From Longibacter salinarum (GTDB lineage Bacteria; Bacteroidota; Rhodothermia; Rhodothermales; Salinibacteraceae): 64,000 nucleotides of DNA. The stretch is from assembly GCF_002554795.1 (NCBI RefSeq), contig NZ_PDEQ01000001.1, positions 558,001-622,000 on the forward strand, given 5' to 3'. How positions within the stretch are numbered: position 1 is the first letter of the stretch; the number at the start of each line of letters is the position of its first letter. The position numbers and the translations under genes are program-made. Positions 1 to 64,000 of the stretch are shown one piece after another. The notes beneath the pieces were generated by a model, which saw only the letters and a program-made list of their open reading frames with translations, was not told where the DNA came from and searched no databases.

Positions 1-508
1 CACCTTCGGCTAATTCGTTGTTGGCGACGTGGGCCACCACAAGAAACAGGAAGGCTAGTTCGTGAATCAGGCCCCAGTCCTCTCCCCGGGGCTGGACGGC
101 CGCGTCCGATTCATCCATCAACTCGCGCTCCAGGCGACGGAGCGACCACGCATCAGCAACACGCGAGATCAGTCCCTGCTCTCGTTCGAGCAGAACGCCG
201 TCGGCCTCCGCGATACGAATTACATCCGTGAGGGCCCGGCGGCGCTCATCTGGACCGAGAGATCCTCCAAGCGTGTCGATCGCACGCGTGAGCTCCGAAT
301 TGGCATCCCCTTCGATGAATGCGGTCGCTGCCTCCATAACGATTTCTTGGACGTGCGTGTCTTCCGACACAACCGCCCAGTCTTTGAGCGCGTCCGTAAT
401 TGCCGCAACCTCGCCGTCGGAGAGTTCGTGATCCGTTCCGTACGCGAGTGCGACGTACAGCAGCGCCAGATCGTGCGTTTTCGTCCAGCCGTCGTTCAAG
501 TCAACCAT
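1..508 (-). CDS. TerB-like protein (3' end outside window)
   Basis: The reading frame opens with ATG at 508 and stays open for 169 codons to the left edge, so the C-terminus is missing. The protein is mostly helical and acidic. It begins MVDLNDGWTKTHDLALLYVA and has two similar segments, one around ELSDGEVAAITDAL and one around RIAEADGVLLEREQGLI. The latter matches the TerB/DUF533 signature in which an acidic residue pair sits in a helical repeat. TerB-like domains bind divalent metal and are linked to tellurite or stress responses, but most members have no known role. No Shine-Dalgarno sequence is visible before the start. The overlapping open frames on the plus strand are shadows. Family assignment is moderate; function is unknown. 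Confidence 0.6.
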   Translation of the reverse strand, partial: MVDLNDGWTKTHDLALLYVALAYGTDHELSDGEVAAITDALKDWAVVSEDTHVQEIVMEAATAFIEGDANSELTRAIDTLGGSLGPDERRRALTDVIRIAEADGVLLEREQGLISRVADAWSLRRLERELMDESDAAVQPRGEDWGLIHELAFLFLVVAHVANNELAEG

Positions 509-904
509 GCGTGGCGATTTAAAATTCCTCAACGTTGCCCGTACTGTGAGGCAGGATACGGTGAACGATTCCCAAAACGCAATCTCCGGAAAACACTCAC
601 CTGCGAAGTTTGGATCTAAAGACTGCACACCCGTGAGACAATATTCCAGCGCTTTGGGCACCGATCAGGGGGTATGAAAACCGACGTATGATCGCAATGA
701 GAAGAGCAGATCCCGCGCCACGGAACGACGGTTCCAAGGGCCCAACAAGCCGTGCTTCGATGAGCCAGAGCGAGCGAACCGGGCGGGATTAAGGCGCGCG
801 AAGCTAGTGCCCCTGGTACGCAATGCGGAAACCGGTCGGTGCAGCGCCCCGGAGGAAATGTCCTTGGGGTGCCGCGCGCAGCTCGAATAAGGTATTGTTA
901 GGGC
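509..904. other. Intergenic, no feature recognised
   Basis: This stretch of about 400 bases lies between the start of the TerB-like gene and the end of the thioredoxin-like gene, both on the minus strand. Open frames are short and unlike known proteins. No convincing terminator, repeat or RNA gene was seen. Confidence 0.5.
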
Positions 905-1513
905 TTAGGCCTCAGTTAAGTGTGATTCGACCTCGTCGGCGAGTTCCACGCCCACCGTTTCGTATCCGCCACCTTCGTACCAGGCAATGAGTTCCTGGAT
1001 GATTTCCATTTTGTCACGGCCCTGCTCGCGCAGGTTGTTGAATAGGCGCTGTCCATTTTCCGGGCGCGGCCCCCACGTGAAGCGTTCGTTCCCCTCCGAA
1101 TCGAATGCCACAAGCTTCGGGATGCTTCGGCTTCCTCCCGTTAGGTATTGATCCATGACGTCGAGATTGTCGTCCCGGTGCAAGATTCGTAGCGTGATAT
1201 TATCATTCGTATCGGCTGCCGCCTTGATGACCGGGAGTGAGAACGCGGAGTCGCCACACCAAGGCTCCGTGATCACCATCCAAAGCTGGGGCTCGTTAAT
1301 CGAGGATACGGCCGAAGAAAGCTCCTCGGATGGAGAAAACGCCTTCTCTACTTTTTGCGACCGTTCCCAGTTGTACCGGAGATAATGCAACATCTTTCGG
1401 TCCTCCCGATCGACCTCGCCGATCGGTCGATCTTTCTTCTCTTTCCATGCCTTCTTGTACTCCAGGTAGGTGAAGCCGTCATGCGGACGCTTCTGTTCAA
1501 AAAAGTCTTTCAT
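905..1513 (-). CDS. Thioredoxin-fold protein (Thioredoxin_9-like) lacking the second cysteine
   Basis: ATG at 1513 gives 202 residues. A longer frame from a TTG at 1603 is possible but adds an unrelated leader. The N-terminal 70 residues are charged (MKDFFEQKRP). The thioredoxin fold follows, with EPWCGDSAFSLP near residues 83-94, a cis-proline strand (SRSIPKLVAFD) and a C-terminal helix. The motif has Cys at about position 86 but Ser at about 89 where a CxxC enzyme has its resolving cysteine. Bacteroidota Thioredoxin_9 proteins commonly show this single-cysteine WCGD form. It has no signal peptide, so it is probably cytosolic. A role in thiol redox or monothiol chemistry is inferred. It is divergent from the downstream aminopeptidase gene, with about 250 bases between starts. 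Confidence 0.7.
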   Translation of the reverse strand: MKDFFEQKRPHDGFTYLEYKKAWKEKKDRPIGEVDREDRKMLHYLRYNWERSQKVEKAFSPSEELSSAVSSINEPQLWMVITEPWCGDSAFSLPVIKAAADTNDNITLRILHRDDNLDVMDQYLTGGSRSIPKLVAFDSEGNERFTWGPRPENGQRLFNNLREQGRDKMEIIQELIAWYEGGGYETVGVELADEVESHLTEA

Positions 1514-1769
1514 CCGTGCAGTTTGGTATTTCGGAAAGAACACGCCTGATGCGTAATGGAACCCATCGTGTAGGTGCGACGGACCCGGGCACGATAGGTT
1601 CAATCAGCGTCGAAGGCGTTACGTGTCGTCGAGTCTAAAAGATGATGTATCCGGCCAGTCTTTCCCGGCTTCTCATCACATTTCCGATTCACTCAATGTA
1701 CGTTATGAGGGCCGAGGGATGATTCTTTTTCCCGGCGTTTCGCGCTCACCGGAACCTGCTATTGTGCCT

Positions 1770-3173
1770 ATGTTCTCTGCACCGACCTACGTCGCCCGTC
1801 GCCGCGAGCTGGCGAACCAGATGCCGCCTGGCCTCGTCCTCCTTCTCGGGAATGAGGAGGCGCCAATGAACTACGAAGCAAACCCCTATCCATTTCGGCA
1901 AGATAGCACGTTTCTGTACTACACGGGACTAGATCAACCGGGTCTTGCGCTTCTGATCGACACAGCAACCGGGAAATGCACCCTGTACGGCAAGGACGCG
2001 GGCCTGGATGAAGTAGTCTGGACCGGTCCCAAGCCGTCGGTTGCTGACCGGGCCGAAGTATCCGGCATCGGAAACACCGCCCGTCGCGCCGACCTGGAAG
2101 CCGACGTGCAGACCGCGATCCAGGCCGACCGTGACGTTCACGTCCTCCCGCCTTACCGCGACACCCATCGGATCCGCCTCGAACAGCTTCTGGGTGTGAC
2201 CGCTGATCGTAGCAATGATTTCGCGTCGAAGCCCCTGATCCGGGCTGTCGTAGCTCAACGGTCAGTTAAATCGAACGAGGAGATTCGTCAGCTTACATCA
2301 GCCGTTGAGGTCACGAAGCGCATGCACGAAACGGCCATGTTAATGGCCCAACCGGGGCGCACCGAGCAGGAGATCGCAGCCAAGCTCAGCGGACTGGCAC
2401 TGACCGGCGGAGGCGAGTTGTCCTTCCCGATCACCTGCAGCGTGCGCGGAGAGGTGCTTCACAATCATCACTACGCGAATCCACTTCTTGATGAGGACCT
2501 TCTCCTCGTCGATACCGGAGCCACCTCACCGATGCATTATGCGGCGGACGTCACGCGCGTCGCACCGGTCAGCGGCACCTTCAGCGATCGGCAGCGGGCC
2601 GTGTACCGCGCGGTGCTCGATGCCCAGGAAACGGCCATTGCCGCCTGCACACCGGGAACGACGTTTCGAGAGATTCACCTGACGGCGAGTCGAGTTCTGA
2701 CCGAGCACCTCATCGATATCGGTCTCATGAACGGCCCGGTAGAGGATGCCGTCGAAGCCGGTGCCCATGCACTGTTCTTCCCCCACGGCCTTGGTCACAT
2801 GCTCGGCCTGGACGTCCACGACATGGAAAACCTGGGCGAAGACTTCGTCGGCTACTCTGACGATGTCGAGCGGTCGGATCAGTTTGGGCTGAACGCCCTC
2901 CGACTCGGGCGCGAGCTCGAATCAGGGTTTGTCGTTACCGTCGAGCCCGGATGCTACTTCATCCCGCAGCTGATTGCGCGCTGGCGCGACAGCGAGAAGC
3001 ACGCGGACTTCATCAACTATGATGTCGCTACAGACTTCATCGGCTTCGGCGGAATCCGCATCGAAGACGACGTACACGTTACTGCGGACGGCCCCGAGAT
3101 CATCGGTCCGCCCATTGCCAAGTCAATCGATGAGGTGGAATCGCTCGCGAGCCAGCGTATCGAAATTGGATAA
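1770..3173 (+). CDS. M24B Xaa-Pro aminopeptidase family
   Basis: This gene codes for a metallopeptidase of the Xaa-Pro aminopeptidase/prolidase (M24B) family, which removes N-terminal residues before proline. The open frame begins at 1623 (GTG), but ATG at 1770 (MFSAPTYVARR) fits the family N-terminus and gives 467 residues. An AMP_N-type domain covers roughly residues 1-165. The pita-bread catalytic domain follows and keeps all five metal ligands: Asp in LLVDTG, Asp in AADVTR, His in FPHGLGHMLGLD, Glu in VTVEPG and Glu in GIRIED. A dinuclear Mn or Co centre is therefore expected. No signal peptide is seen with this start, so cytosolic peptide recycling is likely. A hairpin terminator follows at 3204. 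Confidence 0.88.
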   Translation: MFSAPTYVARRRELANQMPPGLVLLLGNEEAPMNYEANPYPFRQDSTFLYYTGLDQPGLALLIDTATGKCTLYGKDAGLDEVVWTGPKPSVADRAEVSGIGNTARRADLEADVQTAIQADRDVHVLPPYRDTHRIRLEQLLGVTADRSNDFASKPLIRAVVAQRSVKSNEEIRQLTSAVEVTKRMHETAMLMAQPGRTEQEIAAKLSGLALTGGGELSFPITCSVRGEVLHNHHYANPLLDEDLLLVDTGATSPMHYAADVTRVAPVSGTFSDRQRAVYRAVLDAQETAIAACTPGTTFREIHLTASRVLTEHLIDIGLMNGPVEDAVEAGAHALFFPHGLGHMLGLDVHDMENLGEDFVGYSDDVERSDQFGLNALRLGRELESGFVVTVEPGCYFIPQLIARWRDSEKHADFINYDVATDFIGFGGIRIEDDVHVTADGPEIIGPPIAKSIDEVESLASQRIEIG

Positions 3174-3203
3174 TCTCGTCTACGAGGCGTCCTTGCATAC
3201 CAC

Positions 3204-3248
3204 TGCCCGGGCATAGCGGTTATTCGCGCTATGCTCGGGCAGATTATT
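3204..3248 (+). terminator. Hairpin terminator after the aminopeptidase gene
   Basis: A 15-base stem (TGCCCGGGCATAGCG with CGCTATGCTCGGGCA, one G-T pair) closes an eight-base loop and is followed by an AT-rich run. It lies 30 bases after the aminopeptidase stop codon. It also sits between two convergent genes, so it may stop transcription from both sides. Confidence 0.65.
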
Positions 3249-3301
3249 TAGTACCTAGAACGCCGTATCACGACGTGTGACTACGCGGGGCGTCCCCCAC
3301 C

Positions 3302-3946
3302 CTAATTCTGGTGCTGGACCCAGATTACGGCTCGTCTCGTGAGTTCGGTAATGTTGTCAATCGCGAGCTTTTGCTTGATACGGCTCCGATGGGATTGAAC
3401 CGTTTTGACGCTCACGTGCAGCGATTCAGCGATATCCCGTGTGCTCCGCCCCCGGCCGATGAGTTCGAACACCTCCAGTTCACGATCACTCAGTTGCTCC
3501 AGCGTCGTTCCCTCCTGCGGGCCGCGTCCGGTATACTGAAGCAGGATCTTACGATTCAGGTGGTCGGTCAGATAAAAGCCTCCCTGCAAGACCTGCCGGA
3601 TGGCTTCGATTATGACATCGTCCACCTCGCTTTTCATGACGTAACCGCGCGCCCCGGCGTGAAGCGCACGTTCGCCGTAGAGCGTTTCGTCGTGCATCGA
3701 CACGACGAGAATGGGAAGGTCGGGATGCTGAGACTGTAGATGCTTGATGAGTTCGATGCCGCTCATCCCCTCAAGCGAAATATCGACGATGACCAGGTCG
3801 GGCTCGTCCTCCTGTATTTTCTCCAGAGCCTCTTCCGCCGTAGATGCTTCGCCCGACAGATTTAGATCTGACTCCCGCCCGATCAGAGCCGCATAACCTC
3901 TGCGCATGACCGGATGATCATCCACCACAAAGATGTCGTGCATCAT
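3302..3946 (-). CDS. NarL/FixJ-type response regulator
   Basis: This is a DNA-binding response regulator of 214 residues. The receiver domain spans residues 3-120, with acidic residues D9-D10, phospho-acceptor D55 (LVIVDISLEG) and K105 (GYVMKSE). A LuxR/NarL helix-turn-helix covers about residues 148-205 (LSDRELEVFELIGRGRSTRDIA, with VKTVQSHRSRIKQKL as recognition helix). The gene lies 75 bases downstream of a PAS histidine kinase on the same strand, so the two form a two-component pair. The kinase is of the HisKA_3 class, the usual partner of NarL-type regulators. Two ATG codons are adjacent at the start, and either could be used. Target genes cannot be told from the window. Confidence 0.92.
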   Translation of the reverse strand: MMHDIFVVDDHPVMRRGYAALIGRESDLNLSGEASTAEEALEKIQEDEPDLVIVDISLEGMSGIELIKHLQSQHPDLPILVVSMHDETLYGERALHAGARGYVMKSEVDDVIIEAIRQVLQGGFYLTDHLNRKILLQYTGRGPQEGTTLEQLSDRELEVFELIGRGRSTRDIAESLHVSVKTVQSHRSRIKQKLAIDNITELTRRAVIWVQHQN

Positions 3947-4021
3947 GGTACGTAGCGTGGGGGTCCGTTATAGTAAGAGTGAGAGAACCAGCTTCGGGAA
4001 GAAGCGGCTGGATACGTGTAC

Positions 4022-5506
4022 CTACGACCTCACGGTCGCTTGATTTTCCTGAGACGTGTTTTCTGTACGGTGATCCACGTCAGGAATCGCCTTCCAGATC
4101 GGAAGTCGACAGATAACATCGACACCACTTGAGACCGTGGCATCCGTATCAGTTTCGGTTTTGGCTCGGCGCAACGGCGTTGGTTCTCGGTTTCTGACGG
4201 TGAGGGTTGCTCCGATGACCTCTGCTCGATATCGCATGGTCTGCTGACCGAGGCCACTTCGGCTCTCCTCCGACAGACCTTTTCCGTCATCGCGGACGCG
4301 AATCAGCAGGTCGTCCTCCTCGATCCATACACCAACAGCAATCTGCGAACAATCAGCGTGACGTGTCGCGTTGTTCACGGCCTCCTGGGTAATCCAGTAC
4401 AACTGCGTTGCGACGTCGGACTTCAAGCTCTGGATGTCATCGGGATCATCCAGATAGCAGGCCACACCGGTCATGGTTTTCATGTTTGACGCCATCTCTT
4501 CGATAGAAGCCACGAACCGATCCGGCTCCACGTGGATGGGGTTGAGCCCGCGCGACAGGGCGCGCGCCTGGGAGACCCCCTCTTTCGCAAGACGACTGAT
4601 TTCTCGCACCTCTTCTGCCGACACGTCCTCTCCTCCCTCAATCGCATTAGCCAAGCCGCTACTCATCATGGCGATGCCCGACAGCAGCGAGCCGATCCCA
4701 TCGTGTAGATCTCGTCCGATCCGCTCTCGCTCACAACGCGTAACCTCAAGAACCTGGCGCTCAAGATTTCGCTGCGTGCTCACGTCGCGAACGATGGCCA
4801 AGACACCGTCTCCCTGTACCGGCACAATCCGTGCCTCCATCGCCCGCATGCTGTTTTCGTCATCCTCCACGACCTCCTCACGGGAAGCGATGAGCGATGA
4901 ACTCGCCGGAAGACGATAACTCATGACCCTGGTCTCCCCGCTGGATTGTACGCGGGTGATGGTATCGTGGAACCGTCGCGCTACGCCGCTCGGAAACACA
5001 TCGTCAATGCTGCGCCCCAGGATCGACTTGGTGTCATCCGTGGGCCCCACACCGCCCCGCTCCGCTTCAACGATCACGCCCGCCCCCGAAATCATGTATA
5101 GGTCATCGGGAATCGCTTTAATGATCGCCTGATTGCGCGCCTCCAAACGCTCCGCGTCCTGCTCCGCCACCTTGCGTTTGGTGATGTCCTGAAAGACCAC
5201 CGTAAGCCCGTGCTCGATCGGATACGCATATACCTGTACCCACAGATCCAGCGGCTCGTAGTAGCCCTCAAAGCGCACCGTCCTACCCTCTTCCATGGCC
5301 CGGTAGTACTCACGATAAAAGACGGTGTCGACCGCCTCTGGGAATTCAGACCAGATCGTTCGACCGATCAGTTCATCGACCGACCGCTTCAGTACATTTT
5401 CCGCATTTGGGTCCACGTACCGGAACCGCCAATCCTCATCTAGTACGACAATGGCAGCGGTAAAGCTCTCCGGTACACGTTCGTTTTTCCACGGGGACGT
5501 TTTCAT
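4022..5506 (-). CDS. PAS-domain sensor histidine kinase (HisKA_3)
   Basis: A 494-residue kinase with no membrane segments, so it probably senses a cytosolic signal. Residues about 12-112 and 120-245 form two PAS domains (first: RFRYVDPNAENVLKRS). A HisKA_3 dimerisation domain follows, with phospho-acceptor H268 in RIGRDLHDGIGSLL. The HATPase domain has an N box (WITQEAVNNATRHAD, 371-385) and a G1 box (RDDGKGLS, 405-412). The tail after residue 475 is unstructured. It is the first gene of a kinase-regulator operon. NarX/DegS-type kinases pass phosphate to NarL-type regulators such as the one downstream. The ligand of the PAS domains is unknown. A 7-bp inverted repeat lies about 30 bases upstream of the start. 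Confidence 0.9.
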   Translation of the reverse strand: MKTSPWKNERVPESFTAAIVVLDEDWRFRYVDPNAENVLKRSVDELIGRTIWSEFPEAVDTVFYREYYRAMEEGRTVRFEGYYEPLDLWVQVYAYPIEHGLTVVFQDITKRKVAEQDAERLEARNQAIIKAIPDDLYMISGAGVIVEAERGGVGPTDDTKSILGRSIDDVFPSGVARRFHDTITRVQSSGETRVMSYRLPASSSLIASREEVVEDDENSMRAMEARIVPVQGDGVLAIVRDVSTQRNLERQVLEVTRCERERIGRDLHDGIGSLLSGIAMMSSGLANAIEGGEDVSAEEVREISRLAKEGVSQARALSRGLNPIHVEPDRFVASIEEMASNMKTMTGVACYLDDPDDIQSLKSDVATQLYWITQEAVNNATRHADCSQIAVGVWIEEDDLLIRVRDDGKGLSEESRSGLGQQTMRYRAEVIGATLTVRNREPTPLRRAKTETDTDATVSSGVDVICRLPIWKAIPDVDHRTENTSQENQATVRS

Positions 5507-5536
5507 AAATCCACCCTCAGGACCGGTCGTCGGATG

Positions 5537-5554
5537 TCACGAGAGCCCTCGTGA
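5537..5554 (-). promoter_or_regulatory. Inverted repeat upstream of the kinase operon
   Basis: TCACGAG and CTCGTGA are perfect 7-base arms around the four-base spacer AGCC, ending about 30 bases before the kinase start codon. It could be an operator, for example for autoregulation by the partner regulator, or a hairpin in the leader. This is inference from position only. Confidence 0.3.
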
Positions 5555-6112
5555 TTCTGAACAACCTAGCGTAGCCTCCTCATAATTCAGAGAAAAGCTA
5601 GCGACCACGTTGCAACAAAACTATGGGGGAGAACCGGACAGTCGGGTCAGGAAAAGTTGTATACCTATGCCAATACACTCGATGCTTAGGTTACATGACC
5701 CCGGAGACATGGATCCATAATTTATGTTTTTCGGATCAAATAACGGTCAACCACACCCTCACGCCCATAGAAGGCCCAATGTGTCGACGATACCGTTCGC
5801 GCGTGCAGCCGATCAACGTCTGTTGATACGCCGACAGTTCGTGTACCGATTGGACATCAGCTGGCCAATTTGCCTAGCGACGGTCAGGATTTCCCCCACA
5901 GCGTCATCTCCCATTGAATGACAACCGCATGCAGAAAACCCGTTTCGAGACCGGCATCCGACTTGCTAGTTTCATTTGCAGATTCGCCACACCTCGTCAT
6001 CGATCGCCGTGACGCGATCGGTCGAATCGGATCCCCCGCGATACCGCATCGCGCTGGCGACTGGGGTCAGCACTCTCTCCGCTAAAGGACGCCTCTAGCA
6101 GAAGGCTCTTCG
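5555..6112. other. Intergenic region between divergent genes
   Basis: About 560 bases separate the kinase operon (minus) from the baeRF-like gene (plus). The middle part (5640-5760) is more AT-rich than its surroundings and probably holds the promoters. The short open frames here have no recognisable content. Confidence 0.4.
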
Positions 6113-7216
6113 ATGAATACGCTATCACAACGCACGACAATCGCGTCAATCGACGATCTTCGTGAGCTTCTCCTATCGGCATCCAAGATCTGCGTGTCGT
6201 TTTACGCGTCCACCGCCCTTCTGCCAGAGGCACTCAACCTCATCGAATCACACCGGCCGACCATCGATGGATCCCGCACAAAAAGAGTAGAACGTCATAT
6301 TGATCAGGCGATCGAGCGACTCCACGTAGATCTTCAGCCTCTGGCGGACGGCACCACGTTTTCTGAGGTCGAACACCAAGGCATCGGGATCTTCGCGCAC
6401 CCCGAACGGTCCTGGTACCTTCCGCTTCCGATGCCGATCTCGACTCACGTCGCTGTCGGTGAGGGTGTTTGTCTCGGCCCGCTTCTTCACCTCTTCGACT
6501 CGACGTACATTGTCGCTCTTCGCCTCGAGCCGCACGGAGCCACGCTACTTCGCCGCTACGGTGACTGGACGTCCACGATGCCGCTGGAGGTGAACGTGGA
6601 CCCGCCTGCGGTCTCGGCAAATGCGCCCACGATGGCGTCGATGCGTCCCCTCATTCAGTGGCTCACAGCTGTTGATCAGGCCCTCGGGGCGTTTCTTCCG
6701 CGCAGCCACCATCCGGTTGCCCTGATCGCTCCGCCGGAACTTCGAGATGCGTACATGTCGCTGAACCTGCACCGAACGCTGATGCCGTTGCCTCCTCCGA
6801 AGGGTGCTGAGAATGCGTCTCACGACAGCGCTCTGGACATGGCAACCGAGGCGGCAGTCCATCGCGCGGAGAAACAGTCCATCGATGACCTTCGTGTTCT
6901 CGAAACCACGCGGGCCCATGCGCCGGACCGCTACTCAGACGACCCGTACGTAATCGCAACAGAAGCAGCATCGAGGCGCGTTGAGACGCTGTTCGTTCGC
7001 ACTACGTACGCAGAGCAACACGAGCACTGGGAGCCTCAGACCGGCAATGGGTCGCCGACGACAACCCCGCACGTCGGGACCATGACACGACCGAAATGCG
7101 GATCCCGAGTTGAGCAGACCATGGCTCAAACACTTCTGGCGGGGGGCACCGTCCACAACGTGCAGGACACTGGACTTCTCTCTGGCAAACCGATGGCCGC
7201 CGTCTTTCGCTACTAG
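6113..7216 (+). CDS. baeRF-like (bacterial/archaeal eRF1-type) protein
   Basis: This 367-residue protein fits the baeRF family (bacterial relatives of the eRF1/pelota domain), although it is divergent. An N-terminal segment (residues 10-70) resembles the family opening, in which a short strand CVSFYAST precedes a charged helix rich in Arg and Glu. The middle has the pattern GIGIFAHPERSWYLPLPMP, then a strand-rich block around VALRLEPHGATLLRRYGD. The C-terminus ends GGTVHNVQDTGLLSG then AAVFRY, matching the family ending (a Gly-Gly strand, then an Ala-rich stretch closing with RY). baeRF proteins are proposed to act at stalled ribosomes or in stress, but biochemical evidence is thin. No operon partner is adjacent. 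Assignment comes from pattern memory only. Confidence 0.6.
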   Translation: MNTLSQRTTIASIDDLRELLLSASKICVSFYASTALLPEALNLIESHRPTIDGSRTKRVERHIDQAIERLHVDLQPLADGTTFSEVEHQGIGIFAHPERSWYLPLPMPISTHVAVGEGVCLGPLLHLFDSTYIVALRLEPHGATLLRRYGDWTSTMPLEVNVDPPAVSANAPTMASMRPLIQWLTAVDQALGAFLPRSHHPVALIAPPELRDAYMSLNLHRTLMPLPPPKGAENASHDSALDMATEAAVHRAEKQSIDDLRVLETTRAHAPDRYSDDPYVIATEAASRRVETLFVRTTYAEQHEHWEPQTGNGSPTTTPHVGTMTRPKCGSRVEQTMAQTLLAGGTVHNVQDTGLLSGKPMAAVFRY

Positions 7217-7504
7217 GTCGTGTTGAAGGCGGAAGCTCTTGGTCGCTCCCGCGGTGGCCTTTCGACAAAGGTATATGCGCCGTGGATGCGCTCGGCAACC
7301 CGCTCACTCTAAGCCTTCGACCCGGCCAACGCGCTGACATCGTGGATGCGGACGTTCTACTTGAGCCGTATCTCGTGCCGCCGCAGTCTGCGCCTGGGTC
7401 AACCTCTGCACCTGGGTCAACGGCCACCCTCGCCAATTTCGATCGACTACCCTGGACGTCCTCTCATTTCCTTCGTCCAACTGTCCACTCGACGGCAACC
7501 TCAG
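7217..7504. other. Intergenic, no feature recognised
   Basis: The stretch lies between the baeRF-like gene and repeat copy 1. A weak GAAGGC/GCCTTTC hairpin starts about ten bases after the stop codon and might be a terminator. The overlapping open frames on both strands differ from each other and look non-coding. Confidence 0.4.
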
Positions 7505-7686
7505 CATCTGTTTGGCGGACAGACTTCGACCATCCGAAGGTACGGACCTCACGACATTCACAACCCTCCGGTCGTTTGATCTCGCGTCTCGTGTCCACGG
7601 CGTCATCGCGAAAGGATACCCGTCAGGTCTATGAACGGCATGAATAACTACGCTTCCGTTTTCGCCATGCATCCGCCGGACAGGTG
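7505..7686 (+). repeat. TIR-bounded dispersed repeat, copy 1 (MITE-like)
   Basis: This 182-base copy aligns with the copies at 44296-44492 and 57051-57249. Its left end reads CATCTGTTTGGCGGA and its right end TCCGCCGGACAGGTG. These are imperfect forms of the 15-base inverted repeat AACCTGTTTGGCGGA that is perfect in copy 3. Conserved internal blocks are TACGGACCTC, GATCTCGCG and ACGGCGTCATCGCGAAA. It is shorter than the others, so it has internal deletions. Its right end is one base before the stop codon of the neighbouring minus-strand LDH-like gene. Confidence 0.75.
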
Positions 7687-7687
7687 G

Positions 7688-8614
7688 TCATGCAAATACA
7701 GAGCGCTTTTCTCGGACTGTGGCGGCAGCTGCGCGGAAAGCCTCGACTTCATCTGGAGCGAGATCCGGGAGAACGCGTCCATGGCAACCGTTCCGACCAA
7801 CGATCGTCGGCAGAGCGAGACATACCCCCCGCACGTCGAACGGACCGTCGACACGAGCTGAAACCGGGAGCACGCGACGCTCGTCCCGGACCACCGAGCG
7901 AACACAATCGGCCACGCACTGCTCAAAGCCCCGGCGTGTACGCTTATCGTCGACGGGATGAGCAGCCCGGTCGCACCCGCGGTCGAATGCGTCCCACATC
8001 GCCTTTCGGTCAAACGGCTTGCCCACCACGTGCCCACGCACAATCGGATGCGCACCGATCAAAACGTGACTCCAGACCGGCACGGCCGCTCCTCCGTGAT
8101 GCCCGATCACCATCGCGTAGACCGACGACTCGTCGACTTCGTAGTGTTTGGACACGCGTCGTCGCAGCTCCATCGTTTCCATGCACGTCCCGATGCCGAA
8201 CACCCGTTCTCGTGGGCGTTCTGTTGCCTGGATAATAGCACACGTGCTTTCATCGACCGGTTTGCCGGCTACAATGATTACAGCGTCGGGCGCCACATTA
8301 TCAAGCTTCGCCACCAGTTCTCGAAGGGACTCGATTTCCTGGGACGGGTCCTCTACAGGCTCCATTGCTATGACCACAACCCGAGCGTCACTCAAGTCCT
8401 CAACGATGCCTGAGTGAAGTGATGACGCTCCGACAGGCGTATGGGTTCGCATCAGACTTGTGAGAGAATGTGTTTCGCTTCCACCCGGCGGGGGTACAGA
8501 AACAAGATCTTTCGCAATTCCGATTCGAAGCAGAGCGTGAGCGACGGACGCAGCCGTTGGTCCAGAGCCGACAATGCCGATTCGTTGCGTCAGGGAGGCA
8601 GTACGATCTTCCAT
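7688..8614 (-). CDS. Lactate/malate dehydrogenase-fold protein with altered active site
   Basis: At 308 residues the protein has LDH/MDH length and order. A Rossmann domain comes first (RIGIVGSGPTAASVAHALL, residues 11-29), then a central strand, then a C-terminal catalytic domain with IGHHGGAAVPVWSHVLIGA (170-188). The proton-acceptor His is kept (H173). Other key positions are changed when aligned by motif: the usual Asn of NPVD is K118 (GKPVD), the catalytic Asp is E146, and the substrate-carboxylate Arg is E149 (GTCMETMELRRR). It is therefore unlikely to be an ordinary lactate or malate dehydrogenase. It may be a dehydrogenase for another substrate or a non-catalytic paralogue. A dispersed repeat ends next to its stop codon. 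It is divergent from nadE. Confidence 0.7.
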   Translation of the reverse strand: MEDRTASLTQRIGIVGSGPTAASVAHALLRIGIAKDLVSVPPPGGSETHSLTSLMRTHTPVGASSLHSGIVEDLSDARVVVIAMEPVEDPSQEIESLRELVAKLDNVAPDAVIIVAGKPVDESTCAIIQATERPRERVFGIGTCMETMELRRRVSKHYEVDESSVYAMVIGHHGGAAVPVWSHVLIGAHPIVRGHVVGKPFDRKAMWDAFDRGCDRAAHPVDDKRTRRGFEQCVADCVRSVVRDERRVLPVSARVDGPFDVRGVCLALPTIVGRNGCHGRVLPDLAPDEVEAFRAAAATVREKRSVFA

Positions 8615-8912
8615 GCGAGCTCCTCGTGCAAAGTGGAAACGACAGATTACAGGCAGGCAGCACCGGAACGGGTCAACCTCCTCGTGTTCTCACAATACAC
8701 CAACACGGACCAGAATGTCTGCTTCGTTTCTGCTATGCGAGCCTGCGTCATTCTGTGACTGCCGTGTAAGAGCGTTCCTCACATGCAAATCGCCTCCAGC
8801 ATCAGCGACAAACGGATCCACGCGACCTGGACCGGGTACGCAACGCGGCACGACGCAGCTACAAATTTGTGCTACATCAGATACTGTCTGAGTTTACTCC
8901 TTATTTCCGCGC

Positions 8913-10958
8913 ATGAATCGTCCTTTCTCGTCGCTGTATTCACATGACTTCGTACGAGTGGCCGTCGGTGTACCTCGGATGCGCGTCGCCGAACCATCGA
9001 CCAACGCGGAGCGAACGATCGCCCTGGCCCGCCGCGCGGACGACCAACACGCAGGCCTCGTTCTGTTTCCAGAAATGGGTCTCACGTGCTACACGAACGA
9101 CGACCTCTTTCACCAGGACGCGCTCCTCGAAGCGGCTCGGGATGCCCTCAAGCACGTGCGTGACGCTAGTCAGGAACTCCGGCCCCTGCTTCTGGTCGGT
9201 CTGCCGCTCCGTGTCGAAGGACAGTTGTTTAATGCTGCCGTTGCGGTCCATCGCGGTCGAATCCTGGGTGTATCACCGAAAACGTATCTGCCGAACTACC
9301 GGGAGTTCTACGAGAAGCGCCAGTTCACACCCGGCGGACAAGCTACATTCGACTCCGTCCAGCTCTTCGGGGAAACCGTCCCGTTCGGCAACAACCTGAT
9401 GTACGATGCATCGACGCTTGACGGCTTCACCGTCTTTCCCGAGATCTGCGAGGACGTGTGGACGCCCATCCCGCCGAGCACGTATGCCGCGATGGGAGGC
9501 GCGACGATCTGTGCCAATCTGTCCGCGAGCAACATCACGATGGGCAAGGCGAGCTATCGACGCCAGCTCTGCGCCAACCAGTCTGGGCGGTGCCTGAGCG
9601 CATACCTCTACGCCGCATCCGGGCCGGGCGAGTCGACAACCGACATGGCATGGGATGGGCACGCGCTCATCTACGAGAACGCACGCCGCATGGCGGAGTC
9701 GGAGCGATTTGCGGAAAAGGAGCAGCTCATCACAGCCGACATTGATGTCGGACGGCTGCAGCAGGAACGCATGCGCATGACGAGCTTCAACGACAACGCT
9801 GCCGAGCACCGAGAGCGCATTCAGAGCCTCCGCCGTATTCCGTTCGACTTCGACGTCCCGGCCGAAGCCGTACCTCTGAAACGCACGCTGGAGCGGTACC
9901 CGTACGTACCCGCCAACCCCGCCCTTCGCGACGAACGCTGCCGTGAAGCATACAACATTCAGGTCCAGGGCCTCGCCCAGCGCCTCCGTGCAACTGGAAT
10001 CGAGAAACTCGTCATCGGCATCAGCGGCGGACTCGATTCGACGCAGGCGCTTCTCGTCGCGGCCCGCACGATGGATCAGCTTGGACTGCCTCGCGAAAAC
10101 ATTCTCGGATACACCCTCCCGGGGTACGCGACCAGCGATCGGACGCGAGAAAATTCGCATCGGCTGATGGACGCGCTCGGCATCTCGTCGCGCGAGATCG
10201 ACATCACACCGCTCACGGAAGCGATGTTCGATGCACTGGATCATCCCTTCCACCGCGGCGAGGATGTGTACGACATTACGTTCGAAAACGTGCAAGCCGG
10301 GGCTCGAACCTCTCTTCTTTTCCGCCTCGCCAATCACGAGGGCGGGATGGTCGTTGGAACGGGCGACCTGAGCGAACTGGCTCTCGGCTGGGCCACATAC
10401 GGCGTGGGAGATCACATGTCGCATTATGCGGTCAACGCGTCCGTGCCCAAAACGCTGATCAGCCACCTGATCGAGTGGGTCTGCGAGACCGACCCCTTCG
10501 GTGATGAGGCGACCGACGTGCTTCGCTCGATCCTCAACACCGAGATCTCCCCCGAACTCGTTCCCGGCTCGGGGGACGGCGAGGAGCCGTCGCAGTCCTC
10601 GGAAGACATCGTGGGCCCGTACCCGCTGCAAGACTTCAACCTGTACTACATCAGCCGTTTCGGCTTCCGACCGAGCAAAGTGGCCTTCCTCTCCCATCAC
10701 GCATTCGGGCCCGGCTCGACGGACCGCGTTCCTGGCGTCGAAAGCGAGGAGTACGATCTCGCGACGATCAAGTCGTGGTTGCGGTTTTTCATCGAACGCT
10801 TCTTCCAGTTCAGCCAGTTCAAGCGCTCAGCTATCCCGAATGCACCGAAGGTTGGATCGGGCGGCTCCCTGTCGCCCCGCGGGGACTGGCGTGCGCCGTC
10901 GGACGCGAGCGCGAAAGCTTGGCTCGATGAACTTGAGAACGTGCCGGATCAGGCGTGA
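8913..10958 (+). CDS. nadE: Glutamine-dependent NAD+ synthetase
   Basis: The 681-residue enzyme makes NAD+ from deamido-NAD+, ATP and glutamine in the last step of NAD synthesis. The N-terminal nitrilase-type glutaminase domain (about 12-300) has the Glu-Lys-Cys triad at E54 ([10 protein letters not shown]), K123 ([16 protein letters not shown]) and C179 (PEICEDVW). The C-terminal synthetase domain has the PP-loop SGGLDSTQ (371-378) and later [12 protein letters not shown]. Length and order match the two-domain actinobacterial and Bacteroidota enzymes (about 680 residues). The ATG at 8913 has no clear ribosome binding site. The gene stands alone, divergent from the LDH-like gene. Long antisense open frames within it are shadows. 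Confidence 0.95.
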
Positions 10959-10974
10959 TCCGCTCTGCAGGCGG

Positions 10975-10990
10975 AAACCGTCTGCGGTTT
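10975..10990 (+). terminator. Weak hairpin after nadE
   Basis: AAACCG and CGGTTT form a 6-bp stem with a TCTG loop, preceded by a second small GC hairpin, 17-30 bases after the nadE stop. There is no long T run, so it is at best a weak terminator. Confidence 0.3.
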
Positions 10991-11226
10991 GACGACGCCC
11001 CCGCCTCGACATCCTCTACGCCGGTACTTCCTCCATCGTCTACTTTTATTTGCAATAACGGAAGTACAGCATCCGTTCGTCTCGGCGTATGTTTGGCTTT
11101 CCCTATCAGACAAACGTTCTGCGGTCCACGGGTGAAGCCTGCATGAGACGCAGCAGAAGCGAAACCGCCCGGTGGTTATGATGTTTATTCTTCTCGGACA
11201 GGTCGACTCCCTGTTTTACTCAATCC

Positions 11227-11302
11227 AGGCCCGTAGCTCAACTGGTAGAGCAACGGACTCTTAATCCGTGGGTTGGGGGTTCGAGTCCCCCCGGGCCTAC
11301 CA
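11227..11302 (+). tRNA. tRNA-Lys (anticodon CUU)
   Basis: A 76-base cloverleaf. The acceptor stem pairs AGGCCCG with CGGGCCT, followed by A and an encoded CCA. The D arm is GCTC/GAGC, the anticodon stem ACGGA/TCCGT holds loop CTCTTAA (anticodon CTT), and the T arm is a five-base G/C stem around TTCGAGT. The 3' 52 bases plus one base beyond are repeated at 17760-17812, showing that this gene is the attachment site of an integrated element. The gene itself is intact. Confidence 0.96.
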
Positions 11303-11303
11303 C
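11251..11303. repeat. attL, 53-bp direct repeat in tRNA-Lys
   Basis: From CAACGG in the anticodon stem to CCAC just past the encoded CCA, identical to 17760-17812. Integration at the 3' end of a tRNA gene that rebuilds the gene is the usual mode for tyrosine integrases. Confidence 0.93.
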
Positions 11304-11321
11304 GATGTACTAACACGAGAT

Positions 11322-11360
11322 GCGTCTCAATGGCTGCTACAGCCGTTGGGGCGCGTTTTT
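11322..11360 (+). terminator. Element-borne terminator for tRNA-Lys
   Basis: GCGTCTCAA pairs with TTGGGGCGC through two G-U pairs, with an inner GGCTG/CAGCC stem, and the hairpin is followed by a run of six T. It lies 20 bases downstream of attL inside the element, so it replaces the tRNA's own terminator, which the insertion displaced to 17828. Confidence 0.7.
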
Positions 11361-11668
11361 TATGTCCGATGCCGGCATCTCAGCCGGTATGCGGGAGAGC
11401 GAATGATTATCCGCTCTCCCTCTCCTCGTGCTGTATCCGCGGCGACTGTACACAAAATTGTACACAGTGCAGATGAGATAGCGGGTTGGTGTGGCTAAAG
11501 ACACAACGCGGAGACTGAAAGTGTTTCCACTATTTGCGCCTCGGCGGATGGTCTAAATCATGACGGGGGTGGGGCGATAATACGCTGTCCCCACCGCTCT
11601 AATACAAAGCAATCCCTTCTCATTTTGTAGAGATCGACTCAAGGTCGGTGATGGGAAACTGAAAACAG
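11361..11668. other. Left-end non-coding part of the element
   Basis: No gene recognised. It holds one copy of an 18-base repeat (11451-11468) shared with the right end and is AT-rich towards the Mrr gene. Open frames starting in the tRNA are artefacts. Confidence 0.5.
11451..11468 (+). repeat. 18-bp end repeat, left copy
   Basis: CACAAAATTGTACACAGT, identical to 17689-17706 and in the same orientation. Preceded here by TGTA, giving two TGTACA palindromes. It lies 148 bases inside attL. Probably an integrase arm-type or accessory-protein site (inference). Confidence 0.55.
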
Positions 11669-13300
11669 CTAGTCTCTAACTTCTCTCGCTTCCTCCAAGT
11701 TGAGCCGTGCGTTGTAACCATGCTTGCCGAGCAGGCTCATGAGATTACCCCCGTTCAAAAGTTGGAGAGGCTTATCTTTGGCGAATTTGTATGCGTCGGG
11801 TCCATAGTCACTAGTGGTGACGAGGATGCCTTTATTCGCACCTTCGTTCATGACGGTCCCGTACAGATCGCGTACGGCAGAGACCCCTACTGTTCTCGTG
11901 TATCGCTTGGCCTGTATTACAACCTTCCCTCCACGGATTGGATCAGGATCGATGGCCACGGCGTCTATTCCACCGTCTCTGCTCGCTTGCGTAACATTGA
12001 CCTCTCCTCCATTGGCTGAGAATTCCATCTCGAATAACTCTCTGATCAAGTGTTCAAAGTCTTCCCAATCCATAGAGGCGACATTTTCCCCATCATCCAT
12101 GTTCTCACCGATACGTCTAGAATCTGCGAACCTTGAATCGGATGTATCAACTTGAGCAATTGGGGTAACCGGAGCAACATCTATTAACTTGGATGCAGCA
12201 ACTCCTTTCAGACTCCGAAAACAGGCTTTGGCATCCACATGCTCCAAATTCAACGCGCTAACTTCTTCTCGTGATACCTGCAGAGAGAGTATACAAACGG
12301 TTTCCTCGTGACCGGTTGAGGCATTAATTTGATCTACTACCCCATTAAGAACGACGTTCTCGATGTTGTTGGGATAGTCTAGAGTGAATATCGCATCCAC
12401 GGTCCTCAGTGCCAACTGATACGGCAACGGCTCGTAAAACCGCTCGAAGTTTCGCTTGCTGAAAGCCTTGCTTTTAAATACATCTCTCGACTTTACATAA
12501 TTTATCTCTTCTCTGTTTATCAGATCATTTGGGCTTGGCATAAAATAGTCCAATATGAGCGTCTTAGAGCCACTGTCAAAGCTAGACGACCTAATCCCAC
12601 CAAAAGCCTCGGGGATTATACTGTCAATTTTATATATCGGTGAACTCAGAACTGTATTAATCACCTCGGCTACAGCGTCGCCCTCACCGGTTTCGTATTG
12701 TTCACGTATAGACCTCAGACGTTCTTCAGACTGACGCTTTTTACGTTCAATCTGCTTCTTTTGCTCAAGCCAATCTGACAATTCTTCTTCGTACGTTTCT
12801 TTCGCCCACCTATTCTTAAATTCTATCTCTTCTTTCTCGGCCTTCCAATTGCCCACGGCAATCTGATACCGATCCTTCATTTCGCGCCACTTTCTTTCAG
12901 CACGAGACTTAAATAGTTTATCTAATAGTGTAATACGAGGTTCATATTCTGACTTCGAAGGCTTCTCCGGTATTTCCTCGTAGGATGGCTTCTCAGGTTT
13001 CGGCGGGAGCTTCCCTGTTTCGGCCTTAAAGCCGCTCCAATCTATCGATAGCTGCGTTCGAACCCCTCGTGAGAGCAAGTTCCGTATTCCATCGATATAG
13101 AAATTCTGCAGAACGCGGTTGGCATCCGTAGCTAAGTCATTACGAAGGTTCTTTTGGTCGCTCTTGTTAAGGTTACCAAACGCTCCACTATGCACACGAT
13201 TATCAAAAAATCGTTCAGCGACTCCACTTAGTTCCTTATCTATATCATCAGCAAGAACATTTACATGAAACCGCTCAGCCTTGAGATATAACTGTGCCAT
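11669..13300 (-). CDS. Mrr-type restriction endonuclease with long N-terminal region
   Basis: ATG at 13300, seven bases after GGTGA, gives 543 residues; a GTG at 13309 is also possible. Residues about 120-205 are strongly charged and probably coiled coil. A middle region of unknown fold follows. The C-terminal 130 residues form an Mrr_cat nuclease domain (PD-(D/E)xK), starting at WEDFEHLIRELFEMEF. Its catalytic residues are D446 in SRDGGIDAV and Q463/K465 in VVIQAKRY. Mrr enzymes cut modified DNA, and this is probably defensive cargo of the element. No methylase is adjacent, which fits a modification-dependent nuclease. The gene is clearly richer in A+T than its neighbours, suggesting a separate origin. 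What the N-terminal part recognises is unknown. Confidence 0.75.
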   Translation of the reverse strand: MAQLYLKAERFHVNVLADDIDKELSGVAERFFDNRVHSGAFGNLNKSDQKNLRNDLATDANRVLQNFYIDGIRNLLSRGVRTQLSIDWSGFKAETGKLPPKPEKPSYEEIPEKPSKSEYEPRITLLDKLFKSRAERKWREMKDRYQIAVGNWKAEKEEIEFKNRWAKETYEEELSDWLEQKKQIERKKRQSEERLRSIREQYETGEGDAVAEVINTVLSSPIYKIDSIIPEAFGGIRSSSFDSGSKTLILDYFMPSPNDLINREEINYVKSRDVFKSKAFSKRNFERFYEPLPYQLALRTVDAIFTLDYPNNIENVVLNGVVDQINASTGHEETVCILSLQVSREEVSALNLEHVDAKACFRSLKGVAASKLIDVAPVTPIAQVDTSDSRFADSRRIGENMDDGENVASMDWEDFEHLIRELFEMEFSANGGEVNVTQASRDGGIDAVAIDPDPIRGGKVVIQAKRYTRTVGVSAVRDLYGTVMNEGANKGILVTTSDYGPDAYKFAKDKPLQLLNGGNLMSLLGKHGYNARLNLEEAREVRD

Positions 13301-13433
13301 ATTAGTCACCTATCGTTCGCATTTTGAAGCATCTGCTCCAAACATAAATTAAACGCCGTACGAACACAACGCTGCAGCCACGTCATGCCCCCTATTTTCC
13401 TGAATGAAGGAGCATACGAACAAATTGACCGAA

Positions 13434-15425
13434 TCAGACAGGAGTGTATTCGACATCCAAGCGGGTTTGAATGTCGTATTTATCGGCATGGTCCCTAACA
13501 AGGGAAGTTGCATGATTGGCGTACGTCTCGACCTGCTGCTCATACCGCACCCAAAGGATAACTTCATCGTACTTGTAGAGCATGACACGCCAACGATCCT
13601 CCCCGTCGCGCTGCCTCTCTTCGATTGCCGCCTCGAACACCGGCCACATCGTCTTCACCTCCACGCTCTGCACGATGTACGACAAAAGTGATCGTGCCGC
13701 CTTGTCCGTGATCTCTCCCCTTTTGGCCTTGCTGATTTCCGGCTGCTCACCGCTCAGTTCGCTATCATCCGCATCCACAAATGTATTTCGGTCGAGCACC
13801 CGCCCGAATGCATCGGTCGTGTAGTCCCCGTCTCGCTCGTGTTGCTTAATCTGTTCATATGCCTCCTCACGAGCGGTTAAGACCTCTTCTATCACAGGGT
13901 GGTCAAGTAGACCGTTGACTTTCTCCCGGTCCGGATAGTCGTACCGAGTCCGCTCAGCGATCTCCTTGCTCGCGTTGTGCATGATTGTATTCTCGGATGC
14001 GCCGTACACGGCAGAGTACGTTCCACGCTTGACGGCATATTCCTCGGCTTCGCCGGCCTGCATGTCAAGGGCCTCCCTCATCGACTCCCACATATCGAAG
14101 TCTTCGGAATCGTCGAGATGAGAGGCAAGGGCCTGCGACGTAGTTGACATATCTACGTCATACTCTCCCTCGGCCACTCGGGCAAACATAGCGAGTTGGG
14201 CCTTGGAAAGGTCAAGCGCGACGTGCCGATCTCCGAGCATCGGCGGAATTGCTTTCGAGTCCACGCCGACGAGATGATTCGCCCCTACCGGCGTCGGGCG
14301 AGGCGTGCGGTTGCCGGCCTGATACAGCATGAACGGCATGTCTTGAAAGCGCCGGAGGTTCGTGATCGACTGCCGAATGCCTTTATTGTAGACCTCTGAA
14401 CCTCGCTCTGCGGCCTCCATGAGAGCATCCACGCCGTTCTGCACGTTGTGAGCGAGTTCGGTATATACATCCCGACCGGGAGACCGCGCATCCCGCGTGA
14501 GATTGTTGAGATACTTGATGATACGCTGACTCTCACCAGGAGGAGTCACTTCGGCGTCGTCGGCCCTTCTTCGCTTCCCGTCAAGTTTCTCGAAACAGTC
14601 TTGTCGGAAATCGACCTTGGTTGGTCTCGACACGTCCCCTTTCATGAATAGGACGCTCTTCTTTCCCTGCCTGTCAAGAAAGAACGACGTTGCTTCATCC
14701 ATAATCTCCTCCGGAGTGCCGTGATTCGTGATACGCCGGCAATGTCCATCAGCGTAGTCGCTCCACTCCAACTTGCTATCAACTAACGCGCGGTATGTCC
14801 AAAGGAGCAAGAGGGCCTGCGTTTGGTCTCCGCTTTTCTGCGGCCTCAATCCAAACGCACCTCGAATTGAGTCCCTCGGTACGGGTATATAGTCCTTATC
14901 AGCGTTTTTCTCATCTCGCTTCCGGTGTATGATGAGTTGCGCCATTCCTCGAAGCCCGTCGTGTTCTGCGAGAATCGGCCGCCATTTCTCCACGAGGTCA
15001 ACTTCGTGTGCACTCACCCGGATGAATCGAAAGTCCATCGCTCCTTCGGGTCGCGAGAATGACCGATTGATGACCTTTAGGATCGTGCTAGCAGTTGGAC
15101 TGACCGCTTCTCCCGGATTGGCCGGATCTCCGGCTTCTATCTTTGTTAACTGCTGCCTGAGGTCCCAAACCACCGGATGAGGCTCCAAATCGGCCTTCTG
15201 CGGCTGCTTAGGCAGTTCATAGCCGTCGCTCCAATTCCACCCCCCGGAAGGAGGTACACACGTATGGGCGCCCGTTCCGTCTCCTCCCGGTGTCCCTGTC
15301 TCCCGTGTCCCGTCCCTGTCCGGCCTCTCGTCCCGGTCCGTGTCCGTTTCAATCCGGTCGAGGGTGTCCCGTTCGTCGTTCTGCTCGGCCTCCTCGTTTA
15401 AATCTGCGGGGTGGTTTCCGGACAT
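13434..15425 (-). CDS. Divergent family-A DNA polymerase-like protein
   Basis: A 663-residue protein whose C-terminal 270 residues carry the family-A polymerase motifs in order. Motif A is ALDLSKAQLAMFARVA (catalytic D405). Motif B is VKRGTYSAVYGAS, where K466, Y470, Y474 and G475 have exactly the spacing of K758, F762, Y766 and G767 of E. coli Pol I. The helix RSLLSYIVQSVEVKTMW (Q586) matches the Pol I Q849 segment. Motif C is YKYDEV (D620, E621). D620 lies 34 residues after Q586, against 33 in Pol I. The first 60 residues are acidic and disordered, and residues 80-380 are unrecognised; no 3'-5' exonuclease motifs were seen. The Pol I R754 position is E462 and the motif C His is Tyr. It is probably the element's replicase; activity is unproven. 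Confidence 0.65.
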   Translation of the reverse strand: MSGNHPADLNEEAEQNDERDTLDRIETDTDRDERPDRDGTRETGTPGGDGTGAHTCVPPSGGWNWSDGYELPKQPQKADLEPHPVVWDLRQQLTKIEAGDPANPGEAVSPTASTILKVINRSFSRPEGAMDFRFIRVSAHEVDLVEKWRPILAEHDGLRGMAQLIIHRKRDEKNADKDYIPVPRDSIRGAFGLRPQKSGDQTQALLLLWTYRALVDSKLEWSDYADGHCRRITNHGTPEEIMDEATSFFLDRQGKKSVLFMKGDVSRPTKVDFRQDCFEKLDGKRRRADDAEVTPPGESQRIIKYLNNLTRDARSPGRDVYTELAHNVQNGVDALMEAAERGSEVYNKGIRQSITNLRRFQDMPFMLYQAGNRTPRPTPVGANHLVGVDSKAIPPMLGDRHVALDLSKAQLAMFARVAEGEYDVDMSTTSQALASHLDDSEDFDMWESMREALDMQAGEAEEYAVKRGTYSAVYGASENTIMHNASKEIAERTRYDYPDREKVNGLLDHPVIEEVLTAREEAYEQIKQHERDGDYTTDAFGRVLDRNTFVDADDSELSGEQPEISKAKRGEITDKAARSLLSYIVQSVEVKTMWPVFEAAIEERQRDGEDRWRVMLYKYDEVILWVRYEQQVETYANHATSLVRDHADKYDIQTRLDVEYTPV

Positions 15426-15500
15426 CTGTCGTACTCAATCGGCTATCTCGAAAGCGCACGAAGTCGTCACTTTATAAAAACCGATTTCCCGGTCCGGTCG

Positions 15501-15528
15501 TTGGGTGTTTAACCTCCGTTTAACCCAA
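15501..15528. promoter_or_regulatory. Repeated GTTTAAC sites before the polymerase-like gene
   Basis: GTTTAACC occurs at 15507-15514 and 15518-15525, each half palindromic, and both are enclosed by TTGGGT/ACCCAA. They lie about 80-100 bases upstream of the polymerase-like start. They may be an operator or iterons. Function is inferred. Confidence 0.35.
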
Positions 15529-15535
15529 TCCTAAA

Positions 15536-15901
15536 TCAGCCGTTAAGCCGGCATATTCGGCGCCGCATGTTCGACCGGCTGAACACGAAGCGTTTCGTAT
15601 TGCCGGTCGCTTCCTCGGGCTTAGGCAACATCGCAGACTTGCCGCACATGGACCGCACGCACACAGTTCGATCAGTGACGGTTTTATGCGTTCGTTTCTT
15701 TAAGCCGCCCCCCCGTGCCCTCGACCGGGCGAGTTGAATAACCGATGGATCGGCTACTAATCCAGGAGACGTGTAGGTGCCACCGACGCGTACGACAGCG
15801 GGACCGAAATTTGGCAACGCAGAGCGAAGGCACCGGCGACGTCCCAACCATCGCCGGCCCACCTGCGCCCGCGTGCTCGGATTATATCCTTGCCTGCTCA
15901 A
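15536..15901 (-). CDS. Possible small basic protein with cysteines (doubtful)
   Basis: A 121-codon frame from a TTG codon, 20 bases overlapping the end of the upstream small gene. The product is very Arg-rich. Its last 45 residues have CVRSMCGK and then RFVFSRSNMRRRICR, vaguely like the small phage and plasmid zinc-ribbon proteins of the form CxxCG...FCS..CR, but the cysteine spacing is wrong and one position is Val. There is no good start codon. It may be a real element gene or an accidental frame. The rest of the 15426-15881 interval shows nothing else coding. Confidence 0.25.
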   Translation of the reverse strand: MSRQGYNPSTRAQVGRRWLGRRRCLRSALPNFGPAVVRVGGTYTSPGLVADPSVIQLARSRARGGGLKKRTHKTVTDRTVCVRSMCGKSAMLPKPEEATGNTKRFVFSRSNMRRRICRLNG

Positions 15902-16166
15902 AAAAGTATGCCTCGACTACAACCGTACCGTCATCCTCGACGCGAAATGCCATTTCGGCATTCTCAACTCGTGCGAGCCAAACCCTTGACCGGAGGTAGT
16001 ACGGCGTATCCGCCGTCAAAGATTTTGCGTAGAATGAAGCACGCTCGTGCAGCTGAGCGACGACAGCGGCAGTTTGACTGTCTTCCATTGCTTCTTTGTA
16101 GCTGATTGCCGCATCACGTCGGATGCGAATGTTGCACTTGTCCCCTAAGTCGGGTATGCTATTCAT
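15882..16166 (-). CDS. Small element protein, possibly RelE/ParE-like
   Basis: ATG at 16166 (MNSIPDLGDKCNIRIRRDAA) gives 94 residues; an upstream start at 16208 is less likely. An amphipathic helix (SQTAAVVAQLHERASFYAKS) is followed by two strands (RSRVWLARVENAEMAFRVED, then VVVEAYFFE). The order helix then R-rich strands ending in a DDG turn is similar to RelE/ParE-type toxins, but the basic catalytic tail is missing and no antitoxin partner is next to it. It might also be an excisionase or regulator for the element. I do not recognise it with confidence. Confidence 0.45.
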   Translation of the reverse strand: MNSIPDLGDKCNIRIRRDAAISYKEAMEDSQTAAVVAQLHERASFYAKSLTADTPYYLRSRVWLARVENAEMAFRVEDDGTVVVEAYFFEQARI

Positions 16167-16234
16167 GACGAGTCTGTGAAGGCTTGTTGTGCTGCAACGG
16201 CTTACCACGCCGGCAGCAGAAAATGTGAAGACAC

Positions 16235-16275
16235 AGACGCCCGTAGCTTTCTCTTGGCGGAGACTGCGGGCGTCT
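16235..16275. terminator. Hairpin between integrase and small-gene side
   Basis: AGACGCCCGTAG pairs with CTGCGGGCGTCT (one mismatch) around a 17-base loop. It has no strong T run on either side. It may stop leftward integrase transcription or be part of the origin-like region. Confidence 0.35.
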
Positions 16276-16311
16276 TGTGTTTGGTATACCTATAATATTC
16301 CGCCCGAAAAG

Positions 16312-16487
16312 CCGTTATGCAAATCTGTTTATCCACAATCTCCTAACGTCAAGGGCTTCCGCGATCTGCATAACGGAAATACGTTTAGCGTCCGAAATTG
16401 GGGTATCGGCGAATATGGATGAGACGAAAGATCCGTTATTGTTCAAGCCCGTCAGTTTCGGCATTATCACTCACAACTTTGTCCACA
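16312..16487. other. Putative replication origin of the element
   Basis: An AT-rich non-coding stretch with a perfect DnaA-box sequence TTATCCACA (16329-16337) and a near match TTGTCCACA (16479-16487). CCGTTATGCAAATC at 16312-16325 is repeated inverted as GATCTGCATAACGG at 16363-16376 (13 of 14 bases), and CCGTTATTG occurs again near 16432. Such iterons with DnaA boxes mark origins of plasmids and replicating integrative elements. It lies between the integrase and the small ORFs, in the same element as a polymerase-like gene. The function is inferred; the open frames across it look spurious. Confidence 0.45.
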
Positions 16488-16547
16488 CACTCTTCCACAT
16501 AGGCCTACAGAGCAGGGGTTTTATAGGGCAATAACAGCATACTATGC

Positions 16548-17654
16548 TTAACTCATCGCCTGCTCCATCTCGTCTCGCAGCCGATTGCGCGACACATTGA
16601 CGTACTTTAGTGCCGTCGATAGATCCGCGTGGCGCATTGCTTCCTTAATCATGTGTGCGCTCATGCCGGCGTCAGCAAGCGCCGTAGCGAACCCTGCCCG
16701 GAGATCATGAAACGTGAGGTTACGTTCTATGCCGGCCTCACGTTGCGCTTTGCAGAACCGCTTAGACGCACGGTGACCGAACGACTTAGGGTTGCGATCA
16801 TGGGTGGGTCCGTTTGGCGTCCTAAAGACATATGAACGGGGACCTTGCCCCTGCGGAGCGTTGTCGAGAACCGATTTCGCCTTTGAAATGAGGGGAATGG
16901 TCTGCTCCCGGTTATTCTTCTGCCTCGTAATCCGAATCAGTCCACGGTCGAGGTCAATGTCTCGCCACCTGAGCCGACCAATTTCCGTCGCACGCATTCC
17001 CGTGTAGAAGGCCCACCGGAATACAGGGATCGTCCAAATCAGCTGCCCCGGCCGGCATTGATCCCGTTTGCGCAATTCCCGGTATTCCCGCCCTACCTCC
17101 CCTACGATCAACTCCAAGTCGTCCGGCCGCACGGGAGTCGGCAGTTTATCGGATTTTCGTGGCGCATCAACGTCTTCGATCACGTCGCAGTCCGCCCATG
17201 CAAGGACCGCGCGGACGTGACGCCACCGTTTGTGTCGGGTGGCTTGTGATACCGTAGCGTCGTGGCAGTAGTCTTGGACTATCGCCGGCGAGAGATCCGT
17301 CAGATCAACGTCTGAGCCGATTCGCTCGACGAGGCGCCGCCATACCCCTTCGTATGTGTCGATTGTCCTCTCAGAGCAGCCTTGCGCCTCCTTCGCGTCA
17401 ATGAACGCAGAAATGACTGTCTTCACTGAGTGAGTGCGTGGGCCGGCACTTTCATAGTTGAACGGGTCGGATTTGCTTCCTTCCGCCCACGGATCAAAGC
17501 CCCCTTGCTCATACGCGTCCTCCAACTCAACGAGTTTGCGGCGTGCGTTTCGCTTTTTCGAGGTCTTGAGCGATAGGCGCTTGCGTGACGGGGATTTGTT
17601 GCTGTCGTAGAACTGAGCGTAGTAGCGGCCGGAGCGTTCGTAGATCGAAGCCAT
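16548..17654 (-). CDS. int: Tyrosine recombinase (integrase) of the element
   Basis: ATG at 17654 (MASIYERSGRYYAQFYD) gives 368 residues; a longer frame to 17693 would run into the end repeat. The N-terminal arm-binding region and the SAM-like core-binding domain (about 75-170) precede the catalytic domain. The full catalytic set is present: R221 (TGMRATE), K246 (RQKNNRE), H316 and R319 (FHDLRAG), H342 (MRHADLST) and nucleophile Y351 (ALKYVNV). The enzyme should therefore be active. It lies directly inside attR and most likely acts on the 53-bp tRNA-Lys core. An 18-base repeat shared with the left end lies in its upstream region and could couple DNA binding to int expression. No excisionase was recognised. 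Confidence 0.93.
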   Translation of the reverse strand: MASIYERSGRYYAQFYDSNKSPSRKRLSLKTSKKRNARRKLVELEDAYEQGGFDPWAEGSKSDPFNYESAGPRTHSVKTVISAFIDAKEAQGCSERTIDTYEGVWRRLVERIGSDVDLTDLSPAIVQDYCHDATVSQATRHKRWRHVRAVLAWADCDVIEDVDAPRKSDKLPTPVRPDDLELIVGEVGREYRELRKRDQCRPGQLIWTIPVFRWAFYTGMRATEIGRLRWRDIDLDRGLIRITRQKNNREQTIPLISKAKSVLDNAPQGQGPRSYVFRTPNGPTHDRNPKSFGHRASKRFCKAQREAGIERNLTFHDLRAGFATALADAGMSAHMIKEAMRHADLSTALKYVNVSRNRLRDEMEQAMS

Positions 17655-17688
17655 AGTGCGGAATCGAGTCAGGTTGATTCCGCACTGC

Positions 17689-17706
17689 CACAAAATTGTA
17701 CACAGT
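17689..17706 (+). repeat. 18-bp end repeat, right copy
   Basis: CACAAAATTGTACACAGT, identical to 11451-11468, located 54 bases inside attR and 35 bases upstream of the int start. Likely integrase arm site or int operator (inference). Confidence 0.55.
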
Positions 17707-17759
17707 CTGTCAGCCCAACACCGTTTTGAGACGCTGAGAGCCGATTATTGAGCATGACC

Positions 17760-17812
17760 CAACGGACTCTTAATCCGTGGGTTGGGGGTTCGAGTCCCCC
17801 CGGGCCTACCAC
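17760..17812. repeat. attR, partial tRNA-Lys copy
   Basis: Fifty-three bases identical to 11251-11303, comprising the anticodon arm from its stem, the variable loop, T arm and 3' acceptor strand with CCA. The D arm and 5' acceptor strand are absent, so it is not a functional tRNA gene. Confidence 0.93.
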
Positions 17813-17827
17813 ACTTTCAGCGAAGAC

Positions 17828-17875
17828 AAAGCCCCTGAGCGCCGGAAACGGCAGACTCAGGGGCTTTACTGTTTT
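17828..17875 (+). terminator. Original tRNA-Lys terminator, displaced by the element
   Basis: AAAGCCCCTGAG and CTCAGGGGCTTT form a perfect 12-bp stem followed by ACTGTTTT. It lies 15 bases after attR, where the tRNA gene's own terminator would be before integration. Confidence 0.75.
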
Positions 17876-18166
17876 ACCAGGCTCCGTCGCCTGAGGGCGA
17901 ATGCAAGCATCACCGTGCAACCCTACCATAAGATGCGTAAACAACGGACGTTCTCGTGCAGAGGGCAGTGCGAACGTAAACGGAGAAATGGCACGTACGG
18001 GCACTGCGGTGAGCCACACGCATCGTCAGGCGTTGGTATTGCCCGGTGGTTTTAGCGCCGGTGGTGTGTTAGAACTCTACTGCGATTCCGAACACCCCCC
18101 TTCTATGACGATCGCTTCAGTAGCAATCTCCTCCACTGATCGTCGATCGTTTACCGGAAACTCAAA
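17876..18166. other. Intergenic, no feature recognised
   Basis: Chromosomal sequence between the displaced terminator and the 3' end of the GlxA-type gene. The open frames here look accidental. Confidence 0.4.
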
Positions 18167-19186
18167 TCACTGGTGTGGGGTGCGCCCTTCAATCGACACA
18201 GTTTCTGAAGAGGTCCTTGAAAAACGGTTCCGATACGTCTGAGGCGGCATGCCCGTGTAGCGCTTAAACAGCTTACGGAAGTGACCCACGTCCTCATAAC
18301 CCACGGCCCAGCACACCTCCTGAATCGTCTTAAGATCATTCTCTAGAAGATGCCTTGCCGCATTAACCCGCACTCGTTGTAAGTATTGAATCGGCGTCTC
18401 ACCCGTGGATGCTTTAAAACGACGCGAGAATGTACGCGAACTCATACCGACGGAGGCGGCCAGTGCCTTCACACTAATCGACTCAGAAAAGTCCTTAAAT
18501 AACTTCTCTTGCGCCTCCCGGATCTGTGCATCCTCATGGGTAATTTCCGGTGCCTCGGCGGTGTAGCCTGCCTGCCAGATGCGAGGCGTCTGCAAGAGAA
18601 GTGCCCGGGCTGTCTCCGCTGCAACCCGATGGCCACAATGCTTCTCAACCAGATATAAGCTCAAGTCGACACCCGTGAACACACCGCCACTGCAAAGGAT
18701 GTTGTCTGATTCGGTCACAGATCGCTCGGGTTGCCAATCTACTTCCGGATAGCGCTTCCGGCATGCATCGACGATGGCCCAGTGCGTCGTCGCCGGGCGA
18801 CCATCTAAGAGACCCGCTTCGGCAAGTAGCGCTGCGCCTGCACAGACACCACCGATCGCCGTCCCATTCTCGTAGGCTCGATTCAACACAGGGAAAAGAC
18901 GCGCATTTCGCTTACACTCAAGCTCCAGGTCGGCCCCACCCGCCGACACGATCATTAGATCCGGAGATCCTATTTCATCGATTGACAGTTGTGGCTCCAG
19001 GATCAATGGAGTGAGGGTTTGTACGCTGTTGCCGTCAAGCGAGGCCGTTCGAACATTGAACTTTCGTTCACCTTCTGAGCCTTGAAGCTTTCCGTATAGA
19101 TATCCCGCGTTACTCAAAATCTCGACCGGCACAACGGCCGTTGACGGTGTTCCTCCTTCGACCAGTACCACAACCACGTCAATCAT
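18167..19186 (-). CDS. GlxA-family AraC-type transcriptional regulator
   Basis: A 339-residue regulator with a DJ-1/PfpI-like N-terminal domain (about 2-190) and a C-terminal AraC helix-turn-helix pair (about 235-325). The amidotransferase-like domain has the nucleophile-elbow region GVCAGAALLAEAGLLDG. The DNA-binding part reads VKALAASVGMSSRTFSRRF and then CWAVGYEDVGHFRKLFKRYTG. GlxA-type proteins control catabolism of small nitrogen compounds in many bacteria, with the N-terminal domain sensing a ligand. The gene is divergent from a DUF4242 gene (starts 150 bases apart), which is a likely target. Confidence 0.9.
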   Translation of the reverse strand: MIDVVVVLVEGGTPSTAVVPVEILSNAGYLYGKLQGSEGERKFNVRTASLDGNSVQTLTPLILEPQLSIDEIGSPDLMIVSAGGADLELECKRNARLFPVLNRAYENGTAIGGVCAGAALLAEAGLLDGRPATTHWAIVDACRKRYPEVDWQPERSVTESDNILCSGGVFTGVDLSLYLVEKHCGHRVAAETARALLLQTPRIWQAGYTAEAPEITHEDAQIREAQEKLFKDFSESISVKALAASVGMSSRTFSRRFKASTGETPIQYLQRVRVNAARHLLENDLKTIQEVCWAVGYEDVGHFRKLFKRYTGMPPQTYRNRFSRTSSETVSIEGRTPHQ

Positions 19187-19336
19187 CGCTCCATTTTCCT
19201 TCTGGCAGAATCACCCTGTAAGTATGTCGATTCTGCCACTATTACACAAGGCTTCAGCACTTTATGATGAAGTATAGCTGTTTACAAAGCCGAGGAGCAC
19301 ACCGAACCTGGCCAACCCAACTGGAAGACATTAGTT

Positions 19337-19642
19337 ATGCCAAAATATATTATTGAACGCGACGTGCCCGGCGTTGGATCACTCTCGCTGCGCGAGCAAA
19401 AAGCCGGTGCTTTAAAGTCACTTCGCGCGGTTAAGGAGCTTGGAATTCAATGGCAGCAGAGCTACATCTGTGGGAACAAGACGTTCTGCGTTTACATCGC
19501 GGACAATAAGGACATCGTCCGGAAACACGCCGAGCGAAGCGGCTTCCCAGCCACGAAGATCACCGAGGTAAAAACGATGCACGATCCGACGACCGCTGAG
19601 ATGCCGATCAACGAATCGACACCGGATCCACCCATCGACTGA
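19337..19642 (+). CDS. DUF4242 family protein
   Basis: A 101-residue protein with the DUF4242 pattern: MPKYIIERDVPGVG at the start, WQQSYICGNKTFCVYIADN in the middle, then HAERSGFPATKITEVKTM and DPTTAE. DUF4242 proteins are small ferredoxin-like-fold proteins; some are described as nickel-binding. The family usually begins after MP with an Arg/Glu-rich strand, as here. It is divergent from the GlxA-type gene, probably sharing the control region at 19187-19336. The cellular role is unknown. Confidence 0.8.
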   Translation: MPKYIIERDVPGVGSLSLREQKAGALKSLRAVKELGIQWQQSYICGNKTFCVYIADNKDIVRKHAERSGFPATKITEVKTMHDPTTAEMPINESTPDPPID

Positions 19643-19862
19643 TTCCGGTACAAGACTTGAGACACCGTCAATGAAATGCCAAGGTCGGGCATCCAGGTTC
19701 AGCAGGTGGTCATCCGACGTAATGCTGTCGATACAGATGCCGGTCGAACTCTACGACGACGGGCCACTCCGCCGGCTGTACGTTTTGGCGAGGCAAGCCC
19801 CCATCAGGGCCGGCCTCCGGCAGCAACCGCGAAGGCATGTGGAGAGCGCGGGTGGATACCTT

Positions 19863-22187
19863 CTACGCCAGCGCGCTCTCGGTTCCAGAGTCGCGCACGA
19901 AAAGACCGCTCGTCCGCGTACGGGTGACGATCTCGCGCATCCGGGCGAAGTTGGGCGGATCCATGAGGCCGAAGATGTTCACATCGCCGCGGGGTGCCTC
20001 CTCGAGATACGACTCAAAATCGCCCACATGTACCTCCGCTGTCGCTTCGGGCATACGGGCCAGGTCTGTCAGGGTATGTAGGAAGGCGCGGGCGTCGTCT
20101 GCCTGCTCTTCGCTACGCACGACCGTGAGCAGGCGCATCTCCGCATTCCAGTTCCGCTTCAGCTTGTAGGCCATTAGCACAGGCAGGTCCAGGTTGCCAA
20201 TGTCCATCGACACCTTCCAGTCCGGACTCCGGTCGTTGATCCAGACGTTCACCGTTTCGCGCTGACCGAGTCCGGCCCGACGGTGCGGCGCGTAGATGCA
20301 CGTGCCCATCTGCTGGTCGCTGGCCGTGTGAACCAGGTGGCCGTAGTCGCCCTCCAGCTCGTCATCATCGGGCAGCGGCAGGAACAGGATATTTGGTTTG
20401 AAAAACGCCCCTTGCATCGTCTGAATGCTGGCGGTCAGGCTCGGCGCAAAGCGGTCGGCCGAGACCACAGCCGACGAAGCAAACACCCCACGCTTCCGAA
20501 AGGCAGAGGTAATGTCTTCGATCTGACGGGCGAGGTCGTCGGAGGCGTCTTTGCTGTCCAGCCCGAGTAGATTGACGGCCCCCTTCGGTGCGGCCAGGTC
20601 CTGGACGAAGAGGAACGAGCCCCGGAGCGTGTCGGCATCGCGGATGGGCACCAGGATGTTGGGCTTCCAGGCGCGTTCCTGCCGCGAGCTCAAATCTTTC
20701 ACCTTCTTCGCGGCCCACTCCGCAAGCGACACGAAGAGCCCACTGCGAACGTCGGCCATGGAGTGGTCGAGGGTGCGGCGCACCAGCACTCCGTAGAACA
20801 CGACGACAATGGCCAGGGCGGCCAGTCCGAACGTTGGATTCACGATGAACATGGCGAGCAAACATCCCGCCGCCCCGGCAAAGGACACTGTACGCGGCAG
20901 CCGCAAAATCGGCCGAAAGCTGACCAGGCCGAGCGTCTGTTCAACGAAGACGACGACGTTGATCATCGTGTAGGTGATCAGGAAGAACATCGTGATCAGC
21001 GGCGCGATCGCGTTCAGGTCGCGCACCATGAGCGCGGCCAGCACGAGTCCTCCCGTGATCATCATGGCGTTGCGCGGTTCGCCCGCGTCGGTTCGCTGTG
21101 ACATCCAGCTGCTTGCCGGAAGGATGTCGTGGTTGCCGAGCGCCTGAAGAATCCGCGGTGCGCCGACCGCCGACGCCAGCGCCGATGAGAACGTTGCCCC
21201 GAGCAAACCCGCAACGACCGGCGCCCCCCAGTAGGCCATGTCGATCATGACCGTGTAGTTTGTCAGCAGTTCCTCGGTCGGTGCGGAACGCAGCAGCCAG
21301 ATCGCAATCAAGACGTAGATCACAAAGCTGAGTCCGATGGCTGACATCGTGCCCAGCGGGATGCTCGTGCGCGGGTTCTTGAGTTCGCCCGACATGTTCG
21401 CCCCGGCCATGATGCCGGTGGCAGCCGGGAAAAAGACGGCAAACACGACCCAGAACGACACCCCGGGGAAGTTGTCCTCCGGTGCCCCGGGAAAGTCTCC
21501 CCACAGCTGGATTTCTTCGAACGGCACAACCATGGAGCCCGTCGCGGCGGCCACTGCCACAGAGATCAGCGACGTCACGATGACAGCCAGAATGACGTAC
21601 TGCACCCGAAAGGCGAGGCTCGCGCTGATATACGCGATGCCGAAGATGAGCACAAACGCGCTCAGGTCTACCAGCAGCGCGGTATGATCGGGGAAGACCC
21701 AGAGCCAGCCTTCCCGGAAGCCGAAGATGTACATCGTCACGGCCAGCGCCTGCGCCAGGTACAGCGGGATGCCCACTGCACCGCCCACCTCGAGGCCCAG
21801 CGACTGTGAGATAATCGAGTAGGCTCCGCCCGCCCCGATCCGGATGTTCGTCGTGATCGACGACATCGACAATCCAGTAGCGGTCACGATGCCGAACGCA
21901 AGCCCAATCACCAGCAACGACCCGATGAGTCCTGCGTTGCCGACGACCCAGCCGGTGCGCAGGTACATGATAACGCCCAGAATGGTCAACAGCGTCGGCA
22001 CAAACACGCCGGCGAAGGTACCATACTTGGTTCCCTTCGGCATAATGGCGGTCTCAGCCGAGGGCTCCACGTCGTTTCCCAACACGCCGCTCCCGGGGGC
22101 CGTCTCTGCGGGCGGCTCGCCAGCAGATTCGGGTGCTGGTTCACCGGATCCGTTTGATGCACCTGCTACGTCTTCAAGATCTTCCAT
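19863..22187 (-). CDS. Amino acid permease / cation-chloride cotransporter-like protein
   Basis: ATG at 22187 (MEDLEDVAGASNGSG) gives 774 residues; the frame extends upstream to 22301. After an acidic head the protein has about 12 membrane segments, beginning FVPTLLTILGVIMYLRTGWV. That start and the following GLSMSSITTNIRIGAGGAYS are typical of the SLC12 (NKCC/KCC) branch of the APC superfamily. The last 280 or so residues are soluble, as in eukaryotic-type cotransporters. A role in coupled ion or osmolyte movement is likely and would suit a halophile, but the transported ions cannot be read from the sequence. TATACTAAAGTATA lies just upstream (22307-22320). It stands alone. Confidence 0.8.
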   Translation of the reverse strand: MEDLEDVAGASNGSGEPAPESAGEPPAETAPGSGVLGNDVEPSAETAIMPKGTKYGTFAGVFVPTLLTILGVIMYLRTGWVVGNAGLIGSLLVIGLAFGIVTATGLSMSSITTNIRIGAGGAYSIISQSLGLEVGGAVGIPLYLAQALAVTMYIFGFREGWLWVFPDHTALLVDLSAFVLIFGIAYISASLAFRVQYVILAVIVTSLISVAVAAATGSMVVPFEEIQLWGDFPGAPEDNFPGVSFWVVFAVFFPAATGIMAGANMSGELKNPRTSIPLGTMSAIGLSFVIYVLIAIWLLRSAPTEELLTNYTVMIDMAYWGAPVVAGLLGATFSSALASAVGAPRILQALGNHDILPASSWMSQRTDAGEPRNAMMITGGLVLAALMVRDLNAIAPLITMFFLITYTMINVVVFVEQTLGLVSFRPILRLPRTVSFAGAAGCLLAMFIVNPTFGLAALAIVVVFYGVLVRRTLDHSMADVRSGLFVSLAEWAAKKVKDLSSRQERAWKPNILVPIRDADTLRGSFLFVQDLAAPKGAVNLLGLDSKDASDDLARQIEDITSAFRKRGVFASSAVVSADRFAPSLTASIQTMQGAFFKPNILFLPLPDDDELEGDYGHLVHTASDQQMGTCIYAPHRRAGLGQRETVNVWINDRSPDWKVSMDIGNLDLPVLMAYKLKRNWNAEMRLLTVVRSEEQADDARAFLHTLTDLARMPEATAEVHVGDFESYLEEAPRGDVNIFGLMDPPNFARMREIVTRTRTSGLFVRDSGTESALA

Positions 22188-22306
22188 CGTGTGTAGATTC
22201 TGACATCGTTCGATGGTCGCGGCGAATGAGCGGCCGATCTTCGTCTCTCCGGATCCTTTCGCATCCTTTGGATGGTCGTTAGCGTCCGGAGGATGACGCA
22301 CTACTG

Positions 22307-22320
22307 TATACTAAAGTATA
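22307..22320 (-). promoter_or_regulatory. Palindrome upstream of the cotransporter-like gene
   Basis: TATACT and AGTATA are perfect arms around AA, about 120 bases upstream of the start codon. On the minus strand they contain a -10-like TATACT. Could be a promoter or operator. Confidence 0.3.
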
Positions 22321-23310
22321 TTCCCGACGCGTGTGCTTCCAGTCACGCTCCGCCCTCTCTCTGCTACCAGCGTTCGTGCAGCGAAACAGGTAGCATGTAA
22401 AACGCCCTCGCCCGTGCACCACCTGTTACGGCGCCGGGACGGGATGGTGTCATAGCCACTGGGTTTGTTATCCGACATAGCGCTTTCGGCATGCGAATCC
22501 AGCCCATCGCATGTTCGCACCTGTCAGGTCGCGTTGGACCGAAACGCTCCACGTACGCAGCATGCATTCTCGTTGCCGCACGCCGTTCCGTTTCGCGAAA
22601 CGCGACGACCCAGAAGGAGTGGCCGGCACACGGATTCTTGCGCTGAATCCGATCCTTCGCTTTACGTTGCCCAAAGTGTAATCATACGTTTTCCCAATGA
22701 TATTGGCGGGATCGCTCAACCCCTGTCATCGCAGCGGCTCCGAGTTGGGAAGAGAAACGTTTCAACGGTATACGTGCGAACGTTCTACTGCTAAGGGGTG
22801 GCGCGCCCGGAGAGTCGAAGCCGTTGGAGACACCGACATTTCAGGATCGAAACGGGATAACGTCGTACGTGACGCTGCAGACGCAATGTTGCCCCGTGGT
22901 CCGGACTCCTTCATCAAGACACGCGCTTTCCGTATCTAATTCCGGTCCTGGAACTCGATCGACGCCGCAGTCGAAATCCGATACCGCCCACTCAACCCGT
23001 CCACGTGCGACCACAAGCTGCTGGTCTAGATGACATCTTCCGCGAGCGGTAGCTGACTGCGAAAGCGGCCGTTCTGTCAGAGCGGTCCATTATTGTCCTG
23101 GGCTGTCTTCCATGACGTCGCAACAGGGTTGGGGCAATGCGCAGCGCAAAGAGATACAGTCTCAACAATTTTGGCACAACCGATCAAGAGTAACTCTAGA
23201 TTAGACTTTGTGCGGATCGTGTGCGTAATTTTGCAACTATTACGGATAGTATTCATTGCGAAAATATCGTACCAACGTCGCTGAGGCCCGATTTAATCCG
23301 GATCGTTTTT
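22321..23310. other. Gene-poor stretch of about 1 kb
   Basis: No coding frame here is convincing: those present are short, lack family resemblance, and overlap on opposite strands. Composition shifts to AT-rich towards 23200. No tRNA, IS or tandem repeat was recognised. It may hold remains of lost genes or an unrecognised RNA. Confidence 0.4.
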
Positions 23311-23313
23311 ACT

Positions 23314-23341
23314 ATCTCGAAGCCTTCGAGATAATTATAAT
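23314..23341 (+). promoter_or_regulatory. Operator palindrome and -10 box of the DUF6883/DUF4926 pair
   Basis: ATCTCGAAG C CTTCGAGAT is a perfect 9+1+9 palindrome at 23314-23332, followed by TATAAT at 23336-23341, about 50 bases before the DUF6883 start codon. A repressor bound there would block the promoter, the arrangement of many autoregulated toxin-antitoxin operons. Function is inferred from layout. Confidence 0.5.
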
Positions 23342-23390
23342 ATTATATGGCCTGGAGCGTTCTCCCTTCGTCTGACTCGCTCTGTGTTGC

Positions 23391-23732
23391 ATGAAGCTTC
23401 CCGGTCGCGACCGCGCCTTCGTCCCCGAACGGAAACTGACTGCCTATCTGCTTTCGCTCTCGCATCCGGTCGGTCGAGCGAAGGCACGGTTCTTCCACCG
23501 ATTTGGCTTCGACGCGTCCAACACCGACCTGCTGAGAGACGAGCTTCTCGCCCTCGCCCTCGCCCGCCACGCGGACGTTGCGCGTACCGAGCATACCGCC
23601 TACGGCACAAAGTACGTGGTCGACGGTTCGCTCTCTACGCCCAGCGGAGACGAGGTGGTCGTCCGAACGGTGTGGATGATCGAGAAGTCAGAGCCGGATG
23701 CGCGTCGCTTCGTTACGGCGTATCCGGCGTAG
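23391..23732 (+). CDS. DUF6883 domain protein
   Basis: A 113-residue protein with the DUF6883 signature: MKLPGRDRAFVPERKLTAYL, then HPVGRAKARFF near residues 25-35, YGTKYVVDG (70-78) and VRTVWMIE (90-97) before a VTAYP ending. The domain is found alone and at the end of some polymorphic toxins, and stand-alone copies often sit beside a DUF4926 gene, as here. A role as toxin or toxin relative is a hypothesis. It follows a strong palindrome/-10 region and lies 12-57 bases upstream of the DUF4926 gene, depending on its start. Confidence 0.75.
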   Translation: MKLPGRDRAFVPERKLTAYLLSLSHPVGRAKARFFHRFGFDASNTDLLRDELLALALARHADVARTEHTAYGTKYVVDGSLSTPSGDEVVVRTVWMIEKSEPDARRFVTAYPA

Positions 23733-23789
23733 CGTCACCTTCAGATGCAAATCGGCTTTCTATTGCAACGAAACCTGCTCCCAAGACCC

Positions 23790-24029
23790 ATGGCAATTGA
23801 GGAACTAGACACAGTCGTGCTACTGCGCGACGCAAAGGAACACGGACTGGAGTACGGTGATATCGGTGCAGTCGTGCACCGGTATGCGGGAGAGGGAGAG
23901 GGAGAGGCGTACGAGCTCGAGTTTGTAACAGGCGAGGGCGAGACGGTGGCGGTCCTCACGTTGAGCCGAGAAGAGATTCGGCCGATGGACCGGCGCGAGA
24001 TCTTGCACGCAAGGGAGCTCGCGGCGTAG
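23790..24029 (+). CDS. DUF4926 domain protein
   Basis: ATG at 23790 (MAIEELDTVVLLRD) gives 79 residues and matches the DUF4926 opening. An in-frame ATG at 23745 would add 15 residues. The family pattern continues with HGLEYGDIGAVVH, a short acidic repeat (GEGEGEAYELEFV), and TLSREEIRPMDRREI at the end. DUF4926 proteins are small SH3-like beta proteins often encoded next to DUF6883 or toxin genes. It could be the antidote of the upstream gene, but that is untested. Confidence 0.78.
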   Translation: MAIEELDTVVLLRDAKEHGLEYGDIGAVVHRYAGEGEGEAYELEFVTGEGETVAVLTLSREEIRPMDRREILHARELAA

Positions 24030-24252
24030 CATGCGTCCTTGGGTGTTGCCCCACGTAGGTCAAGCCATATAACAAGGCGCTGCTGCGGAACCTGAACTGC
24101 TGCCAAATTTGGGTCGAGGCGTCTCCGTCGACTGATTCATAGCTTGGCGCGTCCAGGTCTGCAGAGCTTCGACCGTTATATAGCCGAGGAAGCATTTCCT
24201 TCGGTCGGTCGTTTGTTTGTCATCCTCATGAACCACCAAACGGATACAGGTC

Positions 24253-24474
24253 ATGAATTGGACCGAACGAATTACCGTTAATCCAGAGCAGTGTGGGGGT
24301 CGGCCCTGCATTCGGGGCATGCGCATTCGTGTCGTAGATGTGCTGGATCTGTTGGCTGCTGGCTTGTCGCGGGCGCAGATCTTAGACGAGTTGCCTGATC
24401 TAGAAGAAGGGGACATTGAAGCTGCGCTGCGGTACGCGAGTCGACGGGTAGATCATCCTATTCTTGCGGCATGA
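24253..24474 (+). CDS. DUF433 antitoxin
   Basis: A 73-residue protein of the DUF433 family: MNWTERITVNPEQCGGRPCI, then GMRIRVVDVLDLLAAGLS and ILDELPDLEEGDIEAALRYA. DUF433 proteins have a helix-turn-helix-like core and are the antitoxin partners of DUF5615 PIN-like toxins. The stop codon overlaps the ATG of the toxin gene (ATGA), indicating translational coupling. The antitoxin-first order is typical, and the pair probably represses its own promoter. Confidence 0.88.
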   Translation: MNWTERITVNPEQCGGRPCIRGMRIRVVDVLDLLAAGLSRAQILDELPDLEEGDIEAALRYASRRVDHPILAA

Positions 24475-24815
24475 TCGAGATCTGGATTGATGCACAACTC
24501 TCACCGGCGCTTGCTGCTTGGATCAACCGTACGTATGAAGACATGACCGCCCAATCGGTTCGTGCCGTTGGGTTGCGGGACGCGTCGGACCGCGAAATAT
24601 TTGACGCGGCGCGAGATGAGGGTGTGATCATGATGAGCAAGGATAGCGATTTTCTGAACTTGCTCGACCAGTATGGACCACCTCCAAAAGTGATCTGGGT
24701 GACATGCGGGAATACCTCGAATAAACGCATGCGGAAGATTCTAAAGAAGACATTATCCACAGCGGTCCGCATGCTGAACGGCGATGATCGCGTCGTTGAG
24801 ATCGGGGATCTTTAA
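24471..24815 (+). CDS. DUF5615 PIN-like toxin
   Basis: A 114-residue PIN-like (Mut7-C related) protein. It begins MIEIWIDAQLSPALAAWIN with the first acidic residue, has VRAVGLRDASDREIFDAARDE and then MMSKDSDFLNLL. The Asp in IDAQLSP and the KDSDF pair are the expected metal-binding positions of the nuclease site. It is translationally coupled to the upstream DUF433 antitoxin. RNase activity is expected from the family but not shown. Confidence 0.85.
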   Translation: MIEIWIDAQLSPALAAWINRTYEDMTAQSVRAVGLRDASDREIFDAARDEGVIMMSKDSDFLNLLDQYGPPPKVIWVTCGNTSNKRMRKILKKTLSTAVRMLNGDDRVVEIGDL

Positions 24816-24954
24816 GGCTAGATAACACGGGCTCGACCGGACGGTGCCGGTGTGCGCTTTGAGTCGAACGGCGCGTCTCGTTTGCTCACGGCGAGGCCTG
24901 GCGTATGCACCGCCGGTGAGCGCTATCCGTTACACGCATCTGACTGAATACCCA

Positions 24955-25401
24955 ATGGCCGAAATTCAGGAGTGGATGCTTGTTGCGATCATCCTGCTTG
25001 GCGTGTTGCCAATCATCGTGGCCATCGTAGATCGTTGGCGCCGCGGGAAACCCATCGTCTATTCTGACCCGCCTTCCCCCCTGTTCAAGGAAACATTCGC
25101 TTCGGGAAACTCGCACCGTTCATTGTTTGCGCAGCTTGGGGGAGCGACCAGGGCCCTTGTTGTCGCTGTGACGAGCCAAGAGCTGGTCGTCCGTCCGTTC
25201 TCTCCAGCCACACTGGTTCCTCGGCTTCCTGAGATCACCGGGCTGGAGCACCGAATCCCAGCAGCCGAGATTCATGAGGTTCGCTCCACAGAAGAAGGAG
25301 TGGACATCGATTTTACGAATGACCGCGGTGCAAGAGAGCGGCTCACGCTGCGCCTCAAAGACGAGAGCGGATTTCTCAATGCGCTGTCGGCGTTGCGCTG
25401 A
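24955..25401 (+). CDS. Membrane-anchored protein of unknown function
   Basis: ATG at 24955 (MAEIQEWMLVAIILLGVLP) gives 148 residues; the open frame reaches back to 24844 without a better start. One transmembrane helix (residues 6-25) is followed by a cytosolic or periplasmic beta-rich domain with strands such as RALVVAVTSQELVVRPF and VDIDFTNDRGARERLTLRL. The pattern (Leu/Phe-rich strands, an I-x-E-V turn, a final amphipathic helix) recalls bacterial PH-like domains. It is not recognised further. Confidence 0.65.
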   Translation: MAEIQEWMLVAIILLGVLPIIVAIVDRWRRGKPIVYSDPPSPLFKETFASGNSHRSLFAQLGGATRALVVAVTSQELVVRPFSPATLVPRLPEITGLEHRIPAAEIHEVRSTEEGVDIDFTNDRGARERLTLRLKDESGFLNALSALR

Positions 25402-25786
25402 GCGTATAACCCCGCGCTCGCACTATGCAAAGCACATGTCGGAGGGGTGTTTTTTCTGGGTGTGCGGGTGTGAAATCGATGAGTCTGGGGAAGCGCGGGC
25501 ACCGAACGAACGATCCTCCCTCGGATCGGGAGGCTTGTCTCTAGCGCATCCAAATGCGACGGGAAATGGCGCACTCGGATTGGATGATTCGGGATGGGAA
25601 TTTGGCGCGACGTGTCGCTACGAGGCCTCTGTGACTGGCACTTCAGGCATACACATCATATCTTAACACCGTCTCGCACCACGGTCCGCTGCTCTGCCGG
25701 CGGCTTGCGACGTATCCCGCCGCCGGGACGGTTGGTCACGTGCGATTTCGCTCGCATGTCTGTCCCACCACTTTCCCGCTCTTCCT
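25402..25786. other. Intergenic, no feature recognised
   Basis: No coding or RNA gene could be supported in this stretch. Open frames crossing it on the plus strand begin inside the previous gene in a different frame. Confidence 0.4.
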
Positions 25787-25990
25787 ATGGTGCCACCGAA
25801 AGCCGCTGCTCCCGAGGATCAACTCTCCGACCGCGAACGAGCACTGCTGCGCGATGCCGAGCGCATCCGCGCCCTTCGCGAACAATACTGGGACGCCCTC
25901 ACGAACGGTCCAGCCTACGAAGCAACTCGTCTCCAGGACGAACTCCGACTCGCGCAACATCGGTTCCGAGAACGCTCGAACCGGCACTAA
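25787..25990 (+). CDS. Small helical protein of unknown function
   Basis: ATG at 25787 opens a 67-codon frame. The product is highly charged and helical (DRERALLRDAERIRALREQY and TRLQDELRLAQHRFRER), like a short coiled-coil protein. A clear terminator follows at 26044, supporting a real transcript that ends here. There is no close family I can name. Confidence 0.5.
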   Translation: MVPPKAAAPEDQLSDRERALLRDAERIRALREQYWDALTNGPAYEATRLQDELRLAQHRFRERSNRH

Positions 25991-26043
25991 CTGCCTCCAA
26001 CCGACCTGTCGCCCCGCCCCTCTCCATTCTGACGTGCTTTTAT

Positions 26044-26090
26044 AGCCGCCGGTGTTCGCCCAATAGCGAAGGCCGGCGGCTCTTCTCTTG
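26044..26090 (+). terminator. Terminator upstream of the copper operon
   Basis: AGCCGCCGG pairs perfectly with CCGGCGGCT, extended by an inner TTCGC/GCGAA stem, and is followed by a pyrimidine run (CTTCTCTT). Confidence 0.7.
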
Positions 26091-26176
26091 TACGGGCGAG
26101 ACGCCAACGGTCCCCTCCCCTTTCCTATATCGAAATGGGAACAGACAAGAAGCTGGACGATCTAACTGAATGCAGA

Positions 26177-26196
26177 TACCCTACCCCCCTACCCCT
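26177..26196 (+). promoter_or_regulatory. TACCC-rich region before the copper operon
   Basis: Three TACCC half-sites lie in 20 bases just upstream of the copper chaperone gene. CsoR operators usually pair such C-runs with G-runs, which are not obvious here, so this is only a candidate binding region. Confidence 0.25.
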
Positions 26197-26213
26197 GATA
26201 TCCCCTCAGCGTG

Positions 26214-26429
26214 ATGATGACCGACAAGCGTGAGATTACTCTTTCGATCGATGGAATGAATTGCCAGCATTGCGTCGGTGCGGTACGCGAGGCCCTATCC
26301 TCTGTCGATTCAACGGACGTTGTTAAGGCCGATATCGGAACGGCAACGGTGCGCTTCGACGAGAGTATCGCAAGTCGTGAACGCCTTATCACGGCCGTAG
26401 AGGAAGCCGGTTATACGGTCTCTGCGTAG
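26214..26429 (+). CDS. copZ: Copper chaperone (HMA domain, CopZ-like)
   Basis: A single heavy-metal-associated domain of about 71 residues. The metal-binding motif is GMNCQHC (two cysteines in MxCxxC). The rest follows the ferredoxin-like fold, with VVKADIGTATVRFDES and ITAVEEAGYTV at the end. The frame starts with GTG at 26211 followed by two ATG codons; ATG at 26214 was taken. CopZ-type proteins pass Cu(I) to the CopA ATPase and the CsoR repressor, both encoded directly downstream. This order suggests one copper-induced operon. Confidence 0.88.
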   Translation: MMTDKREITLSIDGMNCQHCVGAVREALSSVDSTDVVKADIGTATVRFDESIASRERLITAVEEAGYTVSA

Positions 26430-26467
26430 ATTCACCGCTCAGTTTTTGGACTCAGCTCACGGCTTTC

Positions 26468-26749
26468 ATGGACATCAATGATGCAAAACGGTCAGACATC
26501 GCCAATCGTCTCAAGCGGATTGAAGGGCAGGTCCGGGGCCTCCAGCGCATGGTCGATGACGACCGCTACTGTGGCGACATCCTGAACCAGATCGCGTCTG
26601 TCCAGCAGGCCCTGCGGTCGGTCGGAAAAATCGTAACGCGGAATCATCTTGAGACGTGCGTCACCGATGCGCTCCGCTCGGGCAACCGCGAAGCGGCCGA
26701 GGAAACCTACGATGAGGTGATGGACCTCCTTTTCGATCAAATCAAGTAG
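26468..26749 (+). CDS. csoR: CsoR-family copper-sensing repressor
   Basis: A 93-residue all-helical protein of the metal-sensitive repressor (DUF156/CsoR) family. [16 protein letters not shown] (residues 14-29) is the family core. The Cu(I) ligands are in the expected pattern: C35 (RYCGDIL), H60 and C64 (RNHLETC). CsoR represses copper genes and leaves DNA when it binds Cu(I). It sits 38 bases after the chaperone gene and 94 bases before the ATPase gene, so it should control this operon. Confidence 0.9.
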
Positions 26750-26843
26750 ACCGCTATCATCCCGGCTTCGCGGTGCGCTCGTTGACCTTCAGAAACCGAC
26801 GCTCACGGGCGACGCTGACTCCCTTCTGCAAATCTCCCCACTC

Positions 26844-29408
26844 ATGGACGCCCCCACCGAAGAAACGCTTTCTGACGAGACCTGCGAGGTCCCAGCCCAA
26901 AAATCCCGACCGCAGGCTGATTCCACCCTCAGAACGAATGGGGCCGCACAAACGGTTACGCTTCCCGTCACCGGGATGCACTGTGCATCTTGCAGCTCCC
27001 GCGTAGAGAAGCGCCTAGCGGAAGACTCGAACGTGCGATCTGTGTCCGTCAACCTTGCAACCGAGACGGCAGCCATCGTTCTCAAGGACGAAAATACGGC
27101 GTCAAACTCTCTTCTTCCCCACCTCATCGATGTTGTAGAAGACGCGGGGTACGGCGTCGCGACGCGAACGCTGACCCTGGAGATCGAAGGGATGCACTGC
27201 GCGTCGTGCTCATCGAGCGTCGAACGCGCGCTCAAGGGAACCGACGGGGTCATCGATGCGGCCGTCAATCTCGCCACCGAAACCGCGACGATAACCGTTC
27301 TCGAACGCGGGCCGGACCGACGGACGCTCGCCTCGGTCGTCCGCGACGCCGGATATGACGTCAGTGACACCGACGGCGAGGAGTCAACGTCCCTTACGGA
27401 GAAAACGATAGAGAAGGTTGATCAGGCGCGACGCCGAATGTGGGTCGCCTGGGCATACACCGCCCCGATCATGCTGGGCATGATCCTTCATATGGGCTTC
27501 GGCGTGATGTGGCCGAGCGAACCTATTTTTCGTGGCATTATGATCGCGCTCGCGCTACCCGTTCTCGCCGGGGTCGGTCGTGAGACGTTCCGCAGCGGGA
27601 TAAAAGCGTTGTTGAATGGCGGCGCGAATATGGACTCCCTCATCGTTCTCGGTACGTCCGCGGCGTTCATTACCGGACCACTCGCCTACTTCATGTCGGT
27701 GGCCAGCTATGCGGGCGTATCAGCGATGATCATGGCGTTCCACCTGACCGGTCGATACATCGAGGAGTCGGCAAAGGGCCGGGCGTCGGAGGCGATTCGC
27801 AAGCTCATGGAGCTGGAAGCCAAAACCGCCGTCGTGCTCCAGAACGGCGACGAGGTGGAGATCGACGTAGCAGACCTGCAGCCTGGAGACGTGATGGTCG
27901 TCCGCCCCGGTGAGAAGATTCCCACGGACGGCGAGGTTGTCGACGGATACAGCGCAGTCGACGAGTCAATGGCTACCGGAGAGTCGATGCCCGTGGAGAA
28001 GGGAGTCGGCGATGAAGTCATCGGCGCAACCGTAAACCAGGATGGTGTCCTGCAGGTGCGCGCCACTCGCGTCGGATCGGACACGTTCCTATCACAGGTT
28101 GTCCGACTCGTTGAAGAGGCGCAGGGCACCAAGGTCCCGATTCAGGCCGTAGCCGATCGGGTAACGGGATGGTTCGTTCCGGCCGTAATTGGCGTGGCGA
28201 TAACCACCTTCCTGCTATGGTTCCTCTTCCCCTCGGGAATGCACGTCCTTGCTGAATGGGGCGCCTTCTTGCCGTGGGTCGAGCCGGGTTTGTCTACACT
28301 GACGCTGGCGATCTCCTCGATGGTCGCGGTCTTCGTCATCGCCTGTCCGTGCGCGCTCGGTCTCGCGACACCGACGGCCCTGATGGTCGGCAGCGGTCTC
28401 GGCGCCGAAAACGGGATCTTGATCCGCTCCGGTGAAGCCATTCAGACGCTGAAGGACGTGGACATGATCGTCTTTGACAAAACGGGTACGATCACTCGTG
28501 GCGAGCCGGAGGTGACCGACGTGGTTGTCATGGCATCCAATACCAGTCCCTCTGAAGACGACATCGTCAGACTCGCAGCGGCAGCCGAACGCGGGAGCGA
28601 GCACCCGCTTGGGCGATCCGTCGTGCAGTATGCCGAGGACAAGTACAAAGAGATTCCGTCCGCAACTGACTTCGAGGCCGTGCGCGGTAAAGGGATTCGC
28701 GCGACCGTTGAGGGGCGGCGCATCGTTATCGGGACGCGGCGACTGATGTCGGAGGAGAACCTTGACCCTGCTACTGCAGATGACTCGATGACTGCACTCG
28801 AGCAGGAGGCGAAAACCGCTGTCCTCGTTGCCATCGATAATGTGATCGTTGCCGTCATTGGCATCGCCGACACCCTGAAACCAGAATCAAAAGAGGCGCT
28901 CCAGCAACTGCACGCTGCGGGCATCCAGACTGGAATGCTCACTGGAGATAACGAGCAAACTGCCCGGGCGATCGCAGAAGCTGTTGGCATCGACCACGTC
29001 GTCGCCGAGGTGCTTCCCGACGGCAAGACCGACGAGATTCGGCGTCTTCAGGACGCGTACGGACGGATCGCATTCGTCGGAGACGGCATCAACGACGCTC
29101 CTGCACTCACGCAGGCAGATGTCGGGATCGCCATCGGGACCGGAACGGACATAGCCATCGAAGCGAGCGATGTGACACTCGTCCGCGGGGAACTAACTGG
29201 TGTTGCGGAAGCCCTGTCGCTGAGTCGTGCAACCTTCCGAACGATCCGACAGAATTTATTCTGGGCCTTCTTTTATAACGTCGTCATGATCCCGCTCGCG
29301 GTCATTGGCTGGATGCATCCGGTCCTGGCGGAGATCGCCATGGCGACAAGCTCCATCACGGTCGTCGGAAACGCGAATCGCCTCCGCGGCCACGACCTTG
29401 AGAACTGA
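26844..29408 (+). CDS. copA: Copper-translocating P1B-type ATPase
   Basis: An 854-residue inner-membrane pump that exports Cu(I). It has two N-terminal HMA domains, each with GMHCASCSS (C47/C50 and C119/C122). Eight membrane helices are expected, starting around [20 protein letters not shown]. The actuator motif is TGES, the membrane metal site is C501-P-C503 (ACPCALG), and the phosphorylated Asp is D545 in [21 protein letters not shown] hinge lies near the end, and SATs-type MxSS ([14 protein letters not shown]) is in the last helix. The CPC site and the NxxR-like tail support Cu(I) rather than Zn. It follows csoR and copZ. Confidence 0.95.
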
Positions 29409-29427
29409 TATTCGACGCACGCGAAGA

Positions 29428-29491
29428 AACGGAAGATGCGGGGCACGGTGGAATCCGAAAAAACGGGTTTGACCGGCCCCGTCTTCGTTTG
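29428..29491 (+). terminator. Possible terminator after copA
   Basis: AAACGGAAGATGCGGGGC can pair with GGCCCCGTCTTCGTTT, with small bulges, around a 30-base loop. It has no clear T run beyond GTTTGT. Low confidence. Confidence 0.3.
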
Positions 29492-29973
29492 TCCCCATGT
29501 GCCCGTCATGACGATGTCGAGCGAGAAGCAACGTTGATCTGGAGCCGATCTACTCCCAGCACCTGCTTCGGACGAGCCGCACAAGCACCGGTTACATCGA
29601 CATGCCTCCCAATTACCACTTAGTAACAACACGGGGGCGCCGTTCACCTCGAGCCCGACAACTGCTTTTCTTCTGGCTCAACGCCGTTTTTCCGCGCATT
29701 GACAGGGCAAATCTTGAGTCGTTGAGATGTTTTGCCCGAACCGGTGCGGTTGACAATTCCCTCATCGCGGCTAGGTTATACTACGGTCGATGCTGAGAAG
29801 TCAAATTCGGAGCCATCCGAAGGCATGAGAGGGCCCGTGTACTCGCAGGTTCGCTCGGTCCACGATGTGGCTGCCCGGACGTGCTCGCCCCCCTGCAGAT
29901 TAGATTCATCGTCTCCTCTCCTTTAACGACCTCGTCCAGCATCGGTAGCATGGAAGATCGCGTCATCCCCATC
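29492..29973. other. Intergenic, no feature recognised
   Basis: Nearly 500 bases with only short, opposed open frames. No repeat or RNA gene recognised. Confidence 0.4.
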
Positions 29974-30375
29974 ATGTCCGACTCCGCCACGAACGATTCC
30001 ACCGGCGGTCAGACCGGCGTCCGTCTCCGCCCACACGGCTATTTCTCGCTCCCGGATTGGCAGCCTGAAGCGATGGAAGCGTTGCGAGACGCGATCCACA
30101 CCCGAAACACGGAGATCCGCCTTACCCACGGGGAATGGACGATCGGAGCCTACGGCTTGGAATCGACGACGAACGTGAATGCGATCGGCGAAGGTGATCT
30201 TCATCCACCCGACCGACTAAACGGCGCCGTTGCTTATTTCTGTAGCTACCAGAATGGTCTCGACAGCCCGATTGTTTACGCAGCGTCCACCTCGGTCGAC
30301 GAGCTGGTCGAATGGGTCCGAAGCGCTCCACTGAAAGCCCGCCGCGAAGCTCGGGACGAAGGGCAACCGCTCTAA
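29974..30375 (+). CDS. Hypothetical protein
   Basis: ATG at 29974 (MSDSATNDSTGGQTGVRLRP) gives 133 residues; an ATG at 29950 is also possible. The sequence has HGYFSLPDWQPEAMEALRDA, a strand-rich middle (EIRLTHGEWTIGAYGL) and SVDELVEWVRSAPLKARREA at the end. The frame overlaps the 3' end of the opposite MerR gene by four bases. It has no signal peptide or membrane segment. I do not recognise a family; coding is supported by length and composition only. Confidence 0.55.
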   Translation: MSDSATNDSTGGQTGVRLRPHGYFSLPDWQPEAMEALRDAIHTRNTEIRLTHGEWTIGAYGLESTTNVNAIGEGDLHPPDRLNGAVAYFCSYQNGLDSPIVYAASTSVDELVEWVRSAPLKARREARDEGQPL

Positions 30376-30833
30376 AGTTGCTGCTGCAACCGCACGAGAA
30401 AATCGCGCAGGTCCTGGAGTTGATCACGGAACGCTTTTCTTCCATGGACGCCTTCGCGGTCGAGAACGGCGCGAGCTCCAGCAATCGTATACATCTCTTC
30501 TTTCAGTAGATGCTGGATTCGCTGCACGATGTCGACGTCCGCCTCCGTGTAGATTCGACGCCCGGCTGCGTCCTTTCCAGGTGAGAGATGCTCGAACTCG
30601 CTCTCCCAGTACCGCAGTACGTGGGCTTCAAGATCGACGCGTTCGGCTACCTCTCCAATCGTGTACCTCTCCGGTCGCGGTCGATCTCCGGATTCTGTGT
30701 CTGTCACGTCGTCCTCTGCGTCTTCCGGCGACGCGGACGTTGGCCTGTCTTCCATATTGGACTCGGTGGACATTGCTTGAGAAAAGAGGTCCGCAGGTTG
30801 TGCGGAGTCAGGCACGGTTGAAGAGTCGGACAT
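30372..30833 (-). CDS. MerR-family transcriptional regulator
   Basis: ATG at 30833 gives 153 residues. The open frame runs on to 31940, but that part is antisense to the DMT transporter gene and was dropped. The first 50 residues are acidic and disordered. The winged-helix MerR domain covers about 55-125: RYTIGEVAERVDLEAHVLRY, then WESEFEHLSPGKDAAGRRIY. Leu-rich helices finish the protein. It lacks a cysteine-rich metal site, so a metal sensor is unlikely; the WESEF form resembles regulators of the HspR/SoxR-like broad group. It is divergent from the DMT exporter. Confidence 0.85.
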   Translation of the reverse strand: MSDSSTVPDSAQPADLFSQAMSTESNMEDRPTSASPEDAEDDVTDTESGDRPRPERYTIGEVAERVDLEAHVLRYWESEFEHLSPGKDAAGRRIYTEADVDIVQRIQHLLKEEMYTIAGARAVLDREGVHGRKAFRDQLQDLRDFLVRLQQQL

Positions 30834-30980
30834 GTCGGTCGATCGTCGACAGAGCGTGGGAAGAAAGCTACTGTGATTTAACGGTCCAGAAGCCGTAAGT
30901 GCAACCCATCCGCATTGACCGGGCACGACGTCTGCTGCATCTTGCGAGCACCGCGTCCATCCCCTATCTGCGATCTGCCT

Positions 30981-31898
30981 GTGCCGACTGATTCCTGGAA
31001 ATCCGACGCCTCTCTCCTCCTCGTCGTCCTGATCTGGGGCGCGAATTTCCCCATCCTTAAGGTGGCACTTGAGGCGATGCCGATTCACGTGCTGAACGTG
31101 TTTCGCTTCATCGTATCCGCGGGCGTCCTGGGAAGCATGTACCTCTGGAGCCGCAGAGGCCAGGATATGGCGACATTCTTTGCCCCATTCAAGCGCCATG
31201 CACGACGCCTCATCGTTCTGGCTCTTATCGGATACGTGTTCTACCAGGTGTGCTTCGTGGTCGGCGTCAATAATACGACGGCGGGAAGTGCGGCACTCAT
31301 CATGACGAGCGCACCGATGTGGACAGCCGTCGTCGGGCAAATAGCCGGTACAGAATATCTTGGACGCTTCGCCTGGATCGGACTCGCGGTATCGATGCTC
31401 GGCACCGCGTTCGTCGTGGCCGCAGGATCCGAGACCGTGGCCGTGGGCGCCGGCTCCCTGTTCGGAAATGCTGTGATCCTGCTGGGCGCCATTCTGTGGG
31501 GAGCCTACACGGCGCTGAACAAACCCGTCGTGAGCGATATTTCCCCAGTCGCTGCCACCTTCTTCGGTATCATGATCGCGCTCCCCGTGCTCGCCGGCAT
31601 TGGTGCTCCGTACGCGTCGGGCGTCGCCTGGGGCGAGGTCGACCTCTGGGTCTGGCTTGCCATTATTTTCAGTGGCGGCCTCTCCACGGGGATCGCCTTC
31701 GTGATATGGAACACCGCCGTGCGAAATGTGGGCGCCTCGAACACGGCGATCTACAACAACCTCGTGCCCCTGGTCGCGCTGGCGGGTGGCGTTCTCTTCC
31801 TCGACGAGACCGTAAATGCCTGGCAGATCGCAGGGGGCGTCCTCATCATTGCCGGCCTGGTGCTCGTGCGACGGTACCGTCTGCGTGAGGCGGCTTGA
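30981..31898 (+). CDS. DMT-superfamily (EamA) transporter
   Basis: GTG at 30981 (VPTDSWKSDASLLLVVLIWG) gives 305 residues. The frame is open back to 30915, but that leader is not membrane-like. Ten hydrophobic segments are arranged in two EamA repeats; both halves keep the pattern with Trp-Gly near the start of a repeat (LIWGANFPILK, and LWGAYTALNKPVV at the second) and end in VGVNNTTAGSAALI/VGASNTAIYNNLVP. EamA proteins usually export metabolites or amino acids; the substrate is unknown. Divergent from the MerR gene, which may control it. Confidence 0.88.
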   Translation: MPTDSWKSDASLLLVVLIWGANFPILKVALEAMPIHVLNVFRFIVSAGVLGSMYLWSRRGQDMATFFAPFKRHARRLIVLALIGYVFYQVCFVVGVNNTTAGSAALIMTSAPMWTAVVGQIAGTEYLGRFAWIGLAVSMLGTAFVVAAGSETVAVGAGSLFGNAVILLGAILWGAYTALNKPVVSDISPVAATFFGIMIALPVLAGIGAPYASGVAWGEVDLWVWLAIIFSGGLSTGIAFVIWNTAVRNVGASNTAIYNNLVPLVALAGGVLFLDETVNAWQIAGGVLIIAGLVLVRRYRLREAA

Positions 31899-32033
31899 AG
31901 CAACAAGGAAAACGCTCCCAAGAGTAGCATCGCCCTGCATCCGTTCGTCAATACAGCCCCCCCTACATCCTCATCCGATGCTCAAGGATTGGAGCGATTT
32001 CACTCGCACTGGCTACGTTATCACGACCATGGC

Positions 32034-35000
32034 CTACACACCAATCACATCGAACGAGGAGCCTGTGACCGGATCCTTCTCGACTTCGATCCGAACGGGA
32101 AACGCCTGCTTCAACTCCTGCAGGTGCGTGATGACGAGAATCTTGGAGAAGTCCTCCCGAACCGCCTGAATCGCCTCGACCAGTCGCTCGATGCCCTCAC
32201 GGTCCTGCGTGCCGAAGCCCTCATCGATCACGAGCGTCCGAACCCGCACGCCGCTCCGTTCCGCCAGCAGTTGGGCTAGGGCGAGACGTAGAGCAAAATT
32301 GACACGGAAGCTTTCCCCGCCTGAGAACGTCTCATACGGACGAGGAACGCCCTGCTCATCCGTAATGATGATCTCCAGGGTCTCCTTCGTACCGCCCGTC
32401 TTCTTATCCTTGAGCGTCTCCAGCCGCACGTTCATCTTGCCATCGGTCAATCGGTCGAGAAGCACATTTGCGCGCTCCTCAATCTCCGGCAGCGTTTCTT
32501 CGATGATGAGAGACGGAATGCCGTGCTTGCCGAAAGCGCGCCGCAGATGTTTATACAATTGCTGCTGACGCTTCGCTTCCTTTCGCGCCTTCCGAGCAGC
32601 GGTGATCGCCTTCCGGTCTTCCCGGGCCTGGTCGAGTCGTTCGTCGAGCATGCCGAGACGCTTCTGGAGCTCATTCAGACTCGTCTCCGCAGACTGCACT
32701 TCCTCTGCCTTTCTCTCTTGCTTGTTTTGAACCGCCGCCTTCCCCTGGATCTCTTCGTTTAGAGTCGCCAGGGACGACTGCAGTTCTTTTCGCTTCTCTT
32801 TTTCAGCTTCAATCTTTTCACGTACACGCTCGCGTTGCGTCTTCCAGTCATCCCGGTTGCGCTGCGCGTTGACGAGATCCTTCATCCGACCGGCCGCCTC
32901 CTTTAAATCGGCGAGCGTGTTCTTCACCTCACCGAACCGCTGGGGGTCAAAGTCGACGTTCGAAAGCTGTTGCTCCAGTTGTTCGATCTGTTTCGGCAAC
33001 GGAGCGAATGCTTTCCCCGTGTCAAGGGACTCTCGCAGGTTTTCGATCTGCCGTTCCTGGTCCTCGATCTTGCGCTCCAGCTCATCCCGGCGACCTTCGA
33101 GATTATCAATTTCGCGAAGCTGCTCCTTGTACCGATCGACCTGCGCGGCCCGATTGGTGAGCGTCTCGAACGCCTCCGCATCGAAGGCAATCTCGGACAT
33201 CTGCTTTCGGATCGCCTTCTTCTTCTCCCGCAGCTCGTGCCCGTACGCTTTCTCCTGTAGCTTCCGATGCAGCTCCGCCGCGGACTGCCGATCGCTCTGG
33301 AGACTCCGAACATTCTCGTCGCGAGCCCGCTTCTGCTCCAGCAACGTCGCCAGCTTCTCCGCGCTGCCGTCAAGCGGCTTCAACTCCGACTCAATCTCCC
33401 TGTACTTGGTCAGAAGGCGCTCGCGCTTCGTCTTCGACGACTCGATGTTTTGCTCGAGCTCCTTAATCCGTTCGTTCGTCGTGCGGAGCTTGGCCTGAAG
33501 CGTTTCCTCAACCTGTTCCGCGTGAGAGGCGGTAAGGTCCGTTCCACAGGTCGGACAGGCCCCTCCATCGCTCGTCCTAAGTCGCTCAAGAGTCGCTTCT
33601 GCCTCCTCCCGTTCCTCCTTTCGAGCCTCAACTTCTCCGCTGTACTCCTGCAACGTCTCGCGGATCTTCGTCCCGCGTTCTTTTACCTGCTCGAGCTTCG
33701 AATCGAGGGTTTCCTTCCGTTCAAGTTTTACTTTAACTGCCTCAACCTGCTCCGACAGCGCGTCCGTACGTGCCAGTTGCTTCTTCTCTCGCCGAATGCG
33801 TTCCTTCAGGGCATCTAGTTCCCCCTGTAGCTGCTGGCGCATTCCAACGAGACGCGTCTCGATCTGTGAAAGAGATTCTTTCATCGACTCTCGTTGATCG
33901 CGACGCTCGGCCATCTCCTTCGCCTTCGCTTTCGCGTTCCGGGCGGCCTCTAGCTTCTCTTTTAGGTCGCTCTTACGGGAAAGCTTCGGGCGTATCTCTT
34001 TCAGGTTCTTCTGGTTGTTCTTGCGCTCGACCTGGAGACGATTCAACTTTTTCTCGAGCTCGTTGCGGCGTCGCTCGAGCTCTGACGTCTTGGACTCGAT
34101 CTGTTTCTCGATCCCGCGGTGAAGGTCTCGCTTCTCGTCGAGTCGTTCACGCTCTTCCTGAAGCTCCTCGTACCGCTCGTACTCTTGCTGGATTTTCTCG
34201 CTACGCGCTAAAAGATCGTCCGCCCCCTGAATCTTTTTCTGAAGCTCCTCCACCTCCTCGCGGTGAGAAGCCAGCCGTTCGTCAAGATCCTTCACTGTCG
34301 CCGTTACTGACTCGGCCTCTTGCGCCTTTGCACGAAGCGAGGCAAGCCGCTCCGTCAACGCTTTCTCTTCCTCTCGAAGGGATTCAAGTGCATCCGTTTT
34401 CTCCTTGATCTCCGACTGAACCGTACTCCGTTCCTCCTTCCACTCCGGCACATCTTCCAGTGCCTCATTCAGTCGGTCAATCTCTGTCGCCTGTCGCTCG
34501 GCCTCATCGCGTGCCACCTTCATCTTCTCTCGCGCACCCTGGGCGAGCTCCTCGTATCGCGTGAGATTGAGGATGTTGACGAGAATCTCCTTCCGCTGGC
34601 TCGGGCTCTTTTTCGTAAACTCGTCCGAGCGGCCCTGAAGCAGAAATGCCGAGTTGATAAAGGTGTCGTAGTCGAGCCCGACGGTGTCCTCGATGATCGC
34701 CTGCGTCTCCCGCTGGTGCGCGCCGGTCAGGGGCTGGTACGCCTCCTTGTCCGGCTCGTACAGCTGAAACTCAAGATCCGACGTAGTGGTCTTCCCTGTT
34801 GCCGACCGACTGAACGAGCGCTTGACACGATACCGAGCGCCTTCCACATCGAAAGTAAACGTCACCTCCATGTGCCGCGACCCGATACGAATCAGTTCGT
34901 CGTCGGGCTTGCGCTTGCCACTGGACTTACGAGCTTCGCCCCACACCGACCACGTGATCGCGTCCAGGAGAGCCGACTTCCCCTGGCCGTTTCGACCGGA

Positions 35001-35093
35001 CAAGCACGCGACATCGAATGTGTCGAAGTCCAGAACCGGAGCGTCGGTCCCGTAGCTGAGGAAGTTTTGAAGCTCTAGACGAACAGGAACCAC
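32034..35093 (-). CDS. sbcC: SbcC/Rad50-type ATPase
   Basis: A GTG at 35093 opens a 1019-residue SMC-like protein. Walker A is GRNGQGKSALLDAI near residue 33, and the C-terminal half has a signature and Walker B region (TFSGGESFRVNFALRLALA and TLVIDEGFGTQDREG). In between are about 700 residues of coiled coil with a zinc hook GACPTCGTDL near residue 513. SbcC works with the nuclease SbcD (Mre11) on hairpins and double-strand ends. No sbcD is seen next to it in this window. Long antisense frames in the coiled-coil region are shadows. Confidence 0.9.
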   Translation of the reverse strand: MVPVRLELQNFLSYGTDAPVLDFDTFDVACLSGRNGQGKSALLDAITWSVWGEARKSSGKRKPDDELIRIGSRHMEVTFTFDVEGARYRVKRSFSRSATGKTTTSDLEFQLYEPDKEAYQPLTGAHQRETQAIIEDTVGLDYDTFINSAFLLQGRSDEFTKKSPSQRKEILVNILNLTRYEELAQGAREKMKVARDEAERQATEIDRLNEALEDVPEWKEERSTVQSEIKEKTDALESLREEEKALTERLASLRAKAQEAESVTATVKDLDERLASHREEVEELQKKIQGADDLLARSEKIQQEYERYEELQEERERLDEKRDLHRGIEKQIESKTSELERRRNELEKKLNRLQVERKNNQKNLKEIRPKLSRKSDLKEKLEAARNAKAKAKEMAERRDQRESMKESLSQIETRLVGMRQQLQGELDALKERIRREKKQLARTDALSEQVEAVKVKLERKETLDSKLEQVKERGTKIRETLQEYSGEVEARKEEREEAEATLERLRTSDGGACPTCGTDLTASHAEQVEETLQAKLRTTNERIKELEQNIESSKTKRERLLTKYREIESELKPLDGSAEKLATLLEQKRARDENVRSLQSDRQSAAELHRKLQEKAYGHELREKKKAIRKQMSEIAFDAEAFETLTNRAAQVDRYKEQLREIDNLEGRRDELERKIEDQERQIENLRESLDTGKAFAPLPKQIEQLEQQLSNVDFDPQRFGEVKNTLADLKEAAGRMKDLVNAQRNRDDWKTQRERVREKIEAEKEKRKELQSSLATLNEEIQGKAAVQNKQERKAEEVQSAETSLNELQKRLGMLDERLDQAREDRKAITAARKARKEAKRQQQLYKHLRRAFGKHGIPSLIIEETLPEIEERANVLLDRLTDGKMNVRLETLKDKKTGGTKETLEIIITDEQGVPRPYETFSGGESFRVNFALRLALAQLLAERSGVRVRTLVIDEGFGTQDREGIERLVEAIQAVREDFSKILVITHLQELKQAFPVRIEVEKDPVTGSSFDVIGV

Positions 35094-35433
35094 AGATTCG
35101 GACGGAGGGGAAATTCAGCGGATACGTCTGGATATCGCGCGGCGCGGTACCACCGTCAACCGGCTTTCAGCAAAACGGTACACGGAACGCTTTGATTCCG
35201 CATGAGCACGCAATCTTCGAAGCTGGTCGGACGCAGATAATAATTCGAGGCGGGAACCAACGGCCCTCCATCCCTAATCGTCCATGGGAAGAAAACGGAC
35301 GTCGGCCTACGTCTTTTCAATCACAATAGAACGACATATCCGCCAGAAGGTATTTACGTTGCCCAACGCTTGACGTATCTTGAACGTACCTACGCCCAGG
35401 TCCACATCTCCCTTTGCCTAGCCCGACACCGTC
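35094..35433. other. Control region between sbcC and the R2lox gene
   Basis: About 340 bases between divergent starts. No repeat or known operator could be identified. Confidence 0.4.
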
Positions 35434-36399
35434 ATGGGTTCTGCCGCGACCGATCCGTATCGCTCTTCCTTTCGCACGTCCAGCCAGGGTCTTGACTATG
35501 ACCTCGTCCCCATGCGTCTATGGCGAAAAGCCAAATCCCTGGGTACGTGGGATCCCGCAGAGATCGACTTTTCAAAGGACGCAAGCGACTGGCAGTCCCT
35601 GGCCGATGACGAACGCGACCTCCTCTTGCGTCTGACGTCGCAATTCGCGGGCGGGGAAGAGTCCGTCACGCTCGACCTCTTACCCATGCTGATGCTCGTC
35701 GGCCGAGAGGGACGCGTCGAGGAAGAGATGTTTCTCACCTCCTACCTGTGGGAGGAGGCCAAACACGTCGAAGGCTTCGACCGCTTCCTCCGTACTGTGG
35801 TAAATGCAACGGGCAGCCTCGAACACTACTTCACCGACGCCTATCGCACGATCTTTTACGAGGAGCTTCCTCGGAGCATGAACGCGCTCAAAACGGATTC
35901 TTCGCCCGAGACCGTGGCGCGGGCAGCCGTTACCTACCAGATGATCGTCGAGGGCACGCTCGCCGAGACGGGGTACCACGCCTACTACACTGTGCTGGAA
36001 GCACGAGACATTCTTCCGGGGATGCAGACCTTCATTCGAAACGTGCAGCGAGACGAGTCCCGTCACGTTGGCTACGGCGTGTACCTGCTGTCGCGGCTCG
36101 TCGCAGAGCACGGACCAGCGGTATGGGATGTGATTGACGAGCGGATGGGAGAACTGATTGCGCTCGCCATAAGCAACATTCAGGAGACACTCGGCGGATA
36201 TGACCCGGTCCCCTTCGGCATCTCTCCCGATGACTTCGTGGAGTACGGAATGGGTCAGTTTCAGAAACGCTTCGCAAGAATCGAGAAGGCCCGGTCACAA
36301 TCTCTCGACGAGGTGCTGTACGATGGGGCCAGCTCCTCTGCCGACGGGAATGGGGCACGCGGGAGTGCGAGCACAAGATCTGCTTCCCTTCCATCCTAA
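35434..36399 (+). CDS. R2-like ligand-binding oxidase (R2lox)
   Basis: A 321-residue ferritin-like protein. It has the Mn/Fe ligand set of R2lox at positions corresponding to the Mycobacterium protein: E75, E108, H111, E173, E208 and H211. V78 and Y168 occupy the residues that form the tyrosine-valine ether cross-link typical of the family. Motifs include GGEESVTLDLLPML, YLWEEAKHVEGF, TYQMIVEGTLAETGYHAY and RDESRHVGYG. The radical-forming Tyr of true ribonucleotide reductase R2 and its C-terminal R1-binding tail are not evident. R2lox oxidises an unknown, possibly fatty-acid-like substrate. It is annotated in many genomes as ribonucleotide reductase beta, which I think is wrong here. Confidence 0.85.
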   Translation: MGSAATDPYRSSFRTSSQGLDYDLVPMRLWRKAKSLGTWDPAEIDFSKDASDWQSLADDERDLLLRLTSQFAGGEESVTLDLLPMLMLVGREGRVEEEMFLTSYLWEEAKHVEGFDRFLRTVVNATGSLEHYFTDAYRTIFYEELPRSMNALKTDSSPETVARAAVTYQMIVEGTLAETGYHAYYTVLEARDILPGMQTFIRNVQRDESRHVGYGVYLLSRLVAEHGPAVWDVIDERMGELIALAISNIQETLGGYDPVPFGISPDDFVEYGMGQFQKRFARIEKARSQSLDEVLYDGASSSADGNGARGSASTRSASLPS

Positions 36400-36453
36400 A
36401 CCGGTCTGCGTGGAGCCGGAAGGAAGGCGAAGCGGTGGCCCGCCCGCCGGCTG

Positions 36454-37089
36454 TTAGAGGTCTGCCGAAAGCGAATCCGGGTCCGTCTCGCGCGCTGCGT
36501 CTGTGTCCGTCTCCGGTTCTGCGCTCGTGTCGTTAGACGTTTCGCTCTCGCCTCCATTCTGAAGTTGAGGACGAACACTACGACCGAACGCTTCGGAAGC
36601 CTGTTGCACAGCTGGAAGGTATGGTGCCACGCGATCCCATGTCCCGGGCAGCACCTCCGCAATCGGTGTGTACAGGGCAGACGCCTTCTGCGTCTTATCG
36701 TCCGGCAAGCCGGCCTGGGTGGTCACGAGAAATAATACGCTGAGCAGAAGCGCCGCCTTGAACGCTCCGAGCGCGCCACCGGCAGCACGATTCGCGAACG
36801 ACAGGTTCAGCGATTCGACGGCTGCCTCAATCATTCGTGCGAGCGCGATTACAATCAGTTGCACACCGCCGAACACAACGACGAATCCGACAATCGGCGC
36901 GGTCGACTCTGATAGCCCGATCGTGTCGACCGTCATCGCACCGATAGGGCGCATGAGCTGGACGCCGAGAATAAAGGCGAGGATCAGGCCGAAGATACTT
37001 GCAACCTGCCGGATCGCCCCTGCCATGAGTCCGCGCACGAGCCCTCCTGCAAGGGCGATCAGGATGAACCAGTCGAGATATGTCATCAT
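36454..37089 (-). CDS. CvpA family membrane protein
   Basis: ATG at 37089 (MMTYLDWFILIALAGGLVRG) gives 211 residues; the ORF could begin earlier. Four membrane helices fill residues 3-130, with the CvpA pattern (a Gly/Phe-rich first loop, VASIFGLILAFILGVQL, then VGFVVVFGGVQLIVIAL). The last 60 residues are an acidic, disordered tail. CvpA was named for colicin V production but is broadly involved in envelope stress and possibly ion or toxin handling. The tail composition suits a high-salt organism. Confidence 0.82.
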   Translation of the reverse strand: MMTYLDWFILIALAGGLVRGLMAGAIRQVASIFGLILAFILGVQLMRPIGAMTVDTIGLSESTAPIVGFVVVFGGVQLIVIALARMIEAAVESLNLSFANRAAGGALGAFKAALLLSVLFLVTTQAGLPDDKTQKASALYTPIAEVLPGTWDRVAPYLPAVQQASEAFGRSVRPQLQNGGESETSNDTSAEPETDTDAARETDPDSLSADL

Positions 37090-37277
37090 GCGGGTCGGGC
37101 AAAAGTCGGGTGGCACACGCCGAAATCCGGCGGAGGGGTCACGTTTACATAATAGGCGGCCGTTGTACGATGCACGCGCCGCACCGTTCGACGTTGGGTA
37201 AACATCTTCAGGCGGATTCCAGACACTCGTTTCCCGTTCGCTGAGTCTCCGGGTGCCGTATCAAAACGCGAACGTCC

Positions 37278-37742
37278 CTATCCGAGCTTTTCCTTCACGA
37301 CTCGCTGCACGCGGGACCCGTCCACCTTTCCGCGAAGCTGGCCCATCGCTCGGCCCATCACGGCGCCCATGTCCGACATATCAGACGCGCCGACGTCCTC
37401 GATGATCGCATCGATGGTTTCCTCAAGCTTCTCGTCAGACATCGGCTCGGGCATGAACTCCTTCAGAACCTCGAGCTCTTCCTGTTCCTTCGCCACGAGA
37501 TCGTCGCGTCCCGCCTCCTCGAATTGCTCGATCGAGTCCTTCCGCTGCTTAACCTGCTTGCGCACGACGGCGAGCTGCTCGGTATCGTCTAGTTGAGCGT
37601 CGCCGCCCTCACGCTTCTCGATCGTTTTGTTCATCAGCGCCGAGCGCAGTCCACGAAGCGTACGAAGCCGGACTTTATCGCGTGCTTTCATCGCGTCCGT
37701 AATCTCCTGCGTGACGCGGTCCATGATCGATTGCTCTGCCAT
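37278..37742 (-). CDS. GatB/YqeY domain protein
   Basis: A 154-residue helical protein of the YqeY family. The N-terminal part has DAMKARDKVRLRTLRGLRSA, then LAVVRKQVKQRKDSIEQFEE, and the C-terminal half resembles the GatB tail domain (GAVMGRAMGQLRGKVDGSRV). The family is distantly related to the tRNA-binding part of GatB, and its role is uncertain. Standing in a gene row with HPr and adenylate kinase suggests a housekeeping context. Confidence 0.9.
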   Translation of the reverse strand: MAEQSIMDRVTQEITDAMKARDKVRLRTLRGLRSALMNKTIEKREGGDAQLDDTEQLAVVRKQVKQRKDSIEQFEEAGRDDLVAKEQEELEVLKEFMPEPMSDEKLEETIDAIIEDVGASDMSDMGAVMGRAMGQLRGKVDGSRVQRVVKEKLG

Positions 37743-38116
37743 AACTAAAGATCCGATAGATCGAGAGGTAACAAACGGAAATCGCGCGTGTCCACCGAGG
37801 CGCGATGCGTGGGTTCACGACGGAGCGGGTGTGTCGTTCCCGTGCCTCCACTCGCGCATGTTCGGGTTCGACCGAAATGCTCGCAGACCGCGAGAGATAA
37901 TGACGACAAGCCGAATAAATCACGAACCGCTCACATTGGAGCCTAGCAATCTTACACCGTTTCAACTGTAAAATGTCGGTGTCTCCGACAGTCGTCGGGA
38001 TGAGCCTCAGCATGAGAACGTTTCAACGGATAAGGTGGAAACGTTTTTCCTGCCCAGATCAAGGCAACTGAGTCGGCATGGCGAGGTCACTCCGACATTG
38101 TCATTCCTGAAACGTA
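37743..38116. other. Intergenic region with an AACGTTTC inverted repeat
   Basis: No gene found. AACGTTTC (38018-38025) and GAAACGTT (38039-38046) are inverted arms followed by TTTT on the plus strand, where no gene ends. This could be a bidirectional terminator for the HPr operon or a protein site. The open frames are short and overlap on opposite strands. Confidence 0.35.
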
Positions 38117-38386
38117 TTAGATCTCTTCGCCGAACCCATTGTGGAAGAGATCTTCCAGCGCATCCGCCGCGTCATGCTCGTCTTCGCCGTCCACGACCAG
38201 GGTGAGGGTCGCCCCCTGCTCGGCCGCCAGCGTCATAACGCCGATCACACTCTTCGCGTTGATCTCGTACCGATCCCGGCGCAGGAATACTTCGCTGGTG
38301 TATTTCGAAGCGGTCCGAACGATCATGGACGCCGGTCGCGTGTGGATACCGGCTTTATTTCGAACGGTCAACTCGCGTTCAATCAT
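38117..38386 (-). CDS. ptsH: HPr-family phosphocarrier protein
   Basis: ATG at 38386 (MIERELTVRNKAGIHTRP) gives 89 residues and puts the phospho-accepting His at 15 and the regulatory Ser at 46 (NAKSVIGVM), the canonical HPr numbers. The alternative ATG at 38395 would add three residues. HPr passes phosphate from enzyme I in the PTS. Bacteria of this group often keep HPr without a full sugar PTS, and the Ser46 site suggests HprK-type regulation. It sits 29 bases after the polyprenyl synthetase gene. Confidence 0.92.
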   Translation of the reverse strand: MIERELTVRNKAGIHTRPASMIVRTASKYTSEVFLRRDRYEINAKSVIGVMTLAAEQGATLTLVVDGEDEHDAADALEDLFHNGFGEEI

Positions 38387-38415
38387 GCGTTCCAATCGAT
38401 CGGATGGCGAACGAA

Positions 38416-39405
38416 CTAGTGGGAGCGTGCTTGCAATGTCTCAAGAAGCCATTGTAAATGCGAACGTGCAGCACCTTCTGGCAGCACACTGAGTCGTTCG
38501 AACGCGTCTTCCGTGTAGGACTGAACCGCAGCGCGCGCCTCGTCGAAAACTCCGAGCCGCTCCATGCGTTGCCGCGCCTCGGGCACCTCGCTCGCCAGGA
38601 TACCGCCATCGAGAAGTCGAGCAAACCAGACGCGATCATCCCCGTCCGCGATCTCTAGTGCTTTCAGCGTAACGTACGTGCGCTTGCCATTCTGCAAATC
38701 GCCGCCGACGGCTTTTCCCCAGCGCTCGCTGTCCGCCGTGACATCGAGCAGATCATCCTGAATCTGAAACGCCCGTCCAGCAGCACGTCCGGCTTTTGAA
38801 AGCGTGGAAACGTGATCCTTCGGCGCACCGCCCGCGATCGCGCCGAGCTCGAAGCAAGCCGACAACAGGGCGGCGGTTTTGCCGTCGATCATCTCGAGGT
38901 AGTCATCGACCGACACGTCATCTTGCGTTTCGAAGTGCGTATCGAGCCGCTGCCCGACGCAGAGCTGTTCGACCATCCGGTTGTAGACCGCTAGGAGCGG
39001 CCGTGCGGGAAGCGCCTCATTGGCTGTCAGCAATTCGTAGGATAGCGCCAGCATCAGATCGCCGGCCAGGATAGCGGTGCCTTCGTCCCATTTGATATGG
39101 ACGGATGCCCTCCCCCTTCGCTCATCCGCATCGTCCATGATGTCGTCATGAACGAGCGTGAAGTTGTGAAACACCTCGACTGCAAGCGCGACATCGATCA
39201 CGTCGTCGAGATCTGCACCGTAGCACTGCGCGACAAGCGTGAGCAAGACCGGACGGACGCGCTTCCCTCCTCCTCGGAGGACGTAGCGAATGGGATCGTA
39301 CATCAGGTCCGGACCGCGATCTTTGAGCGCGTCGATTAACGCCTCGTCGATCCGGTTCCGAAGCGCGTCAACGCGATCCTTCGAATCAGGAGGAGACTCT
39401 ATCAT
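38416..39405 (-). CDS. Polyprenyl diphosphate synthase
   Basis: ATG at 39405 (MIESPPDSKDRVDALRNRID) gives 329 residues. The two Asp-rich motifs are DDIMDD (with the usual FARM flanks, LVHDDIMDDADERRGRAS) and DDLLD (FQIQDDLLDVTAD). GGGKRVRPVL is the IPP-binding loop. It makes a chain of isoprene units, possibly the octaprenyl or shorter side chain used for quinones; chain length cannot be told from the motifs. It lies between adk (47 bases upstream) and HPr. Confidence 0.92.
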   Translation of the reverse strand: MIESPPDSKDRVDALRNRIDEALIDALKDRGPDLMYDPIRYVLRGGGKRVRPVLLTLVAQCYGADLDDVIDVALAVEVFHNFTLVHDDIMDDADERRGRASVHIKWDEGTAILAGDLMLALSYELLTANEALPARPLLAVYNRMVEQLCVGQRLDTHFETQDDVSVDDYLEMIDGKTAALLSACFELGAIAGGAPKDHVSTLSKAGRAAGRAFQIQDDLLDVTADSERWGKAVGGDLQNGKRTYVTLKALEIADGDDRVWFARLLDGGILASEVPEARQRMERLGVFDEARAAVQSYTEDAFERLSVLPEGAARSHLQWLLETLQARSH

Positions 39406-39452
39406 ACAACCGGTGATGCGGAGAGAGAACCGAGGGGGCGGGATCAACGGAT

Positions 39453-40088
39453 CTACGCGAGGTCGTCCAGCACGTTGTTGATGCGATGATGGACATCGTC
39501 GATCGAACCGGTACCGTCGATTTTGACAAGGAGTCCGCGACGATCGTAGTAGTCCTCCAGCGGCTCGGTTTCCTCTCGATACACGTTCAGCCGGTTCCGT
39601 ACGGTCGCCGGTTTGTCGTCATCGCGCTGCACGACCATGTCCGAATCGACGTCCGCGGGCGGCGGGTCATGGTCGAGGTGGTACGTTTTCCCCGTTTCCT
39701 TGTGGACACGACGCTTGGAAAGACGATCCACGATCACGTCATCGGGGACCTGGAGGCTGATGCAGGCGTGGATCGGAGCGTCATTCGCCTCCTCAAATTC
39801 GGTCAGCCACTCCGCCTGCTGCGTCGTCCGCGGATATCCGTCGAGGATAAAGTCGTCGTAATCCCGATCAGCAATGGCGTTCTCCGCAAGCTTTCGCACC
39901 ACTTTGTCCGGTACGAGGTCCCCCTTCTCGACGTACGACTTCGCCTCCAGCCCCACCGGCGTCTCATTTTTCATCGCCGAGCGGATGATATTTCCTGTCG
40001 CGATCTGTTCAAGACCCCGATTGCTTTCGAGAAGTCGAGCCTGCGTGCCTTTGCCCGCGCCGGGCGGGCCAAACAGAATGATACGCAT
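39453..40088 (-). CDS. adk: Adenylate kinase
   Basis: ATG at 40088 (MRIILFGPPGAGKGTQARLL) gives 211 residues. The P-loop GPPGAGKGT is at residues 7-15. LDGYPRTTQQAEWL is the AMP-binding segment and DRLSKRRVHKETGKTYH the LID domain, which is of the long type but has no zinc cysteines. It balances adenine nucleotides. It comes first in the adk-polyprenyl synthase-HPr group. Confidence 0.95.
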   Translation of the reverse strand: MRIILFGPPGAGKGTQARLLESNRGLEQIATGNIIRSAMKNETPVGLEAKSYVEKGDLVPDKVVRKLAENAIADRDYDDFILDGYPRTTQQAEWLTEFEEANDAPIHACISLQVPDDVIVDRLSKRRVHKETGKTYHLDHDPPPADVDSDMVVQRDDDKPATVRNRLNVYREETEPLEDYYDRRGLLVKIDGTGSIDDVHHRINNVLDDLA

Positions 40089-40208
40089 AGATTTCAGAGC
40101 GGAGTGCGTCGTAGGTGAATGAAGTGGGTGAATCTGCAGCGGAGGCTGGCGAGGGCGCAAGCAAACGAATACGCCTCCCTTTCAGGAGAAAAAACCTGGT
40201 GCGCCTCG

Positions 40209-40724
40209 TCACGAAAAGAGGTTTTCGTCGATGGTCTCGTCTAGGTTCGCGTTCGCGACCACTTTCTCGATCACGTCCCGCGCAAGCATCGTGATCGCAG
40301 TACGAGCCACCATCTCAAACATCTCATACAGGAAGCTGCTTGACTCGCTATCGCGGGAACGGTCGTCGTAGACGACGAGCGGGACGCGTTCCTTCAGCAC
40401 GCCGCGAACGGCGTCCTCTACATCCTCCCCTTCCCCGATGGCCTCGCGAACCTCGTCTCGCACGGCGTCGATATAGGCGGAGGTCAGCTTCCGGTGCTCG
40501 CTCTGAACCCGGCGACGCTTGCTTCCGCCAAACGCCCATCCGATGAGGAGACCGGCAGCAACGGCTCCACCGACACTTGCCAGCGGATGCTTCGCAAGCT
40601 TGTTCCGGACGAGATCCTGCGTCGATACGATCTCACCCTGTAGCGAGTCGAATCGCTCATTCATCGCGTCCGAAACGGACTGCAAGCGAGCTTCAAGTTC
40701 CGCTTTGCTTGGCTCTTTCGACAT
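40209..40724 (-). CDS. YqjD/ElaB-like (DUF883-type) protein
   Basis: A 171-residue protein. An N-terminal coiled coil is followed by KHPLASVGGAVAAGLLIGWA (about 44-63), the single membrane segment of DUF883-type proteins with its Gly-rich centre. Then SEHRKLTSAYIDAVRDEVRE and a C-terminal helix (ARTAITMLARDVIEKVV). DUF883 proteins may tether ribosomes to the inner membrane in stationary phase. The neighbouring upstream gene is YqjE-like, as in Enterobacteria, where yqjD and yqjE are adjacent. Confidence 0.65.
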   Translation of the reverse strand: MSKEPSKAELEARLQSVSDAMNERFDSLQGEIVSTQDLVRNKLAKHPLASVGGAVAAGLLIGWAFGGSKRRRVQSEHRKLTSAYIDAVRDEVREAIGEGEDVEDAVRGVLKERVPLVVYDDRSRDSESSSFLYEMFEMVARTAITMLARDVIEKVVANANLDETIDENLFS

Positions 40725-40796
40725 GGAGAGGAAGAACTGAAACGGGAGGAAATGATGCGGGAGGTGTCGTACTGCTCAGTATGATCGCGCCGACGG

Positions 40797-41318
40797 TCAG
40801 AGGTCGGCGGACGGTGTGGCTTGCGACGTCTTGGCCTGGGAGGTTGCCGACTCCGGGGATGGCGTGTCATCCGAGGCGCTATCGGTGGACTCGTCGTCGC
40901 TTTGGTAACGGTCGCCTCGAATCTTCTGAAAGAGAGGGGTCTCCACTACAATCGGATGACGTTTTGCTACAGTAGCGACGATGAAGGCAACCAGAGACAA
41001 CAGACCGGAAACGATCAGGAATCCCCAGAATGGGCGGCCGAGCCACCAACCCAGACCTAACGCGATGGTCGTCAACCCGAAGAGGCCGGTAAAGAAAGCC
41101 AGGATTGCGAGTACAACGCCGAGCGCCGCCTGGCTCGCCGCGTCGTCGACCTTATCATTAATCTCCCGAACGGCGAGATCCAATCGTAAATCGATCCACT
41201 CGCGAAGATCCGTCACAATGCCCTTCGTGTCGTCCGTCATCCGCTGAAGCTTTCCGCCTCGGCGCGACGGAGTCTGCGCGGGATGCTCTGTGCCCGGTCG
41301 ATCGGGAAGCGAAGCCAT
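40797..41318 (-). CDS. Phage-holin-like (YqjE/DUF1469) membrane protein
   Basis: ATG at 41318 (MASLPDRPGTEHPAQTPSRR) gives 173 residues. The N-terminal helix DLREWIDLRLDLAVREINDK precedes two close membrane segments (ALGVVLAILAFFTGLFGLT and FLIVSGLLSLVAFIVATV), the layout of Phage_holin_3_6/YqjE proteins. An acidic tail ends the protein. Probably co-transcribed with the YqjD-like gene. It is not a phage lysis gene. Confidence 0.75.
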   Translation of the reverse strand: MASLPDRPGTEHPAQTPSRRGGKLQRMTDDTKGIVTDLREWIDLRLDLAVREINDKVDDAASQAALGVVLAILAFFTGLFGLTTIALGLGWWLGRPFWGFLIVSGLLSLVAFIVATVAKRHPIVVETPLFQKIRGDRYQSDDESTDSASDDTPSPESATSQAKTSQATPSADL

Positions 41319-41632
41319 AGTCACAGGGTTTGCTCAGCAGTATGAAATGACATCGACAATATAGGATGCGCAGCCGGGAGTGCAAGTGAATATGCCGTCA
41401 GCAACAGGTTCAATCGAAACGACTGGCATACGATTGGGGGTTTTCTCCACACCCTGACGAGCAGGTTCTCCAGTCGTTCAGCCCGAAGCCTTGCTCTCGT
41501 GTCACGCCGTCGGATCCAACCGATCGAATCCAAACGGTTGATTCCCATGGTTACGATTCCGATCCTTCTCCTCCCCCGTTCCAATTGGATGGGCCCGCAA
41601 CAGGGATATCGCTCATCGACCACCTCCCGTAC

Positions 41633-41920
41633 ATGCCCGACTTTCAGACCGAGACGACCCCGAACCCCAACAGTCTTAAGATTACGACGGACGCGGGTCG
41701 TTTCATCGATGATGGTCTCGTATCGGCCTCCTCACCCGACGACGTGCCAGAAGACACACTCGCGCACAAACTCCTTTCCGTGAAGGGCGTCGCAGATATT
41801 CTCCTCCTGCCTGCCTTCCTCACGATCTCTCGAACGGATGGCGTCGCCTGGTCGACGTTGATGCCGAAAGTGGAGGATGTTCTGACGAGACACTTCGCCG
41901 AACGAGCGAAACGGACGTAA
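41633..41920 (+). CDS. Nfu/NifU N-terminal domain protein
   Basis: ATG at 41633 (MPDFQTETTPNPNSLKITTD) gives 95 residues; the open frame begins further upstream. The Nfu_N pattern is clear: ETTPNPNSLKI at the start, LAHKLLSVKGVADILLLPAF in the middle and WSTLMPKVEDVLTRHF at the end. It lacks the C-terminal CxxC domain of full Nfu proteins. Such stand-alone Nfu_N proteins are linked with iron-sulfur cluster delivery, but the role here is uncertain. Confidence 0.8.
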   Translation: MPDFQTETTPNPNSLKITTDAGRFIDDGLVSASSPDDVPEDTLAHKLLSVKGVADILLLPAFLTISRTDGVAWSTLMPKVEDVLTRHFAERAKRT

Positions 41921-41989
41921 GCCGTGGAGCCACAACACTGCAGGCGCATCAGGCTAGCGCACGTACAACGCGGCACGGTCGCCACGCGG

Positions 41990-43213
41990 TTACGCTAATA
42001 CGTCTAGTAGACACTGAACCTCATGCGTCACCAGTGGGCGCCGGTGCACGTGCCCCGGATCTATCACGGCGATTCCCTTCTCACGTAGAGTTTCAGCGTG
42101 TAGCGCCTCGGGAAGCCTGGATTGAAGACTGGGTCGTGCGATCACCGACACAATATCCTTGGCGTTCTCACGGATCCACGTAGCCACGTCGTCAAAATCC
42201 TCGTACTCGCTCCATCGCAGATGGGCCCCGCGTTGTGGCTCGGGAGCGCCCCGGCTCACGAGAAATTGCATGCCGGCAGCGTACGCATGCGAAGCATCCT
42301 GCGCCTCTAAAAAGGCGCGTTGCATCTCCAGCACGCCCGGGGTATCGTTGTGAGCGGGAAAGACGCCCCGGAAATCCGCCATGGCCTGCAGGATTGGGTC
42401 CGGCGTCAGATCCTCCGGCGCCCAGAGCACCTTGAGCGAGGCGGTTGCCTGTCCCTCGTGCAGAAGAGCGTCCTCGGCTAGATTGTGCCGCTCGTCTTCA
42501 GGCTCTGATCCGTCGACAATAGCTACGCTGTACGCCGCAGCTGCCCGAATCACGCGTGCTGCATCTCCTCCAGCGCTGATCCATTCCTTCTCTATTTCGT
42601 CCGAATCTTCCCCTCCCGAGAGAATCAGCACGTCATCGGAGGCTGGCGCTGGAAATTCCGAACGATTGACGACGTCGGCCTCCAGGCGACCGTTCGATGT
42701 GGTAAGATCGTTCAGAAATGCCGGCACGATGGCCGGGGACGCCCCCGACATAAAGCTACGGACCGGGTGACCAAGAGTCAGAGCGACGATGACCTCGCGA
42801 AGACCATCCACCGGCGTACGATCACCGTGCTCGATAAATACCGTCGGTCGCTGCTCACTCCGGTCGCCTTTCTCGCGTTCCTTCAAAACGATCGATGCCA
42901 ACAGCGGCGCCGAGATCGTAGACGCGAACTGGTTGATCGCGAAGACGATCGCTTCTTCCGTAAAGAGATTTTCCGCGTGCAGCGTGGCGTGTTCGGCCTC
43001 CTTCCGCCGCTCCCCATCCGGATCGCTCCACTGATCTACGACCTCTGCGATGCATTCGACCCGTTCGCGAACGGATGATTCAAGTTCATCCAGAATGCTC
43101 GTGTCATGTTCTACGTGATCGGACGTGGCATCATGATCGTGCACGTGTTCGTCGTGCTCGTGCGCGTGCGACGGTTCAGGGGACGATTTCGCGGCTGACG
43201 AGTCCTTTGTCAT
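41990..43213 (-). CDS. Acyl-CoA-reductase-like protein with His-rich N-terminus
   Basis: ATG at 43213 (MTKDSSAAKSSPEPSHAHEH) gives 407 residues. The first 40 residues contain many His-Asp/Glu pairs, a likely metal-binding tail. The core has the layout of LuxC-type acyl-CoA reductases (aldehyde dehydrogenase fold): LREVIVALTLGHPVRSFMSG, then DDVLILSGGEDSDEIE, then YSVAIVDGSEPEDERHNLAE. The usual next element carries the catalytic Cys (as in GLGCRN), but here the aligned strand is LHEGQATASLKVLWAP with no cysteine. Either it is a non-catalytic relative or it uses another nucleophile. The assignment rests on motif order alone. Confidence 0.5.
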   Translation of the reverse strand: MTKDSSAAKSSPEPSHAHEHDEHVHDHDATSDHVEHDTSILDELESSVRERVECIAEVVDQWSDPDGERRKEAEHATLHAENLFTEEAIVFAINQFASTISAPLLASIVLKEREKGDRSEQRPTVFIEHGDRTPVDGLREVIVALTLGHPVRSFMSGASPAIVPAFLNDLTTSNGRLEADVVNRSEFPAPASDDVLILSGGEDSDEIEKEWISAGGDAARVIRAAAAYSVAIVDGSEPEDERHNLAEDALLHEGQATASLKVLWAPEDLTPDPILQAMADFRGVFPAHNDTPGVLEMQRAFLEAQDASHAYAAGMQFLVSRGAPEPQRGAHLRWSEYEDFDDVATWIRENAKDIVSVIARPSLQSRLPEALHAETLREKGIAVIDPGHVHRRPLVTHEVQCLLDVLA

Positions 43214-43396
43214 ATGGACGGGATTCGAGGAAAGACATTTCATTCGATAACGGGAAAACGGGACCTTCCCGCCGGTGCGCGAACGCGTTAGCGACGGTCC
43301 GCGGCCACAAAATAGAAGCGCGCACCGCCGGAAACGATCCAGGGTGCGCGCCGAGTCTTTGCTAAAATCAGTAAGAAGCCGTTGGGAGGCCTACGG

Positions 43397-44050
43397 TCAA
43401 AATTTAAGTGTACAGCCAAATGCTTTCGTGTCTGCGACCGGCACCTCCTCTCCCGCGACAACAGCATCGATAGCGTCCTTCAGGTACGGCTTCTGCACGT
43501 TATCGGCGGAGGCGGGACTATCGTCAATCGTTCCCGCATAAACGAGGGTACTATTATCATCAAAGACAAACGCATGGGGGGCACGAGAGGCCCCGAGTGC
43601 TTTAGCCAGCACTGCATTTTCGTCCCGTACGTACGTAACCGGGTAGTTTTTCGATGCCGCGCGCTGAGCGTTGCCCTCGGCTGACTCTTTTGGGTACGCG
43701 GCGGCATCATTCGAGTTGACCAGGACAAACGCAACGCCCTCAGACTCCGCTTGCTTGGCGAGCCCGAGAACACGGTCCTCGTAGCGATCCACCCATGGGC
43801 ACTGGTTACTCCAGAACACGAAGACGGTCGCCTTCTGCCCCAGCAGGGATGAAAGTTGTACGGTGCCCCCGTCGACCGTAGTAAACGAAGCCGTCACCGA
43901 CGGCATCGACGAACCAAGAGGAAGCTCCTGGGGCTGAGCAGCGACATCCCCTGGAAGCAAAAACCAGAGGGCCGCTGCGACGATCACCGAGACGAGTCGA
44001 CGACGCGACGCATGAGCAGAAGAAACAGGGACTTCGCAGCAGGTATGCAT
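43397..44050 (-). CDS. Exported redoxin/thioredoxin-like protein
   Basis: A 217-residue protein. A signal peptide (VSVIVAAALWFLLPGDVAAQ) suggests export to the periplasm. The redoxin domain has VFVFWSNQCPWVDRYEDR, where the peroxiredoxin-like Cys is followed by Pro-Trp, and a C-terminal region with VTYVRDENAVLAKALGASR and HAFVFDDNSTLVYAGTIDD. There is one cysteine in the core motif; a second (GCTLKF) is at the very end. It may be a peroxiredoxin-like or cofactor-assembly protein. Start codon is ATG at 44050. Confidence 0.78.
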   Translation of the reverse strand: MHTCCEVPVSSAHASRRRLVSVIVAAALWFLLPGDVAAQPQELPLGSSMPSVTASFTTVDGGTVQLSSLLGQKATVFVFWSNQCPWVDRYEDRVLGLAKQAESEGVAFVLVNSNDAAAYPKESAEGNAQRAASKNYPVTYVRDENAVLAKALGASRAPHAFVFDDNSTLVYAGTIDDSPASADNVQKPYLKDAIDAVVAGEEVPVADTKAFGCTLKF

Positions 44051-44295
44051 ACAGCAATCCAGCTAGTGAGCAAGACGGCGAAGATTTCGGTACAGTCGGT
44101 CGTTCACGACACGATTCGGCGTCGTTGTACAACGGGGCGAATTTCGTGCCTCCGTGTGTCCAGCAGACCCATGACGCAACGGCCCGTTGTTCTCGTGCCA
44201 TTCCGACAAGTAAGCCGCGACGTACAGGGTCAGAGTATCAGATACGACCTGTGAAACCAAGAATCCAGCTCGTTTACGTTCGAATCAGGAACGCT
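44051..44295. other. Intergenic before repeat copy 2
   Basis: No gene or RNA recognised. The divergent open frames have no family content. Confidence 0.4.
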
Positions 44296-44492
44296 GACCT
44301 ATTTGGCCGATGGATCTCAAAACGTAAGGACACTCGTTCATGCCTATGATGCGTCTGACGGTGATCTTTTCGCGATGACGCCGTTGACACAATTCGCGAG
44401 ATCAACCAGACCATGTGTTGCGAACATAGCGAGGACCGACCAGCGGGAGGTCCGTACCACCGAATCGCCGAAGGCTGTCCGCCAAACAGGTT
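44296..44492 (-). repeat. TIR-bounded dispersed repeat, copy 2 (MITE-like)
   Basis: A 197-base copy, inverted with respect to copies 1 and 3. In its own orientation the start AACCTGTTTGGCGGA is perfect and the far end (GACCTATTTGGCCGA when read from the plus strand) has three changes. Internal blocks match copy 3 closely: TACGGACCTCCCG, GGTCGGTCCTCGC, TTGATCTCGCG, ACGGCGTCAT and GCGAAA. It lies between the redoxin gene and the NSS transporter gene. A frame through it can be translated in this copy, but it is not conserved in the other two. Confidence 0.8.
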
Positions 44493-44750
44493 CTGAAAGC
44501 GAAACACGAAACCGTCGGTCAAGAGCTGGGCGACGTTCGGAAGCATGTTGCGCCTTCCGCCACATTAAGGTACATGGGTCCGTCGATTCGTGTTTGCGCA
44601 AAAACGTCCCGACACCGGACAAACTGCATCTACCGCCAAATCGATCCGCGGGCAATACATTCGCAGGCCCTCATACCGCGCATCGCACAATCGTGAAAAT
44701 GAACACCTCCAGATAATGCAGGGGCCGCGTCGCATGAGCGGTGAAACACG
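44493..44750. other. Intergenic after repeat copy 2
   Basis: About 250 bases between the repeat and the end of the transporter gene. Nothing recognised. Confidence 0.4.
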
Positions 44751-46256
44751 CTATTCGACTGGTGAGGTCTGACCCAGCGTTCGACGAGCCATAGTCTTGT
44801 TAAGCGCGAGAAAGACGACGATAGCGAGCCCCCATTGAACGAGGCATGTCATCACAGAGAACGGCTCCAGCGGGTTGAACCAGCTATCCGGCGCGTACAC
44901 AGCTGCCGACTGCCACAACCACCATCCAAGGAGAATGACCGCCTGCACGGGGACCAGAACCCCGACAAGCACCTCCCACACGCGGCCTGGATCTCTGTCG
45001 CCTTGAACCGAAGCGATCGCGTCGACCCGGAAGTCTCCGACGCCGTACGATATAACCGCAGCGGCAACCAGTGCTCCCGAAATCAGCAAACCGATGCCCC
45101 ACACGAAATCCTGATTGGCGAAGATGTCGAGATTTAGAGCAGACGGTACGCCGAAGAGAAAGCCGAAGCCGCAGACACCCAGAATAGCACTTTTGCGGTC
45201 GATCCCGAAGTCGACGAACGTGCGCGTGGCAAGCTCAATCATCGAAATGAGGGAGCTGAACGCGGCGAACGAGAGGCCGAGAAAGAAGAGCACAGCAAGC
45301 ACCGACCCGAGCGGCATGTCCGCAAACAGCCGTGGCATCCAGATGAACGTGAGTCCGGTTCCAGCCGGCCCGCTCGTCTGCATCACGCCCAGGATGTCTC
45401 CTTTCGACATTTCCGCACCCAGCGTCGCAAAGACGGTCCCGAAGATAATCATACCGGCCATGAGCGAGACGATGTTGTTGCCAATCCCGGTGATGAAGGC
45501 ATTCGTCACAACGCCATGTCGACTCTGCATGTAGGCGGCGTACGTGAGAATCAGCCCCCACCCGGCCCCGGTGTCCCAGGCATTTTGCGTGAGCGCCTCC
45601 AACCAGATCTCAGGCCGGGCGAGCTGCTCCCACTGCGGATTGAAAAGAAAAGCGATGCCGTCCCCGGCTCCGTCGAGCGACAGCGTCCACCCCAGAGCGA
45701 ACAGGACGATGACCAGCAGCGTCGGGATGAGGACTTTGTTGACCGTCTCGATTCGGCGCACCCCCGTCCACACGGCAAAGGCCCCGAACGCCATGGCCGC
45801 CGCATGAAACCAGAGCGGCGTGTACCCAGCCTGGAAGGCGTCCCATACGCCCTGCGCAGATTCCTGAGTTAATGGCAGTGGGTTTGTGAGCATCTCGACG
45901 AAATAAAAGATGCACCACCCGGCCACCACGGCGTAGTAAAACATGATCGCGGATGCGACCATTCCGACGAACGCGCCCATCCACGCCGACCGCTCGCCCG
46001 CGATGCGAACGAACGTACCGACCACACCGCTTCGCCCTTTTCGACCGAGCGCGTACTCCGCGATAATGAGCGGAATGCTCCAGAGAAACAGAAATGTGAT
46101 CCACGCGATGAGGAACGCACCGGCTCCCTCCTCTCCACCATTCGTCGCAGCGATTCGCGGGAACCGCCAGATATTCCCCGTCCCGACCGCGATGCCGAGA
46201 ACGCTGAGAATCAATCCGAGACGAGACGAGAAACGCGGTTGGTCGCTTGAGGCCAT
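44751..46256 (-). CDS. Sodium-dependent neurotransmitter-symporter (NSS/SNF) family transporter
   Basis: A 501-residue inner-membrane protein with the NSS opening FSSRLGLILSVLGIAVGTGN followed by IWRFPRIAATNGGEEGAGAF. This unwound helix 1 segment carries sodium and substrate sites in LeuT. Twelve or so hydrophobic segments follow, including MSKGDILGVMQTSGPAGTGL and LSFAAFSSLISMIELATRTF. Many bacterial members carry amino acids; the substrate is unknown. ATG at 46256 is the natural start. Confidence 0.93.
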   Translation of the reverse strand: MASSDQPRFSSRLGLILSVLGIAVGTGNIWRFPRIAATNGGEEGAGAFLIAWITFLFLWSIPLIIAEYALGRKGRSGVVGTFVRIAGERSAWMGAFVGMVASAIMFYYAVVAGWCIFYFVEMLTNPLPLTQESAQGVWDAFQAGYTPLWFHAAAMAFGAFAVWTGVRRIETVNKVLIPTLLVIVLFALGWTLSLDGAGDGIAFLFNPQWEQLARPEIWLEALTQNAWDTGAGWGLILTYAAYMQSRHGVVTNAFITGIGNNIVSLMAGMIIFGTVFATLGAEMSKGDILGVMQTSGPAGTGLTFIWMPRLFADMPLGSVLAVLFFLGLSFAAFSSLISMIELATRTFVDFGIDRKSAILGVCGFGFLFGVPSALNLDIFANQDFVWGIGLLISGALVAAAVISYGVGDFRVDAIASVQGDRDPGRVWEVLVGVLVPVQAVILLGWWLWQSAAVYAPDSWFNPLEPFSVMTCLVQWGLAIVVFLALNKTMARRTLGQTSPVE

Positions 46257-46388
46257 GCGAGGGGCAAGTGAAATGAATGATCAGAGTACGGGAAGTCACC
46301 GCCCGTGTGAGGTCAGACGGATCGATACCGAAGAAAACGACCCGAGGGTAGAGAATCCACCGTTGGCCGAATCAAGATCGGCGTTCAT

Positions 46389-48908
46389 TCAGCGAGTGGA
46401 GGGCTGCAGCGAGGACCGACCCGTTATAAGCGAGTCCGGTAGGTCTGACGGCGACGCAGGAAACCGAACGGGGAAGTACTCAAAGTTGACGTATTCGTCG
46501 AGTTGGTCGTCGTAAAATCGAGGATGAAGGGGGTTGCCGCTCTGCCCTCCCGGCACGACCGCAACGGCACGCGGCGGGTCGACGGAGAAGTCGATGACGA
46601 AGCGCTGGCTTGCACTATGCGTCGCCTCTCGACCCCGTGCGGGCGACACCGTTGCATCGAATCCCGGATACGGCATCGGGCCGCGCCACAGCGGCTTCAA
46701 CTGCTCGGAACGCGTCAGATGACGAAAAATGACGGCGTGATGATCTCCCCAGCGCCAGTCCTGCGGCTCAGCACCGTGACGATCGTACAGGCTATCACTT
46801 GCGGTCACAAATGCACGACGAGCCACCTCCTGTGCGGTCTCCTCTTCCGCCGTCTCGGTCACATCGAACCACTGAGCGTTGGGATTTGCGTTGGCCAGAT
46901 CAAGAAGCACGGCATCTTCCGGACGGTTTTCACCGGTGAAAACATCCTCGTCCCAGACCATACGCCGAAGTTCTGACAGAAAAACGTCGAGAATGAGAGG
47001 CTCCGGTCGGTCGAGCGCGGCCACGCCGTCCCATTGAGCGAGCATACGTCGGAGTGAGTCGGCCTCCGGAGGCAAATCGCTGATCGACTGGATGAGCGGC
47101 AGAAATGCGTCTCGCTGCTGCACGTCGACGTCAGCCTGGTAGGACTGCAGGTCGAGGAACGAATGGGTACGTTGAGCCGCGAGGAGCGAGTCAATGCGAA
47201 GCGACCGCCATCCATCCCGCCAGTCATGGTTCAGGTAGTGGGGATACGTGTCATCCGTCGGCTTTTGATTCGCTGAGAACAGGTAGCCCTGATTCGGATC
47301 GCGGCTGTACGGTAACTCCTGGAACGGAATCCGACTCGTCCACTCACCTGCGTTTGACGTTCCATCAAGCAGTCCGCGCCCATGCCCCTGCCGACGCACC
47401 GGCATGTGCCCCGTCGAGCGAATTGCGATGTGCCCGTCGCGACCGGCGTAGAGGACGTTCTGCATCGGCGTGTCCCAGTCGCGGAGCGCCGCCTCGAAGT
47501 CGCCGAGCGAGTCGGCGTGGACCATTCCCCAGAGCGCCTTCAGCGTCGTGCTCGGCTTATGGGCGACCCACTGCTCAGCAACAGCGGCAAGTCGGCCGTC
47601 TGCGAGTCCTCCTGCAGGTGCGTCCGACGTGTCAGCAAAGTGAACGGGACCCCAGTGGCTGTAGTAGAGCGTGTCGATCACCGGATCGCTGTCTTTCACG
47701 CGAATCGTGTCGATCTCGGTGCGGAGGGAACGCCATTCCCCTTCAAAACGATAAGCCGAGCGATCGTCGCGCACTTCCATGGAATAATGATCGATCTGAT
47801 CGCTCCCCGTATTCGTGAACGCCCAGCCATGGTCGGGCGTGATGGCCTGTACGAGCGCAGGAGCACCCGGTACGGTCAGCCCATGGGCATTCATCGTCGG
47901 CGTCACCAGGTGCGCCTCGTACCAGATCGGTGGAAGCGATAGCCCGAGGTGCATATCGCCGGCCAAGATTGGCGCGCCGGTCGTCGCGCGCGTCCCACTC
48001 ACCGCCCAGTTGTTTGAGCCCTTACTTGGAATGTAACCCTCCGCGAGCGTGCCGCGGAGGTTAGCCCGACGGCGGTGACGCTGTGCCAGAATCGACCCCG
48101 CAGCCGCATCCCGCTCAGCGGATATCGCGGTCACCGTACGACGATCCACTGATCCGCCGGCTTCCGCATCTGACGATGGAATGATCGGGACGTACAATCC
48201 TGCCGGGTCCTTCGGATAGAGCCGGTCGTACCACGTCGAGTCGAGCTTCGTCTGAAGTGCGGCGTATCGCCCGTCGTCACTCGAATACGTCAGGTCGTAC
48301 GTCATGTACTGCAGGACGCGCATCGCCTGCAACCCATCGAATGGAGCAGGTTCATACCCGAGAAGTCGAAATTCCAGCGGCAGGTCCTCCGGCTCAAGGC
48401 GGTTCATGTGGGCCTGAACGCCGGCAGCATACCATGACACTAGACTGTCTTCGATGCCTCCCTCCTCTCGGATCCGCCGAAGGTTTCGACGTGCGCCCCA
48501 ATCCATCCCGGTCGATCGCAGGAACTGATCGGTCTCTATCGACCCTTCCCCGAAGGCTTCCGATAGCTTGCCAGCAGCAACACGAGGCACGAAGTCCAAC
48601 TGAAAGAGGCGGTCCGTTGCAACCAGATACCCGAGCGCGATGATAGCGTCCCGATCCGATTTTGCGTAGATGTGCGGCACGTATCGCTCGTCTCGAACGA
48701 CCGTCACGGGCTGATCGAGCGCATCGATGGTGAGCGTTTGCTCATTCGCAGCAGGGTGTGCGTTGCGCGCCGTGCGATGAAGTCCGTCAGCCGGATCAAA
48801 TAGGATCTCGAGAGGCGGGACGGCTCCAATCCCAACGTTTCCCATGTAAAGTAAAAGAGCAGCCAGAACGGCTGCGGAAAGCAGTTTTACCAGTCGGGAT
48901 GTAGTCAT
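46389..48908 (-). CDS. Penicillin acylase family protein (Ntn hydrolase)
   Basis: ATG at 48908 (MTTSRLVKLLSAAVLAALLL) gives 839 residues. A signal peptide or membrane anchor covers residues 7-27. The N-terminal part has YVPHIYAKSDRDAIIALGYL, typical of the alpha subunit. Autoproteolysis should occur before S298 (PSKGSNNWAVSG), which becomes the nucleophile of the beta subunit, and then GDMHLGLSLPPIWYEAHLV follows. Family members cleave penicillins or N-acyl homoserine lactones. It may be a quorum-quenching or peptide-amide enzyme; its natural substrate is unknown. Confidence 0.92.
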   Translation of the reverse strand: MTTSRLVKLLSAAVLAALLLYMGNVGIGAVPPLEILFDPADGLHRTARNAHPAANEQTLTIDALDQPVTVVRDERYVPHIYAKSDRDAIIALGYLVATDRLFQLDFVPRVAAGKLSEAFGEGSIETDQFLRSTGMDWGARRNLRRIREEGGIEDSLVSWYAAGVQAHMNRLEPEDLPLEFRLLGYEPAPFDGLQAMRVLQYMTYDLTYSSDDGRYAALQTKLDSTWYDRLYPKDPAGLYVPIIPSSDAEAGGSVDRRTVTAISAERDAAAGSILAQRHRRRANLRGTLAEGYIPSKGSNNWAVSGTRATTGAPILAGDMHLGLSLPPIWYEAHLVTPTMNAHGLTVPGAPALVQAITPDHGWAFTNTGSDQIDHYSMEVRDDRSAYRFEGEWRSLRTEIDTIRVKDSDPVIDTLYYSHWGPVHFADTSDAPAGGLADGRLAAVAEQWVAHKPSTTLKALWGMVHADSLGDFEAALRDWDTPMQNVLYAGRDGHIAIRSTGHMPVRRQGHGRGLLDGTSNAGEWTSRIPFQELPYSRDPNQGYLFSANQKPTDDTYPHYLNHDWRDGWRSLRIDSLLAAQRTHSFLDLQSYQADVDVQQRDAFLPLIQSISDLPPEADSLRRMLAQWDGVAALDRPEPLILDVFLSELRRMVWDEDVFTGENRPEDAVLLDLANANPNAQWFDVTETAEEETAQEVARRAFVTASDSLYDRHGAEPQDWRWGDHHAVIFRHLTRSEQLKPLWRGPMPYPGFDATVSPARGREATHSASQRFVIDFSVDPPRAVAVVPGGQSGNPLHPRFYDDQLDEYVNFEYFPVRFPASPSDLPDSLITGRSSLQPSTR

Positions 48909-49167
48909 TCGCACGTAGAAACGACAGATTATCGAGACATGAGACGTTGACGGAATCGTCCGTTGCCGATGGTGGTGTCACCGAAGACATATCGGCTTAA
49001 CACGGACACATCTATTCAGCGCCCATCGTTGGCGCGCAGCTGAAGCGGCGACTAAAGACGTCTCGTGGGCACCCTCCTGGCTTCTCTGCTGCGGAGACGA
49101 AACCAACCGTGTCATGCAGGTGAGCCCAGTCCTCGTATCCGGATCTCGTTATGAGGGCCTGGATATG

Positions 49168-50007
49168 TTATGACGAAACCTTGAGTTCGCTCGGTTCCGG
49201 CACATCCGTCGCGTCACCTGACGTTTCGGGTGGTCCCGGAACATCAAAGCCTTTTTCGATGCGGCGTAGCAGTTCATCCGTGGCGTTGGCATAATCCCGC
49301 GCACCGCGTGTCGTCGGGTCGTGGTCGAAGACGGTCGTTCCGTTATCGTGCGCCTCCGCGAGCGACGTGCTCGTACGAACGACGCTCTCCATCGCGTAAT
49401 TGCCATATTTCCGCCGGATATACTGCTGATACGTCTGGTGAATCCGTTTACGAGCATCCACCTGGGTGAAGAGCATCGACCGGGTCTGCAAGTTGGGGTT
49501 GAGCCGGTCGCGAACGAGACTTGTCGTCTGAAACGTCTGCTCGGCCCCAACAACTCCCTGATACTCGGGGAGAACGGGGATGACTACATGCTGGCTTGCG
49601 ACGAGAGCGTTCAGACTGTACACCGTCACCGCCGCCGCGGTATCGAACATAATGGCGTCATAATTCGGCTTCAACGCCTCAATCGTTTCGCGAACCCAGA
49701 GCACGTCCGTCGGCTTGTTCAGGCTGCGCATAAACTTCGTCAGCCGACTCGTCGACGGGATGAGATCAAAACCGCTGAGTTCGCGCGCCTGGATGCGGCG
49801 CGGATCAAGATTCGGGTCAAAGAGAGCGAGCACCGATTCCTCTGGAGGCGGCTCATCGACGTCGAGCGTGCGAGAAAGGAATCCCTGTGGGTCCAGGTCG
49901 AGCACAAGCACGCGCCGCCCGGACAGCCCGAGTGCCGAAGCGATGTGAATGACAGAGGTGGTTTTGCCCGTCCCTCCCTTATGGTTGCAGACGCTGAGGA
50001 CGATCAT
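49168..50007 (-). CDS. ParA-family ATPase
   Basis: A 279-residue protein with the deviant Walker A CNHKGGTGKTTSVIHIASAL (residues 7-26), DLDPQGFLSRTL near 37 and a Walker B-like DAIMFDTAAAVT. It is a ParA/Soj type ATPase that dimerises on DNA. No ParB gene lies adjacent, so it may serve another cargo or a remote ParB. The C-terminal 30 residues are acidic and disordered. Confidence 0.92.
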   Translation of the reverse strand: MIVLSVCNHKGGTGKTTSVIHIASALGLSGRRVLVLDLDPQGFLSRTLDVDEPPPEESVLALFDPNLDPRRIQARELSGFDLIPSTSRLTKFMRSLNKPTDVLWVRETIEALKPNYDAIMFDTAAAVTVYSLNALVASQHVVIPVLPEYQGVVGAEQTFQTTSLVRDRLNPNLQTRSMLFTQVDARKRIHQTYQQYIRRKYGNYAMESVVRTSTSLAEAHDNGTTVFDHDPTTRGARDYANATDELLRRIEKGFDVPGPPETSGDATDVPEPSELKVSS

Positions 50008-50719
50008 GAAGCACCGAATCCGCAGGGCGGGGACTTTTGAAGAGAGTTTGGGGGATGTATGCGTTCGACATTGCGCTACGTTCGCGGTGCCTCCTGCGCA
50101 TGGCGGGAGGCTGGTTCGAACGACCGTTCACCCGACTCAAACGTAACACGCGATGGCCAAAATTGCCGAGTGAGAGATAAGCACATGGTCAGTGCGTGCA
50201 GTGAACGGCAAAAACGACACCGTGGTGACGAATAACGCATCATCGAAGCCGATATCGAATGGCGACGCAAACATACACCGTCATCAAACTAGGCGTTTGT
50301 CCCCCATGTGTCAAATGGACGGCCGATTTCATTCGAGGAATGTCTGTCGCGATCCATAACACACAAAAGCGGTGCGGCCTGGCTGGTTTCCAAAATGGCT
50401 CGGTAAGGTGAAATCTTGCCGCAATTCACGACGACCAACGATGCCGCCAAACTCTTTCAGAAAAGTACACCTGAACATAGATCTCATCCAGGTCGTCAAG
50501 GAAGATGCCCATATAAGACGTAGAGATCGCGATGGGTCATTTGCAACCCATCGCACTTCTTGAGAACTCAAAAGGATCACCAGACCTCCACGTGAATGTT
50601 TTTACCTTCGCACACCTGAACTCAGTGTGCTCGACCGAACTCGAACTGGGTGCCCTTGTTACGTTATTCTCCGGTCTGTACGTCCGGTTATCCGACCTAT
50701 CCACACGTCGCCCGCTCTA
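50008..50719. other. Intergenic of about 700 bases
   Basis: No convincing gene: the frames present are short and opposed, and none has a recognisable fold. No repeat or RNA seen. It separates divergent ParA and Lnt genes. Confidence 0.4.
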
Positions 50720-52318
50720 GTGAATCATCAACTATTTAGCCGAGCATTAGTGACGGGCGTGTGTCTCGGTTTCTCATTCCCGTTGGTTGGATTTGACGTC
50801 GTTCCCCAGGGGTGGCTGGCACTTTTTGCGTTCATCCCGCTCCTCGGGGTGACACTCGTGCAGCGACGAATCCCTCCCGGGGAGGCCTTCGCCTACGCCC
50901 TCGTCGCCCATCTCATTGCGTACGGAGCGGCATTCCAATGGGTACATTTTCACCCGATGGCGAAAACAGTTCTCGCCTCGGTCGGCGGCATCCTCTTTCT
51001 CGCTCTGCTTGGGAGCCTTCCGTGGGTTGGGGCCGCATGGATCCATCAGCGTTCGAACCCGGCAACAGCACTCGCCTCATGGAGTGTCCTCGTTCTCGCG
51101 CTTGAACATGGGCTGAGTCACGGTCCGTGGGCCCTACCGTGGACGGTACTTTCGCTAACGCAGGCGAACCTGCCCTATTCAGGGCTTGCAGCAACACTGG
51201 GTGCACCGGGTCTATCAGCAATCGTTCTTGCAACAAACAGTACGATCGCCTACGCAGTCCACCGGCCAACGAGTCGCGCTGACGCACTCGATCGTCGCAA
51301 CACCGAAGTCGTTCGCTTTCCGCTGCTCGCACTCGGCACCCTTGCTACACTGATTGTCATTGGCTTGGGCCTGTTCGATCCACCTTCACGAGGAAATCCC
51401 GTTGCGGAATCCTACCTGCGCCTCTTTCAGCCTGGGATCTCGGCGACTGAATGGGCCAAAACAGGTTCGCTCACAAAGGCAGAACGCCTCCTCGCGATGA
51501 CGCGGGATTCAACAAACGCACCGGAACCGCGGGCGTCATCTCATGGCCAGCGCGATCGGAAACTCGCAGCACGGGTCTGGCCGGAATCCGCCCTCCCCCC
51601 TGCTTTTTTCCGCAAACCAGATAGCAGTCACGTGCACCGGGCCATTCACTCCATGCGCGTGCCCCTCCTTACCGGGGCCGTTCGGCCCTACCATGATTCC
51701 ACGCTTCCAGCGTATCGGCGCTACACGAACGACGTACTCGTTTTTCAATCCGGAGACATTGTGGCGGAGTACTCGAAACGCCATCTCGTCCCGTTTGCCG
51801 AACACGTCCCTCTCGTTGACGACGTGCCCTTCCTTCGCTTTTTGACCGTCCCGGCGGGCGGGGTGGCAGGGTACGTCCGCGGCTCCGCCTCGACCATCGT
51901 TGAGGTGCCCTCGGCAGGCGGCATCCGGATTGCACCGCTCATCTGCTTCGAAACGATCCTCCGTCCATACACCCGACGCATGGCGGCAAAGCAACCACAT
52001 GTAATGCTCGCCGTTTCTCAAATCGGATGGTGGGGAAAATCATCCGTCCTTGCTCAGTATCGCGCCCTCACCAGCCTTCGCGCTATCGAGACCGGTCTCC
52101 CCATCATCGTCGCTACCGTTAGCGGCCCGACGTTTACAGCGTTTCCGAACGGAGGAATCCAGACGCATATCCGGTGGATGCAGGCCGGGACGGCCGATGT
52201 TGCCATACCAGACTCAACGTGGACCGTGTATCGATCCCTGGGGATTTGGATGGACGCAGCTGTTATGGTCGCCCTCTTCCTTTTCGTCTACGTAGCAACA
52301 AGCGCCCGAGAGCGCTAA
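50720..52318 (+). CDS. lnt: Apolipoprotein N-acyltransferase
   Basis: GTG at 50720 (VNHQLFSRALVTGVCLGFSF) gives 532 residues. Several membrane helices (about 10-235) precede a periplasmic nitrilase domain with the Glu-Lys-Cys triad E289 (VWPESALP), K353 (YSKRHLVPFAEHVPL) and C409 (PLICFETI), and a last membrane helix near the end. Lnt adds the third acyl chain to lipoproteins, the last step of lipoprotein maturation in a bacterium with an outer membrane. Confidence 0.93.
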   Translation: MNHQLFSRALVTGVCLGFSFPLVGFDVVPQGWLALFAFIPLLGVTLVQRRIPPGEAFAYALVAHLIAYGAAFQWVHFHPMAKTVLASVGGILFLALLGSLPWVGAAWIHQRSNPATALASWSVLVLALEHGLSHGPWALPWTVLSLTQANLPYSGLAATLGAPGLSAIVLATNSTIAYAVHRPTSRADALDRRNTEVVRFPLLALGTLATLIVIGLGLFDPPSRGNPVAESYLRLFQPGISATEWAKTGSLTKAERLLAMTRDSTNAPEPRASSHGQRDRKLAARVWPESALPPAFFRKPDSSHVHRAIHSMRVPLLTGAVRPYHDSTLPAYRRYTNDVLVFQSGDIVAEYSKRHLVPFAEHVPLVDDVPFLRFLTVPAGGVAGYVRGSASTIVEVPSAGGIRIAPLICFETILRPYTRRMAAKQPHVMLAVSQIGWWGKSSVLAQYRALTSLRAIETGLPIIVATVSGPTFTAFPNGGIQTHIRWMQAGTADVAIPDSTWTVYRSLGIWMDAAVMVALFLFVYVATSARER

Positions 52319-52412
52319 ATCCACTGCGAGTCCATCCGCACCTCTCGACTTTTGCGGACAGGGCCTATACATTTATTGCCTTAATCGCGTCGCTGCCTCC
52401 CCCCCTCCTACC

Positions 52413-53006
52413 ATGCAACTATCGACAAAGCTGATTCTCGCGTCTCAGTCCCCTCGACGCCGCGAACTTCTCGAACAGCTCCAGCTCACGTTCACCGTTC
52501 GCGTTAGCCCGGCAGAAGAGGTAATCCCAGAAGGCGAACCTCCAGCCGTCGTCGCACAGACGATCGCAACGCAGAAAGCGATTCCCGTAGCGGCAGAGCA
52601 TCCAACAGCTCTAACGCTTGCAGCCGACACGATCGTCGTGCATGACGACGAGATCTTGGGGAAGCCGACATCGAAGCGACATGCCGTTCAGATGCTCGAT
52701 CGATTGCAGGGCACGACGCACGACGTGTACACGGGCGTCTGCCTCGTTCACCCGACCTCGAACCGGGAAGTAACTTGTTACGAACGGACCCGTGTGACCT
52801 TTGCTGCCATTGAATCGGACGAGATCGAAGCCTACGTCGCTTCTGGATCCCCCATGGACAAAGCGGGCGGTTATGGTATACAGGATCGCATGGGACCGTT
52901 GTACATCGAAGGCATCGCGGGCGACTACTACAACGTGATGGGACTCCCCTTGAGGCGCCTGTACGTCACGCTGAAATCGGATTTCAGTGATCTCCTGCTC
53001 TTCTAG
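52413..53006 (+). CDS. maf: Maf family nucleotide pyrophosphatase
   Basis: A 197-residue protein with LILASQSPRRRELLEQL at residues 7-23 (the nucleotide-binding start), LAADTIVVHDDEILGKPTS (70-88) and the end KAGGYGIQDRMGPLYIEGIA with NVMGLPL. Maf proteins hydrolyse dTTP, UTP or modified nucleotides to clear them from the pool. The gene follows lnt by 94 bases and precedes the amidotransferase gene by 61 bases, all on the plus strand. Confidence 0.93.
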   Translation: MQLSTKLILASQSPRRRELLEQLQLTFTVRVSPAEEVIPEGEPPAVVAQTIATQKAIPVAAEHPTALTLAADTIVVHDDEILGKPTSKRHAVQMLDRLQGTTHDVYTGVCLVHPTSNREVTCYERTRVTFAAIESDEIEAYVASGSPMDKAGGYGIQDRMGPLYIEGIAGDYYNVMGLPLRRLYVTLKSDFSDLLLF

Positions 53007-53067
53007 CGAAGGTCTCCCCGCCTCGTAAAGACCTTCTTCCCCTTACGCTTCTTACTTGAGCCTGTAC

Positions 53068-53853
53068 ATGTCCGACTCCCCATTCGACCAGATCCGCGTG
53101 CTTCTCATTCAGGCTCGCAATACGGCCGACATGGAACGGCAGGAGCAAGGCTGCTTCGCAGACCGAACGAAGCTTCGAAAGGAGCAATTTAAAAGCGTGA
53201 ACGTCGTCCGCGAACCACTGCGCGTCGAATGGCTCGACGCTGTTGACGCTGTAATGATCGGTGGCGCTGGCGAATATTCCGCTATGGACAACCCGGCGTG
53301 GATGCCTGCGCTACTACGAATGGTTCGCATCTGTCGGGAGAAGCGAATTCCGACCTTCGGCTCATGTTGGGGCCATCAGGTCATCGCACGCGCTCTGGGC
53401 GGCACCGTGATCCACGACAAGAAACGCGCAGAGCTAGGCTGCGGAAAGGTGCACCTCACGGAGGCCGGACAGGACGATATCCTCTTTTCCTCGTTTCCCT
53501 CTACCTTTAATGCGAATATGGGCCACCACGATCGGGTGATCGAGCTTCCCTCCGGGGCCATCGAGCTCGCCAAAAATGGTCAGCCCAATCAAGCCTTCCG
53601 CCTCCCGGACGCGCCCATGTACGGAACACAATTTCACTCCGAACTTGATGCGGACAGTGAACGCGAGCGTCTGATCGCCTACCGCGACTATTACCGCGAC
53701 GACCTACCCGATGAAGCGGAGTTTCAGGCCGTCCTGGACGGACTTGCCGAAACGACGGAAGTGGACCACCTGCTCCGAGACTTTCTCGACGTCTTCGTCT
53801 TGAAGCGAAGTGAAACCTCGACTGCGAAGCGCAGCGATGAGGCCGCTACGTAA
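53068..53853 (+). CDS. Class I glutamine amidotransferase-like protein
   Basis: ATG at 53068 (MSDSPFDQIRVLLIQARNTA) gives 261 residues; a TTG at 53056 is also possible. A stand-alone class I amidotransferase domain with oxyanion/nucleophile GSCWGHQVIARALGG (Cys near residue 95), and the His-Glu pair in YGTQFHSELD. The acceptor is unknown; stand-alone GATases of this type are often annotated as GMP synthase-like. The last 30 residues are a charged tail. Confidence 0.87.
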   Translation: MSDSPFDQIRVLLIQARNTADMERQEQGCFADRTKLRKEQFKSVNVVREPLRVEWLDAVDAVMIGGAGEYSAMDNPAWMPALLRMVRICREKRIPTFGSCWGHQVIARALGGTVIHDKKRAELGCGKVHLTEAGQDDILFSSFPSTFNANMGHHDRVIELPSGAIELAKNGQPNQAFRLPDAPMYGTQFHSELDADSERERLIAYRDYYRDDLPDEAEFQAVLDGLAETTEVDHLLRDFLDVFVLKRSETSTAKRSDEAAT

Positions 53854-53898
53854 TCTCAAACCGTAGGGAGCCAGGTCGGTCGTGCCGTCCCCATTCTT

Positions 53899-54342
53899 CT
53901 ACTCCCCTTGCGACGGCGTCATGCGGTACACGGCCTCTGCCCGGTCGCACGGTCCACCGACCGGCGGATTCGGCTTCCGTACCGTCACTTCGACGGACTC
54001 GATGTTCGGGTAGAACTCCGCGACCTTGTTCGCAATGCGATATGCCAGCTTCTCGATCAGGTAAAAGTTATTCTCGGTCACCAGCTCGCGGACGAAGGTG
54101 TAAACCTTCTCGTAGTTCACCGTTTCGTCCAGATCATCATGCACCGCGGCAGACTCAAAGTCGAGATCGACCGACACATCGACCTCGTAGCGCCCCCCGA
54201 TCCGATGCTCTTCCTGCATCACGCCGTGATGACCATAGAAGACGGCATTGATAAGCCGCACCGTTCCGATCGTCGATCCTGTGCGACCGGATGAGTTGGA
54301 CAGGGCGCGACCCGAAGAGTCAGGTGAGGACAAGGCAGACAT
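53899..54342 (-). CDS. folB: Dihydroneopterin aldolase
   Basis: A 147-residue protein; the first 26 residues (Ser-rich) precede the FolB domain, starting VRLINAVFYGHHGVMQEEHR. It has DETVNYEKVYTFVRELV, FYLIEKLAYRIANKV and VEVTVRKPNPPVGGPCDRAE, with the Lys of the last motif as the catalytic base. FolB converts dihydroneopterin to hydroxymethyl-dihydropterin in folate synthesis. The Ser-rich head may come from a start further in (the ATG at 54342 is the only one). Confidence 0.92.
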   Translation of the reverse strand: MSALSSPDSSGRALSNSSGRTGSTIGTVRLINAVFYGHHGVMQEEHRIGGRYEVDVSVDLDFESAAVHDDLDETVNYEKVYTFVRELVTENNFYLIEKLAYRIANKVAEFYPNIESVEVTVRKPNPPVGGPCDRAEAVYRMTPSQGE

Positions 54343-54459
54343 GAAGTGATACGCGGTCAGAAAAAACTGTTGGTGAAACCACGATGTGTCGACACACGCG
54401 AGAAGCCCCCTGACGGGACGTGCAGGAGGCCTCCGAAGGAATGTGCGAATCTCTTGGTA

Positions 54460-55392
54460 CTACGCAGCCGTCACCGGCATGAGCTTCGGGATGGCAGCAA
54501 GCTCCTTGAATGCACGGGCCCGTTCGGTGATCGAGGTCGCGGTGAGGTTCGTGAGACGATCCGGTCCAAACGCTTCTACAGCGAAAGAGGCCAGCGTGGA
54601 CCCGAAAATGATACTGCGACGAAGTGCGTCTTCGTCAAACGTCCCCTCGCGCGTCAGATGACCGGCCAGGCCTCCGGCGAACGCATCTCCAGCACCTGTC
54701 GGATCCTGGATGTCCTCCAGCGGAAAGGCCGGTGCGCTAAAGACCCGTTCTCCGTGAAACAGCAGAGCGCCATGCTCTCCTTTCTTGATGATCAGGGTTT
54801 TCGGGCCCATGTCTCGAATGATTGAGGCAGCACGAACGAGGTTGGGTTCACCCGCGAGTTCGCGCGCTTCCGCGTCGTTAATGACGAGGCAATCGACCCG
54901 TCGGAGCGTCTCGCGCAGACTGTCCGGCGTATTCTCGATCCAGAAGTTCATCGTATCGCAGATGACGTAGTCCGGATCGTCAATCTGTGCAAGAACGTCG
55001 CGCTGAATCTTCGGGTCCAGGTTACCGAGGCACACGATCTCGCTATCCTGATAGGACGGCGGGATCTTCGCCTCAAAATCCTGCAAAACGTTCAATTGCG
55101 TATCGAGCGTGTCGCGCTCGTTCAGGTCGTAGTGATACCGGCCGTGCCAGAAGAACGTCTTCTCATCTTCTCGGACGACCAGACCCTCCAGGTCCACTCC
55201 GCCGTCCGCGAGCACCTGGCGGTACGAGTCGGGAAAGTCTCCCCCGACGACGCCAACAAGACGAACGTCCGGGCAGAAATAGCGAGCCGCGAGAGTAAGG
55301 TATGAGGCACTGCCTCCGAGAACGCGTTTGGCCTGGCCGAACGGCGTCTCAATGGAGTCAAAAGCGACGGTTCCTACAGCAAGGATGCTCAC
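54460..55392 (-). CDS. PfkB-family carbohydrate kinase
   Basis: GTG at 55392 (VSILAVGTVAFDSIETPFGQ) gives 310 residues; the frame is open to 55542 but the leader has no family content. The N-terminal signature GGSASYLTLAARYF, a middle ADGGVDLEGLVV, and the C-terminal DPTGAGDAFAGGLAGHL with catalytic Asp in TGAGDAF are present. It phosphorylates a sugar or nucleoside; the substrate is not clear. Ribokinase-fold kinases of this type in Bacteroidota are usually annotated as sugar kinase. Confidence 0.9.
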   Translation of the reverse strand: MSILAVGTVAFDSIETPFGQAKRVLGGSASYLTLAARYFCPDVRLVGVVGGDFPDSYRQVLADGGVDLEGLVVREDEKTFFWHGRYHYDLNERDTLDTQLNVLQDFEAKIPPSYQDSEIVCLGNLDPKIQRDVLAQIDDPDYVICDTMNFWIENTPDSLRETLRRVDCLVINDAEARELAGEPNLVRAASIIRDMGPKTLIIKKGEHGALLFHGERVFSAPAFPLEDIQDPTGAGDAFAGGLAGHLTREGTFDEDALRRSIIFGSTLASFAVEAFGPDRLTNLTATSITERARAFKELAAIPKLMPVTAA

Positions 55393-55519
55393 GGAATGCA
55401 AGTGTGGGGTGAGAAAGATGCGTTGAGCACAGTCAACGTACGGACAACAGTGCCCGATCGCACGGGCTCTCGTGCGAAATCCACGCCAAGGATCCCTCTC
55501 CGCACCTACCCGGAGCCAT

Positions 55520-56347
55520 CTATCGCTTTCGAACCGAGTCAACCACCTTCTTCGTGATATATGCGATCAACATTGACGACCCGATTTTTCCTGCAGAACG
55601 AGCAAGTTTCCGCATCAGAACAAGCCCAACGGATGTCGCCGCAAGACCGGCGGCCTTGGCCTTAACGTCTGCAGGTACGATCCCATCGTCCGACGAATAC
55701 GAACGAACCGCGTCCGCTGCCGAGGTATGCGTGGCGGATTGAGCGCGCTCGCGCATTGCTTCGCCCGCTTCCTGGGCTTTGGTCATGACCTGCTCGAGCA
55801 TGTCGCTCGCTGCCGACTTATACTTTTCCCCGTCAATGCTCGGTGATGCTACCGCCCCATTACCGAGCGATGCACGCTTCTTCGCAGCAGGAAGCGACTC
55901 TTCGACCATCTTATTCGACCGGTCACGTAGCGTCCTCGCCTGATTCCCGATCTCGACCTGAACCTCAGACGCAACGTCTCGGGCTTGCTCGGCGAGCTTT
56001 CGTAGCTGCTTCCGGGTCCGCTCCGAAAACGTATCTTTCGGCCGTCCATACTGAGCACCGACGTAGCCTGCGGCGGCGCCGAGCGTTGTCGTTGCGATAA
56101 TAGCTGCGACCGGGTGCTGCTGAAGCCACGACCCTTTCTCAGCCGCTGCCTGCCGAGCACGCAGGCGCGTCACCTCGGCGCGAAGTCGTTCGAGCTCTTC
56201 AACCAGTTCCTCGTACTCCATATCTCGCGCACGGACATCTTCCGGCGCGTCGTTCGAGGATTGGGATTCGACAGATGTCGGCGTCTCAGCCTCGCCGCTG
56301 TGCTCGGTTTGGTGCTCGTCCGCGTGCTTTGCGCTGTGTTCACTCAT
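55520..56347 (-). CDS. Membrane-associated helical protein of unknown function
   Basis: A 275-residue protein. Residues 1-45 are acidic and His-rich, 45-70 form a coiled coil (EELVEELERLRAEVTRLRAR), and a Gly-rich membrane segment follows (HPVAAIIATTTLGAAAGYVG). The middle (110-200) is amphipathic helix, like apolipoprotein- or YtxH-type proteins, and there is a second hydrophobic stretch near the C-terminus (AGLAATSVGLVLMRKL and GSSMLIAYITKKVV). It is not recognised as a named family. The next gene upstream, on the same strand, also codes for a small membrane-anchored acidic protein. Confidence 0.6.
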   Translation of the reverse strand: MSEHSAKHADEHQTEHSGEAETPTSVESQSSNDAPEDVRARDMEYEELVEELERLRAEVTRLRARQAAAEKGSWLQQHPVAAIIATTTLGAAAGYVGAQYGRPKDTFSERTRKQLRKLAEQARDVASEVQVEIGNQARTLRDRSNKMVEESLPAAKKRASLGNGAVASPSIDGEKYKSAASDMLEQVMTKAQEAGEAMRERAQSATHTSAADAVRSYSSDDGIVPADVKAKAAGLAATSVGLVLMRKLARSAGKIGSSMLIAYITKKVVDSVRKR

Positions 56348-56399
56348 GGCGATTGGGGTCGGTTTGTGCTAAAGAGAAGTGGAAAACGAGAACACCGTG

Positions 56400-56807
56400 C
56401 TACTTGCGGCTGACTGCGCCAACGAATACGCCGAGTGCAAACGCGCCGATCATCGTCGCTGTCTGATTCTCACGAACCCAGGACTTGACGAGGCCCAGTG
56501 GAATCTGGCCGCTACTCGCGAGCGCCAGCAGATCCTGCAGGGAACCCGCTCCGGACGACCCGAAGGCTTCCTCCTGAAATGGATCCCCGGTCGTCTTGCT
56601 TCCAAACGGCTGCCTTGATCGGTCCGATTCCGCACCTGGGCCCCGGAATCGTTCACCGGCGTCGGACGGTCGATCGAACGGGTGAGGATCGTCGCTCCCG
56701 GGAGGCGGAACGGAACGTCCTTCATCGAATGGCGACCGTTCAGTCGATTCCGAAGCGCCGGTCTCCGACGATGATGACTGATTTGCAGTTTCGCGGTCCT
56801 CCGTCAT
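56400..56807 (-). CDS. Small acidic protein with a C-terminal membrane helix
   Basis: ATG at 56807 (MTEDRETANQSSSSETGASE) gives 135 residues; the open frame to 57125 enters repeat copy 3. The first 80 residues are disordered and rich in Ser, Asp and Pro. The last helix (TATMIGAFALGVFVGAVSRK) is a Gly-rich membrane anchor. Its small size and place 52 bases upstream of the helical membrane protein suggest co-transcription. Function unknown. Confidence 0.6.
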   Translation of the reverse strand: MTEDRETANQSSSSETGASESTERSPFDEGRSVPPPGSDDPHPFDRPSDAGERFRGPGAESDRSRQPFGSKTTGDPFQEEAFGSSGAGSLQDLLALASSGQIPLGLVKSWVRENQTATMIGAFALGVFVGAVSRK

Positions 56808-57050
56808 AATTTTTGCCGTATCTCGCAGGTATTGGGTTAAAGACGATCGGGCTCGAATACCCGACATATGGCCGTCGCACCAGGAAGGTAGAAACAGGCG
56901 GCCATCTGACACCGATCCAACGGCTACACCGACCGCAGGCGTTCCCGCTTTGTCGAGTATCTCCCAATCACCCATTTCTCGCGCGACACGCCGTCCCGGC
57001 ACACCTGCAAACGCCATGTCTCGGTTGACGGCTACAGTTTGTACAATGAG
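56808..57050. other. Intergenic before repeat copy 3
   Basis: No gene or RNA recognised. The open frame on the minus strand here is an extension of the previous gene. Confidence 0.4.
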
Positions 57051-57249
57051 AACCTGTTTGGCGGACAGCCTTCGGCTATCCAAAAGTACGGACCTCCCGA
57101 CGGTCGGTCCTCGCGACGCTCGCAAGACTAGATTTGCTTGATCTCGCGCACCGTGTCTACGGCGTCATTGCGAAAGGATAACCGGCAGACCGATGACGAG
57201 GCATCAACAGCTGCGCTTACTTTTTCGCGATGTATCCGCCAAACAGGTT
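57051..57249 (+). repeat. TIR-bounded dispersed repeat, copy 3 (MITE-like)
   Basis: A 199-base copy with perfect 15-base terminal inverted repeats: AACCTGTTTGGCGGA at 57051-57065 and its complement at 57235-57249. It is the most complete of the three copies. No clear target duplication flanks it: ATGA occurs near both ends, but at different distances. It ends 108 bases before the start of the TPR gene, and the TPR gene's open frame runs back into the repeat, though translation is more likely to begin at 57357. Confidence 0.85.
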
Positions 57250-57356
57250 ATGATGTCGCAACCCAAACCGTATATTCCTGTACCGTCTCCTGGTCCGGTC
57301 CGTTAGCCCAAGGGCTCCGGCTTCTCGTTTTCGTCTATTGGTCCCCGACGTTCCAC

Positions 57357-60300
57357 ATGGTCCCCTCCCCTCGGTCTGTCCCTCGAGCACGCGCCCTGTA
57401 CCGCTCGCTTATCGTCTCGCTCGCGCTAGTGCTTCTCGTCGCGGCTCTGCCGGAACGCACTGCAGCGCAGCCGGCCACGACGAAACCCGAGGCGGAGTTT
57501 GCCTCCGCCGTACAGTTGTTCGAGCAGCGCCTCTACCGAAAGTCAAGTGCGGCCTTTGCGCGGTTTCGAGACGAGCATCCCGAACACCCCAGCGTTCCGC
57601 AGGCCATCTATCTTCAGGCGCGCTCTGCACTAGCTCTCGACCGGGAGGACGACGCCATACGCCTGTTCGATACGCTACAGTCTGAATACCCGTCCCACCC
57701 TCGCGCAGAGGAGGCACAGATTAGTCTGGGACAGTATTTTATCGACGCAGGCGAGACGTCTCGGGGACGACGGATCATGGAGCAGATCGCACAGGACGAT
57801 CCGGATAGCCCCAATGCCCCTCGCGCGATCTATCTCCTCGGCGCGGCTGAACGCGAGGACAGCAACCTTGAGGCTGCTGTCCGATACTTTGAACGCGTCC
57901 TTCGCGACCATCCAGATAGCAAGGTTGCGCCCGCCGCTGCATATGACCTCGCCTCAACGCAGGTGCGGCTTGAGCAGTACGAAGCGGCTGCGTCTTCTTT
58001 CGAGAGGCTCGCACAGCGGTACCCTGACTCGCCGTACGCGCAGAACCTCGGGACGGCCGTCGCCGAGGTGTATTACGAACTCGGACAGTACGATCGTGTC
58101 ATCGAAGAACTGCATCCGCAGTTGGAGTCGCTCCCGCCGGATGAACAGCCGCGCGCCCTGTTTTTCCTCGCCGAGGCATACAACCAGCGGGGAGATACGG
58201 AGAATGCGATTGTTTACTACCGTCGGATTATCGACAACGGTCAGAGCTCGCCGTACTTGCGCCCAGCCTACTACGGGCTCGCCTGGAACTACCTTCGCGC
58301 TGGAAATCCACAACAGGCAGCCGAAAGCTTCGCGCAGGTACGAGCCGTCGCCACCGCTGGCGAGTCTCGCGACGACCTGTCGATGAAGGCGATGTACTAC
58401 GAAGGCGTCGCTCGCACACGTACCAACGCACCGGCCCGGGCTCAACAACTCTTTCGGTCGGTGGTCGACCAGTGGCCACAGGGGCGCCTTGCCTCAGCGG
58501 CAGAGTACGAACTCGGCATCCTGCAGTATCGCCAGGACCAGTACGACGCAGCTGCTGCCTCCTTTCGGTCAGTGGTCCGCCGAGCGCCCGAGGAGCCGCT
58601 CCTTGGAGATGCGTATTACATGCTCGGCAATGCGTACACGGCCCAACAGGACCTGGATCGAGCTCTAGACGCATACAACCAGGCCGTCCGACGCGACGCA
58701 GCACCGGACTCCCTGCGCCGAGAAGTTCAGTTCCAAAAGGCGTGGACGCTGTATGAGAATGAACGGTACGACGAGGCCGGTACAGCTTTTCTTGCTCTTG
58801 CTCGAGACGGCAGCAGCCAGCGCTCCCGAGATGCGCTTTTCTGGGGAGGCGACTGCCTGTACCAGCAAGGCGATTATTCAGGAGCGCAGGCACGATTCCA
58901 GCAATATTTGCAGCAGTATCCGAACGGACGACACGCGGCCGCTGCGAGTTATGCCCTCGGATGGACGCATTTCCGCCAGCGCGATTACGGACCGGCGGCG
59001 TCGGCCTTTCGCCAGTTCCTCGACTCCTACAGCGAACCTGACGGTGAAATACCGTATCGCCAGGACGCTCGCCTTCGCCTGGCCGACAGCTATTATGCCA
59101 TGAAGCGGTATGACGACGCTATTGCAGAATACCGTCGCGTGGATGGGCAGGGGGTCGACTATGCCCTGTACCAGACAGGCGAAGCACTTTCTCGGGCAGA
59201 CCGCAACGACGAGGCAATTCGATCGCTGCAACGTCTCGTCCGGGAATACCCCAACAGTCCATGGCGAGGTGAGGCCCAGTTCCGGATCGGATTCATCCAC
59301 TTCCAGAACCAGGACTACGCCGCAGCGAGGGAAGCGTATCGCACGCTGATCCAGCGAAACCCGAATGAACGACTGGCCGCACGGGCTCAGTACGGCATCG
59401 GAGATACATACTACAACGCCGGTGAAATGGAACAGGCCGTCGACGCCTACCTCCAGGTCCTCCAATCTCATCCCGATAGCGAGTACGCCCCCGAGGCCGC
59501 GTCCAGTCTCCAGTACGCTCTATTAGCGACCGGGGATGCATCTCGGGCAGACCAGATCATCGACCAGTTCGAGCGAGAGAATCCGGGAAGCCCGATGGTC
59601 GATGAGCTTCGATTTCGCCGGGCGGAGGCCACGTATCAGAGCGGTGGCGTGGACCGCGCATTGCAACTCTTCCAGCGCTTTATCCGGACCTCGAATAACG
59701 ACGCCCTGCTTCCAGAAGCATACTTCTACGTCGGGGAAATCTACGCGGACCGCGACCAGCAGAGCGAAGCGCGAACCTACCTGCAGCAGCTCGTCGACAA
59801 CTACCCATCGAGTAACCGACGCCCCGAAGCGGCACTCCGTCTCGGCGACTTGTCGCTTGAGCAGGGCAATGCGCAGGCTGCCCTCGAGGCCTACACAGTC
59901 GTCGCGGAGGACGAAAACGTAAATCCGGAACTGCGCGCACAGGCTGTTTACGGTCAGAGTGTCGCTCTGCAGGATCTCGGTCGACGAAACGAAGCCGAAC
60001 AGTTGCTGCAGCGCCTGATCGACTCGAACCGAGGCGGTCCGCTTCTCGCATCCGCCCGTCTCGGTCTCGCGCGCCTTTACGCTTCGGACGGCCGAACAGC
60101 ACAGGCCGAGGATCTCTACCGTCAAGTGGCGGAAAGCAGCGACAGTGAAACCGGTGCAGAGGCGCTCGTCCGCCTCGGTATGCTTCTCCGCAACCAGGGA
60201 CAGCCACGACAGGCGATCCGCGAATTGGATCGGGTATCTTCCCTCTTTGCGGGTTATCCGGAATGGGTCGCACGATCCATGCTACAGCAAGCTCGAGCCT

Positions 60301-60413
60301 ACCAACAGCTCGGGGAATCTGGCGAAGCGTCTCGGATCTACGATCAGGTGATTTCTGAATATGGCGGAACGCCGTTCGCAGAGGACGCACGGAGTGAGAA
60401 AGAGCAACTCTGA
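57357..60413 (+). CDS. Exported TPR-repeat protein
   Basis: ATG at 57357 (MVPSPRSVPRARALYRSLIV) gives 1018 residues; the open frame goes back to 57138 but overlaps repeat copy 3. A signal peptide (SLIVSLALVLLVAALPERTAAQ) comes first. The remainder consists of many tetratricopeptide-like units of about 35 residues with recurring AxxxFxxxxxxYPxS and YxLGxxYxxxGxxxxA patterns, such as AVRYFERVLRDHPDS and AYYGLAWNYLRAGNPQQAAE. TPR proteins of this sort are scaffolds, for example in Tol-Pal or outer-membrane assembly. The next gene, a beta-barrel-like protein 59 bases on, is likely its partner. Confidence 0.85.
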   Translation: MVPSPRSVPRARALYRSLIVSLALVLLVAALPERTAAQPATTKPEAEFASAVQLFEQRLYRKSSAAFARFRDEHPEHPSVPQAIYLQARSALALDREDDAIRLFDTLQSEYPSHPRAEEAQISLGQYFIDAGETSRGRRIMEQIAQDDPDSPNAPRAIYLLGAAEREDSNLEAAVRYFERVLRDHPDSKVAPAAAYDLASTQVRLEQYEAAASSFERLAQRYPDSPYAQNLGTAVAEVYYELGQYDRVIEELHPQLESLPPDEQPRALFFLAEAYNQRGDTENAIVYYRRIIDNGQSSPYLRPAYYGLAWNYLRAGNPQQAAESFAQVRAVATAGESRDDLSMKAMYYEGVARTRTNAPARAQQLFRSVVDQWPQGRLASAAEYELGILQYRQDQYDAAAASFRSVVRRAPEEPLLGDAYYMLGNAYTAQQDLDRALDAYNQAVRRDAAPDSLRREVQFQKAWTLYENERYDEAGTAFLALARDGSSQRSRDALFWGGDCLYQQGDYSGAQARFQQYLQQYPNGRHAAAASYALGWTHFRQRDYGPAASAFRQFLDSYSEPDGEIPYRQDARLRLADSYYAMKRYDDAIAEYRRVDGQGVDYALYQTGEALSRADRNDEAIRSLQRLVREYPNSPWRGEAQFRIGFIHFQNQDYAAAREAYRTLIQRNPNERLAARAQYGIGDTYYNAGEMEQAVDAYLQVLQSHPDSEYAPEAASSLQYALLATGDASRADQIIDQFERENPGSPMVDELRFRRAEATYQSGGVDRALQLFQRFIRTSNNDALLPEAYFYVGEIYADRDQQSEARTYLQQLVDNYPSSNRRPEAALRLGDLSLEQGNAQAALEAYTVVAEDENVNPELRAQAVYGQSVALQDLGRRNEAEQLLQRLIDSNRGGPLLASARLGLARLYASDGRTAQAEDLYRQVAESSDSETGAEALVRLGMLLRNQGQPRQAIRELDRVSSLFAGYPEWVARSMLQQARAYQQLGESGEASRIYDQVISEYGGTPFAEDARSEKEQL

Positions 60414-60472
60414 TATCCTCCTCTGACGTGACCGACATCGTTCCTCTGCCCCCGCATTTTTGCCACAGCACG

Positions 60473-62245
60473 ATGCTGATGATCAAATCGATGGCTACTA
60501 TCGCGCGCTTCCGTTCAACCGCTGTCGTTGTACTCGTCACCCTGGTGGCGAGCATGACAGCGCCTGCGTTCGCGCAGGACAACCCGCAACGGCAACGCGA
60601 CCCGACGCTTCCGGAGATTGCACCACGCGAGATCGAGATTCGCGGGCAATTTCAGGTGGGCTTCCCTTCCCTTCAGCGACAGCCGCTGCGCGGGTTTGCC
60701 TCTCCCCCGACGGTCCCCGTGATACCACCAGACCGGTTGCCGTACACGGAAACGTACAAGCAAGAACGTAGCGACCTCCCGGAGCAGCTCCCATCGCCGC
60801 CAAGCGTGGGATCACGACTCGCTACGTCTCCTCCCCCCGCAAACGGCTACGTCGAGGCAGGAGCCGGTCGGTACCTTTCGCGTTTTGCCGAAGGCCACGT
60901 GACCCTTCCCGTCACCCCGATGGAGTCATTCGAAATTGATGCAGCCTACGACGGGTCGGCAGGATTTGAACCCAGCACAACCAGCGATGGATCAACGCAA
61001 CATGATGATGTGGAGGGGTCGCTTCGATTCGTCTCAGAACGCGAAGCGGTTAGCATCGACGCAGGCCTTCGAGGGCTGACGTCGACGTACGATCAGTACG
61101 CTGCCGTCCCGAACTCATCCGGCACGATCGGAGCCTCGTCTCCCGACCGAACCGTACAATCTGGAGGGCTCTTCGCCCGGATTCGAACGCATGGCCGGAT
61201 TCCAACCTCGTTCGGCCTCTCATTTGACCAGACCAGTGCATCGGCAAACACAGAGGTAGGTACGGACAATCGCGACTACGAACAGCAGCGCTTCGCCATC
61301 AATGCTCGAGGAGCGATACCGTTCGGCACGCGCGAAATCGAGGCCGATATTGCCGCAAGCACATCGGGACTTGGAAGCAGCGCATTCGAAGGGGACGTAC
61401 AGACGTTGAACCTCGGCGGATCGGCGATCGCATACCGATCGGGCCCTACGGTCATTCGTGCCGGAGCCCGCCTGCTGACGTTCCAATCCGGCAGCTCGTC
61501 GGATTCTCCCCCGACGCCCGAAGCCTCTGCGACGTACTTCGTCCCCACCGGGGAACTCACAATCGCCATGACACCGCGATTTACCATCTTTGCGGTGAAT
61601 CAACCGGGCCTCGAACACAATACGTTGCTCTCGCGAATGAGTGATACGCCGTGGCTCGCTCCCCAGCGATATGTGCGCCCGACGCTCTACGCTACGCGTG
61701 CTGACGCTGGCGTACGAGTATCCGTCGGCCCGTTGCGCATCACCTCCCATGCGGGGTACCGCTATGCACCATCCTATCGCTTCGTCGAACCCGGCCCCGT
61801 CGTTGGATATGAGAACGGGTTCTTCCGTTCGAACTACGAGAGTGCCCGGATCGCCGAAGCCGGTGCAAGCTTGGCCCTCCAGGGATTTGATCAGGTGCAG
61901 GCGATCCTGCGTGCCACCATTCGCGACGGACAATTGACGGACTCCGATACGAGCATCCCGTACTTTTCCCCTCTCGTCGTTGAATCCGCCCTCACCTACA
62001 GCTTCCTGGACGGAAAAGCACTTGCCGGTATGGAACTGGGTGTCGAAAGCCCGCGCTACGTCGACCGGTCCGAGACCGAGCAAACCGATACCATCGTCGA
62101 CCTTGACCTCAACGGAAGCTATCACGTCACGCCCATCATCGACATTGTGGCTCGGCTGGACAATATGGGTGCTTCCTTCGAACGCTATGCAGGCTACGAG
62201 CGCCCGCCTACAACCGTAACAGCTGGTATTCGCATACACTGGTAG
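60473..62245 (+). CDS. Predicted beta-barrel outer-membrane protein
   Basis: ATG at 60473 (MLMIKSMATIARFRSTAVVV) gives 590 residues; GTG at 60428 is a weaker start. Signal peptide (TAVVVLVTLVASMTAPAFAQ) then a Pro-rich linker (to about 125). The rest alternates short strands with turns and ends in an aromatic strand (TVTAGIRIHW), the layout of outer-membrane barrels of about 20 strands. It lacks a TonB-box and plug domain. It probably works with the TPR protein encoded directly upstream in a surface or efflux function that I cannot specify. Confidence 0.7.
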   Translation: MLMIKSMATIARFRSTAVVVLVTLVASMTAPAFAQDNPQRQRDPTLPEIAPREIEIRGQFQVGFPSLQRQPLRGFASPPTVPVIPPDRLPYTETYKQERSDLPEQLPSPPSVGSRLATSPPPANGYVEAGAGRYLSRFAEGHVTLPVTPMESFEIDAAYDGSAGFEPSTTSDGSTQHDDVEGSLRFVSEREAVSIDAGLRGLTSTYDQYAAVPNSSGTIGASSPDRTVQSGGLFARIRTHGRIPTSFGLSFDQTSASANTEVGTDNRDYEQQRFAINARGAIPFGTREIEADIAASTSGLGSSAFEGDVQTLNLGGSAIAYRSGPTVIRAGARLLTFQSGSSSDSPPTPEASATYFVPTGELTIAMTPRFTIFAVNQPGLEHNTLLSRMSDTPWLAPQRYVRPTLYATRADAGVRVSVGPLRITSHAGYRYAPSYRFVEPGPVVGYENGFFRSNYESARIAEAGASLALQGFDQVQAILRATIRDGQLTDSDTSIPYFSPLVVESALTYSFLDGKALAGMELGVESPRYVDRSETEQTDTIVDLDLNGSYHVTPIIDIVARLDNMGASFERYAGYERPPTTVTAGIRIHW

Positions 62246-62468
62246 TTGGACCAGATCGACTCAATCCGATCCGCACCTTCTTACGGCCACACAAAGGCGT
62301 TTAATTTCAATAGAGTGTGATGTATGTTGGAGGACCGACTGGTAACCAACTTGACACGGTCTGCTTCTTGCATCTGTTTTGTTAAACCGGTACGCCCAAC
62401 CGTTGCGCAGTAGTCCCCGGGCGTCCCCGGACCCCCACGAAATTAGCACACTTCCAATCTCCGTACTC

Positions 62469-62684
62469 ATGGCCGGTCCTTCTGCAGAAGACATTATCCA
62501 CGCGTTTGCCCGTGCCGTCCGAGACTCTCTCGAGAAAGGTGAATCCGTTCGGGTACCGGGCCTCGGCCGCTTCGACATTGAGCACAGGCAAAGCCAGATG
62601 GTAGAGACCGACGAGGGCGAAGCGACGATGGCCCCGCCTCGCGATGTGATATCATTCACGCCCGATTCCGGCACGACCTCATAA
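62469..62684 (+). CDS. HU-like DNA-binding protein
   Basis: ATG at 62469 (MAGPSAEDIIHAFARAVRDS) gives 71 residues. The frame is open further upstream without a better start. It has the HU shape: an amphipathic helix, then GESVRVPGLGRFDIEHRQ, matching the HU beta arm entry (usually VxLxGFGTF). It is shorter than HU (about 90 residues) and ends after the strand pair, so the DNA-bending arm is reduced. The next gene has the same fold at its N-terminus. Confidence 0.65.
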   Translation: MAGPSAEDIIHAFARAVRDSLEKGESVRVPGLGRFDIEHRQSQMVETDEGEATMAPPRDVISFTPDSGTTS

Positions 62685-62740
62685 GCATATCGCGCTCTCC
62701 CTCCCCCCTCACCTCGTTCGCGCATTCGGCTCGCCTCACC

Positions 62741-64000
62741 ATGCCTGCAAATATTTTCGAACGCATCGCCGATATCCTCGGCCTCCCGACGGATCGGTCT
62801 GAGAAATTAGTCCGCGCAATGATTCGCGAGATTCGGAAGCGAGCGCGGAAAGGACGTGGCGTTAAAATCCCCAATCTCGGATCCTTCGCCGTCGAAGACG
62901 GCCAACTTACGTTCACGCCTGCGAAATCCTTGGCCCGAGCCGTAAACCAGCGTTTCGAGGGCCTTGGTGATGAACAGGTCGCTCTCCCGGAGCTCGACGA
63001 ACAATCCGGTACGGGTGAAGGACCGACGACAATCACTCGCGGCTTTGACATGGGAGCGTGGGATCCGTTGGATACCGGTGGTGAATCCACGGCATCGGGT
63101 ACAAGCTCCACGTCGACCTCTGGTGGCGCGGATACAGACGAGTTTCAGATCGCTCAAGAGGCGCCAGACACGGACGAGTTCGAGATTCCGGGAGGGAGTG
63201 ACCAGGACTCAAACCGCGACGCACCGCGCGACGAGGCTCCACGCCAGGAGGTCGATGCGTCTACCAAGGAACCCGAGTCTGATCCGCAGTGGGATGTCGG
63301 GCCCGCTAGATCGGTCGAGGAAGATGATTCATCAGCCGAAGACGCGTTCCCCAGTCCTGACCGATTGCGAGGGGAGGAATCAGCGCGTGACCAGGGATCG
63401 GACATCGATCCTTCCGCCCCATTGAGCGTGGATGACCATCGTGCCGAAAACGTGGACGATGACTCCTACGATGATTCCGGGTTCTCTTTCTCGAATGATC
63501 CTGATGAACGCGCGGCGTCAGTGGACGATGCAGACGCAGATGAACCAAATCCCTGGGCTGCTGAGTCAGCATGGGACTTGTCAACGGTAACCTCGTCGGA
63601 TGTCGACGATTCCGATGACGTCGGTGATGATCCTGCCACTGACCCGGAAGACCCGAGCGACTATCCGTCCTATCGACCACCGGACGCTGACGAGCAGGAG
63701 GCTGAAAATCAGCCGTCAAGGTCCATCTTCGACTTTGACGAGGAAGAGGAAGAACCCGACTCACCAAAACGGGACGCCCCGAAAACGACGAAGATTGACG
63801 TCGCCTCGCTCGAAGATGAAGCCGAGGAGCAAGAAACGAGTTCATCGAGCGCAGCAACCGTAATTTCCGTTGTCGTGATCCTCTTTCTTGCTCTCGCGGG
63901 TGGATGGATCGTCCTTGGCCAGCAGGGAATCGTCCCGGCTCCAGACCGTGTTCTCGGTCTGGAGAAGGGCCTCACGACCTCATCGTCCCCATCCGCATCG
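62741..64000 (+). CDS. HU-like domain fused to acidic linker and membrane anchor (partial)
   Basis: ATG at 62741 (MPANIFERIADILGLPTDRS) opens a frame of 420 codons that runs off the right edge. Residues 1-70 are HU-like (EKLVRAMIREIRKRARKGRG, KIPNLGSFAVEDGQLTFTPA). Residues about 90-365 are very acidic and disordered, dominated by Asp, Ser, Glu and Pro. A membrane helix follows (ATVISVVVILFLALAGGWIV). In this bacterial group such HU-plus-TM proteins often end in a SPOR peptidoglycan-binding domain, which would lie outside this window. It may link chromosome and envelope. C-terminus unseen. Confidence 0.7.
   Translation, partial: MPANIFERIADILGLPTDRSEKLVRAMIREIRKRARKGRGVKIPNLGSFAVEDGQLTFTPAKSLARAVNQRFEGLGDEQVALPELDEQSGTGEGPTTITRGFDMGAWDPLDTGGESTASGTSSTSTSGGADTDEFQIAQEAPDTDEFEIPGGSDQDSNRDAPRDEAPRQEVDASTKEPESDPQWDVGPARSVEEDDSSAEDAFPSPDRLRGEESARDQGSDIDPSAPLSVDDHRAENVDDDSYDDSGFSFSNDPDERAASVDDADADEPNPWAAESAWDLSTVTSSDVDDSDDVGDDPATDPEDPSDYPSYRPPDADEQEAENQPSRSIFDFDEEEEEPDSPKRDAPKTTKIDVASLEDEAEEQETSSSSAATVISVVVILFLALAGGWIVLGQQGIVPAPDRVLGLEKGLTTSSSPSAS

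Follow-up and report, generated by a model that had tools for sequence, protein, structure and literature searches.

A predicted A-family polymerase beside the TV-Pols on a tRNA-Lys integrative element of Longibacter salinarum

Introduction

TV-Pols are A-family polymerases of transposons and viruses that are devoid of nuclease domains (Iyer, Abhiman, Aravind 2008, PMC2579912). Their genes lie beside those of integrases, resolvases, D5 helicases and restriction-modification (R-M) enzymes, one of them was reported in phage Ma-LMM01, and the proteins were predicted to be primase-polymerases (PMC2579912). CcPol of SCCmec, which is assigned to the TV-Pols and was the only enzyme so assigned to have been tested biochemically as of PMC7581432, primes de novo when bound to MP (PMC7581432), and Pol-SSB pairs related to CcPol-MP are present in Bacillota (PMC10061031). 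Elements with CcPol-MP or PolA-SSB encode an OB-fold SSB partner, whose gene lies between those of the polymerase and the helicase (COG3378 or DUF927), and mostly use serine recombinases (PMC7581432, PMC10061031). In pipolins, the constant gene is a single polymerase, of the B family and primer-independent; these elements carry a tyrosine recombinase and R-M cargo, insert into tRNA genes, end in direct repeats and also have plasmid forms (PMC7385651).

Here, we analysed a window of 64,000 nucleotides of Longibacter salinarum (contig NZ_PDEQ01000001.1, positions 558,001 to 622,000), in which an initial annotation, made from the sequence letters, had proposed that a 663-residue protein (P0001) of an integrative element carries family-A polymerase motifs.

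Results

The integrative element in tRNA-Lys

The polymerase gene is located within 6,509 bp of DNA bounded by two exact 53-bp repeats, the left of which is the 3' part of a tRNA-Lys gene (Table 1). In the same-genus genome G504, the flank on the NAD-synthase side runs into the tRNA, which is followed by 67 bases that match the sequence beyond attR, with no element in between, as in an empty site. The element contains the integrase, the polymerase, a Mrr-type methyl-directed nuclease and small ORFs only, one of which, of 108 aa, gave no family match in Pfam, PHROG, NCBIfam or PADLOC. There is no room for a helicase gene in the 6,509 bp, no Pol-SSB-helicase operon is present and no MP-like SSB partner was identified. 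The element differs from those of CcPol-MP in having a tyrosine integrase and no helicase.

Table 1. Features of the element and of its polymerase gene (window positions)
Feature	Position	Strand	Basis
tRNA-Lys(CTT), integration target; 3' part is attL	11227..11302	+	ARAGORN
attL, exact 53-bp direct repeat	11251..11303	+	repeat search
18-bp exact repeat CACAAAATTGTACACAGT, candidate integrase arm site	11451..11468	.	repeat search
Mrr-type methyl-directed (type IV) restriction endonuclease, defence cargo	11669..13309	-	Pfam Mrr_cat 1.5e-31; PADLOC mREase_IV 5.4e-53
Predicted A-family polymerase beside TV-Pol group, 663 aa	13434..15425	-	homologue alignment, Foldseek, profile, hhalign, tree
Motif C Y619-D620-E621 (Pol I H881-D882-E883; family consensus HDG)	13563..13571	-	alignment
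Q586 (Pol I Q849)	13668..13670	-	kept in 19/20
Motif B, residues 462-475 (E462, K466, Y470, Y474, G475)	14001..14042	-	alignment
D405, motif A catalytic Asp (Pol I D705); Q410 at E710 position	14211..14213	-	alignment
R376, T-x-R beta-hairpin Arg (Pol I R668)	14298..14300	-	20/20; in register with TGRLSS
Putative 108-aa ORF between polymerase and integrase	15882..16208	-	ORF
AT-rich stretch with DnaA-box-like TTATCCACA (16329) and TTGTCCACA (16479), weak candidate origin	16329..16487	+	DNA motif search
Tyrosine integrase	16548..17693	-	Pfam Phage_integrase 8.5e-28
Second copy of the 18-bp repeat, near the other element end	17689..17706	.	repeat search
attR, exact 53-bp direct repeat	17760..17812	+	repeat search; sequence beyond contiguous with tRNA-Lys in G504

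Evidence for a Pol I-type fold

Searched alone, the 663-aa protein had no match in Pfam, PHROG, NCBIfam, PADLOC or PDB sequences, and single-sequence searches of Pfam, PHROGs, PDB, plasmids, phages and viral contigs gave nothing. It falls below the Pfam DNA_pol_A cut-off, at which only the chromosomal Pol I was found in this genome; the host retains its own Pol I elsewhere. The relatives were obtained by tblastn against genomes and then by profiles. Using an 18-member family profile against PDB chains, E. coli Pol I came first (E = 5.4e-7); the alignment keeps T-x-R, motif A, motif B, the G-R turn, Q849 and motif C in register. In hhalign comparisons, the family matched Pol I at 93.8% (E = 1.8e-7) and T7 DNA polymerase at 83.9%.

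AlphaFold models of two members were built from five-sequence alignments. The model of a 484-aa homologue from Labilithrix reached a mean pLDDT of 72.5, with 80-97 over most of the length of the polymerase core, and that of the window protein a mean of 58.4, i.e. modest confidence. The outcome that the initial annotation had named as refuting its proposal, a model without the right-hand fold, did not occur: the best 50 listed PDB matches of each model in Foldseek were Pol I, Klenow, Taq, Bst or apicoplast A-family polymerases, at a probability of 1.00, and the top E values were 3e-8 and 5e-8. The TM-scores were 0.3-0.46 and the rmsd large, because whole chains were compared and the domains are poorly placed; the fold class is clear from the models, the details of the fold are not. 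Profiles and models together confirm the assignment of the 663-aa protein as a divergent A-family (Pol I-type) polymerase, and profile, Foldseek, att repeats and integrase bear out that such an enzyme sits on an integrative element.

Active-site residues of the family

Conservation was counted in an alignment of 20 homologues, one of which (the L041 copy) ends before motif C. All the residues named in the initial annotation (D405, E462, K466, Y470, Y474, G475, Q586 and Y619-D620-E621) are at the positions it gave, and their order is more than chance, since the active site is kept across the 20 homologues. Seven residues (D405, R376, Y368, W446, G475, R519 and E589) do not vary, K466, Y470 and Q586 are each kept in 19 of 20, and D620 is present in all 19 homologues that reach motif C; K466 and Q586 are both missing from the alignment of one member, L035:723-2996. 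The family shares with Pol I (Klenow) the fold, the order of the motifs and the R668, D705, K758, Y766, Q849 and D882 positions, whereas E710 and F762 are replaced, E883 is Gly in most members and no exonuclease domains are seen.

At the position of Phe762, Tyr is present in 19 of the 20 members. Two other deviations, read correctly in the window protein, need qualifying for the family. The Glu at the Arg754 position (E462) is peculiar to this protein, which has ExxxK in the fingers where 18 of the 20 members have Lys and thus KxxxK. In motif C, Y-D-E is shared only with the closest relative, and the family pattern is [H/Y/S]-D-G; D-G is found in 17 members, and D-E is confined to the window protein and L038. 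A purified phage enzyme that has Ser in place of this Gly or Glu is active (PMC9324360), and D-G is therefore no argument against activity.

Two features had escaped the initial annotation, namely the T-x-R beta-hairpin motif with the invariant R376, and the residue five positions after D405, at the Glu710 position, which is Gln or His in all 20 members. Glu710 of Pol I acts as a steric block against ribonucleotides (PMC9324360), and the substitution predicts a relaxed discrimination of the sugar in this family.

The loss of Glu710 and the D-G rather than D-E of motif C would also suit a single-subunit RNA polymerase of the T7 type. We consider this reading hardly credible, since hhalign of the family to T7 RNA polymerase gave 1.0%, no better than controls (0.4% for an integrase), the best listed PDB folds are all Pol I-type DNA polymerases, and the equivalents of R668, Y/F766 and Q849 are kept.

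The polymerase gene differs from that of a 57%-identical relative at 178, 123 and 352 first, second and third codon positions, respectively. The dN/dS ratio is not computable because synonymous sites are saturated; the differences nevertheless support purifying constraint on the gene.

No nuclease domain was detected in the window protein or in five members scanned individually, in agreement with the earlier reading that exonuclease motifs are lacking. Nuclease genes do adjoin the polymerase, as the Mrr gene in the window and, beside the L036 homologue, a DnaQ-like 3'-5' exonuclease gene (L036:9538-10212), which lies next to the polymerase gene in convergent orientation and whose product is possibly a separate proofreading partner. 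The enzyme could instead have an accessory role, in repairing DNA, filling gaps at integration junctions or bypassing lesions, and be dispensable for copying the element. The missing exonuclease domain, the separate exonuclease gene of L036 and a UmuD/UmuC pair on some of the same plasmids would fit such a role; UmuDC, however, is not conserved in the other contexts, the constant partners being integrase or ParA, and we regard the accessory role as quite unlikely.

Kinship with TV-Pols

For comparison, we used a sample of six sequences only, whose TV-Pol label we infer. Its seed, MAP_030 of Ma-LMM01, was taken as a TV-Pol from its motifs, its transposase neighbour and its being the best, albeit weak, match of the family profile; the others were from Polaromonas plasmids, a second Microcystis phage and two Rhodothermales-order genomes. 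The family matched this sample in hhalign at 98.9% (E = 3.8e-17), a much stronger match than that to Pol I. A tree built on 250 columns placed the family in one clade (98/90) and the six TV-Pol-type sequences in another (94/92), and a 100/99 branch split both from Pol I and T7; the two are sister clades, not nested, in a tree whose details are unsafe given its long branches. The two TV-Pol-type genes of the same order (L102 and L103, in G242 and G239) belong to other families of that order and are distinct from the clade.

The family shares with TV-Pols a minimal A-family core with two catalytic Asp, thumb helices, the beta-hairpin Arg, here invariant, and a place on integrase elements with R-M neighbours. 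For the fingers motif, RxxxK in TV-Pols, 18 of 20 members have K-x3-K and the window protein ExxxK. TV-Pols have no nuclease domain fused or linked; none was detected in the members scanned, and nuclease genes adjoin the polymerase in the window and in L036. The sampled TV-Pols also resemble the family in having His at the position of Glu710 and H/Y-D-G as motif C, and differ at the F762 position, where they have Leu (Ile in L102) and the family Tyr. The D5 helicase of TV-Pol neighbourhoods is absent from the two smallest delimited elements of the family. With CcPol-MP, the family shares an A-family polymerase, integrative elements and defence cargo, and CcPol likewise lacks an exonuclease domain; CcPol, however, keeps E710 and F762 (PMC7581432), where the family has Gln/His and Tyr.

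By sequence, the family is a separate, unannotated clade beside the sampled TV-Pols. Of the 'new polymerase subfamily on integrative elements' that had been suggested, the distinct clade stands; the novelty of its kind does not, as TV-Pol and CcPol-MP are known. We found no description of the clade or its active-site variant in the literature.

Homologues, replicons and cargo

Using tblastn, four relatives were found in 394 genomes of the phylum, and a profile search of 245 genomes of the class gave members in 12. Further homologues were found in a Labilithrix (myxobacterial) MAG by a scan of genome contigs, with none in other Myxococcota among 284 genomes, and on plasmids of Synechococcus elongatus, Synechocystis and Deinococcus peraridilitoris. 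Weak profile matches in G313, G150, G730, G555, G575 and G771 were rejected, as their frames of 940-1140 aa resemble housekeeping Pol I. Members are few and scattered, a distribution expected of mobile DNA. Scans of IMG/VR with three queries gave no relative, so that, for that collection and at that sensitivity, a phage origin is not supported.

The polymerase occurs together with an integrase gene in nine contexts and with ParA in five. Direct repeats delimit the elements of four homologues (L025, ~9.4 kb; L034, 14.7 kb; L040, 6.1 kb; L024, 14 kb), three of them in tRNA-Leu genes and one with a repeat that resembles a tRNA end; among all delimited elements, that of the window included, the two smallest lack a helicase gene. 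Much of the cargo resembles defence genes, with type I R-M genes in L026 and L031 (recognized from sequence and shared clusters, not by domain search) and PADLOC-type matches to AriAB (PARIS) in L040, a SIR2-Argonaute-type system in L037 and BREX BrxC in L039. Such genes on nearly every element (Mrr; PARIS-, SIR2-Argonaute- and BREX-like proteins) raise the question of a defence enzyme, whose untemplated or templated polymerization would block phage like that of Abi-type reverse transcriptases. Yet the cargo differs between elements, whereas the association of the polymerase with integrase or ParA is stable, and the polymerase itself has no PADLOC match, which makes a defensive function improbable.

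Among the replicons, a 39,810-bp contig (G195:C2, with L031 and L032) behaves as a circle, the polymerase gene reading through the contig join; it carries ParA beside the polymerase gene and type I R-M genes recognized by eye. Two 24-kb S. elongatus plasmids have ParA, ParB and the polymerase gene in common and no annotated Rep. This shared backbone, together with the position beside ParA in several replicons, would be consistent with the polymerase being the Rep proper of the element, its N-terminal helical region recognizing the origin and the same protein initiating and copying. We judge this unlikely: a recognizable other initiator, CyRepA1, is encoded on L028, an RPA/TrfA-like Rep with ParA on the plasmid-like contig of L035 (G516:C173), and an HTH protein on the 24-kb plasmids is a candidate Rep; and no iterons were found at the window locus. 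As to the weak candidate origin of Table 1, DnaA-like boxes are no more numerous over the whole window than expected by chance. Considering the other Reps of L028 and L035, the polymerase is probably not the origin-recognizing initiator; a role in replication is likely, a universal one as initiator is not. We also compared the protein with CyRepX and rejected an identity, CyRepX being helicase-like (PMC10899382). The L035 contig contains two divergent copies of the polymerase gene, ~10 kb apart.

Discussion

Computation supports the polymerase fold, the catalytic residues, the element ends, the empty site, the mobile context and the purifying constraint. With moderate confidence, we favour the reading that the protein is an active, exonuclease-free A-family DNA polymerase that replicates its own 6.5-kb tRNA-Lys element by priming, extension or both. 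The tyrosine integrase would insert the element into tRNA-Lys and excise it, presumably as a circle. On the single-stranded DNA of the excised element, or of related plasmids that are free replicons, the polymerase would make and/or extend primers, possibly with a relaxed choice of sugar, so that copying would need little help from host Pol I or DnaG. Opening of the DNA would fall to a host helicase, joined by a separate Rep or DnaA where there is one, and the element would then re-integrate at the tRNA. Against this reading bear the loss of the basic residue at the R754 position in the window copy (E462), the other initiators of the two plasmids L028 and L035, by which the protein is not the sole Rep everywhere, the failure to identify an MP-like SSB partner and the modest confidence of the model of the window protein.

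The elements of the family share with pipolins the tyrosine recombinase, the tRNA insertion, the direct-repeat ends, the R-M cargo, one polymerase as constant gene and the plasmid forms, whereas the window polymerase is of the A family. We tentatively raise a bolder proposal, doubtful for now, in which these minimal tRNA-inserted elements would be a family-A counterpart of pipolins, with a polymerase that self-starts strands without an SSB partner or an element-borne helicase and, its Glu710 gate being lost, can begin with ribonucleotides.

The clade lacks the ribonucleotide-excluding residues that CcPol keeps, and it occurs on helicase-free elements as small as ~6 kb. It would offer a compact system for studying primer-free strand initiation by an A-family polymerase, and it raises the question of whether polymerases of families A and B were taken up independently by mobile elements to do the same job. 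Additionally, a set of proteins annotated only as hypothetical gains a name.

Two chromosomal copies have particular surroundings. The polymerase gene in the tRNA-Leu element of a Salinibacter-type genome (G195) has just upstream of it a fragment of DNA polymerase III alpha (L034:4986-8426), which lacks the N-terminal part and contains an intein with a LAGLIDADG-like domain. The copy L033:10001-12115, on a chromosome of 3,551,823 bp (G147), has no integrase called nearby and lies near a tmRNA gene (12830-13196), a known target of islands.
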